Both the position numbers and the translations under genes were made by a program. The notes under the pieces are model-generated. The model saw nothing but the letters and a program-made list of their open reading frames with translations. It was not told the origin of the DNA and searched no databases. Shown here in pieces: positions 1-41,628 of a stretch of 41,628 nt of DNA; position 1 is the stretch's first letter; every line of letters starts with the position of its first letter. The stretch is from positions 1 to 41,628 of the IMG/VR virus record IMGVR_UViG_3300044940_000694. One strand, 5' to 3'. Origin of the DNA: a virus.

Positions 1-1170
1 TCACCGTAGGTTTTCTGCGGTGGATTGAGTTTCTGGCGATCCGCTCACGCGGAGTAGCGTGGGAGTCACGCGCGCATCGAGTAGGTTGACCGCATCACGC
101 TTGGACTCGGGGGCGAGGTGTGCGTAGCGGTTGGTGGTGTTGATCTTGCTGTGCCCGAGCAGTCGTTGAACCGCTGACATTGGAGCACCCAGCATCACGA
201 GGTGTGACGCGAACGTGTGGCGGAGGGTGTGCCAGTGCACCATCGGCAGACCGGCACGTCTGCATGCGCTCCGCAGCGCCGACTTGATCGTCTGGTTGGT
301 GAGCGCCCGTCCGTCCTCGCGACAGAACACATGCTCGCCGCGAAGGTGCCGGATGCTTCGGAGCAGCTCGACGGTTTGGTTCGAGAGCTCGACCTCGCGC
401 GACTTGCCGCTCTTGGGGGTGCCGACGCGACCGCGCGAGATGGCCTGACGCACGACGATGCGGCCGCGCTTCAGGTCCACGTCGCACCAGCGCAGGCCCA
501 TGACCTCGCCGACGCGCAGCCCCGTTCGAAGCCCGAACGTGATCAGCGGCCGCCATCTGTCGGACGCCGCACGCACGAGCGCGTCGGCTTCCTCGAAGTC
601 GAGGAAGCGCGCTTCTTTCTCGGGCACCTTCATCCACTTCACCCGAGGCACCACCACGAGCTCGTCCCAGTCGCGCGCCGTCTCGAGCAACTTGTGCAGC
701 ACAGTCAGGTGGTTGTTGATGGTCTTCGGCGAGAGTTGCTCGCGGAGCTTCTGCGCCTTGTACGCCTCGATGCGCGCGAGCGAAACCTCGGCCAGCTTCA
801 GCGTGTTGAACGCCGGGCCGAGGTGGAGCCGAAGGATCGAGGCCTTCGTCTCCTGCTCGTTGATCTTGTTGTTGGTGGCAACGTACGTCTGCAACCATCG
901 TGAGGCGAAGGCCTCGAAGGTCGCGGGCTCGCTCGTCGCTGCCTCGGTGGTGGTGGTCGACTTGGCCGCGCGGGGAGCGCACCACGTCCCCGCATGCACA
1001 GCCGCGATGAGCTCTCGCTCTTCGCGCTGTGCGCCGCGCTCGTTCTGCTCTCGCGCGATCCGCTGAACCCGCACGGGCTTGTGCCCCGGGCGATTGATCG
1101 TGACGTCGATGATCCATCGATCTCGCGCTATGCCGCCGCGTCCCACGCGGCGGACCTTGCTGACACTCAT
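1..1170 (-). CDS. int: Tyrosine recombinase / phage integrase
   Basis: A site-specific recombinase that would insert and excise the phage genome at attP/attB. In the 389-aa product the C-terminal catalytic domain shows the tyrosine-recombinase residues in order: R219 in TGLRVGE, a lysine near 253-256, H314-x-x-R317 in HTLRH, H340 in LLGH and the nucleophile Y349 in NRYAHL. Residues 85-170 look like the N-terminal SAM-like core-binding domain. I chose ATG at 1170 because it overlaps the stop of the excisionase-like gene as ATGA and has GAGGG just upstream; an in-frame start at 1215 would give 404 aa. The stop codon is the first base of the window, so any att site beyond it is out of view. The gene is last in the leftward operon. 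The family call is certain; the integration target is unknown. Confidence 0.96.
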   Translation of the reverse strand: MSVSKVRRVGRGGIARDRWIIDVTINRPGHKPVRVQRIAREQNERGAQREERELIAAVHAGTWCAPRAAKSTTTTEAATSEPATFEAFASRWLQTYVATNNKINEQETKASILRLHLGPAFNTLKLAEVSLARIEAYKAQKLREQLSPKTINNHLTVLHKLLETARDWDELVVVPRVKWMKVPEKEARFLDFEEADALVRAASDRWRPLITFGLRTGLRVGEVMGLRWCDVDLKRGRIVVRQAISRGRVGTPKSGKSREVELSNQTVELLRSIRHLRGEHVFCREDGRALTNQTIKSALRSACRRAGLPMVHWHTLRHTFASHLVMLGAPMSAVQRLLGHSKINTTNRYAHLAPESKRDAVNLLDARVTPTLLRVSGSPETQSTAENLR

Positions 1171-1478
1171 CGGGCCCTCGTTGGCTTCGATGCGCCCGCT
1201 TCTCCGTTGATCCACGCTAGCACGACCTTCGTGGAGAATCGGACCGCGCGCCCAATGCCCGGCAGTCGCCCAGGGATGTTCTTGTTGCGATAGATGGTGA
1301 ACGCGTTGAGACCGATCAGGTCGCCGACGTCCTCCGCCGTAAGAACCGCGGTGCGCTGTGCCCGCTCGAGCGTCATCTTCTCGCGGTCGGATTCTGGCTC
1401 GCGCTCGGCGCTGTCCTCTGCCGCCTCGGCGGGCGGGCGCCCGGCTGGCACAGTCGTCGGCTCGGCGGTGCGAGTCAT
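1167..1478 (-). CDS. Excisionase-like winged-HTH protein
   Basis: A 103-aa protein with a charged, probably disordered first 40 residues followed by a MerR/excisionase-type DNA-binding unit at about residues 45-90 (LTAEDVGDLIGL, then a wing ending in RAVRFSTKVVLAWI). Proteins of this build bind att-site DNA as recombination directionality factors or act as small regulators. Its place directly before the integrase, with a 4-base ATGA overlap, favours excision control. The start at 1478 was chosen because it overlaps the stop of the preceding 47-aa gene (ATGA); longer in-frame starts would run into that gene. The excisionase role is inferred from fold and position, and a simple repressor is possible. 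Confidence 0.8.
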   Translation of the reverse strand: MTRTAEPTTVPAGRPPAEAAEDSAEREPESDREKMTLERAQRTAVLTAEDVGDLIGLNAFTIYRNKNIPGRLPGIGRAVRFSTKVVLAWINGEAGASKPTRAR

Positions 1479-1618
1479 CGCGGCCCTCCGCGCAGCGCGA
1501 GCAGACGATCGAAGACCGCGAGCAGCAGCCGACCCGTGCCGCCCACGATGTCGTGGTCTTCCGGGTCCGTGCTCAGCCCGAAGCACTCGGCGACGTTCTT
1601 CGTTGGACTACCGCTCAC
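1475..1618 (-). CDS. Small 47-aa protein of unknown function
   Basis: A GTG-started reading frame fits exactly between its neighbours. GTG at 1618 overlaps the upstream stop as GTGA, and its TGA at 1475-1477 overlaps the excisionase-like ATG as ATGA. The product begins [14 protein letters not shown] and ends LLALRGGPR, with a hydrophobic stretch GRLLLAVFDRLLAL that could be an amphipathic helix. No family is recognised. The two exact overlaps, the same linkage used through the rest of the operon, are the main evidence that it is translated. Confidence 0.6.
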   Translation of the reverse strand: MSGSPTKNVAECFGLSTDPEDHDIVGGTGRLLLAVFDRLLALRGGPR

Positions 1619-2040
1619 TTCGCCACCTTCTTTCCTCGACCCAGCTTCTTCTCTCGTTCAGACGCGAGCGTCTCCAACGCGGCCATCTCCGCGGGACGCA
1701 GCTTCAACAACCGCAGGAACTGCCGCGCCTTCGTGACGATCGCGCGCAGGATGGGCACGGAATCGACGTCGCGAATCGACGCGGCGAAGTGCGGGTACTC
1801 GGAGCGCGGCCGCGGCTCGACCTTCGCCGTCGGCGCGATCGTGCGCACGAGCTCGTGCGCGCGCGGTGCATCGGTGCCGCTCGCGCGGATGTGCACGACT
1901 TCGCCCGGCCCGAGCGCGCCCGAGAGGCACTGCGCGGCGAGCTCGCGCAGCAGGGCCGCGGCGCTCTCGCCGTCCGCGCAGAACACGTCCACGTCGAGCG
2001 TCTCGGGCTGAACCTTGCGCGCTGTCGGTCGACTATTCAT
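1615..2040 (-). CDS. Hypothetical protein, early leftward operon
   Basis: A 141-aa soluble protein with a mixed alpha/beta first half ([24 protein letters not shown]) and a basic tail ending LGRGKKVAK, which suggests nucleic-acid contact. No domain is recognised. It overlaps the upstream LexA-like gene by 8 bases and the downstream small gene by 4, so it is almost certainly co-translated in the integrase operon. Confidence 0.75.
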
Positions 2041-2410
2041 CGCGCATCGCCTTTCGTGCGGCGATCCGCGCTTCGACCTTCGCCAGCTCGGCGCGGTGGT
2101 GCTTGGCCAACGTCTCGTCGCTCATCCCGTGGCAGAGCGCGATCCCGCGGGACTTCGTCACGTCGCGGCGCACGTAGCCTTTCCGCTCGAGCGCGATGAG
2201 GTGATCGTTGACGCCGTTGGTGCTGGCGATGCTGAACGCAACGCCGATCTCTCGCAGCGTCGGCGGGTAGCCGTGCGTCGCGATGAAGCCCTCAATGAAC
2301 GTCAGCACCTCGCGCTGGCGCACCGTGAGCGCTTCACGCGCGGCGGGGCGCTCGGCCGCGGTGGCGTGACACATCGCCGCGCGCTCGCGCTCCGAAAGTT
2401 CGTGCGTCAT
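2033..2410 (-). CDS. LexA-type DNA-binding protein without protease domain
   Basis: Residues 29-92 match the LexA N-terminal winged helix: [29 protein letters not shown], a recognition helix with [18 protein letters not shown], then [12 protein letters not shown]. Full LexA has a C-terminal S24 autoprotease of about 120 residues with a Ser/Lys dyad. This 125-aa protein ends soon after the winged helix, so RecA-stimulated self-cleavage is not expected. A likely role is a regulator of phage or host SOS-type promoters. The remaining C-terminus is a charged helix ([18 protein letters not shown]). ATG 2410 overlaps the stop of the 46-aa gene upstream (ATGA). Confidence 0.82.
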
Positions 2411-2547
2411 CGCTCGGCCGCCTCTCCCGTGCGCTTCTCGATGCGCGCGATGCGTGCGTCGATCTGCCCGCGCAGCTCAGCGAGAGTCGCGTGCCGAGAC
2501 GAGGCGCGCAGGTGCTCTGGCGCGCAATCGCTCGTTGTGTTGGTCAT
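2407..2547 (-). CDS. Small 46-aa charged protein
   Basis: A short frame from ATG 2547 to TGA at 2407-2409, coupled by ATGA overlaps on both sides (with the 170-aa gene upstream and the LexA-like gene downstream). The product starts [17 protein letters not shown] and continues as a probable single helix ([18 protein letters not shown]) with heptad-like spacing. No family is recognised; it could be a small adaptor or anti-regulator. Upstream of the ATG the minus strand reads GGAGGCAAG, a good ribosome-binding site. Confidence 0.65.
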
Positions 2548-3056
2548 CTTGCCTCCATCGAATCCAGGTCATCCGCCGCCCCGTTCGCCACCCGCGCAGC
2601 GGCAGTCACTTCGCGCGCGAGCTCGTCGATCGTTGGGTGCTGCCCCTCGCCCTCGCCCGGCTCGCAGGCGGTCAGCGTCAGCGCCAGTCCGCCCACCTGC
2701 CGCGCATCGATGCGCGCGAGCACAACGTGGGCGTGCGCGAAGACGACGAGCTTGGTGAGCAGCGCGAAATGGAACGTCCCGAGGTCGATCCGATGCGCTG
2801 CGCCGAGCGGCAGCCGCACAACCGATCCCGACCAGTCCACTCGGTGCAGCGCCGTGCGATCGGGCAGGTGCTCGAACCCGTCGAACAGGTCGTCGATGAG
2901 CACCGCGCAGCGCGCCGCTTCGATCGACACGACCCACGTCGGCCGCTCTGCGAGGTCGCCCACCCACGGGCGCTCGTCGCCGATCTGCAGCAGCCGGTCG
3001 CGCATCGCGATGACACGCGCGCGGCAGTGCTCAGGGATGAACGTCCCGTCGTTCAT
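2544..3056 (-). CDS. Hypothetical protein, early leftward operon
   Basis: A 170-aa acidic soluble protein (MNDGTFIPEHCRARVIAMRD...). It has alternating beta-like segments in the middle (SVVRLPLGAAHRIDLGTFHFALLTKLVVFAHAHVVLARID has hydrophobic alternation) and an Ala-rich end. No motif is recognised. The start at 3056 is set by an ATGA overlap with the stop of the sigma-like gene, and the stop overlaps the next ATG the same way. An in-frame extension upstream to 3401 lies antisense-free but entirely within the sigma-like gene and is rejected. Confidence 0.75.
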   Translation of the reverse strand: MNDGTFIPEHCRARVIAMRDRLLQIGDERPWVGDLAERPTWVVSIEAARCAVLIDDLFDGFEHLPDRTALHRVDWSGSVVRLPLGAAHRIDLGTFHFALLTKLVVFAHAHVVLARIDARQVGGLALTLTACEPGEGEGQHPTIDELAREVTAAARVANGAADDLDSMEAR

Positions 3057-3637
3057 CGCTGCCCCAGCTGCCGGTAGTACGTAACCGGAATGTGCTGTTT
3101 CGACTTCGCGTACGCGTTCGGCGCGTCCGAGGGTTCGTCGAGGAAGTCCTGCAGCGCGGCGAGCTCGTTGAGTGCCTTGAGCCTCGCGAGCCCCTTCGCC
3201 TCGAGCTGACGAATTCGCTCGCGCGTGAGGTTCATGAGGACCCCCACCTCTTCGAGCGTGACGCCGCCGCGGTCTGCGATGTCGAGCGCGCAGGACTCGG
3301 GCAGGTCCCACACCTCGAGGTCCGGGAAGTTCAGCTTGATCGCGCCGGTGCGCTCCGAGACGTCCAAGAGCAAGTGGTACTTGCAGGAGACGAAGGGGCA
3401 TGGACGCGCGGCAAACTCGCCCTGGGCGCAGTCTGCGCGCGTCTTCGGCTTCGGGTAGCCCGTCTCTGGGTAGGCTTGCTTGCCCCGCTCGAGCTCACGC
3501 TTCGACAGCCGCTTGATGGAGATCGTGCGGGCGCGAACACGCGCGTGCGGCCCCTCTTTGTCCAGTCGCTCTTCGGATTCATCGACCACCTCGTCGAGCG
3601 AGTCGATTGGCGCGCATCGCCCGTTGTCCCTATCCAT
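3053..3637 (-). CDS. Sigma-70 region 4-like protein with four cysteines
   Basis: A 194-aa protein whose residues 126-154 (VTLEEVGVLMNLTRERIRQLEAKGL) are a clear sigma-70 region 4.2 helix-turn-helix, the part that reads the -35 element. Regions 2 and 3 are absent, so it cannot replace a sigma factor alone. Upstream lies a cysteine-bearing segment, C70, C80, C85 and C116 (RPCPFVSCKYHLLLDV), that could hold a metal or Fe-S cluster. From memory, similar proteins are widespread in myxobacteria; this is not checked. The start at 3637 has a strong Shine-Dalgarno (AGGAGAAGAAG). Likely role: regulator of phage or host transcription acting at RNA polymerase. Confidence 0.85.
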   Translation of the reverse strand: MDRDNGRCAPIDSLDEVVDESEERLDKEGPHARVRARTISIKRLSKRELERGKQAYPETGYPKPKTRADCAQGEFAARPCPFVSCKYHLLLDVSERTGAIKLNFPDLEVWDLPESCALDIADRGGVTLEEVGVLMNLTRERIRQLEAKGLARLKALNELAALQDFLDEPSDAPNAYAKSKQHIPVTYYRQLGQR

Positions 3638-3673
3638 GGCTTCTTCTCCTGTCGTGCACGGAATAGCGGCCGT

Positions 3674-3868
3674 TTACGCGGCCAAAGCGGGCGCGACGCC
3701 ACGCTCGCGCGGCAGTGCGCTGGCGTAGAGACGGGCCTCGGAATCAGTGAGCGCGTCGAGCGCGTCGGACCAGGCGCGGAATGACTCGCGCGTCGGACGC
3801 GAGAGCCACGCGTCGCGCAGGTCGAGCACGAACCGGACGTGCGTCGGGAGCGAGCGGCGCGAGGTCAT
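3674..3868 (-). CDS. Small hypothetical protein
   Basis: A 64-aa basic, helical protein (MTSRRSLPTHVRFVLDLRDAW...). ATG 3868 overlaps the stop of the 142-aa gene as ATGA, which decides the start over one at 3883. It ends with an Ala-rich tail. No domain is recognised. It is followed by a 36-base gap with the strong ribosome-binding site of the sigma-like gene. Confidence 0.65.
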   Translation of the reverse strand: MTSRRSLPTHVRFVLDLRDAWLSRPTRESFRAWSDALDALTDSEARLYASALPRERGVAPALAA

Positions 3869-4293
3869 CGCTCGTCCACCCACTTGGCGAGGGATTCCAG
3901 CGCCAGCTCCGAGAGATCACGACGACCTTGGCCGACGACGAGCTCGTTTCCGTCAGACCATTCACGGGATTTCTCGTGCATCACCGCGCGCAGCCGCTCG
4001 ACTTGTGCGAGCGAGACGGTCAGCGCCGAGATCGTCTCCAGCTCAGTCGGGCAGCTCAGCGAGAGGACCTTCAACGAGTCGACCAGCTCCGCGAGCGCCT
4101 CGTTGAACGCCTCGGCCGGGACGTACGCGTCGAGCTCGCTGTCGTTCGCCGCGTCGAGCGAGTCGAAGTGCGCCTTGCAGGCGGCGCAGACGATGACGCC
4201 GCGGCGTTCGGTGCGCTTGTCGATCGGCGCGCCGTGGTCGCCGTAGGCGCAGAAGAAACGTTTGGAATGACGAGCAGTGGTCGAGCGGGACAT
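3865..4293 (-). CDS. Zinc-ribbon-like protein, first gene of leftward operon
   Basis: A 142-aa acidic protein with an N-terminal CxxC-type element (C15 region FFCAYGDHG, then VIVCAACKAHFDSLD) resembling half of a treble-clef or zinc ribbon, followed by long helices (EAFNEALAELVDSLKVL, LAQVERLRAVMHEKSREW). The function is unknown. It is the first gene of the leftward operon, with GGAGGT 5 bases before ATG 4293 and the operator-bearing promoter just upstream, so it should be expressed when the repressor is lifted. Confidence 0.75.
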   Translation of the reverse strand: MSRSTTARHSKRFFCAYGDHGAPIDKRTERRGVIVCAACKAHFDSLDAANDSELDAYVPAEAFNEALAELVDSLKVLSLSCPTELETISALTVSLAQVERLRAVMHEKSREWSDGNELVVGQGRRDLSELALESLAKWVDER

Positions 4294-4328
4294 CGAAACC
4301 TCCGCTCCCGAAGAGATCCGGGGCAGAG

Positions 4329-4348
4329 GTGAAGTAAACTTATTTCAC
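4329..4348. promoter_or_regulatory. Palindromic operator O1
   Basis: GTGAAGTAAACTTATTTCAC is a 20-bp imperfect palindrome (16 of 20 positions symmetric) with half-site GTGAARTAA. The same half-site recurs at 5852-5860 and 5898-5906. It covers the -10 region of PL. A related, weaker AT-rich sequence lies at 4363-4380 (minus strand GAGTAAGTAAATTTAGTC). It is the probable binding site of the HTH repressor encoded at 5235-5876. Confidence 0.65.
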
Positions 4349-4359
4349 TATCTCGTCAA
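4331..4359 (-). promoter_or_regulatory. Leftward early promoter PL with operator in the spacer
   Basis: On the minus strand: TTGACG (-35, 4354-4359), a 17-base spacer, then TACTTC (-10, 4331-4336). The spacer holds GTGAAATAA (4340-4348) starting 5 bases after the -35 element, exactly where the rightward promoter carries GTGAAGTAA. Transcription would start about 30 bases before ATG 4293. The layout predicts repression by a protein bound over the spacer. Confidence 0.65.
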
Positions 4360-4373
4360 CCGACTAAATTTAC

Positions 4374-5063
4374 TTACTCGTCCCAGCCTCCCTCAGGGCC
4401 GATAAACACGTGGAATCCCTGACGATCGGTGAGCCTGCGCCGAAACACCCCCTCGCTCCGCGCGGGCGGGCGGCGCGCCTCTCGGGCCCAGCGGAACAGC
4501 TCCCAGTCGGTGAGCGGGATCTGCGGTCCCTTGCGCACGACGAGCTGCGTTCGCTCGAACAGCGGCACTTCGCAGAGCAGCGCGACGGGGTAGTCCATCA
4601 CCTCGGCGAGACGCAGCGCGATCGTGTACTCGCTCACGACGAACTGCGTCGCGAGGCGCGGGAGATCGAGTCCCCACGCGAACACCGCTGCGCGCAGCGC
4701 GGGACGCGGGACGATCGCCGCGGCCGTGATGCGGTTGCACAGCCGCTCGATGTCTTGCTCGACGTAGGGGTTGGGCCTGTCCACGAGCCGGATCTCCGCG
4801 GCCTCGTGGCAGGGCCACCAATTCGCCGCGACGGGCTGGTCCGCGAGGCGGAGCGCGAGCTGAATGAGCCACGTCCCGTCGCTGCGGCGGAGGCACTGTG
4901 CGGGGCGACCGAGCTCGTCGAGCTCGCGCGTCCACTGGACGTTCTGTCGGCCCACGATGCGCTGCGCGAGCGTGATCCCGGTGACGGGGGTCACCAGGTC
5001 TACGCCGGCTGCGCGCCGCAAGCTGAGGGCCTCTCCCTCGACCTCGTCCTGCTCCCAGGCCAT
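4374..5063 (-). CDS. ImmA/IrrE-like protein with degenerate metal motif
   Basis: A 229-aa protein that aligns by eye with the ImmA/IrrE metallopeptidase core. A HE pair sits at residues 86-87 (WWPCHEAAEI), followed by the typical acidic and small-residue helix IERLCNRITAAAIVPRPAL (105-123) and a final HTH-like segment LPRLATQFVVSEYTIALRLAEV. ImmA proteins cleave the phage or ICE repressor on induction. The canonical HExxH is here H-E-A-A-E, so one zinc ligand is missing and peptidase activity is doubtful. It lies downstream of the repressor gene on the same strand, the usual immR-immA type pairing. ATG 5063 matches the family's usual N-terminus; a GTG at 5147 would add 28 residues and lacks a clear ribosome-binding site. 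Confidence 0.65.
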   Translation of the reverse strand: MAWEQDEVEGEALSLRRAAGVDLVTPVTGITLAQRIVGRQNVQWTRELDELGRPAQCLRRSDGTWLIQLALRLADQPVAANWWPCHEAAEIRLVDRPNPYVEQDIERLCNRITAAAIVPRPALRAAVFAWGLDLPRLATQFVVSEYTIALRLAEVMDYPVALLCEVPLFERTQLVVRKGPQIPLTDWELFRWAREARRPPARSEGVFRRRLTDRQGFHVFIGPEGGWDE

Positions 5064-5234
5064 TGACGCGGTGATCCTCTCGCGCTCACGCACAGGGTCA
5101 ACGCTTGGAGCCACTTTGCAGCAGCCTGAGAATGGCTGGAGCTCCACTCGAAACCAGCGTTTCTCGCGGGATCATCGCGAGCAACGGTCGGACATTCTAT
5201 GTCCAGCCAGAGGGTGTTCAGTGGGTTGACGAAA

Positions 5235-5876
5235 CTAGCGCGGTGCCCTCTTCGGCCGCTTCGCGCGGTGCGCTTCGATCTTGGCGTTCACGTCGTCGGA
5301 CAGGGCTTCGCTCTTGGCGCGCGCGGCCGCGACGGCCAGCGGGTTCTCGCGCTCGAGCCGGACAGCTTCCTGCTCGTTCAGCACCGTGCGGATCCACCAC
5401 ATCTTGGGCATGTCCGTTGGCGACGAGAGCGCGCGCGACTCGACGCGGGTGACGACTTCGGGGTCGAGATCGGCGCGCAACAGTGCGAGCACGGCGGCGC
5501 GGTTGGGGTAGCGCTCGGGGCGCTCGACGCGCGTCTCTTCGAACTTCGCGGCGAACTCTCGCTCGGCGTTCTCCAGCACTTGATCGAGCGTCATGCCAAA
5601 CAACCTCCCGACGCCCTTGGCGACCTTGATGCCGATGGAGCTGCGTTCCTTGAGGATCAGCCCGATCGCAGACTTGCTCACGCCTGACGCCTTGGCGAGC
5701 CCAGCCATGTTGCGCTGTGCGTCCGCCGGCGCCGTTCCCTCGCCCCGAAGCCACCTCGCCATGAGGTCACGGACGTAGGAGACAGCCGCTGGCGAGAGTT
5801 CAGTGTTTCCGTGCGTGCTCACGAGACGCAGGAAGCTTGCACGAGAGTCATGTGAAGTAATTCGACTAGTCGGCAT
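5235..5876 (-). CDS. Phage repressor, HTH type (CI-like)
   Basis: A 213-aa protein with a Cro/C1-type helix-turn-helix at about residues 55-105 (NMAGLAKASGVSKSAIGLIL, then IGIKVAKGVGRLFGMTLDQV) and an Arg-rich C-terminus ending KRPKRAPR. No LexA-type S24 protease signature (Ser/Lys dyad region) is evident, which fits induction through an ImmA-like partner. The gene faces the Cro-like gene across a 46-base control region. ATG 5876 was chosen because it places the HTH normally and has AAGGATG upstream; longer starts would run through the promoter and into the cro gene. A GTGAAGTAA half-site lies in its first codons (5852-5860), suggesting autoregulation. Confidence 0.82.
   Translation of the reverse strand: MPTSRITSHDSRASFLRLVSTHGNTELSPAAVSYVRDLMARWLRGEGTAPADAQRNMAGLAKASGVSKSAIGLILKERSSIGIKVAKGVGRLFGMTLDQVLENAEREFAAKFEETRVERPERYPNRAAVLALLRADLDPEVVTRVESRALSSPTDMPKMWWIRTVLNEQEAVRLERENPLAVAAARAKSEALSDDVNAKIEAHRAKRPKRAPR
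5852..5872. promoter_or_regulatory. Operator half-site O3 inside repressor start
   Basis: GTGAAGTAA at 5852-5860 repeats the operator half-site, followed by the small palindrome CGACTAGTCG (5863-5872). It overlaps the first codons of the repressor gene, a usual place for an autoregulatory site. The right half of the operator is poorly matched. Confidence 0.45.
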
Positions 5877-5886
5877 AGGCGCATCC

Positions 5887-5915
5887 TTGACGGAGGAGTG
5901 AAGTAATTTTACTCT
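5887..5915 (+). promoter_or_regulatory. Rightward early promoter PR with operator O4
   Basis: TTGACG (5887-5892), a 17-base spacer and TACTCT (5910-5915). The spacer contains GTGAAGTAA (5898-5906) at the same offset as in PL, and an inverted partial copy follows (TTTTACTC). The start point expected about 7 bases after the -10 element falls on or next to the GTG start codon at 5923, so the cro message may be leaderless. On the minus strand the same stretch offers TAAAAT (5906-5911) as a -10 element for the repressor. Confidence 0.65.
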
Positions 5916-5922
5916 TCCACCC

Positions 5923-6210
5923 GTGATCCAGATCGACACCATCCCGACAGCGCCGCCAAACGCGATGCTGCTCAAGAGTTGGCTCAATGAGCTGGGGCTG
6001 TCCGCCGAGGACTTCGCCGAGAAGGTCGGCGTCACCAAGCCCACGATCTACGACTGGTGCCGCGGGAGCAGCCGCCCGACGAAGGCGCTGCACCAGCAGA
6101 AGATGGCGCTGCTCAGCGGCGGCCAGATCCAGCCGATCGGCTGGCAGACCGACGAAGAGCGCGCCGAGCTCGCCGCGCTGAAGCCGCTGCGTCCGGGAAC
6201 GGAGGGCTGA
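5923..6210 (+). CDS. Cro-like HTH regulator
   Basis: A 95-aa protein with a helix-turn-helix at about residues 24-55 (LGLSAEDFAEKVGVTKPTIYDW, then CRGSSRPTKAL), divergent from the repressor gene. This is the Cro position of a lambda-like switch. The GTG start has no Shine-Dalgarno upstream (TCTTCCACCC); with PR this predicts leaderless translation. A likely role is to counter the repressor at the shared operators and open the early genes. Confidence 0.8.
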   Translation: MIQIDTIPTAPPNAMLLKSWLNELGLSAEDFAEKVGVTKPTIYDWCRGSSRPTKALHQQKMALLSGGQIQPIGWQTDEERAELAALKPLRPGTEG

Positions 6211-6213
6211 GCG

Positions 6214-6510
6214 ATGCGACGTCCCGCGTCCACGCGCCCTGAGCGCCCCGTTCTGCTGCGCGCCGCCAACGGCGCGACGCTCCTCGCCCACGGCCTCGTA
6301 TACGCAGGTATCGCCGCGCTCGCCCTCACAGCGGCGCCGCTCGGAATCCTGCTGCTCGCGACGTCCGCCGTCATCGGCGGCTCCGCGGTGCTCATGGCGG
6401 GCGATGCCCAAGCCGAGCGAGAGCTCGACGAACCGACGTCTGTGCACGGAGGTGATGACCACGGGACGAGCGTGAGCCGTCCCGCGTCGCGATGCGAGGT
6501 GCGCCCGTGA
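6214..6510 (+). CDS. Small membrane protein
   Basis: A 98-aa protein with one or two hydrophobic helices at about residues 22-63 (TLLAHGLVYAGIAALALTA, then LGILLLATSAVIGGSAVL) and a polar C-terminal tail. It starts 3 bases after the Cro-like gene and overlaps the next gene. No family is recognised. Its place in the early operon is compatible with a superinfection-exclusion or host-takeover factor, but this is only positional. Confidence 0.65.
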   Translation: MRRPASTRPERPVLLRAANGATLLAHGLVYAGIAALALTAAPLGILLLATSAVIGGSAVLMAGDAQAERELDEPTSVHGGDDHGTSVSRPASRCEVRP

Positions 6511-7028
6511 CCGTCGCCGACACCCAAACCGCCGCGCCCTCGGACAAGGAGCTGAGCGCGCGCCGGATCGCTGGGCGCGCCGCGTTCGCCGCACTGCTGC
6601 GCCGTCACCTCGACTTGAGTCTCTCGCGCGGCTTCTCGTTCGTCTCCTCGTGGGCGAGCGTGCTCGGCGTCGGCGAGGGCAAGATGCGCCGCTGGGCGCA
6701 GCCCGACCACATCCGCAGCGCGATCGCTGCGGGTGATCTCCACGCGCTCCCAGCGGCCGAGCTCGCCGACCTGCTGCGCTTCTGGCTTGCAGACGTCGAG
6801 GCGAGCATCGAGCCCGCGGAGCCCGCGACGGACCCACGCCTGCTCGTGGTCGTCTTCGCTGAGGCGATCGGAGATCTCGCGAAGAGCGCACGTAAGGCGA
6901 TGGTCGACCGTCGCGTCACCCACCCCGAGTGGGCCGAGCTCGAGGCGAAGTTCGCGGCGATCGAGCGCGACGCGCGCGTAGCGCGGCTCGCCTGCGAAGC
7001 GGCCCGCAAGAGCGGGGGAGCCCGATGA
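6507..7028 (+). CDS. Hypothetical regulator-like protein, early operon
   Basis: A 173-aa helical protein. The segment VSSWASVLGVGEGKMRRWAQ resembles a helix-turn-helix, and AALLRRHLDLSLSR precedes it; the second half is long charged helices (HPEWAELEAKFAAIERDARVARLACEAARK). The layout recalls phage CII-type regulators, but no confident match is made. GTG 6507 overlaps the upstream stop as GTGA, with GAGGTG as the ribosome-binding site; an in-frame ATG at 6492 would overlap further. Confidence 0.65.
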   Translation: MTVADTQTAAPSDKELSARRIAGRAAFAALLRRHLDLSLSRGFSFVSSWASVLGVGEGKMRRWAQPDHIRSAIAAGDLHALPAAELADLLRFWLADVEASIEPAEPATDPRLLVVVFAEAIGDLAKSARKAMVDRRVTHPEWAELEAKFAAIERDARVARLACEAARKSGGAR

Positions 7029-7345
7029 GCGCGCCCGAGAGCTATCCCTGCCTCGCGTGCGACGCCACCGGCCAGCTCCGCGCGGTCGGCAAGTTCGCCG
7101 CTCGCCCCTGCCCGCGCTGCGTCGGGGGCCGGATGTCGCGCGAGCGCGTCGCGAAGCAGATCGTCAACGCCGCGATCTCAGTGCGGCAGTTCGGCTTCGG
7201 CGCCGAGCCGTACATCGCGCTCGCCGAAGCGTGCGAGGACGAAGGGCTGCTCACGCCCTGGCGCCGCGCGCACGAGCTGCTCGCTGAGCGAGGGCCGCTC
7301 GTCCGCTACGTCCCGATCGACTCGAACGGGAGGGTGTCGCTGTGA
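7025..7345 (+). CDS. Zinc-knuckle protein (DnaJ-like CxxC pairs)
   Basis: A 106-aa protein opening with two CxxC pairs 18 residues apart (CLACDATGQL, then RPCPRCVGGRM), the spacing of one half of a DnaJ-type zinc centre, followed by helices (KQIVNAAISVRQFG, EPYIALAEACEDEGLL). It probably binds protein or nucleic acid. The phrase FAARPCP also occurs in the sigma region-4 protein at 3053-3637. ATG 7025 overlaps the preceding stop as ATGA. Confidence 0.7.
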   Translation: MSAPESYPCLACDATGQLRAVGKFAARPCPRCVGGRMSRERVAKQIVNAAISVRQFGFGAEPYIALAEACEDEGLLTPWRRAHELLAERGPLVRYVPIDSNGRVSL

Positions 7346-7797
7346 ACTCACTGGAGATTCAGTGCTCGTTCTGCGACGCCGCGGCAACGGGATGCGCCCC
7401 GTCAGCCGGGGTGCGGAGCTGCGAGCGCCACACGGAAGCAGCGCAGCGCCTGGCGGTGGATGTCATCGACGCGCAGCCGATCCTCGCCGCAGCGCTCAAC
7501 GACGCGCGCGTCTCGTTCGCGCTACAGGCCTACGCCCGAGAGGGGCAAGCGACAGAGGAGCCGTGGAAGCGCGCGCTCACAGCGGCGCAGGACATCGGCG
7601 CCGAAACCCTCATCGCGTGCACCGGCGGCCGTACGGTCCACACCGAGCTCGAAGCGATCGACGAGGGCTACCGCCTCGCGAACGCCGCGGAGTACTCGCC
7701 GCTCGCGCCGCATGTTCGCGCGAAGGTCGACCCGCTCATCGCCCAGCTGATCGCAGCGCTCCGCGACGTGAGCGCGAGACGTGGAGGACTCCGGTGA
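7342..7797 (+). CDS. Hypothetical protein with N-terminal CxxC
   Basis: A 151-aa protein with C8-x2-C11 (CSFCDAAATGC...) and further cysteines (VRSCERH) that could form a small zinc site, then mostly helical sequence ending in an Arg-rich tail (VSARRGGLR). No family is recognised. The GTG start overlaps the upstream stop (GTGA). Confidence 0.7.
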   Translation: MNSLEIQCSFCDAAATGCAPSAGVRSCERHTEAAQRLAVDVIDAQPILAAALNDARVSFALQAYAREGQATEEPWKRALTAAQDIGAETLIACTGGRTVHTELEAIDEGYRLANAAEYSPLAPHVRAKVDPLIAQLIAALRDVSARRGGLR

Positions 7798-7913
7798 CAG
7801 CGCACGACTTTCAGCCGGCGCGCGGCGTCGACGTGTGCTCGCGCTGTGGATGCGAGCGCCGCATCGCCTGGAATCCGCCGCGCCTGAAGCGTCACGACGG
7901 GGGTGCGCGATGA
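7794..7913 (+). CDS. 39-aa zinc-finger-like microprotein
   Basis: A short frame from GTG 7794 to TGA 7911-7913, with GTGA and ATGA overlaps on its two sides. The product carries CSRCGCERRIAW after HDFQPARGVDV, a compact Cys/His pattern seen in small phage zinc proteins. The function is unknown. The exact coupling to both neighbours and the Cys motif argue that it is a true gene. Confidence 0.6.
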   Translation: MTAHDFQPARGVDVCSRCGCERRIAWNPPRLKRHDGGAR

Positions 7914-8044
7914 TCGGCCACAGCGACGTCACGATCGAAGCGGACGAGCTCATCGTCGACCTGTTCGCCGGCGGAGGCGGGGCATCCACGGGCATCGAGC
8001 GCGCGAACTTCACTCAACCCATCAAGGCCCGGAGGGCAGCATGA
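7910..8044 (+). pseudogene. 5' remnant of a C5-cytosine DNA methyltransferase
   Basis: A 44-aa frame containing ELIVDLFAGGGGASTGIE, the AdoMet-binding motif I and following helix of Dcm-type cytosine methyltransferases. A full enzyme needs about 300 or more residues with the PCQ and ENV motifs, and none follow: the frame ends after a short unrelated tail. It remains coupled on both sides by ATGA overlaps, its stop overlapping the ATG of the helicase/methyltransferase fusion. It is most likely a stub left when a methyltransferase was replaced. A retained role in translational coupling or AdoMet binding cannot be excluded. Confidence 0.7.
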
Positions 8045-10779
8045 ACTCTCGCACTGTTGAACCGAACGCCTCTGCGGCCGCGGGCCGCTTCATCGACACC
8101 GCCGCAGAGCGCCCCATCGTCGAGCGGCAGACACCGCGCGCGCAGGCCGAGGCCTCGCCCGACGACTACGAGCGCTTCATCCACGGCAAGCGCGTCGAGG
8201 CGCCGGTGCGCGGCTTCGACGCCCCGCTTCCGCTGAGCCCCATCCTCAAGCCCTTCCAGGGCGCGATCGTGCTGTGGGCGCTCAAGCTCGGGTGCGCCGC
8301 GGTGTTCGCGTCGTTCGGGCTGGGCAAGTCCATGCAGCAGCTCGAATGGAGCCGACAGTGCGCCGCGCACACCGGCAAGGCCTCGCTCATCATCGCCCCG
8401 CTCGGGGTGCGCGCGGAGTTCCTCGCGGACGCCGCGAAGCTCGGCGTGGGGCTGCGGTTCATTCGCACCGACGCCGAGGCAGACATCGACGCGGGCGGCC
8501 TCTACCTCACCAACTACGAGTCGGTCCGCGAGAGGAAGATCGACCCGCGGCGCTTCGGCGCCGTGTCGCTCGACGAGGCGGACGTGCTGCGCGGGATGGG
8601 CGGGACGAAGACGTTTCGCGAGTTCATGGCGAAGCTCGAGCACGGCCCGGTGAAGTACAAGCTCGTCGCCACCGCGACGCCGGCGCCGAACGACTACCAG
8701 GAGTTGCTCGCGTATGCGGCGTTCCTCGGGGTGATGGACATCGGCGACGCGCGCACGCGGTTCTTCAAGCGCAACCCCGAGAAGGCCGACGACCTCACGA
8801 TCCACCCACACAAGGAGGATGAGTTCTGGGCCTGGGTCGCGTCCTGGGCGTGCGTGGTGTCGAAGCCCTCGGACATCGATCCGTCGTTCGACGACTCGGA
8901 TTACGTGCTCCCCGAGCTCCGGCTTCACTGGCACGAGCTCGCGACGGACCACCACGAGGCAGGGTTCGAGTCGAACGGGCAGGCGAAGCTGGTGAAGGAC
9001 TCGGCGGAGGGCATCGTGGGCGCGTCCCGCGAGAAGCGCGACTCGCTGCCTCGCCGCGTCGCGAAGCTCGAAGAGCTCGTCCGAGGGCTGTGCCAGGGCG
9101 GCAACGTCATCGACCAGCCCGTGATCTGGGTGGACCAGAATGCCGAGCAGAAGGCCGTTGAGGGCGTGCTGACCAAGCTCGGGGTGACGTGCGTCTCGCT
9201 CTACGGCAAGGACGACCCGGACCATCGCGACGCGGCGATCGGCCGCTGGAAGCGCCGCGAGGTGGACGCGTTCGTCTCGAAGCCCGTGATGTTCGGCGCC
9301 GGGGTGAACCTCCAGCAGTCACACACGATGATCTTCGCGGGCATCGGGTACAAGGCGAAGGACTGGATGCAGGCGGTGCATCGCATCTACCGCTTCCTCC
9401 AGAGGCACCCGTGCGACGTCCACATGATCTACACGGACGCCGAGCGGGAGGTGCGACGCGCGCTCGAAGAGAAGTGGGCGCAGCACAAGGTGCTCGTCGC
9501 GCGGATGACGACCCTCGTGCACGAGCACGGCCTCTCGAAGATGCGCGAGATCGTCCGACGCGCGACGGACGTCAGCCGCGTCGAGGTGCGCACGCGCGAC
9601 GCGGTGCTCGTGAACAACGACTGCGTGCTCGAGCTGCGATCGATGGCCGAGAACTCCATCGGCGCGGTCATCTCGTCGATCCCGTTCTCGATGCAGTACG
9701 AGTACTCGCCGCACTACCGGGACTTCGGGCACAACGAGTCGAACGAGGGGTTCTGGAAGCAGATGCGCTTCCTCATCCCCGAGCTGCTCCGGGTGCTCGA
9801 GCCCGGTCGCATCGCGGCGATCCACGTCAAGGACCGCGTCGTGCCAGGCGGCTTGAATGGGCTCGGGTTTCAGACGGTCTACCCGTTCCACGCCGACGCG
9901 ATCCGCGAGTTCGCCGCGGCGGGATTCGGGTACATGGGCATGGTCACGGTCGTCACCGACGTCGTGCGGGAGAACAACCAGACCTACCGTCTCTCGTACA
10001 CGGAGCAGTGCCGCGACGGGACGAAGATGGGCGTCGGGATGCCCGAGTACATCCTGCTCTTCCGCAAGCCCCAGACGGACACCACGAAGAGCTACGCCGA
10101 CCGGCCGGTGGTCAAGCAGAGGGACGTCGACGAGCACGGCGCCAAGCGCACCGGCGAGCGCGTCTACTCCCTCGGCCGCTGGCAGATCGACGCCCACTCG
10201 TTCCACCGATCGAGCGGGAACCGACTGCTGCGCGCTGACGAGCTCGAGGGGCTGACGCACGCGGAGATGTTCAAGCTCTTCCGCGCGTTCTCGCTCTCGG
10301 ACGAACCGTACGACTACGAGCACCACGTCTCGCTCAACGACAAGCTCGCGGAGATGAGGAAGCTGCCGACGACGTTCATGCTGCTTCAGCCGCAGTCGCG
10401 CAGCCCGCACGTTTGGTCGGACGTGATGCGCGCCCGCACCCTGAACACCGCGCAGAGCGCGCAGGGCCGCGAGCAGCACGTCTGCCCTCTTCAATTCGAC
10501 ATCGTCGAGCGGCTGATCAACCGCTTCACCATGGAGGGAGAGACAGTGCTCGACCCCTTCGGCGGCATCGGGACAGTCGCCTACTGCGCGACACGCATGA
10601 TGCGCCGCGCCGTGAGCGTGGAGCTGAACCCCGCCTACCACCGCGACGCCGTGCGGTACGCGCGCGACGCTGAGCGCGAGATGGGCACCCCGACGCTCTT
10701 CGACCTGCTGGAGATCAAGGACGCGCTAGCGTCGTCTACGGTCGACGATGACGTGCCGGAAGAGGCGGTCGGCGCATGA
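8041..10779 (+). CDS. SNF2-type helicase fused to N6/N4 DNA methyltransferase
   Basis: A 912-aa two-part enzyme. Residues about 60-480 are a SNF2/superfamily-2 motor: Walker A FGLGKS (92-97), motif II LDEAD (177-181), SAT-like VATATPAP, and C-terminal lobe motifs GAGVNLQQS (~420) and QAVHRIYRF (~445). Residues about 530-870 are a beta-type amino-methyltransferase with motif IV written SSIPFS (~545) instead of DPPY/SPPY, and motif I DPFGGIGTV (~838) after it. It would move along DNA and methylate adenine or cytosine, perhaps protecting phage DNA from host restriction. No cognate nuclease is nearby. ATG 8041 overlaps the stop of the methyltransferase stub. Confidence 0.88.
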   Translation: MNSRTVEPNASAAAGRFIDTAAERPIVERQTPRAQAEASPDDYERFIHGKRVEAPVRGFDAPLPLSPILKPFQGAIVLWALKLGCAAVFASFGLGKSMQQLEWSRQCAAHTGKASLIIAPLGVRAEFLADAAKLGVGLRFIRTDAEADIDAGGLYLTNYESVRERKIDPRRFGAVSLDEADVLRGMGGTKTFREFMAKLEHGPVKYKLVATATPAPNDYQELLAYAAFLGVMDIGDARTRFFKRNPEKADDLTIHPHKEDEFWAWVASWACVVSKPSDIDPSFDDSDYVLPELRLHWHELATDHHEAGFESNGQAKLVKDSAEGIVGASREKRDSLPRRVAKLEELVRGLCQGGNVIDQPVIWVDQNAEQKAVEGVLTKLGVTCVSLYGKDDPDHRDAAIGRWKRREVDAFVSKPVMFGAGVNLQQSHTMIFAGIGYKAKDWMQAVHRIYRFLQRHPCDVHMIYTDAEREVRRALEEKWAQHKVLVARMTTLVHEHGLSKMREIVRRATDVSRVEVRTRDAVLVNNDCVLELRSMAENSIGAVISSIPFSMQYEYSPHYRDFGHNESNEGFWKQMRFLIPELLRVLEPGRIAAIHVKDRVVPGGLNGLGFQTVYPFHADAIREFAAAGFGYMGMVTVVTDVVRENNQTYRLSYTEQCRDGTKMGVGMPEYILLFRKPQTDTTKSYADRPVVKQRDVDEHGAKRTGERVYSLGRWQIDAHSFHRSSGNRLLRADELEGLTHAEMFKLFRAFSLSDEPYDYEHHVSLNDKLAEMRKLPTTFMLLQPQSRSPHVWSDVMRARTLNTAQSAQGREQHVCPLQFDIVERLINRFTMEGETVLDPFGGIGTVAYCATRMMRRAVSVELNPAYHRDAVRYARDAEREMGTPTLFDLLEIKDALASSTVDDDVPEEAVGA

Positions 10780-12227
10780 TGACCTGGTCGAAACTCGACT
10801 GTGCCTCGTGCTGGCACCCGAAAGTACTTCGCGTGGGCAACGAGGCATGGGGCGCGTTCCTGCGCATGGTGAGCCACTGCGCGCTGCAGTTGACCGATGG
10901 CGTGATCGACCAACGCACCGCGCTGGTGATCGCGGGTCGACAGAAGGTGATCGACAAGCTCGTCGCGGGCGGGCTGCTCGAGCTCAATGGAGACCAACTT
11001 CGGGTGCACGATTACCTCTCGTTCAACGCGAGTCGCGCTCAAGTCACTGCGAAGCGGGAAGCGAAGACCGAGCGTCAGAGCCGCTGGCGAAAGAAGGGCG
11101 GCGCAAACGCCGAATCTGCGCCAATCGCAGGGAAAAGCGGTGATGTAGACGCGTCTACAGAGCGTCTCGCGACGCATCTACAGCCCGTCTCCGACAGCGT
11201 CTCGCGACGCGTCACGAGACGCGACAGCGACGCCCGTGTAGACCGGGATACAGATACAGATACAGATACAGATACAGATACTCTCTCTAGTCTCTCTCAC
11301 GTTCGACTCGAGAGCGGGGCGAGAGGGACGGAGCAGCCCACCGAGCGAGAGCGACGAGCGGACGTCGAAGCCGTCGCCGAGCGCGGCCGGTTGATCGACC
11401 CGGCGCTCGACCGAGAGCCATCGAGCGCCCCGCCCGAACCATCGGCGCCGAGCGTGCGGCTCGTGGTGGACCTGCTGAACGACGGGAGCCACGGGGCTCT
11501 CGCGCTCGTGGTCGACTCGAACAGCACACGGTTGCTCAAGGCGAAGATCCGGGAGTTGTTCGAGGGTGCGGACACGATCGACGTCGAGGACTACGCCACG
11601 CTCGCCCTGTGGGCCTGCCCGAAGTTCGGAAACGGGCTGAGATGGGCGACGTCGAAGGGCGAGGCCGTGAGCGCCGCGTGGCTCGTGCACGGCAGCAACC
11701 TCGCGAACGCCGTCGGACAGGCGCTCGCGTGGTGGCGACGTACTGGGCATCGGCAGCACCGCGCCGCGCTCGACGAGCTGCTCGCGCGTCACGGCGTCGA
11801 GCCTGCGGAGGAGATCGAAAGCGACGACGAGGACGCTGGCGTGGAGAAGGCGCCGCGCGCACCCGAAGCCCCCGCCCTATCGCCAGCGCCGACCGTGGCG
11901 CCAGCCATCGCCCGAGAGCGCATGCGCGCCGCGCAGGCTGCCCTGGCGGCGGCAGGAAGTGCCCCGCCGTCGCGTACGGCGGCCCCGTCCGTCGAAGCTG
12001 ACCCCTCCGCCCGCACGTCGGAGCGTCGGAACCCAGCAGCGGGCACTGGACGGCCTCCTGTGGCCGATGACGCCGAGGCCGCGACGGCCAAGCTCGAAGA
12101 TCGACGAGCGCTGATCCGCGCCCAACTGGCGGAGGCCGCCGCACGGAATCTCACGCGACCGGCGGCGGCGAAGGTGCCGCCTGACGAACCAGAGCCAACG
12201 CAGCGCGCGGTGGGAGGTGAGCGATGA
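10776..12227 (+). CDS. Phage replication initiator-like protein (O-type)
   Basis: A 483-aa protein. The N-terminus (WHPKVLRVGNEAWGAFLRMV...VIAGRQKVIDKLVAGGLLEL...VHDYLSFN, residues ~12-85) is the winged-helix domain typical of phage replication proteins. A basic segment and a linker with repeated Asp-Thr follow, then a second helical domain (LLKAKIRELFEGADTIDVEDYATLALWA) and an Ala/Pro/Glu-rich tail. Position directly before DnaB, with an ATGA overlap, supports origin binding and helicase recruitment as in lambda O/P systems. The linker DNA carries an origin-like repeat cluster. Confidence 0.75.
   Translation: MMTWSKLDCASCWHPKVLRVGNEAWGAFLRMVSHCALQLTDGVIDQRTALVIAGRQKVIDKLVAGGLLELNGDQLRVHDYLSFNASRAQVTAKREAKTERQSRWRKKGGANAESAPIAGKSGDVDASTERLATHLQPVSDSVSRRVTRRDSDARVDRDTDTDTDTDTDTLSSLSHVRLESGARGTEQPTERERRADVEAVAERGRLIDPALDREPSSAPPEPSAPSVRLVVDLLNDGSHGALALVVDSNSTRLLKAKIRELFEGADTIDVEDYATLALWACPKFGNGLRWATSKGEAVSAAWLVHGSNLANAVGQALAWWRRTGHRQHRAALDELLARHGVEPAEEIESDDEDAGVEKAPRAPEAPALSPAPTVAPAIARERMRAAQAALAAAGSAPPSRTAAPSVEADPSARTSERRNPAAGTGRPPVADDAEAATAKLEDRRALIRAQLAEAAARNLTRPAAAKVPPDEPEPTQRAVGGER
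11144..11280. other. Candidate replication origin inside the initiator gene
   Basis: This stretch contains a perfect 16-bp palindrome TGTAGACGCGTCTACA (11144-11159), two exact 15-bp copies of AGCGTCTCGCGACGC (11161-11175 and 11196-11210), and an AT-rich tandem repeat GATA(CAGATA)5 (11247-11280) ahead of a pyrimidine-rich run. Iterons next to an AT-rich unwinding stretch within the initiator gene is the arrangement of lambda ori inside gene O. Inferred from pattern only. Confidence 0.55.
11247..11280 (+). repeat. Tandem hexamer repeat (CAGATA)5
   Basis: GATA followed by five uninterrupted CAGATA units, in frame as alternating Asp-Thr in the initiator linker. It is markedly richer in A+T than the surrounding sequence. 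It could serve DNA unwinding, or may simply be slippage-prone coding sequence. Confidence 0.9.
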
Positions 12228-13855
12228 CGCTGGTCGAGCGCAGAGCGAAGGGCGCGCGCGGTGGCCGTCAGCTCTCGGGACCCGACGATCAGGAATTCGC
12301 CGAGCTCGTGAACCGTCGCGAGCGAGACGCGCGGAGCAACACCCCACCACCGCATGACCTCGAGGCGGAGAAGGCCGTGCTCGGGGCGCTCATCCTCGAG
12401 CCAGACCTCTTCCCGCTGGTCGACGCGATCGTGCGCGCGGACGACTTCTACCACCCGGCGCACGCGGCGATCTATCGGGCCATGAGCGCGGTCGCGAGCA
12501 GTGAGCAGCCGTTCGACGTGCTGACCATTTCAGACGAGCTGCGGACGATGGAGCGGCTGAACTCCGTCGGGGGGATGCAGTACCTCGGGGAGCTGACGGA
12601 GAGCACCCCGACGACGCGTCATGTCGAGCGCCACGCGGAGATCGTCGTTTCTCTACGGGGCGCACGCGACTTCGCGCGATTCGGGATGCAGCTCTACGAC
12701 GCAGCGATGCGCGGCGGACGTCCCGATGAGCTCGCGGTGCTCACTTCGAGCTTCCTCGCATCCGGAGTGCGGACGAGCCAGAAGCTCGAAGTGATCTCCC
12801 TCGAAGCGATCACCCGCAACGAATACGACCGCATCGGTGCGACCCTCGAGCGACGCGACCGCGGCGAGCGGCCCATCGACGAGATCCCGACGGGGCTAGC
12901 CTCGCTCGACGCCGCGATCGGCGGCGGTACCCAGCGCACGCACCTGATCGTCATCGCCGCGCGCCCCGCCATGGGCAAGAGCGCGCTCGCTGGCGAGCTG
13001 CTCTTCCTCTCGTCGCAGGCGACCGGGGACTGGTCGGTGTTCTTCGCGCTGGAGATGACCTGCGTCGAGCTGCAGCGTCGGTACGTCACCGGGCTCAGCG
13101 GCGTGCCGAACGACGTCATCCGACGCGCGGCGTTCACCGAGGAGCAGATGGACGCGTACAACGCCGCGGGACCCATCGTCGCGAGGGTGCCGGTGTTCGT
13201 CGTCGACGCCGCCGGCCAGACGCTCGCGGCGATCCGATCGACCTGCGTGAAGCTGAAGGCACGCGCCGAGGCGGAGGGCAAGCGGCTCGGGCTCGTCGCC
13301 GTAGACTACCTGCAGCTCATGGAGGCCGAGGGCGCAGGCGGAGCGAACGACGCGAGCCGAGAGCAGTTCATCGCGCGCGTCAGCCGCGGGCTGAAGGTGC
13401 TCGCCAAGGACCTCGACGTCACCATCCTGTGCCTCTCCCAGCTCAACCGCGCGCTGGAGAGCCGCTCGGACAAGAGGCCCATGCTCTCGGACCTCCGAGA
13501 GTCGGGCGCGATCGAGCAGGACGCAAACCAGGTGTGGTTCATCTACCGCGACGAGGTCTACGACAAGCAGAGCCAGGACAAGGGGGTGGCGGAGATCATC
13601 ATCGCCAAGCAGCGCGATGGGAAGCCGACCACCGTCCGGCTCGCGTTCGACGGCAGCCGCACCTGGTTCAGCGAGTTCGCCGATGAGGACCCGCGACGGT
13701 TCGAGGCGCCGTACATCCCGCCCGAGCGCGGAGGCAAGCGCGGCAAGAAGGGCCAGCGAGGTGAGCATGGCGCAGGCGGTGGGTACGGCGGAGCGTACGA
13801 TCACGCGAGCGGCCCCGAGGACTTCGGGGGCAACCCGAGCGGGGTGGAGTGGTGA
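12224..13855 (+). CDS. dnaB: Replicative DNA helicase, DnaB family
   Basis: A 543-aa hexameric helicase. The N-terminal DnaB domain begins around residue 34 (PPHDLEAEKAVLGALIL, then ADDFYHPAHAAIYRAM). The RecA-like motor has Walker A ARPAMGKSA (~246-254), motif H2 region FFALEM, Walker B/H3 VDYLQLME (~361-368) and the H4 tail SQLNRALESR with DLRESGAIEQDA. It would unwind phage DNA at the fork, loaded by the preceding gene product. A Gly/Lys-rich extension follows the core (ERGGKRGKKGQRG). It overlaps its neighbours by ATGA and GTGA. Confidence 0.95.
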   Translation: MTLVERRAKGARGGRQLSGPDDQEFAELVNRRERDARSNTPPPHDLEAEKAVLGALILEPDLFPLVDAIVRADDFYHPAHAAIYRAMSAVASSEQPFDVLTISDELRTMERLNSVGGMQYLGELTESTPTTRHVERHAEIVVSLRGARDFARFGMQLYDAAMRGGRPDELAVLTSSFLASGVRTSQKLEVISLEAITRNEYDRIGATLERRDRGERPIDEIPTGLASLDAAIGGGTQRTHLIVIAARPAMGKSALAGELLFLSSQATGDWSVFFALEMTCVELQRRYVTGLSGVPNDVIRRAAFTEEQMDAYNAAGPIVARVPVFVVDAAGQTLAAIRSTCVKLKARAEAEGKRLGLVAVDYLQLMEAEGAGGANDASREQFIARVSRGLKVLAKDLDVTILCLSQLNRALESRSDKRPMLSDLRESGAIEQDANQVWFIYRDEVYDKQSQDKGVAEIIIAKQRDGKPTTVRLAFDGSRTWFSEFADEDPRRFEAPYIPPERGGKRGKKGQRGEHGAGGGYGGAYDHASGPEDFGGNPSGVEW

Positions 13856-14151
13856 CAGTCCGCTTCGAACAGCCAGGCGCGCGCATCCCGTCGACGCCCG
13901 AGGAGATCGCCGCGTACCTCGCGCGCAAGACCGAGCGGCTCACCGTCGAGGGAGAGGCGCACCACCGCGCTGCCGAGGCCATCGCTGCTCTCCGGCAGGA
14001 GCGAGGCGCAGGAGCCGAGGGAGAGGACGTGCTCTCGAGGCTCGAGGGGGAGGCTCGTGACAGCGCAGTGAGAGCGTTTCGGGCTGCGCTTTTGCTGGTA
14101 GACACAACGCCCGCGAGCGATAGAGCCGACGGCTCCAGCGAGGGCAGCTGA
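13852..14151 (+). CDS. Hypothetical small helical protein
   Basis: A 99-aa protein, GTG start overlapping the dnaB stop (GTGA). It is predicted almost all helix (TPEEIAAYLARKTERLTVEGEAHHRAAEAIAALRQER), acidic and soluble, possibly a coiled coil. No family is recognised. Position suggests a replication accessory role such as a helicase partner, without further support. Confidence 0.6.
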   Translation: MTVRFEQPGARIPSTPEEIAAYLARKTERLTVEGEAHHRAAEAIAALRQERGAGAEGEDVLSRLEGEARDSAVRAFRAALLLVDTTPASDRADGSSEGS

Positions 14152-14194
14152 GCTCTCGGCGGCGGGGCGACGCGAGGGGTGAGCGACGGGGAGC

Positions 14195-14276
14195 GATACC
14201 AGCGCGACCATTTGGTGACACCCGCTCGGACAAATGGGCCTTCCCGCGCGGCCATGCGAGGTGCGGCACATGGCGA
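14195..14276 (+). repeat. 82-bp leader repeat, copy 1
   Basis: Copy 1 of an 82-base direct repeat that ends in ATGGCGA, the start of the gene at 14270. It holds an inverted repeat CCATTTG / CAAATGG (14208-14214 and 14231-14237, 16-base loop) and the ribosome-binding site GAGGTG. It differs from copy 2 (15458-15539) at 4 of 82 positions with no gaps. It probably acts as a transplantable promoter/leader or operator module. Confidence 0.9.
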
Positions 14277-14701
14277 ACGCGCACCCCACACGCGCTACCG
14301 GCAAACCGTCGCTCGCGCTGCAGCTGGCGAGGTACACGGCGCACCTCCGCTCCCTCCCGCTCGGGGAGGTGATCGCTGCCCGCGTCACCTTCGCAGCGGC
14401 CGAGGCGGGCGTCATCGAGCCGGGCGTCCGACCGGAGCCTGCGCCCGATGCGGCGCGTACGTTCCGCGACACCACCCTGCGCCTCTCGTCCCTCGTGCAA
14501 GCGCAGACCGGAGACCCGGAAGCGCGGCGCGCGGTGGAGGAGGCGTTCGCCGAAGCCGGGCGCTTCGTGCTCGGGCGGTTCGTCATCGCGACGGGAGAGG
14601 GCGTCAACGAGGCGAACGCGGCGCAGGCTCGGCGTGGATCCCACAAACGGACCCGCTCACTGGAGAGCTTTTCTACAGACATCGAGACGAGGAAACGATG
14701 A
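14270..14701 (+). CDS. Hypothetical protein after leader repeat 1
   Basis: A 143-aa protein (MANAHPTRATGKPSLALQL...) of mainly helical, Ala-rich sequence, with a basic C-terminus (RRGSHKRTRSLE) that could touch nucleic acid. No family is recognised. ATG 14270 lies 11 bases after GAGGTG in the duplicated leader; a longer in-frame start at 14234 would place the leader repeat inside the protein. The stop overlaps the next ATG (ATGA). Confidence 0.65.
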   Translation: MANAHPTRATGKPSLALQLARYTAHLRSLPLGEVIAARVTFAAAEAGVIEPGVRPEPAPDAARTFRDTTLRLSSLVQAQTGDPEARRAVEEAFAEAGRFVLGRFVIATGEGVNEANAAQARRGSHKRTRSLESFSTDIETRKR

Positions 14702-15567
14702 GCGACGAGACGCGACCGTTTGGCCTGACTTGGACGAAGCGCGTGCGGTCGACCGAGTGGGAGGCGTCCGTGGGCGCATTCAGCGCGTTCGTGCTCGATG
14801 AGCCCGAGGACACGCGGTTCAGCTACGTGCTCAGCGTGAACATGAACGCTCACGAATGGGTCCAGCGCGAGTCATCGCCCGCGACGGAGGAGTTCGTCTG
14901 CGCGAGGTGCGGCGCGCGCAAGGCCAGTGAAGCACCCTCGTTCGCGGCCCCGTTCCCGATCATCACCACGACGGTCGAGCTCGAAACCCGCTCGGAGACG
15001 AACCAGCACACCCACTGGCGGGAGCGGAACGCCCGCGCGCGAGAGGCGAACGCCGTCGTGTTCGACGCGCTCGCGATGCTCGCCGAGCGGCCGGACGCGC
15101 AGCGAGGGCTCGTCGTGCGGATGACGCGCATCGTCGGGAGCGAGCGGGAGTTGCTCGACGACGACAACGTCGCGGCTGCGCTGAAGGCGGTGCGCGACGC
15201 GGTGGCTCGGTGGCTTGGCATCGACGACCGCAGCCCGTGCGTGACCTGGATCGCCTCGGAGATGCAGGCGCCCGGCCCGATGCGCGCGCGGCTCGAGCTC
15301 TTCTACCGCGGGGGCATCGGCGAGCAGTTGCCCGGCGTCGTGGTGCTCGATGCCGCGTCGCTGCTCGCCGTCGCAGAAACCGCTGCGCTCGCAGCTCGCG
15401 CCGGGCTGTCCGCGCACACGCTCGCCACGCTCGCGCGCGCCGGCCTTTTGACAGCGGGATACCAGCGCGACCATTTGGTGACACCCGATCTGACAAATGG
15501 GCCTTCCCGCGAGGCCATGCGAGGTGCGGAACATGGCGAGCGACGCGGTGATGCCGAGAGGCGTTGA
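14698..15567 (+). CDS. Hypothetical protein with zinc knuckle
   Basis: A 289-aa protein starting MSDETRPFGLTWTKRV. It has one CxxC pair (FVCARCGARKA, residues ~64-72), a central segment LFYRGGIGEQLPGVVVLDAASLLAV and helices before the end. Its last ~35 residues (YQRDHLVTPDLTNGPSREAM...) are encoded by leader repeat copy 2, so the C-terminus probably arose by insertion of that repeat rather than belonging to the original protein. The function is unknown. It overlaps the next gene by 35 bases, unusual in this 4-base-overlap genome and consistent with a later insertion. Confidence 0.6.
   Translation: MSDETRPFGLTWTKRVRSTEWEASVGAFSAFVLDEPEDTRFSYVLSVNMNAHEWVQRESSPATEEFVCARCGARKASEAPSFAAPFPIITTTVELETRSETNQHTHWRERNARAREANAVVFDALAMLAERPDAQRGLVVRMTRIVGSERELLDDDNVAAALKAVRDAVARWLGIDDRSPCVTWIASEMQAPGPMRARLELFYRGGIGEQLPGVVVLDAASLLAVAETAALAARAGLSAHTLATLARAGLLTAGYQRDHLVTPDLTNGPSREAMRGAEHGERRGDAERR
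15458..15539 (+). repeat. 82-bp leader repeat, copy 2
   Basis: Second copy of the leader at 14195-14276, with the inverted repeat at 15471-15477 and 15494-15500 and the same GAGGTG 11 bases before ATG 15533. TTGACA at 15448-15453 lies directly upstream, but no good -10 element follows at 17 bases. Three of the four differences from copy 1 are C to A and one is G to T. Confidence 0.9.
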
Positions 15568-16486
15568 GCAGGACAGAATCGACTGCCATGGGTGCACGGG
15601 CGCGGCGAAGCGCATGCTCATCGAGGGAGTGGACTCGACCTGCCCCGTGTGCGGGACGGTGTTTACGACCGACGCGGAGGTGATCGAAGAGCGACTGCGA
15701 GAGGCGGTGGGCGAGCGCTGCAACGGCACCGGCGCGCGGCCCGACGACGCGGCCACCGCGGCCGCACGCCCTGCAGAGGCTGCTGCGCGGGAGCATCGCG
15801 CCTCGGGCCGACGAAGCTCAGCCAAGCGCGGAAGCGATGTGCGATCGCTGCTCTCGCTCTCGGCCGAGGACGCAGCGCAGGTGCGAAAGACCATGGACCT
15901 CGACGCACAGTGGGCGCGCATCCGAGTCGTCGTCGATGCGCTCCTGCGGTGGGAGCACACCCTCGAGATCAACGAGAACTCCGCGCGCTCAGGCACCAAC
16001 GGATCGAACTGGCTCCGCGGGGTGATCGGGCTCGTGAGCGCGGACATGCTCAAGGAGCGCCCCGAGCTGCGCGCGTTCGCCAAGGCTCCGCTTGTCATCG
16101 GGCCGGGACACACCGGAAGCGTGGGCGACAGTTCCAACGCGATGCCTGACTTCAAGGCGATTCCGGTGAACGCCGAGACGATCGTGCGCTTCAACGCGCT
16201 GAGTCCGCGCTCGCGGGCCACTGCCATCGCGGTGCGCGACGACGGCCAGGGCGATCGCCTCGTGACGCGCGTGCTGCGCGACGGGCACCTGCCCGTGTCG
16301 CTTGGGCTGGAGCAACGGGTGGGACTCGAGATCGCGCCGCCCGAGGTCCGGCAGAACTGGTGGCACGAGCTCGCGCGAGGCAACCGCGGCGCTCTGCTCA
16401 CCGGCTCGAAGCTCTATGGGTGGGAAGCGCTCTGTGCGCTCGAGCGAGAGTGGAACGCTGTGGAAACCACCGCGCGAACGGGCTGA
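15533..16486 (+). CDS. Hypothetical protein with N-terminal zinc ribbon
   Basis: A 317-aa protein opening with a four-cysteine ribbon (CHGCTGAAKRM, then STCPVCGTVFTTD; residues ~17-45). A basic linker (GRRSSAKRG) and a larger domain without a recognised family follow (KTMDLDAQWARIRVVVDALLRWEHTLEINENSARSG is the best conserved-looking part). The zinc ribbon plus basic linker suggests DNA or RNA binding. The start is fixed by the duplicated leader with GAGGTG upstream; the in-frame start at 15497 would translate the leader. Confidence 0.65.
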   Translation: MASDAVMPRGVEQDRIDCHGCTGAAKRMLIEGVDSTCPVCGTVFTTDAEVIEERLREAVGERCNGTGARPDDAATAAARPAEAAAREHRASGRRSSAKRGSDVRSLLSLSAEDAAQVRKTMDLDAQWARIRVVVDALLRWEHTLEINENSARSGTNGSNWLRGVIGLVSADMLKERPELRAFAKAPLVIGPGHTGSVGDSSNAMPDFKAIPVNAETIVRFNALSPRSRATAIAVRDDGQGDRLVTRVLRDGHLPVSLGLEQRVGLEIAPPEVRQNWWHELARGNRGALLTGSKLYGWEALCALEREWNAVETTARTG

Positions 16487-16500
16487 GTGGCGCGCGTTTT

Positions 16501-16529
16501 TTGACGAGCGATTGGGGACAAGATACGCC
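16501..16529 (+). promoter_or_regulatory. Possible promoter, TTGACG-N17-TACGCC
   Basis: TTGACG (16501-16506) after a run of T, a 17-base spacer and TACGCC (16524-16529), in a 68-base gap before ATG 16555. The -35, spacing and TAC start of the -10 element copy PL and PR, but there is no GTGAARTAA in the spacer, so it may serve genes expressed later and outside repressor control. The -10 element is poor. Confidence 0.35.
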
Positions 16530-16554
16530 TTTCAGCGGGGAGAGGTGCGCGCAG

Positions 16555-16779
16555 ATGGCGACAGTCGTTTCAGCACCGCAGTTCGCGGCCATGCTCTCGG
16601 ACGCGGGTGAGCCGACCGATCGCCGAACGGCGACGCGCTGGTTCAACCTGTGGCGAGCGCGCGGCGTCCCTCACGTTCGCGAGGTCGTAGGCGGGCGCGG
16701 CGGACGCGGCGGCGTCTCGCTCGCGCTTACGCTCGAAGGGCTCGCCGCCTACTGCCGCGGGGAGCTGTCGATTCGCTGA
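16555..16779 (+). CDS. Small HTH-like protein
   Basis: A 74-aa protein (MATVVSAPQFAAMLSDAG...). APQFAAMLSDAGEPTDRRTATRWFNLWRARGVP resembles the helix-turn-helix of small phage regulators or excisionases, followed by a Gly/Arg loop and a closing helix. GAGAGGTG precedes ATG 16555, a sequence much like the end of the 82-bp leaders. Specific role unknown. Confidence 0.6.
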   Translation: MATVVSAPQFAAMLSDAGEPTDRRTATRWFNLWRARGVPHVREVVGGRGGRGGVSLALTLEGLAAYCRGELSIR

Positions 16780-16790
16780 CGAGGGACACG

Positions 16791-16964
16791 ATGAGCACGC
16801 GCGACATCATCCTGGTCGTGCTGCTCTGGCTCACGACGCTCGGCGCGTGGGTCCTGTTCCTCTCTCCCCCATCGGACCCTCCACCACCGGCTCGCCGCTC
16901 TCCATCGGCGCATCGGTGGCGGGTGGTTCGCACCGGGCCTGTGAAGGCCCAACCACTGTCGTGA
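16791..16964 (+). CDS. Small single-pass membrane protein
   Basis: A 57-aa protein with one strong N-terminal transmembrane helix (residues ~6-26, IILVVLLWLTTLGAWVLFL), then a Pro-rich and basic tail. It would sit in the inner membrane with the tail in periplasm or cytoplasm. GAGGG precedes the ATG. Its size suits a spanin- or holin-associated protein, but the position before the packaging genes gives no firm support. Confidence 0.5.
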   Translation: MSTRDIILVVLLWLTTLGAWVLFLSPPSDPPPPARRSPSAHRWRVVRTGPVKAQPLS

Positions 16965-17151
16965 GACAGAGGCGTCTGGCCCGGCGTCGCCCGGAGCGTC
17001 GCGCGCGAAGCGCACGACCGGCCAGCGCGAAGCACCCGCATTGAGTTCGGTTGTCTCGACAACACGACCGTCTCCCGGCTGCGGGGAGCCTCGCTCGCGG
17101 GGCAACAGCGGCGACTTCACACCGCGCCCGAGGGGCGCAGGGGCAACCACC
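16965..17151. other. Non-coding stretch between early and packaging genes
   Basis: 187 bases with no convincing reading frame. Visible structure: a short palindrome GTTGTCTCGACAAC (17050-17063) and a C-rich/G-rich pair around CTCCC...GGGGAG further on. It may carry the late control region, but no good promoter can be named. Confidence 0.4.
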
Positions 17152-17373
17152 ATGGACTATCGCTCGAACGCGTGCCCGATGTGCAGCGGCCGCCCGCTCA
17201 ACCTCGTGCGGCCGGAGCCCATCGGCTACCACCGCAACGGCACAGAGAAGCCGACGTACGGCAAGCGCGCGCCATTCGTGCAGCGCTGCCTCATCTGCGA
17301 CGGCACCGCGCCTAACAGCGTTCGCTACGGCGCCGTCACCCAGCGCTCGTTCTCGCACCGCGAGCCCTGCTGA
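17152..17373 (+). CDS. Zinc-ribbon microprotein
   Basis: A 73-aa protein with two CxxC pairs (CPMCSGRPLNL, then VQRCLICDG; about 33 residues apart), the layout of a complete zinc ribbon, with a basic stretch between them (RNGTEKPTYGKR). It probably binds nucleic acid or RNA polymerase. ATG 17152 follows GGGGCAACCACC. It lies directly before the large inverted repeat and the terminase genes, which would suit a late-gene activator, but this is inference. Confidence 0.6.
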   Translation: MDYRSNACPMCSGRPLNLVRPEPIGYHRNGTEKPTYGKRAPFVQRCLICDGTAPNSVRYGAVTQRSFSHREPC

Positions 17374-17396
17374 CGCTTCACCCTGCCCTCCGCTCC

Positions 17397-17464
17397 GGCG
17401 CGAGGACCTTCGAAGCTGCGCGTTGTTCGCGGGACCAGCGCGCAGCTTCGAGGCTCTTCGCGCC
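17397..17464. terminator. 26-bp inverted repeat, large stem-loop
   Basis: Arms 17397-17422 and 17439-17464 pair at 23 of 26 positions, including a perfect inner 12-bp stem CGAAGCTGCGCG / CGCGCAGCTTCG, around a 16-base loop. It starts 24 bases after a stop codon. There is no T-run on either side, so a classical Rho-independent terminator is not certain; an attenuator or protein-binding hairpin is possible. Confidence 0.55.
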
Positions 17465-17531
17465 GAGAAAGACGACGACCCGATGCGCGTGCGCGCGTTC
17501 TTCCTGATCCGCGACGCGGACAGCATCGAGC

Positions 17532-17696
17532 GTGTCTCGGTGCATTACCGCTGCTCTCGCTGGAGCCGTCGCGCTCACGAGAGCGACCGAGCAGCGGGAG
17601 CAAGCCGAGATCGACGAGCAGTTGGCGGAGGAGCTCTACGAGCGCTCGCTCGCGGTGCTCGCGAAGGCGCTCGGCGATCGGCAGATGGACGACTGA
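17532..17696 (+). CDS. Possible small helical protein before terminase
   Basis: A 54-aa frame with GTG 17532 and TGA 17694-17696, 13 bases before the terminase small subunit. The product is protein-like: a hydrophobic start (CITAALAGAVALTRATE) then a charged helix (QREQAEIDEQLAEELYERSLAVLAKALGDRQ). The frame is closed upstream by TGA at 17505 and the ribosome-binding site is weak, so the true start, or a frameshift from an ATG at 17483, is uncertain. Confidence 0.4.
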   Translation: MSRCITAALAGAVALTRATEQREQAEIDEQLAEELYERSLAVLAKALGDRQMDD

Positions 17697-17709
17697 AAGA
17701 AGGTCCACC

Positions 17710-18540
17710 ATGGCCGCGGCGAAGACCGCCAAGCGATCACGCGGCAAAGCCAAGCCGCCCGCGCGACAGCGCGAGCGCGCGCCGAAGCACGCGCCCGAAA
17801 ACCACGCGGAGGATGTGCACGACGCCGCGGCGTTCGTGCCGAACTCTCCTGCGCCCCGTCTGCGAGGCCGCGCGACGGTGCTCACGGATGAGCTCGAGCG
17901 AGCGCTCGTGCGCAAGCTGGAGTGCGGCACGTTCGTCGAGCAAGCGTGCGCCGAGGTTGGGCTCGCCCGGCCAACATTCTACTCGTGGATGAAGCGCGGC
18001 CGCACGCCGACCGAGGGGCGACCGAACCCCGCGTTCGAGCAGCGGTGCGAAGAGTTCGCAGCCAACGTCGACGCGGCGCGAGCGCGAGCGCAGGGCATGA
18101 TGCAGCGCGTGCTCTTCGCGAAGGGCATCGGCGGCTCTGCCGATGGAGGTGACCCAGAAGCGACGCTCGATGCGCGCGCGGCCGAGGCGTACCTCCGCAC
18201 CCTCGACGCGCAGCAGATCGCCGTGGAGCGATCGGCCAAGGCGAAGCTCGAGCGCGAGAAGATGCGGGAAGAGATCAATCAGTTGCGCGCCGGCGGCCGC
18301 ACGAACGCACAGGTTCGCCGCGACGCGGAGCAGCGCACGGCGGAAGAGATCCTGAAAGCCTTGGCGACCGTCCTCAATGAAGAGCAGTACGCGCACGTCC
18401 TCGGTGTCATCGCAGGTTCGGTGGGCGGCGAAGACGCTATTGAAGGGGAACCCGAAGCGGGGCGCGGGAGTGCTCGAAGCGCTGGCGACCGCGAAGAAGC
18501 CGCGCACGGCTCTGGCGAAGGCGAGGCGTCAGGCAGGTGA
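17710..18540 (+). CDS. terS: Terminase small subunit
   Basis: A 276-aa DNA-recognition subunit of the packaging motor. A basic N-terminus (KTAKRSRGKAKPPARQRER) precedes a HTH at about residues 58-95 (LTDELERALVRKLECG, then VEQACAEVGLARPTFYSWMKRG), the standard terminase small subunit fold. A coiled-coil oligomerisation segment follows (RSAKAKLEREKMREEINQL). Its last 55 codons overlap the large subunit in another frame. ATG follows AAGAAGG. The packaging signal is probably near this gene but was not found. Confidence 0.85.
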   Translation: MAAAKTAKRSRGKAKPPARQRERAPKHAPENHAEDVHDAAAFVPNSPAPRLRGRATVLTDELERALVRKLECGTFVEQACAEVGLARPTFYSWMKRGRTPTEGRPNPAFEQRCEEFAANVDAARARAQGMMQRVLFAKGIGGSADGGDPEATLDARAAEAYLRTLDAQQIAVERSAKAKLEREKMREEINQLRAGGRTNAQVRRDAEQRTAEEILKALATVLNEEQYAHVLGVIAGSVGGEDAIEGEPEAGRGSARSAGDREEAAHGSGEGEASGR

Positions 18541-20020
18541 CCTCTCCCGCTACCGGAACGACCCCGTCGGGTTCTCGCGAGACATCCTCGGCACCGAGTT
18601 GTGGGAGAAGCAACGCGAGATCGCGCAGGCGATCGCCGACGGTGAGCAGCGCATCTCGGTGCGCTCCGGCCACAAGACCGGCAAGACGCGGCTCCTTGCT
18701 TGCCTCGCGCTCTGGTGGCTCTTCACCCGCGACGAGGCACAGATCATCGTTACAAGCGCGTCGGGCCGTCAGGTCCGCAGCGTCATCTGGAAAGAGATTC
18801 GCAACGTCGCGCTGCGCTCGGCGCGCGTGAAGCTCCCGAGCGTGAGCGACGGGCTGCACAAGGTGCCCGACGCGGGCTATCAGCTCGAGGATGGCCGGGT
18901 GCTCCTCGGCTTCTCGACGAGCGAGCCCGAGAAGATGGCGGGCTTCTCCGGGCCCGAGCAGCTCTTTCTCTTGGACGAGGCCTCGGGCATCGACGAGGAG
19001 ATCTTCGAGGCGATCGAAGGCAACCGCGCCGGCGGCGTGGTGATTGTGATGTTCTCGAACCCGACCCGCACCAGCGGCGAGTTCTTCGAGAGTCATCACC
19101 GCAAAGCGAAGTCTCCGAAGAACCCGCACGGCTACAAGACCTTCCGGCTCTCGTCCGAGGACGCGGCGAAGGTCACCCCGCACATTCGCGGGCTCGCGCG
19201 ACAGGACTACATCGACGAGAAGCGCGCGGAGTGGGGCGTCGACTCGACGCTCTACGCGGTACGCATCCTCGGGGAGTTCCCGAAGCAGGGCGCGAGTTCT
19301 GTGATCCCGCTGCACATGGTCCACACCGCGCGCGAGCGCGGCAGGCAGTATGCGGCGCACCACAGACCGAGACTCGATGATGCGCCGGAAGACGTCTCGT
19401 CGCTTCTGCCCGATCCAGCGGATCGGCTCGAGATCGGCGTCGACGTCGCACGCTCAGGTGGAGACAAGTCGGTGATCGCGCTCCGGCGCGGACCGCTCGT
19501 GTATCCGCTGCGAAGGTTCGTCGGCCTCGACTCCAAGGCGCTCGCGCTCGAGGTCCTGAAGGCCGTCGAGTGCTTCAACGCCCGCGCGCCGAACGTCACC
19601 AGCACCCCGCGTGTGAAGGTCGACGCGAACGGCGTCGGCGCCGGCGTGTTCGATGAGCTCGCGTGGTGGGCCAACGAGCACCCCGGCGAGCTCATCGTGA
19701 TCGGCGTCATGTCGAGCGCGAGCCCGACGCGGGACGAGCGCACCTACGCCAACCTCCGCGCGCAGATGGCGTTCGAGACACGGTCGTTCCTCGCGAGCGC
19801 CGCGCTGCCCGACGACGACCACCTCGAGCAGGACTTGCTCACGCCCGAGTATCGGTTCGCGAAGGATCGTCGGCTGCTGATCGAGTCGAAGGACGAGCTC
19901 TTCAAGCGGCTCGGCCGATCACCGGACGACGGCGATGCGCTGAACCTCTGCGTCTATGAGCCGCCCATCAATCCCCAGGCGAACGACGATGTCGTCGGCT
20001 CCGCCAGCTACACCCGCTGA
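18377..20020 (+). CDS. terL: Terminase large subunit
   Basis: A 547-aa ATPase/nuclease that pumps DNA into the prohead. ATPase: Walker A SGHKTGKT (~96-103), Walker B LFLLDEASG (~196-204), coupling motif VVIVMFSNPTRTSGEF. Nuclease (RNase H-like): GVDVARSGGDKS (~354-365) and KVDANGVGAG (~414) supply acidic metal ligands, with DDGDALNL near the end as the third. The ATG at 18377 gives a 164-base overlap with terS; a later GTG near 18467 would shorten it to about 517 aa and is possible. It ends close to the portal gene. Confidence 0.95.
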   Translation: MKSSTRTSSVSSQVRWAAKTLLKGNPKRGAGVLEALATAKKPRTALAKARRQAGDLSRYRNDPVGFSRDILGTELWEKQREIAQAIADGEQRISVRSGHKTGKTRLLACLALWWLFTRDEAQIIVTSASGRQVRSVIWKEIRNVALRSARVKLPSVSDGLHKVPDAGYQLEDGRVLLGFSTSEPEKMAGFSGPEQLFLLDEASGIDEEIFEAIEGNRAGGVVIVMFSNPTRTSGEFFESHHRKAKSPKNPHGYKTFRLSSEDAAKVTPHIRGLARQDYIDEKRAEWGVDSTLYAVRILGEFPKQGASSVIPLHMVHTARERGRQYAAHHRPRLDDAPEDVSSLLPDPADRLEIGVDVARSGGDKSVIALRRGPLVYPLRRFVGLDSKALALEVLKAVECFNARAPNVTSTPRVKVDANGVGAGVFDELAWWANEHPGELIVIGVMSSASPTRDERTYANLRAQMAFETRSFLASAALPDDDHLEQDLLTPEYRFAKDRRLLIESKDELFKRLGRSPDDGDALNLCVYEPPINPQANDDVVGSASYTR

Positions 20021-20030
20021 GAGCGCACCC

Positions 20031-21278
20031 ATGGCAGACAGCACGCCCACCGCGCTCGAGGAAGACACCCGCTCCCGCTGGGCGATCTCGTGGGACGCAG
20101 AGATGATCCGCGCTGCCGAGCGCTCTGCTTCGTCGGGCTCGCTCAGCCTCGCGGCGGCGCTGTGCGACGAGATGATCAAGGACGACCGCGTCTCGCGGGC
20201 GATCCGCATCCGCGCGCGCAGCCTGATCCTCTCGCCCCCCAAGTGGGAGTCTGGCGCTGGCGGCAAGCGCACCGCGCTGACCGCAGAGCGCAGGCTGCAC
20301 ACCGAAGAAGACTGGTACACGATGGCGCCGAGCAACCAGCTCGGCGAGTTGCACCAGTGGGGCATCATGCTCGGCATCGGCTTCGCGCAGCGCGTCTGGA
20401 AGACCGCGCCCGGCTCGGGCCGCTGGGTGCCCACGCTCGAGGCGTGGAACCCGCGCAGCTTCCGCTGGGAGGCCACGGAGAAGACCTGGCGCGTACGCAC
20501 CAAGGACGGTGACGAGCACAACGCCGGCCCCGATCGGTTCGTGATCTACACGCCCTTCGGCGTGAAGACCCCCGCGAAGCGCGGCGTGTGGAGCGCGGTC
20601 GCGCAGTGGTGGCTGCTCAAGCAGTACGCCAAGCACGATTGGCTCAAGCAGGGCCAACAAGCGCGGGGCTCGACGGTGCTCACGCCTCCTGCGCCCACCG
20701 GCGCGCCGATGCAGGCGGGCGACGAGCGCGACAACGGGCAGCTGCGACGGCAGCGACAGGTGCTCGTCGACTCGATCATGGCCAAGGTCGAGGAGCGCGT
20801 GATCGCGCTGCCCTCGGGCTGGGACATGAAGCTCGTGCAGATGGCCGCGTCCACCCACGCGACCTATCAAGCGCAGATCGAGCTCGCCGACCGCGGCATC
20901 GCGATCGCGATCACTGGGCAGAACCTCACGTCCGAGGTCACGGGCGGCTCGTACGCCGCGGCGACGATCCACCGCGAGGTGGAGCGGACGCTCATCATCT
21001 CCGACACGAACGCGCTGATCGACACGCTCCACGACGAACTGCTCACCCACTGGGCTGCGTACCACCTGCGAGAAGGCGCGGCGGGCGCGCCCTGGCCCGC
21101 GTGGGACACCGCGCCACCGCAGGACCGCAAGGCCGAGGCGGACGAGCTGACGGCCACGGCTGCCGCGGTCACGTCGTGGAACACGCTGCTCGCGCCGCAC
21201 GGGCAGCAGGTCGACATCATCGCACTCGCGAAGGACCGCGGACTCCCGCTGAAAGAGCTGGAGAAGGCGATCACCTAG
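20031..21278 (+). CDS. Portal protein (DUF935 / Mu gp29-like), ends at amber codon
   Basis: A 415-aa portal, the dodecameric ring through which DNA enters the head. It shows the DUF935 pattern: RWAISWDAEMIRAAERSASSG, DDRVSRAIRIRARSLI, FAQRVWKT, and the late conserved helix AITGQNLTSEVTGGSYAAA with HREVERTLIISDTNALIDTL. The start was taken at ATG 20031, just past the terL stop; ATG 19989 or 19956 would add residues. The reading frame meets TAG at 21276-21278, yet clearly protein-like sequence continues in the same frame to 21419, so the portal appears to be interrupted near its C-terminus. Confidence 0.85.
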   Translation: MADSTPTALEEDTRSRWAISWDAEMIRAAERSASSGSLSLAAALCDEMIKDDRVSRAIRIRARSLILSPPKWESGAGGKRTALTAERRLHTEEDWYTMAPSNQLGELHQWGIMLGIGFAQRVWKTAPGSGRWVPTLEAWNPRSFRWEATEKTWRVRTKDGDEHNAGPDRFVIYTPFGVKTPAKRGVWSAVAQWWLLKQYAKHDWLKQGQQARGSTVLTPPAPTGAPMQAGDERDNGQLRRQRQVLVDSIMAKVEERVIALPSGWDMKLVQMAASTHATYQAQIELADRGIAIAITGQNLTSEVTGGSYAAATIHREVERTLIISDTNALIDTLHDELLTHWAAYHLREGAAGAPWPAWDTAPPQDRKAEADELTATAAAVTSWNTLLAPHGQQVDIIALAKDRGLPLKELEKAIT

Positions 21279-21419
21279 CGCGAGATCTTTGCGTACCACC
21301 TGCAACACGGGCTGCTCACGAAGAACGAGCTCCTCGAATACCTCGGCTATCCGCCGGTCGCGGGTGGGGACGAGGCGCCGACGCCCGTCGTCGCAGCCAC
21401 GCCTGACCAAGCGGCGTGA
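21279..21419 (+). pseudogene. In-frame C-terminal continuation of portal after TAG
   Basis: 46 codons in the same frame as the portal, starting REIFAYHLQHGLLTKNELLEYLG and ending TPDQAA with a TGA. The helix-and-LGYPP pattern is what portal C-termini of this type look like. No start codon or ribosome-binding site of its own is seen. Explanations are a nonsense mutation, a sequencing error, or readthrough giving a 462-aa form. Confidence 0.6.
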
Positions 21420-21449
21420 CGCGCCGCCCTCAACACGAGGCATTCACTG

Positions 21450-23192
21450 ATGACGTACGCACCGGACGCCCCGGACGTCACGCTGGAGATCCCGCGCGAC
21501 GCTGACCCTGTCATGGCCATCGAGGCCATGTACCCCAACGGCACGAGCCGTCTGCTCGTCGCCTCGACGCACGTGCACGCCCTTCGCAGCGGACGGAGCA
21601 TTCGCCGCACGGACGTGCAGCGCACGCGGCCGCTCGCGCTCGTGAGCGCCACGCTCGCCGCGGGAGCCGAGGCAGCGATGCCCAACGACGCTCGACCGTT
21701 CCAGGTCAGCGATGGCGTGGCCTACTTCAAGATCGAAGGGCCGCTCGCGCGCGAAGGGGGCTCGTACTTCTGGTGGTCCTGGCAGGGCTACGACCAGATC
21801 CAAGCGGCCGTCGAGCAAGCGCTCGGCGCGAAAGACGTCAACGCGCTGGTGCTGGTGATCGACTCTCCCGGCGGCGAGGTGTCCGGCTGCTTCGACTGCG
21901 TGCGTCGCATCCGCGCAGCGAAGGAAGCGTCGGGCAAGCCGATCATCGCGTACTGCGATCCACTCGCGGCGAGCGCGGCGTATGCCATCGCGAGCGCGGC
22001 CGACCGCATCGTGGTGAGCGACACCGGCGAGGTGGGCTCCATCGGCGTGATCATGTCGATGTTCGAGTACTCGAAGGCCTACGAGGCCGAAGGCATCAAG
22101 CCGAACATCATCACCTCGGGTGAGCTCAAGGCGACGGGCCACCACGCCATCGAGATGACCGATCGCCAGCGCGAGGCTGTGCAGCGTGACATCGACCAGC
22201 TCGCGGAGATCTTCGCGAAGGAGGTCGTCGCCGGCCGCGGCGGCACCGCGAAGCAGTGGCTCGGGCTCGAGGCGGACACCCGCATCGGCACTGCAGCGGT
22301 CGACGCCAAGCTCGCCGACGCGATCGGCGACCTCGACACCGCGGCGCAGCTCGCCTCTCAGTTGGCGGGCAAGAGCAAGCGCGCGAGCGCGGAGCGAGGC
22401 GCGGGTGATCTCACGGCGAGCACCGCAACCACGTTCGATCTCGCCCCGCTCACCCCCATCGAATCCGCGGACGCCAAGCTGGCGCGCGGGACCACCACGG
22501 ACGGCCAGAGCAATCGCTCGTCGGCCGCTCCTTCTCCTGGAGACTCGACGACCATGACGACTTCTGCGACCCGTTCCATGCTCGCGCTCGCCCTGTGCGC
22601 GGCGCTCTCGATGTCCGTCACAGCGACGGACGAAGAGCTCATCAAGAAGTTCGATGCGCGCGAGGCCGAGCGGCGCAAAGCTGACGAGGAGCACAACGAG
22701 CTGCTCGTGGCGCTCGGCGCGAAGGACACCCCCTCGGCCAAGCTCGCGGTGACCGAGCTCAAGCTGGCGAAGGCCACGCTCGACGACAAGCTCGCCCAGG
22801 AAGCCGAAGCCGCGAAGGCCGAGGCGCTCCGCAAGGAGGAAGAGGCGAAGGTCAAGGCGAAGGCTGACGCAGACCGCAAGGCGAGCCTCCTCGCCGACGC
22901 GCACAAGCGCGGTCTCGTGAGCGCGGCCACGATCGAGCTGCTCGAAGACCTGCCGCTCGCGCGCGTCGAAGCGCACATCGCCAAGTGCTCGCCGGTCGGC
23001 GGCAAGCCGCTCGAAGAGCCGCCCGCGGCCAAGACGGCCGAGCGCAACGCCGAGGGCCGCGAGCTCTTCAACGGCAAGACGTTCGAGCAGATCACCTCCG
23101 TGTCGGAGATGCTCAAGCTCGAGCAGGAAGAGCCCGAGCTCTACGCGCGCATGCGCGCCGACGCTGTGAAGCGCGGCTTCGCCAAGGGCTGA
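21450..23192 (+). CDS. Prohead protease (S49/SppA type) fused to scaffold
   Basis: A 580-aa capsid assembly protein. Residues ~85-290 are an S49 serine peptidase: VLVIDSPGGEVSG, catalytic S175 in LAASAAYAIA, GSIGVIMSMFEYSKAYE, and K227 in SGELKATG as general base. The second half is a linker then an acidic/basic coiled-coil scaffold (EELIKKFDAREAERRKADEE, LAQEAEAAKAEALRKEEEAK). The lambda C/Nu3 arrangement predicts that the scaffold is also made alone from the internal ATG 22554. The protease would remove the scaffold after prohead assembly. It is placed between portal and capsid as expected. Confidence 0.9.
   Translation: MTYAPDAPDVTLEIPRDADPVMAIEAMYPNGTSRLLVASTHVHALRSGRSIRRTDVQRTRPLALVSATLAAGAEAAMPNDARPFQVSDGVAYFKIEGPLAREGGSYFWWSWQGYDQIQAAVEQALGAKDVNALVLVIDSPGGEVSGCFDCVRRIRAAKEASGKPIIAYCDPLAASAAYAIASAADRIVVSDTGEVGSIGVIMSMFEYSKAYEAEGIKPNIITSGELKATGHHAIEMTDRQREAVQRDIDQLAEIFAKEVVAGRGGTAKQWLGLEADTRIGTAAVDAKLADAIGDLDTAAQLASQLAGKSKRASAERGAGDLTASTATTFDLAPLTPIESADAKLARGTTTDGQSNRSSAAPSPGDSTTMTTSATRSMLALALCAALSMSVTATDEELIKKFDAREAERRKADEEHNELLVALGAKDTPSAKLAVTELKLAKATLDDKLAQEAEAAKAEALRKEEEAKVKAKADADRKASLLADAHKRGLVSAATIELLEDLPLARVEAHIAKCSPVGGKPLEEPPAAKTAERNAEGRELFNGKTFEQITSVSEMLKLEQEEPELYARMRADAVKRGFAKG
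22554..23192 (+). CDS. Nested scaffold protein (internal start)
   Basis: An in-frame ATG at residue 369 of the protease-scaffold gene, with TGGAGA 12-17 bases upstream, would yield a 212-aa scaffold of coiled-coil character. The linker before it is low in conserved features (SNRSSAAPSPGDSTT), as expected at a domain boundary. The nested start is an inference by analogy with lambda Nu3. Confidence 0.5.
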   Translation: MTTSATRSMLALALCAALSMSVTATDEELIKKFDAREAERRKADEEHNELLVALGAKDTPSAKLAVTELKLAKATLDDKLAQEAEAAKAEALRKEEEAKVKAKADADRKASLLADAHKRGLVSAATIELLEDLPLARVEAHIAKCSPVGGKPLEEPPAAKTAERNAEGRELFNGKTFEQITSVSEMLKLEQEEPELYARMRADAVKRGFAKG

Positions 23193-23312
23193 CCCCACGC
23201 ACCCGCCGAGCCGCACACCTCGCCCGCACCGGGCGACGTCGGCCACGGCACCACCGACTGCCCTCCGTCCACCCCCGTTCGGCGCGGATTCGCCGCGAGG
23301 TTTCACACTCCC

Positions 23313-24446
23313 ATGACCACCACTCGCTCGTCCTACGCTCAGCGTCGTGCCGTTGCCGACGCGCTCCGCAACCGACTCCGCGGAATCAACGTGCTCGCAC
23401 AGTCGGGCGTCGTTCAGGTCCTCGCGAACCTGCCCGGCGGCCGCAAGGGCTCGATCGTCGACGTCCCGATGGACGTTGCACTCGCACGCTTCAAGTCGCG
23501 CAACGAGGCATCGTCCATTGCCGCGTCCGACCTCGGCGACACGTTCCAGTCGATGACCGTCGAGCAAGCCTCGATGGGCTTCACAATCTCGCGCGGCGCG
23601 ACCCTCGCCAGCGACAACGATCCTTGGGTCAAGGTCGACGAGAACGTCGCCGTCGCGCTCCCTGCGCTCATCGAAGATCGCGCCGCTGCGGCTGCTGCGG
23701 CGTCGAGCACGGCCGTCTCGCTCCCGGCGACGCCCACGGCGACTGTGACCGAAGACCAGCTCGATGAGTTGCTCTACGCCTTCGGCGACGAGTCGCAGGA
23801 GGGCACGCTCATCCTCGGCCACAGCGCCCACCACAAGGGCGTCGTGAAGCTGAAGGACACGAGCGGCGCGCGCATCTTCCGCCCCGCCGTGCAGAACGGC
23901 CCGGTGCTCGTGCACGGCAAGCCGATCATCGGCTCCGACGCGGTGCCCCAGTACTACGAGTCGGGCAACCGCTCGTTCGTCTCTGGCGGTGGCACCACGG
24001 TGGCGGGTGACCTTTCCGCGTCGGGCTCGCTCTCGCGTCACGTCAAGAAGACGCTCTACGTGAAGATCACCGGCGCAGGCCTCGGCCCGGCGGCGACCTT
24101 CGCCTGGGCGCTCGCGAAGGACGGCGAGACGCCGACCTACTCGGCCTCGGCGGCGGTCGCGGCGAGCGTCGCGCTCGGCGGCACCGACCTCGTGCTCTCG
24201 TTCAACGTCGCGCGCACCTACTCGGTGAACGACGTCTGGACGCTGCTCCCGAGCGCGGACCTCATGTTCCTGCGCCCGAAGTCCGTGCTGTTCACGTTCG
24301 ACGACAACCTCTCGATCCTCGAGCAAGTCAACGCGTCGGTCGACACGATGGACCTGTGGGCTCACGTGTACTTCGCGGTCGCCGCGCTCGATCGCATCGA
24401 TATGTCGGACATGTCCGGCATCGCCAAGGTGAGGACGAAGCTGTGA
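23313..24446 (+). CDS. Major capsid protein with inserted domain
   Basis: A 377-aa protein following the scaffold, in the position and of the size of an HK97-fold capsid subunit. N-terminal arm and E-loop candidates are in the first 110 residues (QVLANLPGGRKGSIVDVP, then TLASDNDPWVKVDENVA); the axial-domain part includes LIEDRAAAAAAAS and GTLILGHSAHHKGVVKLK. Residues ~242-312 (TLYVKITGAGLGP...LGGTDLVLSFNVARTYSVNDVWTL) are a separate beta-rich module resembling domains usually seen in tail proteins. The 120-base gap before it has no gene. The capsid call rests on context more than on motif. Confidence 0.75.
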   Translation: MTTTRSSYAQRRAVADALRNRLRGINVLAQSGVVQVLANLPGGRKGSIVDVPMDVALARFKSRNEASSIAASDLGDTFQSMTVEQASMGFTISRGATLASDNDPWVKVDENVAVALPALIEDRAAAAAAASSTAVSLPATPTATVTEDQLDELLYAFGDESQEGTLILGHSAHHKGVVKLKDTSGARIFRPAVQNGPVLVHGKPIIGSDAVPQYYESGNRSFVSGGGTTVAGDLSASGSLSRHVKKTLYVKITGAGLGPAATFAWALAKDGETPTYSASAAVAASVALGGTDLVLSFNVARTYSVNDVWTLLPSADLMFLRPKSVLFTFDDNLSILEQVNASVDTMDLWAHVYFAVAALDRIDMSDMSGIAKVRTKL

Positions 24447-25033
24447 GCAACATCCCAGTCGCATCGGCCGCTCCGCCGCCGGCAGGAGGATCGGTTGCGG
24501 TCGCTCCGGCGCCCACGGTCGCGATCCCCGTCGCTCCCGCTGCGCCGATCCCCGTCGCTCCTCCAGCGGGGGCGACACCAGCGGGCGCGATCCCCGTCGC
24601 CCGCCCCGCGGGCGTTCACCTCTCGCCGAGCGAGATCGAAGACCGCATCGTCGCGCTCGAAGCGAAGTTCGCCGCGCTCGCCAGCGCCACCGTCGAAGGA
24701 GCGCTGGCGCACGACGCGGCCGAGCCCTCACCGGAGTTCGTCGCGCAGGTCTCGGACCTCGTCGCCGACAAGCTCGGCGAGAAGTTCGGGCCCATCGTCG
24801 ACGACCTTCGCGCGCGCGTCGAAGCGTCGGTGGCCGAGATGAAGTCCACGATGTCGGAGATCACGCTCTCGGTCGGCGGCATCGTCTCTCCGGCCCCGTC
24901 CGAAGGGGCAGCCGCTCCCGCCGCGCCCGAGCTCGCTGCGGAGGCACCTGCGCCTGCCGCAGCGCCCGTAGCCGATCCCCCCGCTCCGGCCTCGACCGAA
25001 GCCGCGAAGCCCGCCGCCAAGCGCGCGCGCTGA
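24443..25033 (+). CDS. Pro/Ala-rich structural protein
   Basis: A 196-aa protein with Pro/Ala-rich, likely extended ends (three IPVA-type repeats early; APAPAAAPVADPPAPAS late) around a helical core (SPSEIEDRIVALEAKFAAL, then VDDLRARVEASVAEMKSTM). The GTG start overlaps the capsid stop (GTGA). It is likely a head decoration or connector protein; no family is recognised. Confidence 0.65.
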   Translation: MSNIPVASAAPPPAGGSVAVAPAPTVAIPVAPAAPIPVAPPAGATPAGAIPVARPAGVHLSPSEIEDRIVALEAKFAALASATVEGALAHDAAEPSPEFVAQVSDLVADKLGEKFGPIVDDLRARVEASVAEMKSTMSEITLSVGGIVSPAPSEGAAAPAAPELAAEAPAPAAAPVADPPAPASTEAAKPAAKRAR

Positions 25034-25078
25034 GCACGCAAGCACCATCACGACCCGTTCTCCGGAGCACGCACCCAC

Positions 25079-25486
25079 ATGGCCCTGTCCACCGAGAATC
25101 GCATCAACGTGAAGCTCGAGCTCTCGTGGTTGCGCGCCCGCGGAACGACCGTGTTCGTCACGACGCCCACCGAAGATGACGCGCTCGCGGCCCTCACCTC
25201 CGACCAGGAGGCGATGATCGCCGCGCTCATTCCGCGGCTGGACGCAGTGGCGTGCGCCGCCGTAGACCCCGAAGTCGCGCGCGTGAAGCGTGTGAAGGAC
25301 TTCGAGCTCTTCGAGGGCGCACTGAGCAACCTCAACGCGCAGCGCGAAGACATCGCGCGGCAGATCGCCGACGTACTCGGCCTCATCGACTATGCGAACG
25401 AAAGCGGCGCCTTCGCCGTCTCTGGCCAGTGCGCGCGCTCCTCGTTCATGGACTGCGACTGCGATGGAGAGGAAACCACCTCGTGA
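25079..25486 (+). CDS. Head-tail connector region protein
   Basis: A 135-aa acidic protein, mostly helical (DDALAALTSDQEAMIAALIPRL, then LNAQREDIARQIADVLGLID), with a cysteine-bearing end (SSFMDCDCDGEETTS). It sits directly after the capsid genes where connector (gp6-like) proteins are usual. No family match is made. The ATG 25079 lacks a strong ribosome-binding site (GGAGCACGCACCCAC, spacing long). Confidence 0.6.
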   Translation: MALSTENRINVKLELSWLRARGTTVFVTTPTEDDALAALTSDQEAMIAALIPRLDAVACAAVDPEVARVKRVKDFELFEGALSNLNAQREDIARQIADVLGLIDYANESGAFAVSGQCARSSFMDCDCDGEETTS

Positions 25487-25995
25487 GCCTCCTCGACACG
25501 GCGCGCCGCGCCTACCTCTCGGGCGACCGCATCATCGAGCGCATGGGCCTCGCGGTCTTCCGCGTCGGCGTGCTCGAAGAGGGCAGCACCGAGGCGTTCG
25601 GCGTTCCTGACGCAGACCGTACGCAGCACGTTCGGTGGATCTCGCCGGCGCCGCGCGTGCGCAAGATCGACACGCTCCAAGCCGCGCACATCGGGTTCTC
25701 GGTCGGCCCCGGCTCGAACCTCGACGGACAGCGCGATGTCTACGAGGTGATCATCCCCCGCGCGGCGGAGTGCACGCGACCGGACGGCAGCACCTTCGTT
25801 GTCGGCTCGCGCGTCGCCGACCTCTTCCCGACGGACGGCTCGCCGAAGAGCCGCACGACGATCGTCATCGCCGATGCGCGGGACGACGGAGAGCTCGGGC
25901 GCGAGGGCGTGCCGTTCGTCATCGAGCGCATGCGCACCGATGAGGTCGTCATCACGCTCTACGTCGTGCAGGCGCAGGTGATGGATGAGGGCTGA
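25483..25995 (+). CDS. Hypothetical head-tail joining protein
   Basis: A 170-aa beta-rich protein (MGLAVFRVGVLEEG, VYEVIIPRAAECTR, TTIVIADARDDGELG, EVVITLYVVQAQV), GTG start coupled to the upstream stop by GTGA. Size, beta content and position between capsid and tail genes suit a head completion or stopper protein. No motif is recognised. Confidence 0.6.
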   Translation: MSLLDTARRAYLSGDRIIERMGLAVFRVGVLEEGSTEAFGVPDADRTQHVRWISPAPRVRKIDTLQAAHIGFSVGPGSNLDGQRDVYEVIIPRAAECTRPDGSTFVVGSRVADLFPTDGSPKSRTTIVIADARDDGELGREGVPFVIERMRTDEVVITLYVVQAQVMDEG

Positions 25996-25998
25996 GCG

Positions 25999-26538
25999 AT
26001 GGCGCTTCGCGCGATGTTCGATGAGGTCTCACAGACCCTCGACGACATGGAAAAGATGCTCGACGGAGAGGGCGTCGACGACGAGGCGCGCCTGCCGATC
26101 GCGGAGATTCGCCGTCGCAACGCCGCGCTCATCGACGCGCAGGTGCTCCGCCGCTGGCGACTGATCATCCCGGGACAGCGCTCCGCGTCGCTCTCGAATC
26201 AGCGACTCTTGCACCTTTTTCAGCAAGCAGACCGGGACTTCGAGCAGGACACCGTCCAGCTTCGCCAAGCTCGGCGCGCCATGCTGCGCCGTCGCTTCGC
26301 GACCCTGCCTCGGCTGGCATCGTTCAACGAGGTGGCCGAGTTCGACGCGGGCACGATCAAGCACTGGGTGACCGAGCGCCGCCTGCAGCGCGGCGGAGGG
26401 GACCTGCTGCTTCCGCGCCTCTCCGAATCCACGCTCGCATCGAAGGCGCGCCGCGGGTTCGGTGGCGAGCCCATCGGCGTTGCGTCGGGCCAATGGCGCG
26501 ACGCGATCCGCAAGAACGGCCGGGTCGAGTTCTACTGA
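25999..26538 (+). CDS. Neck / virion morphogenesis-like protein
   Basis: A 179-aa basic helical protein. The C-terminal IGVASGQWRDAIRKNGRVEFY recalls the 'tg.LrdsI' ending motif of tail-completion (HK97 gp10-like) and Mu virion morphogenesis proteins, and the position next to the tail terminator candidate agrees. Long helices fill the rest (DDMEKMLDGEGVDD, QQADRDFEQDTVQLRQARR). It starts 3 bases after the preceding stop. Confidence 0.6.
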   Translation: MALRAMFDEVSQTLDDMEKMLDGEGVDDEARLPIAEIRRRNAALIDAQVLRRWRLIIPGQRSASLSNQRLLHLFQQADRDFEQDTVQLRQARRAMLRRRFATLPRLASFNEVAEFDAGTIKHWVTERRLQRGGGDLLLPRLSESTLASKARRGFGGEPIGVASGQWRDAIRKNGRVEFY

Positions 26539-26553
26539 CGAGGCACGACAAGA

Positions 26554-27102
26554 GTGACTGCACCCAGCGAGACCGCCGTTATCGCGCGAATCAAGGACAT
26601 CCTCGAGGGTCGCGGCGCAGACGGGGCGCTCGGCGCCGATGCACAAGCGCGCGCGATCCCCGCCAAGTTCTTCCGCCTCACCAACCTCGACCCATCGTCG
26701 CCGGCGCTCGCGGGCTCTCTGGTTGACCGCGGCGTGCTCGTCGCGTTCGACACCCGCAACGACCGCATCCCGCGCAACGTTCACGGGCCACACCGCAACG
26801 GTCGCCACCGCATCGTCTTGCGCATCGGGTACGTCGCGAGCACGGCGGGCGACGCGTGGGAGTTCGTGCACGGCGAGAGCACTGAGGCGGCCAAGAAGGC
26901 CGCCGCTCGAGGATGGCAGGCGCGCGCGCACGACGACGCGCTCCGCATCGCCAAGGCGCTCGAATGGTTCGAGCTGCACGGCAACGACACGAACCCGATC
27001 ATCGAGCAGATCGTCTACGTCGGCACGTCGGCCCCCGCGGTCGACTCCGTGCGCGGCGTCGCGCAGGTCGAGTTCGAAGTGTGGACCGAGAGCACCGAAT
27101 GA
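26554..27102 (+). CDS. Tail terminator-like protein
   Basis: A 182-aa alpha/beta protein (ETAVIARIKDILEGRGADG at the start; HRIVLRIGYVASTAG and RIAKALEWFELHG inside; RGVAQVEFEVWTEST at the end). The order helix, strands, helix, strand fits tail terminator proteins that cap the tail tube, and it lies just before the tail tube gene. It has a GTG start and an ATGA overlap with the next gene. Function is by position and topology only. Confidence 0.55.
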   Translation: MTAPSETAVIARIKDILEGRGADGALGADAQARAIPAKFFRLTNLDPSSPALAGSLVDRGVLVAFDTRNDRIPRNVHGPHRNGRHRIVLRIGYVASTAGDAWEFVHGESTEAAKKAAARGWQARAHDDALRIAKALEWFELHGNDTNPIIEQIVYVGTSAPAVDSVRGVAQVEFEVWTESTE

Positions 27103-27395
27103 ACACGATCACCGAGTGCATCGAGCGCGAGTACTCCTCGCTCGAGGAAGCGCGCGCGAGCGCGCCGACCGACATCCTCGAAGAGTGCGCCGCGCGCCGC
27201 GCGCAGCTCGTCGCTCCGCTCGCGTACGTCGAGCGCGAGGGCAAAGGCATTGCGAGCGCCGCGCTCCGCATAGCTGCGCCCGCCACCACCGAACCGGCGC
27301 CCGAGCCCTCACCGCCCGATGTCGCCGCCGACATTGGCCCCGATGAGCCTGCGCCCGCTGCCACGAACGATTCCCCGAGGACGATCGAGTCATGA
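27099..27395 (+). CDS. Small acidic protein before tail tube
   Basis: A 98-aa protein: a helical first half (TECIEREYSSLEEARASAPTD) and a Pro/Glu/Ala-rich second half (PAPEPSPPDVAADIGPDEP). ATGA overlaps join it to both neighbours. No family is recognised; it could be a minor structural or assembly factor. Confidence 0.6.
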   Translation: MNTITECIEREYSSLEEARASAPTDILEECAARRAQLVAPLAYVEREGKGIASAALRIAAPATTEPAPEPSPPDVAADIGPDEPAPAATNDSPRTIES

Positions 27396-28591
27396 CCACC
27401 CCTCCTCTCAACGACCAGAACGTCGCGTGGTTCGGCATCGAACCTTCGTTCGAGACGCTCGCGACGCTTCAGCCTCTCATCATCGAAGCGGGCTCGTTCC
27501 AGCCCGACTTCTCGCCAGAGATGCTCAAGGACAACGACGGATCGGCGCGCCTTTACGACGCGCAGACGCCCATCGAAGGACTGTCCAAGGGCGGCGCGAA
27601 GTTTCAGACGAAGATGCGCCCGCACGCGGCGCAGATCACTGCGGCCGCTCCGGTCGCGCCGCACCCGGCGCAGATCCAGCTGCTCGAGATGGTCATGGGC
27701 GGACTCCAGGTCGGCGCGGGCTCTGCGCTCTCCACGGGCACGACGTCCAGCGTGACGGTGACCTCGGCCGCTGGGTTTGCCATCGGGCAGGTGTTCGGCA
27801 TCAAGAGCGCGAGCGATGTTCACGTCGCGCTGATCACGAACATCGTCGGCAACGTCATCACGTTCTGGCCCGAGTTGCCCGTCGCAGTCACGGCGGGCAC
27901 GGCGCTGAACGCGTACTGCGCGTTCGCGACAGAACACAACGAGAAGACCGGCTCGTTCCAGTCGGCGTTCGCCAACGATGCGAACGCGCAGTACGCGTTC
28001 AGCGGCTGCATCGGCAAGGTCGGGCTCAAGACCGACCTCGGACAGGTGATGATGCTGGACTTCGACCTCATGGCTTCGAAGACCGAACGCGGCGCGCTTG
28101 GTCTCTCGGCCGCGGTGCAGACGCAGGCGATGGGTGCAGGTGGACTTGCGGTCAAGAACGCGCTCTGCATCCTGCAGCCCGCGGCCACGGTGACCCGAAC
28201 GGGGCGCGACTTCATCGAGATCGCATCGGAGTTCGATCCGATGACCAAACACCTCGACTCGCACCGCGGCGAGAACGGTCGTCGTGGAGCTGCTCGTCTC
28301 GGCGGTCGCGAGGCGACCAAGGTGAAGATCACCCTGCCGTATGACGCGAGCCTCGACACCGCGTGGCGGGCGGGCACCGAGTATCGGCTGCTCTATGCGG
28401 TGCCCCAAGGCACCGGCGCAGCCAAGCGCTTCTGCGGCATCGCGATGCCCAAGCTCGTGATCCTCGAGGCGCCCAAGGACACCAACCGCGGCGGCGAGCG
28501 CGTTCACGAGCTCACCCTCGGCGCGAAGATCGACCGCACGGCTGCGGCCGACTCCATCGCGGGCGCGCCCGTCCAGTACTTCACCATCTGA
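27392..28591 (+). CDS. Major tail (tube) protein
   Basis: A 399-aa protein between the terminator candidate and the tail chaperone pair, the usual tail tube position. The start (NDQNVAWFGIEPSFETLATLQP) and the end (KLVILEAPKDTNRGGERVHEL) resemble long-tail tube subunits that take in 'type 2' phage tail proteins. Residues ~105-185 (TTSSVTVTSAAGFAIGQVFG...) look like an inserted beta domain, which may decorate the tube. The call depends on synteny and general features. Confidence 0.7.
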   Translation: MTTPPLNDQNVAWFGIEPSFETLATLQPLIIEAGSFQPDFSPEMLKDNDGSARLYDAQTPIEGLSKGGAKFQTKMRPHAAQITAAAPVAPHPAQIQLLEMVMGGLQVGAGSALSTGTTSSVTVTSAAGFAIGQVFGIKSASDVHVALITNIVGNVITFWPELPVAVTAGTALNAYCAFATEHNEKTGSFQSAFANDANAQYAFSGCIGKVGLKTDLGQVMMLDFDLMASKTERGALGLSAAVQTQAMGAGGLAVKNALCILQPAATVTRTGRDFIEIASEFDPMTKHLDSHRGENGRRGAARLGGREATKVKITLPYDASLDTAWRAGTEYRLLYAVPQGTGAAKRFCGIAMPKLVILEAPKDTNRGGERVHELTLGAKIDRTAAADSIAGAPVQYFTI

Positions 28592-28630
28592 TTACCGCCC
28601 CAAACCTCATCGTCGAAAGAAGGCTCTCCC

Positions 28631-29095
28631 GTGATCCTACCGAACCCGCTTGCTCCATTGGATCTGGTCTCTCTCTCCGATCCTGCGCTCGACATGACGC
28701 GCGAAGAGAAGGACGCGTTCATCCAGTCGCACTTCGACAAGAAGCTGCTCAAGACGAAGCCGGGGCAATCGCCCGTGGTGTTCGAGGTGCAGCCCGCGGA
28801 CGTGGTGTTCGCGATGGGCAACCTGAGCAACTCCGAGCTCGCGTCGGTGCGCATGCTCGCGTTTCGCGCGTGCTGCCGCTCGATCACGCTGCGAGATGGT
28901 CGAGTGCTCAGGCCGAGGCTCGAAGACGCGGGCCCGGCGCAGATCGCGACGGAAGACTGGCTTCGCGTGGCGGGCACGGCGGTCGGCGCGTACCGAGTGC
29001 TGGAGATCGGCATGCGGGCGTGCTCGCTGTCGAACCTGCTGCCCGAGGCCATCGACCCTTTGTCGCTGCCGGGTGGTCCGGCTCCGACGAGCTGA
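28631..29095 (+). CDS. Tail assembly chaperone (G-like)
   Basis: A 154-aa protein between tail tube and tape measure, where lambda G-type chaperones lie. It is helical and acidic-basic mixed (DMTREEKDAFIQSHFDKKLL; NLSNSELASVRMLAFRACC). Near its end the zero frame reads C CCT TTG (29056-29062), a shift-prone heptamer, and the -1 frame then stays open to 29532. The short product would coat the tape measure protein during tail assembly. GTG 28631 follows GAAAGAAGG. Confidence 0.75.
   Translation: MILPNPLAPLDLVSLSDPALDMTREEKDAFIQSHFDKKLLKTKPGQSPVVFEVQPADVVFAMGNLSNSELASVRMLAFRACCRSITLRDGRVLRPRLEDAGPAQIATEDWLRVAGTAVGAYRVLEIGMRACSLSNLLPEAIDPLSLPGGPAPTS
29056..29062 (+). promoter_or_regulatory. Slippery heptamer C CCT TTG for -1 frameshift
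   Basis: The heptamer has the X-XXY-YYZ form in the zero frame of the G-like gene (codons CCT at 29057, TTG at 29060). A slip back by one base leads into the open -1 frame of the T-like extension. No pseudoknot was worked out downstream. Confidence 0.6.
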
Positions 29096-29532
29096 CCCTT
29101 GCGATCGGTCGCAGGACCCCATGCGGCTGCATTGCCGCCGAGGAAGCGCGCCGAAGCTCGGACGATGAAGAGCGCAAGCTCCGTTTGGAGGACGCGCTCG
29201 ACAGCTCGCGGAGATGGAACTGCCCACGCGTTGGGGGCTCAGGGAAACGCGAAGGGCTCGACGCCGAGCACCTGAAGGCGCTCGATCGCATCGAGCGACT
29301 GACGGGGCACAAGTTCAAGACCTGCCCGCGCGCCGGGCTCTGGGAGCGATGGGTGCACGACGTAGTCGACGCCGAGCAATCGGGGCTCGCCGACGTTCGC
29401 GCGGTCTGGGGCCGAGTGCCCAACCCGCTCGTGGAGGCGACACGCATCGTCCGTCAATCGCGCCGCGCGCGAGAGGCGGAGGAAGCGCGCGTGCGCGAGC
29501 AGAAACGCACGAAGAAGACCGAGGCGCGATAA
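29062..29532 (+). CDS. T-like extension made by -1 frameshift (GT fusion)
   Basis: The -1 frame after the slippery site encodes about 156 residues (VAAGWSGSDELTLAIGRRTPC... then LDAEHLKALDRIERLTGHKF, ending EAEEARVREQKRTKKTEAR). There is no convincing start codon with ribosome-binding site of its own, and its length and basic helical end suit the T half of a GT chaperone. The fused product would be about 300 aa and would join the tape measure-chaperone complex to the tail tube subunits. Confidence 0.65.
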   Translation, partial: VAAGWSGSDELTLAIGRRTPCGCIAAEEARRSSDDEERKLRLEDALDSSRRWNCPRVGGSGKREGLDAEHLKALDRIERLTGHKFKTCPRAGLWERWVHDVVDAEQSGLADVRAVWGRVPNPLVEATRIVRQSRRAREAEEARVREQKRTKKTEAR

Positions 29533-29535
29533 GCC

Positions 29536-32238
29536 GTGAGCGAAGTTCAGGAGCAGAGCCAGTCGATCCGGGACCTCGCCGAAGCGCTGCTCGTCGCGCG
29601 CGTCGAGCTCGAGGCAGCCGAGAAGGCAGCGATGGAATACGCTGCCGCCGTCGAGGCAGGGACCAAGCAGGCGAAGATCGCCGAGGCCGCTCAGATCGAA
29701 GCGAACCGTGCGATCGCACGCGCAGCGGCCGACGCTGCGGCGGCCGCTCTGAAGGCAGAGGCCGACGGAAGCGCTGCCGCGCGGAGGCTTGCCGAGGCGG
29801 AGAAGATTGCAGCGCGTGAAGCGGCCGAGGCCAAGTCCGCCGCGGCGAAGGAGGCCATCGAAGCCAACCGTGCGATCGAAGCTGCGGAGCGTCAGCGCCT
29901 GCAGGCGGTCGAAGAAGCGGCAGAAAAGAACGCGAAGCTCAAGGAGCTTGCGGTCGGCGCGCTCGGCGGCGAAGAGACCGTCGAGAAGTACAACAAGGCC
30001 AAGGAAGCCCTGAAGATGGCGGGCGACGCCAGCATGGGCACTGGGCAGCGGCTCATCGCCGGGGCGTCCGCCGCCCGCTTCGCAGCGGGCACGGCGGGCG
30101 CGCTCGCGGCAGGGTTTGCTCAGTTCGCTGCGGAGGCTCGCAAGGCCAGCGCGGAACTGTACCTGCACGAGCAGCGCGTGCGCGGGCTCGGCCCCGCGTA
30201 CGACGGCATCCGTTCTGCGACGAGCGGAGCGGCCGACGTCCAGGCGAACTTCCAGCTCAGGCAGGAGTTGCTCTCGCGCGGGTTCGCGACGACGCAGGCG
30301 CAGGCGACCACGCTCGCGCGCGCAATTCGCGAGTACGCCAAGGAGCGACAGGTCTCGCAGGAGCAAGCCTCGGCCGCGATCATCGCGGCGCTCGATGGCG
30401 ACGCGCAGGCGGCCGCGCGCTTCGGCGTGTCGATCGCCGACGCGAGCACGTCGAGCGAGCGCTTCGCCGCGATCACGCGGCAGCTCGCAGACGCGCAGCG
30501 CGGGGCAGCGGTGGCGACGCAGGACGCGGCCGAGCGCGCGCGCACGCAAGAAGAAGCGAGCGGACGCGCTTGGGCGACGGTCAAGAAGTTCGTCTACGAG
30601 GTGAGCGGCATCTCCATGCTCGACGACGCCGCGAGCGGGCTCGTCCAAGCTTGGGACCGGCTGCACAGCTCGACGCAAGCAGCCGCGACCGCAACGACCC
30701 AACTCACGACGGCGCAACGCACTGCGTTCCAGGTCGCCGAGAACCGCAAGAGGCTCGAGGAGTTGACCGCCGCAGACGCAGCGCGCGCCCTCGCAGCGCA
30801 GCAGAACGCTGCGGCGTTGGAGCTTCAGCAGCTCGGCGAGCGCGTGACCGGGCTCGGCCGCGTCGTGTCCGCGCAGGAGGAGTACAACGCGGCGCTCACC
30901 GCGGCGAACACCATCCAGCGCAGGGCCGCGGAGACGGAGTCAGAGTTCAACCAGCGTAGGCTCGAGGCGACGAACAATCTTATCGCTGCGGTCCGTCGCA
31001 AGAAGGAAGAGCAGGACCACGCAGACGACTCGGCGCGCGCGCAGCGCGAGCTCTCCATGCTCGCAGCGCAGATCCGCGCGCACGGCGGGGTGGTCGATGC
31101 GCGCATCCGTTCGCTGACGCCAGCGCAGCGCTATGCGGAGATCCAGCGAGAGATCGCAGAGTTTGCGCAGCGCGAGAACGAGAGCACGACCGACTCGGCG
31201 AATCGGCTGACTCAGCTCCTCCAAGAGTCCGAGCAGATGCGTCAAACCATGGCGCAAGGGGCAAACGACGCGCGCGCGCTGACAGAGGCGCAACGCGAGC
31301 TCGCCGACATGCTGCGCGATCGCGACAGCCTTGGCGCCAAGCTCGCCACCGTTGAGCGGCAGGCTGGCGAGAGCGCGCTCGATCGAACGCGGCGGCTGAT
31401 CGAGGCGCAGCGCGAGCTGAACGCGCTCGCGCAGCAAGGCCACGAAGACGCGGCCGCGGCGTTCGCGCAGTTCCGTGAGCAAACTCGTGAGCGGCTGGCG
31501 CTCGCCGCGCAAAAAGAGGAGGAGGAGCGCGCAGCGCACAATGAACGGGCTCGCGTCTGGGCCGAAGAGCAAGCGGCCAAGGATCTCTCGCGGCAGACGC
31601 AGCGAGCCGACGCCAACGAGGCGCGGTTCGCAGCCGAGCGCGCGGACTCTCTGGACCAGCGGCTGCGCGAGTCCTTCGGGCTGGCGCAAGAGCAGTCCGA
31701 GACCGTCAGCCAGAAGATGGCTGAGGGCGCGAAGACGGCCGCCTCCGCCATCGGTGAGCTCGGCACCGGCGCGGTCAACGCGATGGTCGCCGCAGCCACG
31801 GCGGGCGAAGACGCCGGCGCTGCGGTCGCGAAGTACGTCGACGAATGGGCGCTCGCGAAGGCGGTGCAGTGGAGCATGCAGTCGGCGGAATCGTTCGCCG
31901 GCGCAGGAATCGCTTACCTGATCCGCCCTGATGCCGTTCCGGGGCTGCTCGCGTCAGGTGCCACTTACGCCGCGCTCGCCGCGGTGGCTGGCATCACGAC
32001 GCTCGCGATCCCCAACGCGCAGCCTGCGCGCGCAGGAGCAGGCGGAGTCTCTGGCGGAGGGAGCACTGGGCTGCTCGGTCCTGCGACCACGCGGAGCGAG
32101 AGCAACATGAACGCGCGCGAGCCCGTTCAATACACCTTCAACATCTCGGGCATCATGGCGAACGAGCAAACTCAGGAAGCTATCGTGGGTGCGCTCAGGG
32201 ACGCGAGCGCTCGGGGCCTGATCGAGCTGGGAGCGTGA
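29536..32238 (+). CDS. Tape measure protein
   Basis: A 900-aa protein, the longest in the tail cluster, dominated by Ala/Glu/Gln/Arg-rich coiled coil (residues 1-150 and 300-680). A segment around 160-270 resembles the conserved core (GTAGALAAGFAQFAAEARKAS, AAIIAALDGDAQAAARFGVS), and hydrophobic helices lie at ~770-830 (AGAGIAYLIRPDAVPGLLAS, YAALAAVAGITTLAIP). It sets tail length and may help DNA cross the inner membrane. From 900 residues a tail near 135 nm would be expected by the usual proportion. GTG 29536 starts 3 bases after the frameshift product's stop. Confidence 0.88.
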   Translation: MSEVQEQSQSIRDLAEALLVARVELEAAEKAAMEYAAAVEAGTKQAKIAEAAQIEANRAIARAAADAAAAALKAEADGSAAARRLAEAEKIAAREAAEAKSAAAKEAIEANRAIEAAERQRLQAVEEAAEKNAKLKELAVGALGGEETVEKYNKAKEALKMAGDASMGTGQRLIAGASAARFAAGTAGALAAGFAQFAAEARKASAELYLHEQRVRGLGPAYDGIRSATSGAADVQANFQLRQELLSRGFATTQAQATTLARAIREYAKERQVSQEQASAAIIAALDGDAQAAARFGVSIADASTSSERFAAITRQLADAQRGAAVATQDAAERARTQEEASGRAWATVKKFVYEVSGISMLDDAASGLVQAWDRLHSSTQAAATATTQLTTAQRTAFQVAENRKRLEELTAADAARALAAQQNAAALELQQLGERVTGLGRVVSAQEEYNAALTAANTIQRRAAETESEFNQRRLEATNNLIAAVRRKKEEQDHADDSARAQRELSMLAAQIRAHGGVVDARIRSLTPAQRYAEIQREIAEFAQRENESTTDSANRLTQLLQESEQMRQTMAQGANDARALTEAQRELADMLRDRDSLGAKLATVERQAGESALDRTRRLIEAQRELNALAQQGHEDAAAAFAQFREQTRERLALAAQKEEEERAAHNERARVWAEEQAAKDLSRQTQRADANEARFAAERADSLDQRLRESFGLAQEQSETVSQKMAEGAKTAASAIGELGTGAVNAMVAAATAGEDAGAAVAKYVDEWALAKAVQWSMQSAESFAGAGIAYLIRPDAVPGLLASGATYAALAAVAGITTLAIPNAQPARAGAGGVSGGGSTGLLGPATTRSESNMNAREPVQYTFNISGIMANEQTQEAIVGALRDASARGLIELGA

Positions 32239-33137
32239 CCGTGGCCAAGAACCCCTGCTCGATGATCGCGCTGCCCGTGAAGTGGACCACGTCTCGCTCG
32301 GCGACGGTGACGGACTCCGCCGGGGTGGGGCGCACCGCGACGCTCATTCCCTCGGGCACGCTCTGGACGCGGACGTTTCTCGCGCCCGCGACCGGCGGCA
32401 CGATCGACGCACCGGTGGACCTCATCCGCACGGTCGAGACCGCGCTCAACGCGACGCCCGGCCTGTGGTCGCTCGCGCTCAGGGACACTGGCCGCGTGCG
32501 GATCACGTACACTGGAGCAGGGACAGGCTCGATCGTGTGGGGCCTCGCCACGTCCGTCGGGCGCGTGCTCGGGTTTTCGACGGACATCGGGCCGCTCGCG
32601 TCGGGAGCGTCAGTCGACGCGGGCATGATGCCTGCGTTCTGTTGGTTCCCGTACACCCTCGACACGGACGAGGGCTTTCGCTCGGCGCCGACGATGATGG
32701 TGGGCGCGCCGCTCGGCAACGGGCTCGAGGTCGTGTGGAACGAGGGCACGCAGCGGCTCACGCGGACGCTACGCGCGCGATTCGCGCCGACGAGCGAGGC
32801 CAAGCGCGTCGAGAAGGGGCTAAACGCGACGCCGTTCTGGCCGCCGATGGACGCGCCGGAGCGCTACACCCGCCCCTCGATCGTGCCGGAGAACTGCCCC
32901 AACGGCTGGACCGTGCACGAGACACTCTCGTGCGCGCCGGGACTGCGCATCGGCTACTCGCTCTACGAGTTGCCCGAGCTCATCGCGGGCTCGACGGATC
33001 GATACATCGTCGGCGGCATCACGAAGGACTCGGTCGCCGCGGCGCAGAACCGCGCAGCGCTGTCGATCGGCTCCTACACGATCCTGGTCGATGTGCCGTC
33101 CGTCGAGTTCACATTCTCCACAACCGAAACGCGGTGA
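32235..33137 (+). CDS. Tail tip protein (distal tail-like)
   Basis: A 300-aa beta-rich protein (SRSATVTDSAGVGRTATLIP, LALRDTGRVRITYTGAGTGS, SVEFTFSTTETR) directly after the tape measure, where distal tail or tail tip subunits usually lie. It is coupled by GTGA to the tape measure stop. No specific family is recognised. Confidence 0.6.
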   Translation: MTVAKNPCSMIALPVKWTTSRSATVTDSAGVGRTATLIPSGTLWTRTFLAPATGGTIDAPVDLIRTVETALNATPGLWSLALRDTGRVRITYTGAGTGSIVWGLATSVGRVLGFSTDIGPLASGASVDAGMMPAFCWFPYTLDTDEGFRSAPTMMVGAPLGNGLEVVWNEGTQRLTRTLRARFAPTSEAKRVEKGLNATPFWPPMDAPERYTRPSIVPENCPNGWTVHETLSCAPGLRIGYSLYELPELIAGSTDRYIVGGITKDSVAAAQNRAALSIGSYTILVDVPSVEFTFSTTETR

Positions 33138-33140
33138 GCG

Positions 33141-35837
33141 ATGCCGACCGAGAACGTGCAATGGATCGTCACGATCGAGGGCTCGCTGTACGCGGCGGCC
33201 ACCTCGGCGTGCAGCATCGACGCTGTCAGCGCCGACAGCGACTGGCCTGTCGACGTGATGATCCTGCCGGGCGCGCTCTCTGAAGAGGACCTCGCGCGGC
33301 TGTCGTGGAGCGAGTCGATTCAGCCCGTGCGTGGAACGAGCACGTTCGGATCGATCAGCCTGTTCTTGAACGACGTCGTGCCGAACGAAGGCTATGCATC
33401 GGGCAAGAGCGTCTGGTCCTACCTCTTCAGCAAACGGCCGCGGAACATCCGCCGCGCCGCGCTCGCGGCGTCCATCACCAGCGCATCGCTCTCGATCACC
33501 GTCACGTCGGATCCTGGGTTCGCGACGGGCCCACAGATCATCTGGATCGACCGCGAGGCGATCTACTGCAGTTCGTTCAACGCGGGCACCAAGACGTTCA
33601 CCGTCGTAACTCGCGGCTACCTCGGAACGCGCGCGACGGAACACGTCCTCGACGCTGCTCGCTCGTACGCGGCGTTCGTGTGGAACGAGTTCCCCAACCC
33701 GCAGAAGCGACGCGCGATCCTGTGGCTCGTGCGCGGCACCGTGGCGACTCCGGTCTGGCGCGGGTACGTCGGCAACGCGCCGCGGCTCAGCTCCGAGAAC
33801 AAGACGCGCTGGGAGCTTCAGCTCGAGCCCGCCTGGACCGTGCAGCAGAACCGGCCGCTCGGCCCGTCGCGCGCGTCCGTGCGCGTCGTGGGATTTCAGC
33901 CCGATAGCTTTCGCATGGCCTTCGCGCGCGCGGGCGGGACGTTCGCTCCTCTGATCGCGCTGCGGGAGCCGTACACCGGAGCGATCCCGGAGGAGCTCGA
34001 CACGTGCGTTCGAATCGTGAGCGACAAACTCAACCAGATGCTCGCGCAGATCACGGTCTCGGACCCGACCTTCAGCGCGACGGTGTTCCCTTCGGTGTCC
34101 GACGGACGGCCGCGGCTCAGCTCCGTGTCAAACGGCGCGCACACGATCTTCTTCGCCCACGCGGACCTGCGCGGCGGAGCCTCGCCCGCTCCGCCGCTCG
34201 ACCCGGACTCGCCCGACTTCAACGCGCGCGAAACGTCCGCTGGCGTATGGACGGGTCTTCGCCAACTGTCCTACGCCCCGCGCGCGCACGTCATTCTGCG
34301 CAACGCCGCGGTGGGGCTCGCGACGTCGACGATCCCCGTGGATGCGACAGACGGCATCCCCACTTCGTCGCTCGTCACCTCGTACACCGATGGCGCGGAC
34401 GTCACGCGCGTGCAGTGGATCCTTGCGGGGCAAGACCAACAGCAGCGCCCGTTCATCACGACCATCCTGTCGGTGGACACTGCGAACCGGCGCATCGTCG
34501 GCTCGACCCGCTTCGGGTTGCCGGGGCGAACGTCGGTGCTCGTCGGCGCGCGCGGAGACATCCTGCTCACCGAGCCGACGACGCTCACGCTCTCGACGCT
34601 CGTCTCGTCGAGCCACTGGGCGCGAGCGATTCAGCGCGGCGTGCTCGCGCCAGAGTACGGCCTCGACGGACAGGCGGACGCGCGCGACTGGAACTGGGAC
34701 CGCATCGACGAGGTCATCTCCGCGACGAACGGCGAGGCCGCGACTACGTCTCGAACCTGGGTCTTCGACGGCTCGACGAAGCTCGGCGAGTTCGTCAGCG
34801 AGATGTGCGCGCTCGACGGGTGCGCGGTCGCAACGCGCGACTCGAGGCTCGTGCTCATCGCGCTCGGGGCACCGCTTCCCACGGACCCGGTCGCGCTCGA
34901 GATCGACCTCACCGAAGAGGGCGGCGGCAACTACATCGCAGGTCGCCCACCGGGTTGGGGAATGCTGAACGAGAGCATCACTAACGTCGTGCGCGTCGAG
35001 CGCGACGGCGAAGACGGACCCACCGTCACTGTGAACAACCAGCAATCCGTCGCGCTCTACGGCGCAAGCGGTCCCTTCGTTGTGAAGGTGAAGGGCGCGC
35101 TTGCACAGAGCCTCTCGGGCATGACGCCCTTCGAGCTTGCGCGCGGCCCGCTCTCGCGCCTCCTCGGTCTGTGGGGTGAGCCGTCGGACGCGGTGTCCAT
35201 CCAGGTCCCCATCGACTTGCTCGATCGCGTGTGGCTCGGCGACGTCGTCACGATCAACTCGACGATTCTCCCGGACGGGCTCGGCGCGCGCGGCGTGAGG
35301 TCGACGAGGCGGGGCCGCGTGTACGGGCGCAAGCCGGACTTCGGCAGTGGCACCGTCATGCTGGACGTGCTCGTGTACGCGGCGGAGAACGTCGCTGGCT
35401 ACGCCCCAGCCGTGCGCATCGGCAGCGTCAACGACGAGACGAGCTACAACGCCGCCGTGGCGTACCTCTCTGGGACTGCCACGGACTACGCGGGCTCGAA
35501 CCTCGCGGGCTATCGCTGGACCGCGAACGACGGCGGGGTGTCGTGGTTCGAGAGTGGGCACAAGGTCCGCCTTCGCCAGATCGACTCGACCTCGCCGGCT
35601 GAAGAGGGCCCCTTCACCATCAACTGGGTGAACCCGACGACGCGAGAGTTTACCCTCCTCGAGGACACGAGCAGCGGCGCGGTGAACTGGCCCGCGCTCA
35701 TCGAAGGCGGCGCCGTGGTTGACGTTGTGTCGGACGACTACGACATCGTCACGGCCGATCAGCAGCGCTTCGCGTTCGTCGCTTCGCGAGCGACGGGCAC
35801 GCTCGACGGGGCCCAGGCGAAGGAGTGGTCACCGTGA
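33141..35837 (+). CDS. Large tail tip / baseplate hub protein
   Basis: An 898-aa protein rich in beta strands. Its first 300 residues (DVMILPGALSEEDLARLSWSE, then SITVTSDPGFATGPQIIWID and RGYLGTRATEHVLDAA) and its middle (LGEFVSEMCALDGCAVATRD, a short hub-like motif) fit the large tip protein at the end of long-tailed phage tails. The C-terminal part (GYRWTANDGGVSWFESG...) may be a binding or carbohydrate-recognition section. Likely role: baseplate hub and host contact. The next gene overlaps it by GTGA. Confidence 0.7.
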   Translation: MPTENVQWIVTIEGSLYAAATSACSIDAVSADSDWPVDVMILPGALSEEDLARLSWSESIQPVRGTSTFGSISLFLNDVVPNEGYASGKSVWSYLFSKRPRNIRRAALAASITSASLSITVTSDPGFATGPQIIWIDREAIYCSSFNAGTKTFTVVTRGYLGTRATEHVLDAARSYAAFVWNEFPNPQKRRAILWLVRGTVATPVWRGYVGNAPRLSSENKTRWELQLEPAWTVQQNRPLGPSRASVRVVGFQPDSFRMAFARAGGTFAPLIALREPYTGAIPEELDTCVRIVSDKLNQMLAQITVSDPTFSATVFPSVSDGRPRLSSVSNGAHTIFFAHADLRGGASPAPPLDPDSPDFNARETSAGVWTGLRQLSYAPRAHVILRNAAVGLATSTIPVDATDGIPTSSLVTSYTDGADVTRVQWILAGQDQQQRPFITTILSVDTANRRIVGSTRFGLPGRTSVLVGARGDILLTEPTTLTLSTLVSSSHWARAIQRGVLAPEYGLDGQADARDWNWDRIDEVISATNGEAATTSRTWVFDGSTKLGEFVSEMCALDGCAVATRDSRLVLIALGAPLPTDPVALEIDLTEEGGGNYIAGRPPGWGMLNESITNVVRVERDGEDGPTVTVNNQQSVALYGASGPFVVKVKGALAQSLSGMTPFELARGPLSRLLGLWGEPSDAVSIQVPIDLLDRVWLGDVVTINSTILPDGLGARGVRSTRRGRVYGRKPDFGSGTVMLDVLVYAAENVAGYAPAVRIGSVNDETSYNAAVAYLSGTATDYAGSNLAGYRWTANDGGVSWFESGHKVRLRQIDSTSPAEEGPFTINWVNPTTREFTLLEDTSSGAVNWPALIEGGAVVDVVSDDYDIVTADQQRFAFVASRATGTLDGAQAKEWSP

Positions 35838-36562
35838 CGATTCGCGGAGAGCGCGCGATCTCGCGCCTGTACAGAACGGGTGGCTCTGGCCGGCTCGCGC
35901 ACAAGCGACCGCTCGACGCAGCGCGGGTCATCACCGAGCTCGACAACAACACGGCGCACCTCTGCGAAGAGTCCCTGCGACACCTTGTGTGGGACGCTGG
36001 ATTCGACTTGCCAGCGATCTCGCTTGGCAACAGCGAAGGCTTCCGCAACCGCAACGCGCGCGACGTGGCCATCCCCTCCCAGGACGAAGTAGCCCACGTC
36101 TGGCAGCAGATCGCGTTCGATCGCCGCACCGCGCGCCGGTACGGACCGTTCGTCATGGTTCCGGACGTCGGAGAGCGCGCCGTCGACGCGCGGCCGCGCT
36201 CAGTGCGCGTTGTCGTCGAGTGCGACATCCCCTCAGGGTTCTTCGACGCGAACGCGTGCGCCGTGATGACGCGCGGCTCGCACCCGAACGAGATCTTCGA
36301 GGAGCGCTTTCTCGCGGCGGACGAGAGCACTGCGCTGAGTTCGGGCGCGCAGATGTTCGAGTGGGACCTGGTGCCGGACACCGACTGGATCGTCGACGCG
36401 ACAATGCGCCCAAGTCGATCCCTCCCGAGCGCGGCCGCGGGCGCCAGCGTCACCGCAAACACCGCGTTCCGTGAGTACTATTTGTGGGTCGGCTTCGCGG
36501 TCTACTCGATCGGCGAGCTCACCATCGACGTGCGCAGCGTGAGCGCGTTCGAGCGGCGCTAG
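35834..36562 (+). CDS. Tail appendage protein
   Basis: A 242-aa protein (MTIRGERAISRLYRTGGSG...) placed last in the tail gene run. It has mixed beta segments (SVRVVVECDIPSGFFDANAC, FREYYLWVGFAVYSIGELTI) and no recognised domain. Position and beta content suggest a tip or fibre component. Its TAG stop shares the four bases CTAG with the stop of the oppositely oriented gene at 36559. Confidence 0.6.
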   Translation: MTIRGERAISRLYRTGGSGRLAHKRPLDAARVITELDNNTAHLCEESLRHLVWDAGFDLPAISLGNSEGFRNRNARDVAIPSQDEVAHVWQQIAFDRRTARRYGPFVMVPDVGERAVDARPRSVRVVVECDIPSGFFDANACAVMTRGSHPNEIFEERFLAADESTALSSGAQMFEWDLVPDTDWIVDATMRPSRSLPSAAAGASVTANTAFREYYLWVGFAVYSIGELTIDVRSVSAFERR

Positions 36563-36933
36563 GGCTGCAGTTCGTTGACGGCGCCTGAGATGACGGTGTT
36601 GGCGAAGACAGTCAGTTTCACTCCGCGGACCAGCATCGTTTGCTCGTAGTCGAGTGAGCCAGCGTCGTCTGGGAAACTCGCTGTCACGCTGCCGCCGCAC
36701 ATCTCGCGGCTGGTGCTGACTCGCCCCATGATGCGGACGTTCTGGCCGTCTGGCTGCTGGTGAATGGTGGCGCAGTTCACGTCCACGACGACCGCCAAAC
36801 GCCGAGCGAGGTTTCGTCGCTCAACGTTTCCGACCACGCGAGCAGCGCCGAACATCGCGACAAACAGTAGCCCGGCAACCACACCGGTCACCAGCAGCAC
36901 CTTCCGGAGCCAAGGCCAGTTCACGGTCTGCAC
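36559..36933 (-). CDS. Membrane-anchored exported protein
   Basis: A 124-aa protein on the opposite strand from the tail genes, with an N-terminal signal anchor at residues 9-29 (LRKVLLVTGVVAGLLFVAMFGAA) followed by a soluble domain containing two cysteines (VNCATIHQQPDG, SREMCGGSV) that could form a disulfide outside the membrane. Convergent with the tail genes and probably an accessory 'moron' gene such as an exclusion or lysogeny-conversion factor. Its function is unknown. Confidence 0.6.
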   Translation of the reverse strand: MQTVNWPWLRKVLLVTGVVAGLLFVAMFGAARVVGNVERRNLARRLAVVVDVNCATIHQQPDGQNVRIMGRVSTSREMCGGSVTASFPDDAGSLDYEQTMLVRGVKLTVFANTVISGAVNELQP

Positions 36934-36952
36934 CTCCGTCGGCCGCGCGTCA

Positions 36953-37204
36953 TTACGCCGCTGCCTTCGAGACCGTGCCGACGATAGCGCCGACGATCAC
37001 CATCAAGAATGCCGCCCCGCAAACCATCGAGCCGAGGCTTTGGTTGACCACGGCCCAAATGACCGCGCCGGCCGGGGCAACGAGCAGCATCCCGCCCCAA
37101 CCCAGCCAGTTTGACAGGGAGTTCCCCTTCTTCGCTTTGGCTTTCTCCTGCTCGGCAACGATCGCGCGCGCCAACTCTTCCGCTGTTGGTCCGTTCTCAC
37201 CCAT
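36953..37204 (-). CDS. Two-helix membrane protein, holin-like
   Basis: An 83-aa protein with a charged N-terminus (ELARAIVAEQEKAKAKKGN) and two probable transmembrane helices (LGWGGMLLVAPAGAVIWAVV and VCGAAFLMVIVGAIVGTV). Small size and topology fit class II holins, but it lies on the minus strand beside another membrane protein and no endolysin is nearby, so an exclusion role is equally possible. ATG 37204 follows GGAGG; a GTG 6 bases earlier is in frame. Confidence 0.5.
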   Translation of the reverse strand: MGENGPTAEELARAIVAEQEKAKAKKGNSLSNWLGWGGMLLVAPAGAVIWAVVNQSLGSMVCGAAFLMVIVGAIVGTVSKAAA

Positions 37205-37329
37205 CGCAACACATCCTCCGCCGAGGCCTTCCCCAGCGATCAGACGATAACACAGCGCGACTGGCAGGGTGCGCTCTGTCTCTGCCGCGCACCTTGCGTT
37301 GGGCTGGACACGAGCCCACCGTTCGACCG

Positions 37330-37602
37330 ATGTTTGAGCCGATGGCCGCGACGAAGGCAAAGAAAGGCGGGCGGAAGGTCTCGCGACTCACGGAGGTCGC
37401 GGACGAAGCCGCGCGCGCGGCAAAGCGCGCTCTGCTTGCAGAGACGCTCCTCGCGCAGAACTGGAACCTGAGTGCCACCGCTCGCGCGCTTGGGCTTGCG
37501 GGGCCATCTGGGGTGATCCGCGCGATTCACGATGTCGGGCTCGATGCAGAGTACGAGCGCGCGAGAGAGACCGGCTTGGTGAAGGCCGGTCGGCCAACGT
37601 AG
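37330..37602 (+). CDS. Fis-type HTH protein
   Basis: A 90-aa basic protein. The C-terminal half is a Fis/NtrC-type HTH (LAQNWNLSATARALGLAGPSGVIRAIHDVG) followed by DAEYERARETG. The N-terminal half is basic and Ala-rich (KAKKGGRKVSRL). It probably regulates transcription of the accessory region. The start could also be ATG 37342. Confidence 0.65.
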   Translation: MFEPMAATKAKKGGRKVSRLTEVADEAARAAKRALLAETLLAQNWNLSATARALGLAGPSGVIRAIHDVGLDAEYERARETGLVKAGRPT

Positions 37603-37611
37603 CCGACAGAC

Positions 37612-37642
37612 ACAACGTATCCGGTTTTGACAACGTATCCGG
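37612..37642 (+). repeat. Tandem 13-bp direct repeat ACAACGTATCCGG
   Basis: ACAACGTATCCGG at 37612-37624 and again at 37630-37642, an 18-base period. The second copy overlaps the -35 element and spacer of the promoter at 37627-37655, so the pair is a candidate binding site for a regulator such as the adjacent Fis-type protein. Confidence 0.85.
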
Positions 37643-37655
37643 GCAAGAGTAGTTT
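37627..37655 (+). promoter_or_regulatory. Promoter TTGACA-N17-TAGTTT
   Basis: A consensus -35 TTGACA (37627-37632), a 17-base spacer and TAGTTT (37650-37655). The palindrome CGGGCAA-N8-TTGCCCG (from 37640 to 37661) spans the -10 region. The start point would fall almost at ATG 37664, so the message would be leaderless or nearly so. Confidence 0.6.
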
Positions 37656-37663
37656 TGCCCGCA

Positions 37664-37966
37664 ATGAATCCTGTCGCGCGCTCGCACCGTTGCGTCCAAC
37701 TCGGTAACCACCTCGACCACACGCTTGTGTGGAGGCTGACGCCGCGCCTCCTCGAAGAGGGCTGGGCGACGCTCGCGGTGATCCACGACGACGAGTTGTC
37801 CCGCGAGGCGGGCGGCGCGTTCTCCGTGGAGAACGTCGAGGCAGCGTATCCGCGCTTCGCGGCGTGGGGTCAGAGGGCTCGCGCTCGGGGTGAGCGCATC
37901 GCCGTGATTCTGCGCGGCAATACCGTTCCGCCTCGGCTCGTCAGGGTCGCGGCGTGGAGGTGGTGA
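37664..37966 (+). CDS. Hypothetical protein after regulated promoter
   Basis: A 100-aa protein (MNPVARSHRCVQLGNHLDHT...) with an alpha/beta feel (LLEEGWATLAVIHDDELS, ERIAVILRGNTVPP). No motif is recognised. There is no Shine-Dalgarno before ATG 37664, which fits the leaderless prediction from the promoter; an in-frame TTG at 37655 is less likely. The stop overlaps the next gene's GTG (GTGA). Confidence 0.55.
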   Translation: MNPVARSHRCVQLGNHLDHTLVWRLTPRLLEEGWATLAVIHDDELSREAGGAFSVENVEAAYPRFAAWGQRARARGERIAVILRGNTVPPRLVRVAAWRW

Positions 37967-38934
37967 CTCGGGCCGGAGAAACGCGCGCGACTCGCCCGAC
38001 CCGCGCGCGCAACACAGGGCATTTAGCGACCATGAAGCAACCACTTCCCCGTAAAAAAGCCCCGCGAGCGGACGAACGCTCCGGGGCCAGGGTCTCAAGC
38101 GAGAGGCCTTCGACTTCCAGCACAGTGAGCCAGCAGAGCCAGCCCGTCAAGGTTCACGTTGGCGAGATCGTGAAGCACGGCGACGGCGCGCAGGTGATCG
38201 CAGTCCGAGCGGCCGACATGGACTGGTCGCTGACTCGTCTGCCAGACGACGACGCCCCGCGCATCCGGGACATCGACCTTGCCGAGCGGCTCGGGTTCGA
38301 ACAGCCGCGCATGATCCGCAAGACCATCGCTCGTCACGTTGCCGCAGGAAACATCAGCCCGAGTTGCCGTTCCACCGTGGAACGGCAACCCGTTGGCCCC
38401 AAAGGCAAGAGCAGTGGTGAGCGCGAGTACACCGTCAACGAGTACTGGCTCACCGAAGAAGAAGCCCTGTTCGTCGCAACGCAGAGCGAGACGAAGCGCG
38501 CGGTGTTCATCACCAAGGTGATGATCGCCGTGTTCGTCGCGGTGCGTCGCAAGTCGATTGCGATCGACGCGGCTCCGGTCGCGGACTACCCGCAGATCGT
38601 CGTGCAGAATTCGACGACGAGCCTACTCGGCCCCCAGTACAGGCTTGTCGTTGACGCTCCGCTGAGCCGCCTCGCGCACCGCTTGAAGTCGAAGTTCGGC
38701 GGCAAGGTCCAAGCGCACAAGCGCGGGCTGGAAAACAAGCTCCGCAAGGCGCTCGGCTTCTGGGCTTCGTTCGCGTTCTATCCCGTCGAGGCACTTCGCA
38801 TGAGCGCGCTGATGGTCGCGTTGCGCGACCTGGACATCGGCGTCTCCGATCGCACACGCGGGCTGCCAGATCGTGAGCAAGTCGAGACGCTCTTCAGCAC
38901 GCGTCGCGGACTGGCCGACAGCCTGTCTGCCTAG
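37963..38934 (+). CDS. Phage antirepressor-like protein (Rha/ORF6N-type N-terminus)
   Basis: A protein of about 300-323 aa. The section DDDAPRIRDIDLAERLGFEQPRMI, with IARHVAAGNI and NEYWLTEEEALFVATQSETK, matches the layout of phage antirepressor/Rha-type N-terminal domains. The C-terminal part (LKSKFGGKVQAHKRGLENKLRKALG) is basic. Such proteins relieve repression or alter host regulation. The start is uncertain: GTG 37963 overlaps the upstream stop, ATG 38032 has a weak ribosome-binding site, and GTG 38124 would skip a terminator-like hairpin encoded at 38053-38087. Confidence 0.6.
   Translation: MTRAGETRATRPTRARNTGHLATMKQPLPRKKAPRADERSGARVSSERPSTSSTVSQQSQPVKVHVGEIVKHGDGAQVIAVRAADMDWSLTRLPDDDAPRIRDIDLAERLGFEQPRMIRKTIARHVAAGNISPSCRSTVERQPVGPKGKSSGEREYTVNEYWLTEEEALFVATQSETKRAVFITKVMIAVFVAVRRKSIAIDAAPVADYPQIVVQNSTTSLLGPQYRLVVDAPLSRLAHRLKSKFGGKVQAHKRGLENKLRKALGFWASFAFYPVEALRMSALMVALRDLDIGVSDRTRGLPDREQVETLFSTRRGLADSLSA
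38053..38087 (-). terminator. Intrinsic terminator on the minus strand
   Basis: Read on the minus strand: a stem with arms 38077-38087 and 38059-38070 (GCTCCGGGGC side pairing with GCCCCG.GAGCG, one bulge), a 6-base loop and then six T (38053-38058). This is a textbook Rho-independent terminator for leftward transcription, lying inside the antirepressor-like gene of the plus strand. Confidence 0.7.
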
Positions 38935-39371
38935 CCGCTCGCAGCGGCATCCGTCGCAGTGCCTGCATCGGTTCCGCACGGCGGGCCAGGAAAGCACCAA
39001 GAGCTGTTTCGATCGGGGACGAAGCGGCACCCCCAGTTTGGCGGACAATCCACAGCACCAAAGCCTGGGTCGCACCGCACTGCGGGGAAACCGTACACGA
39101 CGCCGTTCGCGCGTGTCGTGTACTGGCAGACCGGCTGCTCCGCCGGGTCGACCACCGTGCAGGCGGTCGGGAAACCCGCCACAGACCCGCAGCGTGCGGC
39201 GCCACCGGGCGTGCAGAACTCGGCCCAGCCGAGGTCGGCGGCAGCGTTGTTGACCCGGCTGCATGCCTCGGCGCGGCTGGTCGCGGCGGGCAGCCGCATG
39301 GGGGCGCACGCCCCGAGCGCAAGCACGGCAAGAAACTGGACGAAGTGTCGAGAAAGTGACTCCACGGACAC
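38931..39371 (-). CDS. Cys-rich lipoprotein, accessory gene
   Basis: A 146-aa exported protein. The N-terminus has a lipoprotein signal (FVQFLAVLALGAC, lipobox LGAC with the lipidated Cys), then a domain with many cysteines (CTPGGAARCGSV, DCPPNWGCRF, CFPGPPCGTD), so disulfide-bonded outside the membrane. This style is common in myxobacterial lipoproteins, from memory. It has a GTG start, with no strong ribosome-binding site. Its stop shares CTAG with the stop of the convergent antirepressor-like gene. Confidence 0.6.
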   Translation of the reverse strand: MSVESLSRHFVQFLAVLALGACAPMRLPAATSRAEACSRVNNAAADLGWAEFCTPGGAARCGSVAGFPTACTVVDPAEQPVCQYTTRANGVVYGFPAVRCDPGFGAVDCPPNWGCRFVPDRNSSWCFPGPPCGTDAGTATDAAASG

Positions 39372-39389
39372 AGAAGGTAACCCAATCCA

Positions 39390-40490
39390 ATGCCAGCACC
39401 AGTTCCCGACCGTCCGCCCATGCACCAGCTCGCCAGCCATGTCGTGGCGCGCGCCGCCGCCGCTCGCCACGGCCGGGTGTGGCAGGACGCGATCCACCAC
39501 CTCCTCGGCTACAACCTCCCGCCGATCGTCTCGTGCAATATCAACGCGGACGCGGCGGGCAGCTCGGCGGACTACGTGTTCGCGTACCGGCGCACGCCCG
39601 GCGCACGTGCTCTCGCGGTCGTGGTCGAGTTGCGCGAGCCGTCTTCGGACGCGGCCGAGTGCACCATATTGCTGGAACGTGTCGCTGGCGGAACTCACTA
39701 CCTGCCGGACGATGCGGCTGCCAATGGCAATCTGCGCGATTTGGTGCCTCACTCCCAGCCGACCGGCAACTGGGCGGACCCGCGCCAGATCATCGACGTG
39801 CTGGACGTGTCCGGGCTGACGGTGGGCGCGCTCGAGTGGATCCGCGTGCGGTGGACGGACAGCGTCACCGCGCCCGGCACTCGGGGGATCGCGCGCATCC
39901 ACGCATTCGAAGTGCCGCGCGCGACCCTCGCCACGGACGCATCGGATGCGGGCATCGACGGAGGCTGGCCGTTCGCGGGCAACCCGCTGCACGACGGCAC
40001 GAGCTCGACGCTCGACGGCTTCGAGCGGCTGCTCGCAGAGGTCGACCGCGCGCGCTCCTTGGTGCGCAGGCACCACCAGCTCGTGACGATCGAGTCGACC
40101 TCCGACGCTTGGCCGTGCGGCTCGAGCGTCGGGGGCTGGGCGCCAGTACGTTTCGGCCGCTCGACGCAGCCAACGTTTCGCTTGCGCGCGCGTCGTCTGT
40201 ACGACGCGAGCGTCGACAACCTGCACAGCCTCGTGTGTCGCTACACCACCCAGCACGCGAAAGACGGTGCCCAACTCAGGATGACGGCGACGAGCCGCGG
40301 CACGGGAACGGTGCGCAGTGCGACGCTCACGCTCCCGCCGAGCACGACGTTCGCGGCGAGCGGCACTGTGGCTGCGCTGATCCCGTGCGACGGCACCGAC
40401 CAAGAGGTGGACGTGGTGTTCGACTACCAGACCACTGGCGCCGCGAACCTCATGCTCTCGACGGTGGATGTCATCGAGAACGAGAGCTGA
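39390..40490 (+). CDS. Virion appendage protein, beta-rich
   Basis: A 366-aa protein with multiple beta segments (VSCNINADAAGSSADYVFAY, RALAVVVELREPSSDAAECT, LRMTATSRGTGTVRSATLTLP, EVDVVFDYQTTGAANLML) and a basic helix near the start. General character resembles the tail appendage gene at 35834. Likely a second host-contact or decoration protein. ATG 39390 follows AGAAGGT. Confidence 0.55.
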   Translation: MPAPVPDRPPMHQLASHVVARAAAARHGRVWQDAIHHLLGYNLPPIVSCNINADAAGSSADYVFAYRRTPGARALAVVVELREPSSDAAECTILLERVAGGTHYLPDDAAANGNLRDLVPHSQPTGNWADPRQIIDVLDVSGLTVGALEWIRVRWTDSVTAPGTRGIARIHAFEVPRATLATDASDAGIDGGWPFAGNPLHDGTSSTLDGFERLLAEVDRARSLVRRHHQLVTIESTSDAWPCGSSVGGWAPVRFGRSTQPTFRLRARRLYDASVDNLHSLVCRYTTQHAKDGAQLRMTATSRGTGTVRSATLTLPPSTTFAASGTVAALIPCDGTDQEVDVVFDYQTTGAANLMLSTVDVIENES

Positions 40491-40566
40491 TACGCGTCCA
40501 CCGAGGACGGGACGTTCCGCGTACGCGCGAAGCCCGTCGGCATAGGCGCGAGAGAAACACGAAGAG

Positions 40567-40767
40567 GTGATCGTAGAGCGGATCGCGGCCGAACTGCGAG
40601 CACACGAGCGCGACGAGCGAGTCGATTCCTTTGCGCCCATCGACGCGTCGCGCGCGAGAAAGTTCGGCGCGACGAAGATCGTAGGAGTTACCGCGATCGC
40701 GAACGCCGCGGAGTACTTGACGCTCGCGTTCTTCGCGCCGCAGAAGAGACCCTTGCGACGTAGCTAA
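40567..40767 (+). CDS. Possible small protein
   Basis: A 66-aa frame (MIVERIAAELRAHERDERVD..., then KFGATKIVGVTAIANAAEYL) with GAAGAG close before GTG 40567. The mix of helix and hydrophobic segment looks like a protein, but no family is recognised and the region is also open on the minus strand. Confidence 0.4.
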   Translation: MIVERIAAELRAHERDERVDSFAPIDASRARKFGATKIVGVTAIANAAEYLTLAFFAPQKRPLRRS

Positions 40768-40847
40768 CTTGCCACGGTTGGGCGCATCGGATAGCAAAAC
40801 GGGCGGACCGGTACGCCGTCGGGGGACGCGCACACGAGGACTTGCGC

Positions 40848-41213
40848 ATGGCGAAGCACAACATCTCGCTCGCCCGCGGCGAGACGCTCGGTGCCGTGGT
40901 GTTCGCGCTGACGAACCCCGACGGGACGCCCTACGACCTCACGGGCTGGAGCGCGTCGCTCGTCGTGCACACTCAGCCATCGGACTGCGGCTGTGACTCG
41001 ATCTCTCGCACAAAGGTCATCGAGCTACTCAGCACCAGCGCGAGCTCGCCGCGGCTCGTGATCGATGGTCTCGCTGGCGAGATCACCATCTCCGTCACGA
41101 GCGCGCAGACGAACGAATGGACGCTCGGCGAGCACACGTACCGGCTGTGGGTCACGGACCCCGCTGGCGCCAAGCAGGTCGCGTTCGAAGGCTTCTTCAC
41201 GGTCTCCGCTTGA
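40848..41213 (+). CDS. Beta-sandwich virion accessory protein
   Basis: A 121-aa protein with an Ig-like/BppU-type pattern: ISLARGETLGAVVFALTNPDGTPYDLTGW, then SARLVIDGLAGEITISV and LGEHTYRLWVTDPAGAKQVA, with a cysteine pair (DCGCDS) inside. The motif 'rGd...f.l.n.dGtpydLtg' is common in small baseplate or tip-decorating domains. ATG 40848 with GAGG upstream; an in-frame TTG lies 6 bases earlier. Confidence 0.6.
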   Translation: MAKHNISLARGETLGAVVFALTNPDGTPYDLTGWSASLVVHTQPSDCGCDSISRTKVIELLSTSASSPRLVIDGLAGEITISVTSAQTNEWTLGEHTYRLWVTDPAGAKQVAFEGFFTVSA

Positions 41214-41221
41214 GGGACGCA

Positions 41222-41270
41222 CCGTAATGCTACCCCGGCCTAAAGGCCGAGGCTTTCGCCTCGCCTGTCG
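41222..41270 (-). mobile_element. Right end of an IS200/IS605-type element
   Basis: Reading the minus strand, the tnpB gene runs into CGAGGC-TTTC-GCCTCG and CGGCC-TTTA-GGCCG hairpins (41248-41263, 41236-41249) followed by GGGGTAGCATTACGG. IS200/IS605 ends carry such subterminal hairpins and the tnpB stop lies within them here. The exact end is probably between 41222 and 41232. Confidence 0.65.
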
Positions 41271-41628
41271 ACCGAGTTCCGAGCCTCGCGACGCGGAGTT
41301 GCTGCTTCGCAGGCTGCCCAACGGCGTAGCCTCCACAGCCTGCACCCCCGTGGCTTCCACGGGTGTAGAGCACCTTGGCAGCGTTCACGTCGGCGTTCGC
41401 GCGGTGCCCGCACGCGACGCACTCGAACTCGCTCTGGCTCCGGCGACTCGCCGCGTCGACCACACCGCATTCGGCGCACGTCTGCGAGCTGTACGCCGCC
41501 GGGACCTCGACCACCGCGCCGCCGTGCGGCACGACCTTGTACCGCAGCATCTCGACGAAGCGGCCCCAGCCGCCGTCGAGGATCGCGCGGTTCAGTCCGG
41601 CCTTCGCGCGCACGTTCGTGCCGGGCTG
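41230..41628 (-). CDS. tnpB: TnpB (IS605 OrfB) C-terminal part, cut by window edge
   Basis: The last ~132 residues of an RNA-guided TnpB nuclease. They contain the C-terminal zinc ribbon (CAECGVVDAAS, then FECVACGHR) and the last RuvC motif with NADVNAAKVL supplying the acidic residue. Preceding sequence (RAKAGLNRAILDGGWGRFVEML) also matches TnpB. The 5' part lies beyond the right end of the window. In other TnpB systems the guide (omega) RNA starts in the 3' part of this gene and ends at the element's end, so it would lie about 41230-41400 here. Confidence 0.9.
   Translation of the reverse strand, partial: QPGTNVRAKAGLNRAILDGGWGRFVEMLRYKVVPHGGAVVEVPAAYSSQTCAECGVVDAASRRSQSEFECVACGHRANADVNAAKVLYTRGSHGGAGCGGYAVGQPAKQQLRVARLGTRSTGEAKASAFRPG

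Follow-up and report, generated by a model that had tools for sequence, protein, structure and literature searches.

The immunity region of phage lambda runs in the order OL/PL, rex, cI, OR/PR and cro. The handling of leaderless mRNA by host ribosomes varies with the host and with stress. In the telomere phage PY54, both the cro and the cI messages were mapped by RACE and found to be leaderless (PMC4488713), and in Mycobacterium tuberculosis, where the usual -10 element is TANNNT, transcripts start at the start codon in 26% of the genes with a primary transcription start site (PMC3898074), so that a leaderless switch message would not be new in kind. The ImmR repressor of ICEBs1, a target of cleavage by ImmA, binds to several sites at each of its two promoters (PMC8960796). 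Here we describe a locus in a 41,628-base virus record with 68% G+C, the whole of which is referred to as the window, that is probably an immunity region of lambda-like design from a temperate tailed phage, in which PL and PR are covered by operators and controlled by a repressor. The type of switch is already known, whereas the phage is previously undescribed.

The window carries a tyrosine integrase gene at its left end (PF00589, E = 1e-35), structural genes for terminase, portal, head protease and major head protein, and replication genes (DnaB-like, replication-initiation and helicase-methylase), and this combination makes it most likely that the window is a temperate tailed phage; no close relative of it was found in the collections scanned. 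The integrase closes the run of minus-strand genes behind a leftward promoter, PL, which is followed on its right by a degenerate M78-like ORF, the gene for an XRE-type repressor and a rightward promoter, PR, leading into cro-like, CII-like and helicase genes. As in regions of the lambda type, the left operon contains the integrase, the right operon contains the CII-like and replication genes, and the repressor gene lies between divergent early promoters with a common operator. The reading of the earlier note, a divergent immunity switch with two outward promoters and one type of operator, is supported by gene order, by the rarity of the motifs and by their register.

The candidate prophage repressor is a protein of 213 residues encoded on the minus strand (5235..5876), with an XRE-type HTH at residues ~30-98. 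Its HTH_3 match (E = 0.0058) falls below the Pfam cut-off, PHROG transcriptional regulators match at E = 0.003-0.005, and no S24 match was found at E values up to 1, which sets it apart from self-cleaving repressors of the CI type. A Shine-Dalgarno (SD) sequence, AAGGA (5888-5884), lies 7 nt before ATG5876. The first 19 codons have an atypical GC3 of 0.42 and look non-coding, so the start is uncertain; these codons may be constrained by an operator (OR2, below), or the true start may lie further in at GTG5819, where no SD was seen. On the same strand, a 229-residue ORF with strong coding bias (4374..5063) gives an M78-like (ImmA/IrrE-type) match that is also below the cut-off (PF06114, E = 0.024). 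It has HEAAE in place of the HExxH of metallopeptidases, and its product is a possible ImmA-like antirepressor. The 170-bp gap between the two genes contains two perfect inverted repeats at 5163-5204 (CTCGCGGGATCATCGCGAG and GGACATTCTATGTCC), both present as single copies. On the other side of the repressor, the cro-like gene (5923..6210, plus strand), a candidate for leaderless translation, encodes 95 residues from a GTG start with an HTH_3 match at E = 2e-9. It is followed in the PR operon by a weakly matched CII-like regulator (6492..7028, plus strand; phrog_101, E = 7e-4), which probably starts at GTG6507 behind the SD GAGGTG. The first gene behind PL (3865..4293, minus strand) has the SD GGAGGT 4 nt before its ATG and encodes a 142-residue protein with CxxC pairs and no significant family match. 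AlphaFold single-sequence models (pLDDT 37 and 54) were too poor for a structure search.

Two further DNA-binding proteins are encoded on the PL side. The gene at 2033-2410 (minus strand) specifies a stand-alone phage LexA-like domain: the residues behind the LexA DNA-binding domain (PF01726, E = 2e-24) are too few for an S24 peptidase. In GIL01, a LexA homologue encoded by the phage activates lytic genes (PMC6182141). The gene at 3053-3637 (minus strand) specifies a 194-residue protein with a sigma-70 region 4 HTH (PF04545, E = 1.5e-8), the other sigma regions being unmatched.

PR (5887..5915, plus strand) consists of TTGACG (5887-5892), a 17-bp spacer and TACTCT, and PL (4331..4359, minus strand), the activity of which we infer, consists of TTGACG (4359-4354), 17 bp and TACTTC (4336-4331), with a transcript start expected near 4324. 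In each promoter the hexamer TTGACG is followed by 5 bases, the nonamer GTGAARTAA (5898-5906 on the plus strand; 4348-4340 on the minus strand), 3 bases and TACT (5910-5913; 4336-4333). All the elements of the two promoters, described earlier as built alike on opposite strands, are present, as is the further nonamer that had been placed in the repressor start. GTGAARTAA matches exactly four times in the window (4329+, 4340-, 5852+ and 5898+) against an expectation of 0.06; none of 100 shuffles reached four copies. The minus strand of PL and the plus strand of PR are identical, in register, at 22 of 31 positions. Under a stricter null, with shuffling confined to the two AT-richer regulatory stretches (48-52% G+C), this identity was reached in 0 of 500 cases (mean 16.8, maximum 21), and a 9-mer family as large as that of the nonamer arose in 1 of 1000. 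The pattern TTGACG-N17-TA[CT] occurs three times in the 41.6 kb (PR, PL and 16501), compared with 0.13 expected from mononucleotide shuffling. The PR -10 element, TACTCT, fits TANNNT, whereas that of PL, TACTTC, has no T at position 6 and is a poor -10; a generic sigma-70 scan reported none of the promoters of the region. The third promoter-like site, TTGACG-N17-TAC without an operator (16501-16779, plus strand), precedes a 74-residue ORF upstream of the terminase genes and is a possible late promoter.

Since TACTTCAC is the reverse complement of GTGAAGTA, the nonamer, the 3 bases and TACT form a single inverted repeat with the 20-bp consensus GTGAARTAA-NN-TTAYTTCAC. This is one operator and not two elements, and the TACT of the -10 comes from its right arm. 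OL1 (4329..4348), the 20-bp inverted repeat GTGAAGTAAACTTATTTCAC, covers the spacer and -10 of PL and fits the consensus with no mismatch, one of its nine arm pairs being non-complementary. OR1 (5898..5917), an inverted repeat of the same type, deviates at 3 positions that all lie in the right arm; it is these mismatches that give TACTCT there, and with it the fit to TANNNT. Within the 41.6 kb, GTAANNTTA[CT] is found at OL1 and OR1 only. Both promoters are thus composed of TTGACG, 5 bp and a 20-bp operator spanning spacer and -10. The 20-bp palindrome that the earlier note had called O1 does exist, but it is not a separate element: it is PL's own operator, identical with the nonamer + 3 + TACT of that promoter and so counted twice. 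Nor is it a perfect palindrome, which was rejected for 4329-4348 on account of the one mismatched pair. The fixed register predicted for the repressor site would come from one palindrome spanning spacer and -10 rather than from a half-site and a separate -10.

With up to 2 mismatches allowed, the 41.6 kb contain three copies of a degenerate core, AARTAANNTTAYTT, at OL1, at OR1 and at 4362-4375. The last of these, GACTAAATTTACTT, is the core of a degenerate and probable second left operator, OL2 (4359..4378), which lies directly upstream of the PL -35 and overlaps the stop of the M78-like ORF. The putative OR2 (5852..5871) comprises the half-site GTGAAGTAA (5852-5860), in repressor codons 6-9, and a degenerate second arm. 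The window has just two copies of the heptamer CCGACTA, one next to OL2 and the other next to OR2. Inside OR1, on the minus strand, TAAAAT (5911-5906) is a possible -10 of the repressor promoter, PRM, with no matching -35 upstream. As this -35 is missing and a repressor at OR1 would cover the -10, simple autorepression would fit better than activation in the style of lambda. OL2, the PRM -10 inside OR1 and the M78-like ORF are additions to the earlier note.

A search for the promoter pattern in related phages, which the note had suggested, returned nothing usable. The full TTGACG...TACT pattern had 0 matches in 2.9 million viral contigs. In searches that reach mainly close relatives, the repressor, Cro-like and M78-like proteins had no detectable relative in viral contigs, and the repressor none among GTDB species genomes, phage records or plasmid records. 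The matches of the Cro-like protein to phage HTH proteins are confined to the HTH domain. One genome contig matched by the repressor (L010, Aurantimonas) was spurious, the match lying inside an unrelated gene for a transporter binding protein, and one palindrome match, in a phage of 37% GC (L009), lay in a coding gene and was judged to be chance. Relatives of the helicase (L003, L004) and of the terminase (L005-L008) have no immunity genes in common with the window, and no relative combining a matching repressor and operator was found. The sigma-region-4 protein of the left operon has 6 relatives in other viral contigs (52-71% identity), and GTGAARTAA is absent from the compared stretches of these phages (n = 6). 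In one of them, L016, the relative adjoins an integrase, and a promoter at 3314 carries the palindrome GTAACG-N4-CGTTAC between TTGACA and TACTGT, next to a relative of the HTH gene at 37.3-37.6 kb of the window. An identical layout with another operator is as expected of immunity-type switches. In L021 (2153-2480, equal to L004 1-280, minus strand), two small genes, toxin-antitoxin-like by eye, follow the promoter TTGACT-N17-TATATT-CCTTGC-ATG, with the ATG 6 nt after TATATT and a 22-bp palindrome, ATATAAACG-N4-CGTTTATAT, in the spacer; this shows that an apparently leaderless layout with the operator in the spacer recurs in an unrelated operon, and is no evidence of kinship. What results is a testable map of the immunity region for a phage whose repressor, Cro-like and M78-like proteins are without detectable relatives in the scanned collections.

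GTG5923 is most likely where the cro-like message begins. As had been claimed, TACTCT ends 7 nt before this codon and no SD precedes it, although an SD is present at most genes of the phage. From its opening at 5902, the frame contains no other ATG, GTG or TTG before GTG5923. The 42 bp (14 codons) from 5923 to 5964 have a GC3 of 0.86 and a coding log-odds of +5.3 in the GTG frame, the only plus-strand frame with a positive score; the two others give -10.1 and -2.9. The gene thus combines the features of a leaderless start, namely no SD, a -10 element 6-8 nt before the start codon and coding sequence from that codon on. Promoters of the form TTGAC-N16-18-TANNNT occur twice in the window against 0.55 expected, at PR and at 37627, and both end 7-8 nt before SD-less starts. 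The 37627 promoter, TTGACA-N17-TAGTTT, ends 8 nt before ATG37664, which opens a 100-residue ORF with a coding log-odds of +11 against -25 and -33. Two of two is a small number, yet it lends the leaderless prediction independent support. At this second locus (37612-37966, plus strand), the -35 and spacer are overlapped by a 13-bp direct repeat, ACAACGTATCCGG, with copies at 37612 and 37630. The upstream gene, which extends to 37602, shows a weak HTH match of the Fis type and has a relative in L016. It is conceivable, if rather speculative, that operator, -10 and start codon have been compressed into one unit in this phage lineage and are used for switch genes at GTG5923 (with inverted-repeat operators) and at ATG37664 (with direct-repeat operators, beside the Fis-type HTH gene), making entry into the lytic cycle dependent on leaderless translation. 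The HTH domain of the Cro-like protein begins right after ATG5965, and the TANNNT geometry by itself is not rare, both of which would suit a message with a leader, translated from ATG5965 into 81 residues, and a coincidental distance between -10 and GTG. Such a message is unlikely given the codon bias of 5923-5964, and ATG5965 has no SD in front either. The locus offers, in a phage of high G+C content, a clean candidate leaderless cro message, and if the start at GTG5923 is true, the lytic decision would hang on how the host ribosome handles leaderless mRNA.

In the preferred reading, PL would drive leftward transcription into the integrase-ending operon and PR rightward transcription into the cro-like, CII-like, helicase-methylase and replication genes. 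With an HTH dimer bound to the operator, RNA polymerase would be kept off the two promoters in one and the same register. In the lysogen the 213-residue repressor would occupy the operators. The Cro-like protein may use the same sites and so turn the repressor off, the -10 of which lies in OR1, and OL2 and OR2 would serve as secondary sites, either in cooperative binding or in autorepression. The elements with their register and rarity, the order and families of the genes and the coding from GTG5923 are seen in the sequence; binding, the protein responsible for it, promoter activity and start points are what we infer. The likeness of PL and PR might be put down to chance between two AT-rich intergenic stretches, and the common 9-mer is indeed weak evidence, appearing in 5% of local-composition shuffles (107 of 2000); the shuffles do not, however, reproduce the 31-bp match in register, the four nonamers or a core this rare, and chance is a very improbable explanation. 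The Cro-like protein is as good a candidate for binding the operators as the 213-residue protein. Its HTH match is the stronger (E = 2e-9 against 0.006), and with further DNA-binding proteins encoded behind PL one may ask whether the operators serve mainly the Cro-like protein or another regulator (the LexA-like domain or the sigma-region-4 protein), the 213-residue protein regulating something else. We think this improbable, as the 213-residue gene diverges from cro and has an operator half-site within its initial codons, an arrangement usual for an autoregulated prophage repressor, and canonical LexA boxes, in the forms tried, do not coincide with the operators. The pairing of an XRE-type HTH protein lacking S24 with a downstream ORF of the same strand that weakly matches Peptidase_M78 also suggests an ImmR/ImmA-like module, in which the 213-residue protein would act on both promoters as a repressor of the ICEBs1 ImmR type and be inactivated through M78-like cleavage rather than RecA-stimulated self-cleavage. 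A lambda-like layout would accommodate such a module, the difference being how induction takes place; the sub-threshold match with its altered motif, the 170-bp gap and the absence of a match among solved structures leave it somewhat doubtful.

Of the described systems, the lambda-like switch that we favor shares most with lambda itself: the gene order, outward-facing PL and PR around the repressor, promoters overlapped by operators, a left operon with int, and a right operon with CII-like and replication genes. It departs from lambda in that the repressor has no S24 self-cleavage domain, for which reason it is not classed among the CI proteins of that family, although the region would work like lambda's. 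Where lambda has three, each promoter here has one full and one degenerate operator, an M78-like ORF stands where lambda has rex, and the candidate repressor -10 lies inside OR1, which makes positive autoregulation unlikely; here it is cro, not cI, that is predicted to be leaderless. PY54 immB likewise has a palindromic operator between repressor and cro and a leaderless cro message (PMC4488713), mapped there by RACE and predicted here, but it starts at AUG rather than at a GTG with a predicted 5' end, and its one operator is bound by Cro, whereas the operator here is common to two promoters. With ImmR/ImmA of ICEBs1 the locus shares an XRE-type repressor without S24, an M78-like neighbor and several sites at two promoters (PMC8960796). 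It differs from ICEBs1 in its sub-threshold M78 similarity with an altered motif and in a separate PL 1.5 kb away.
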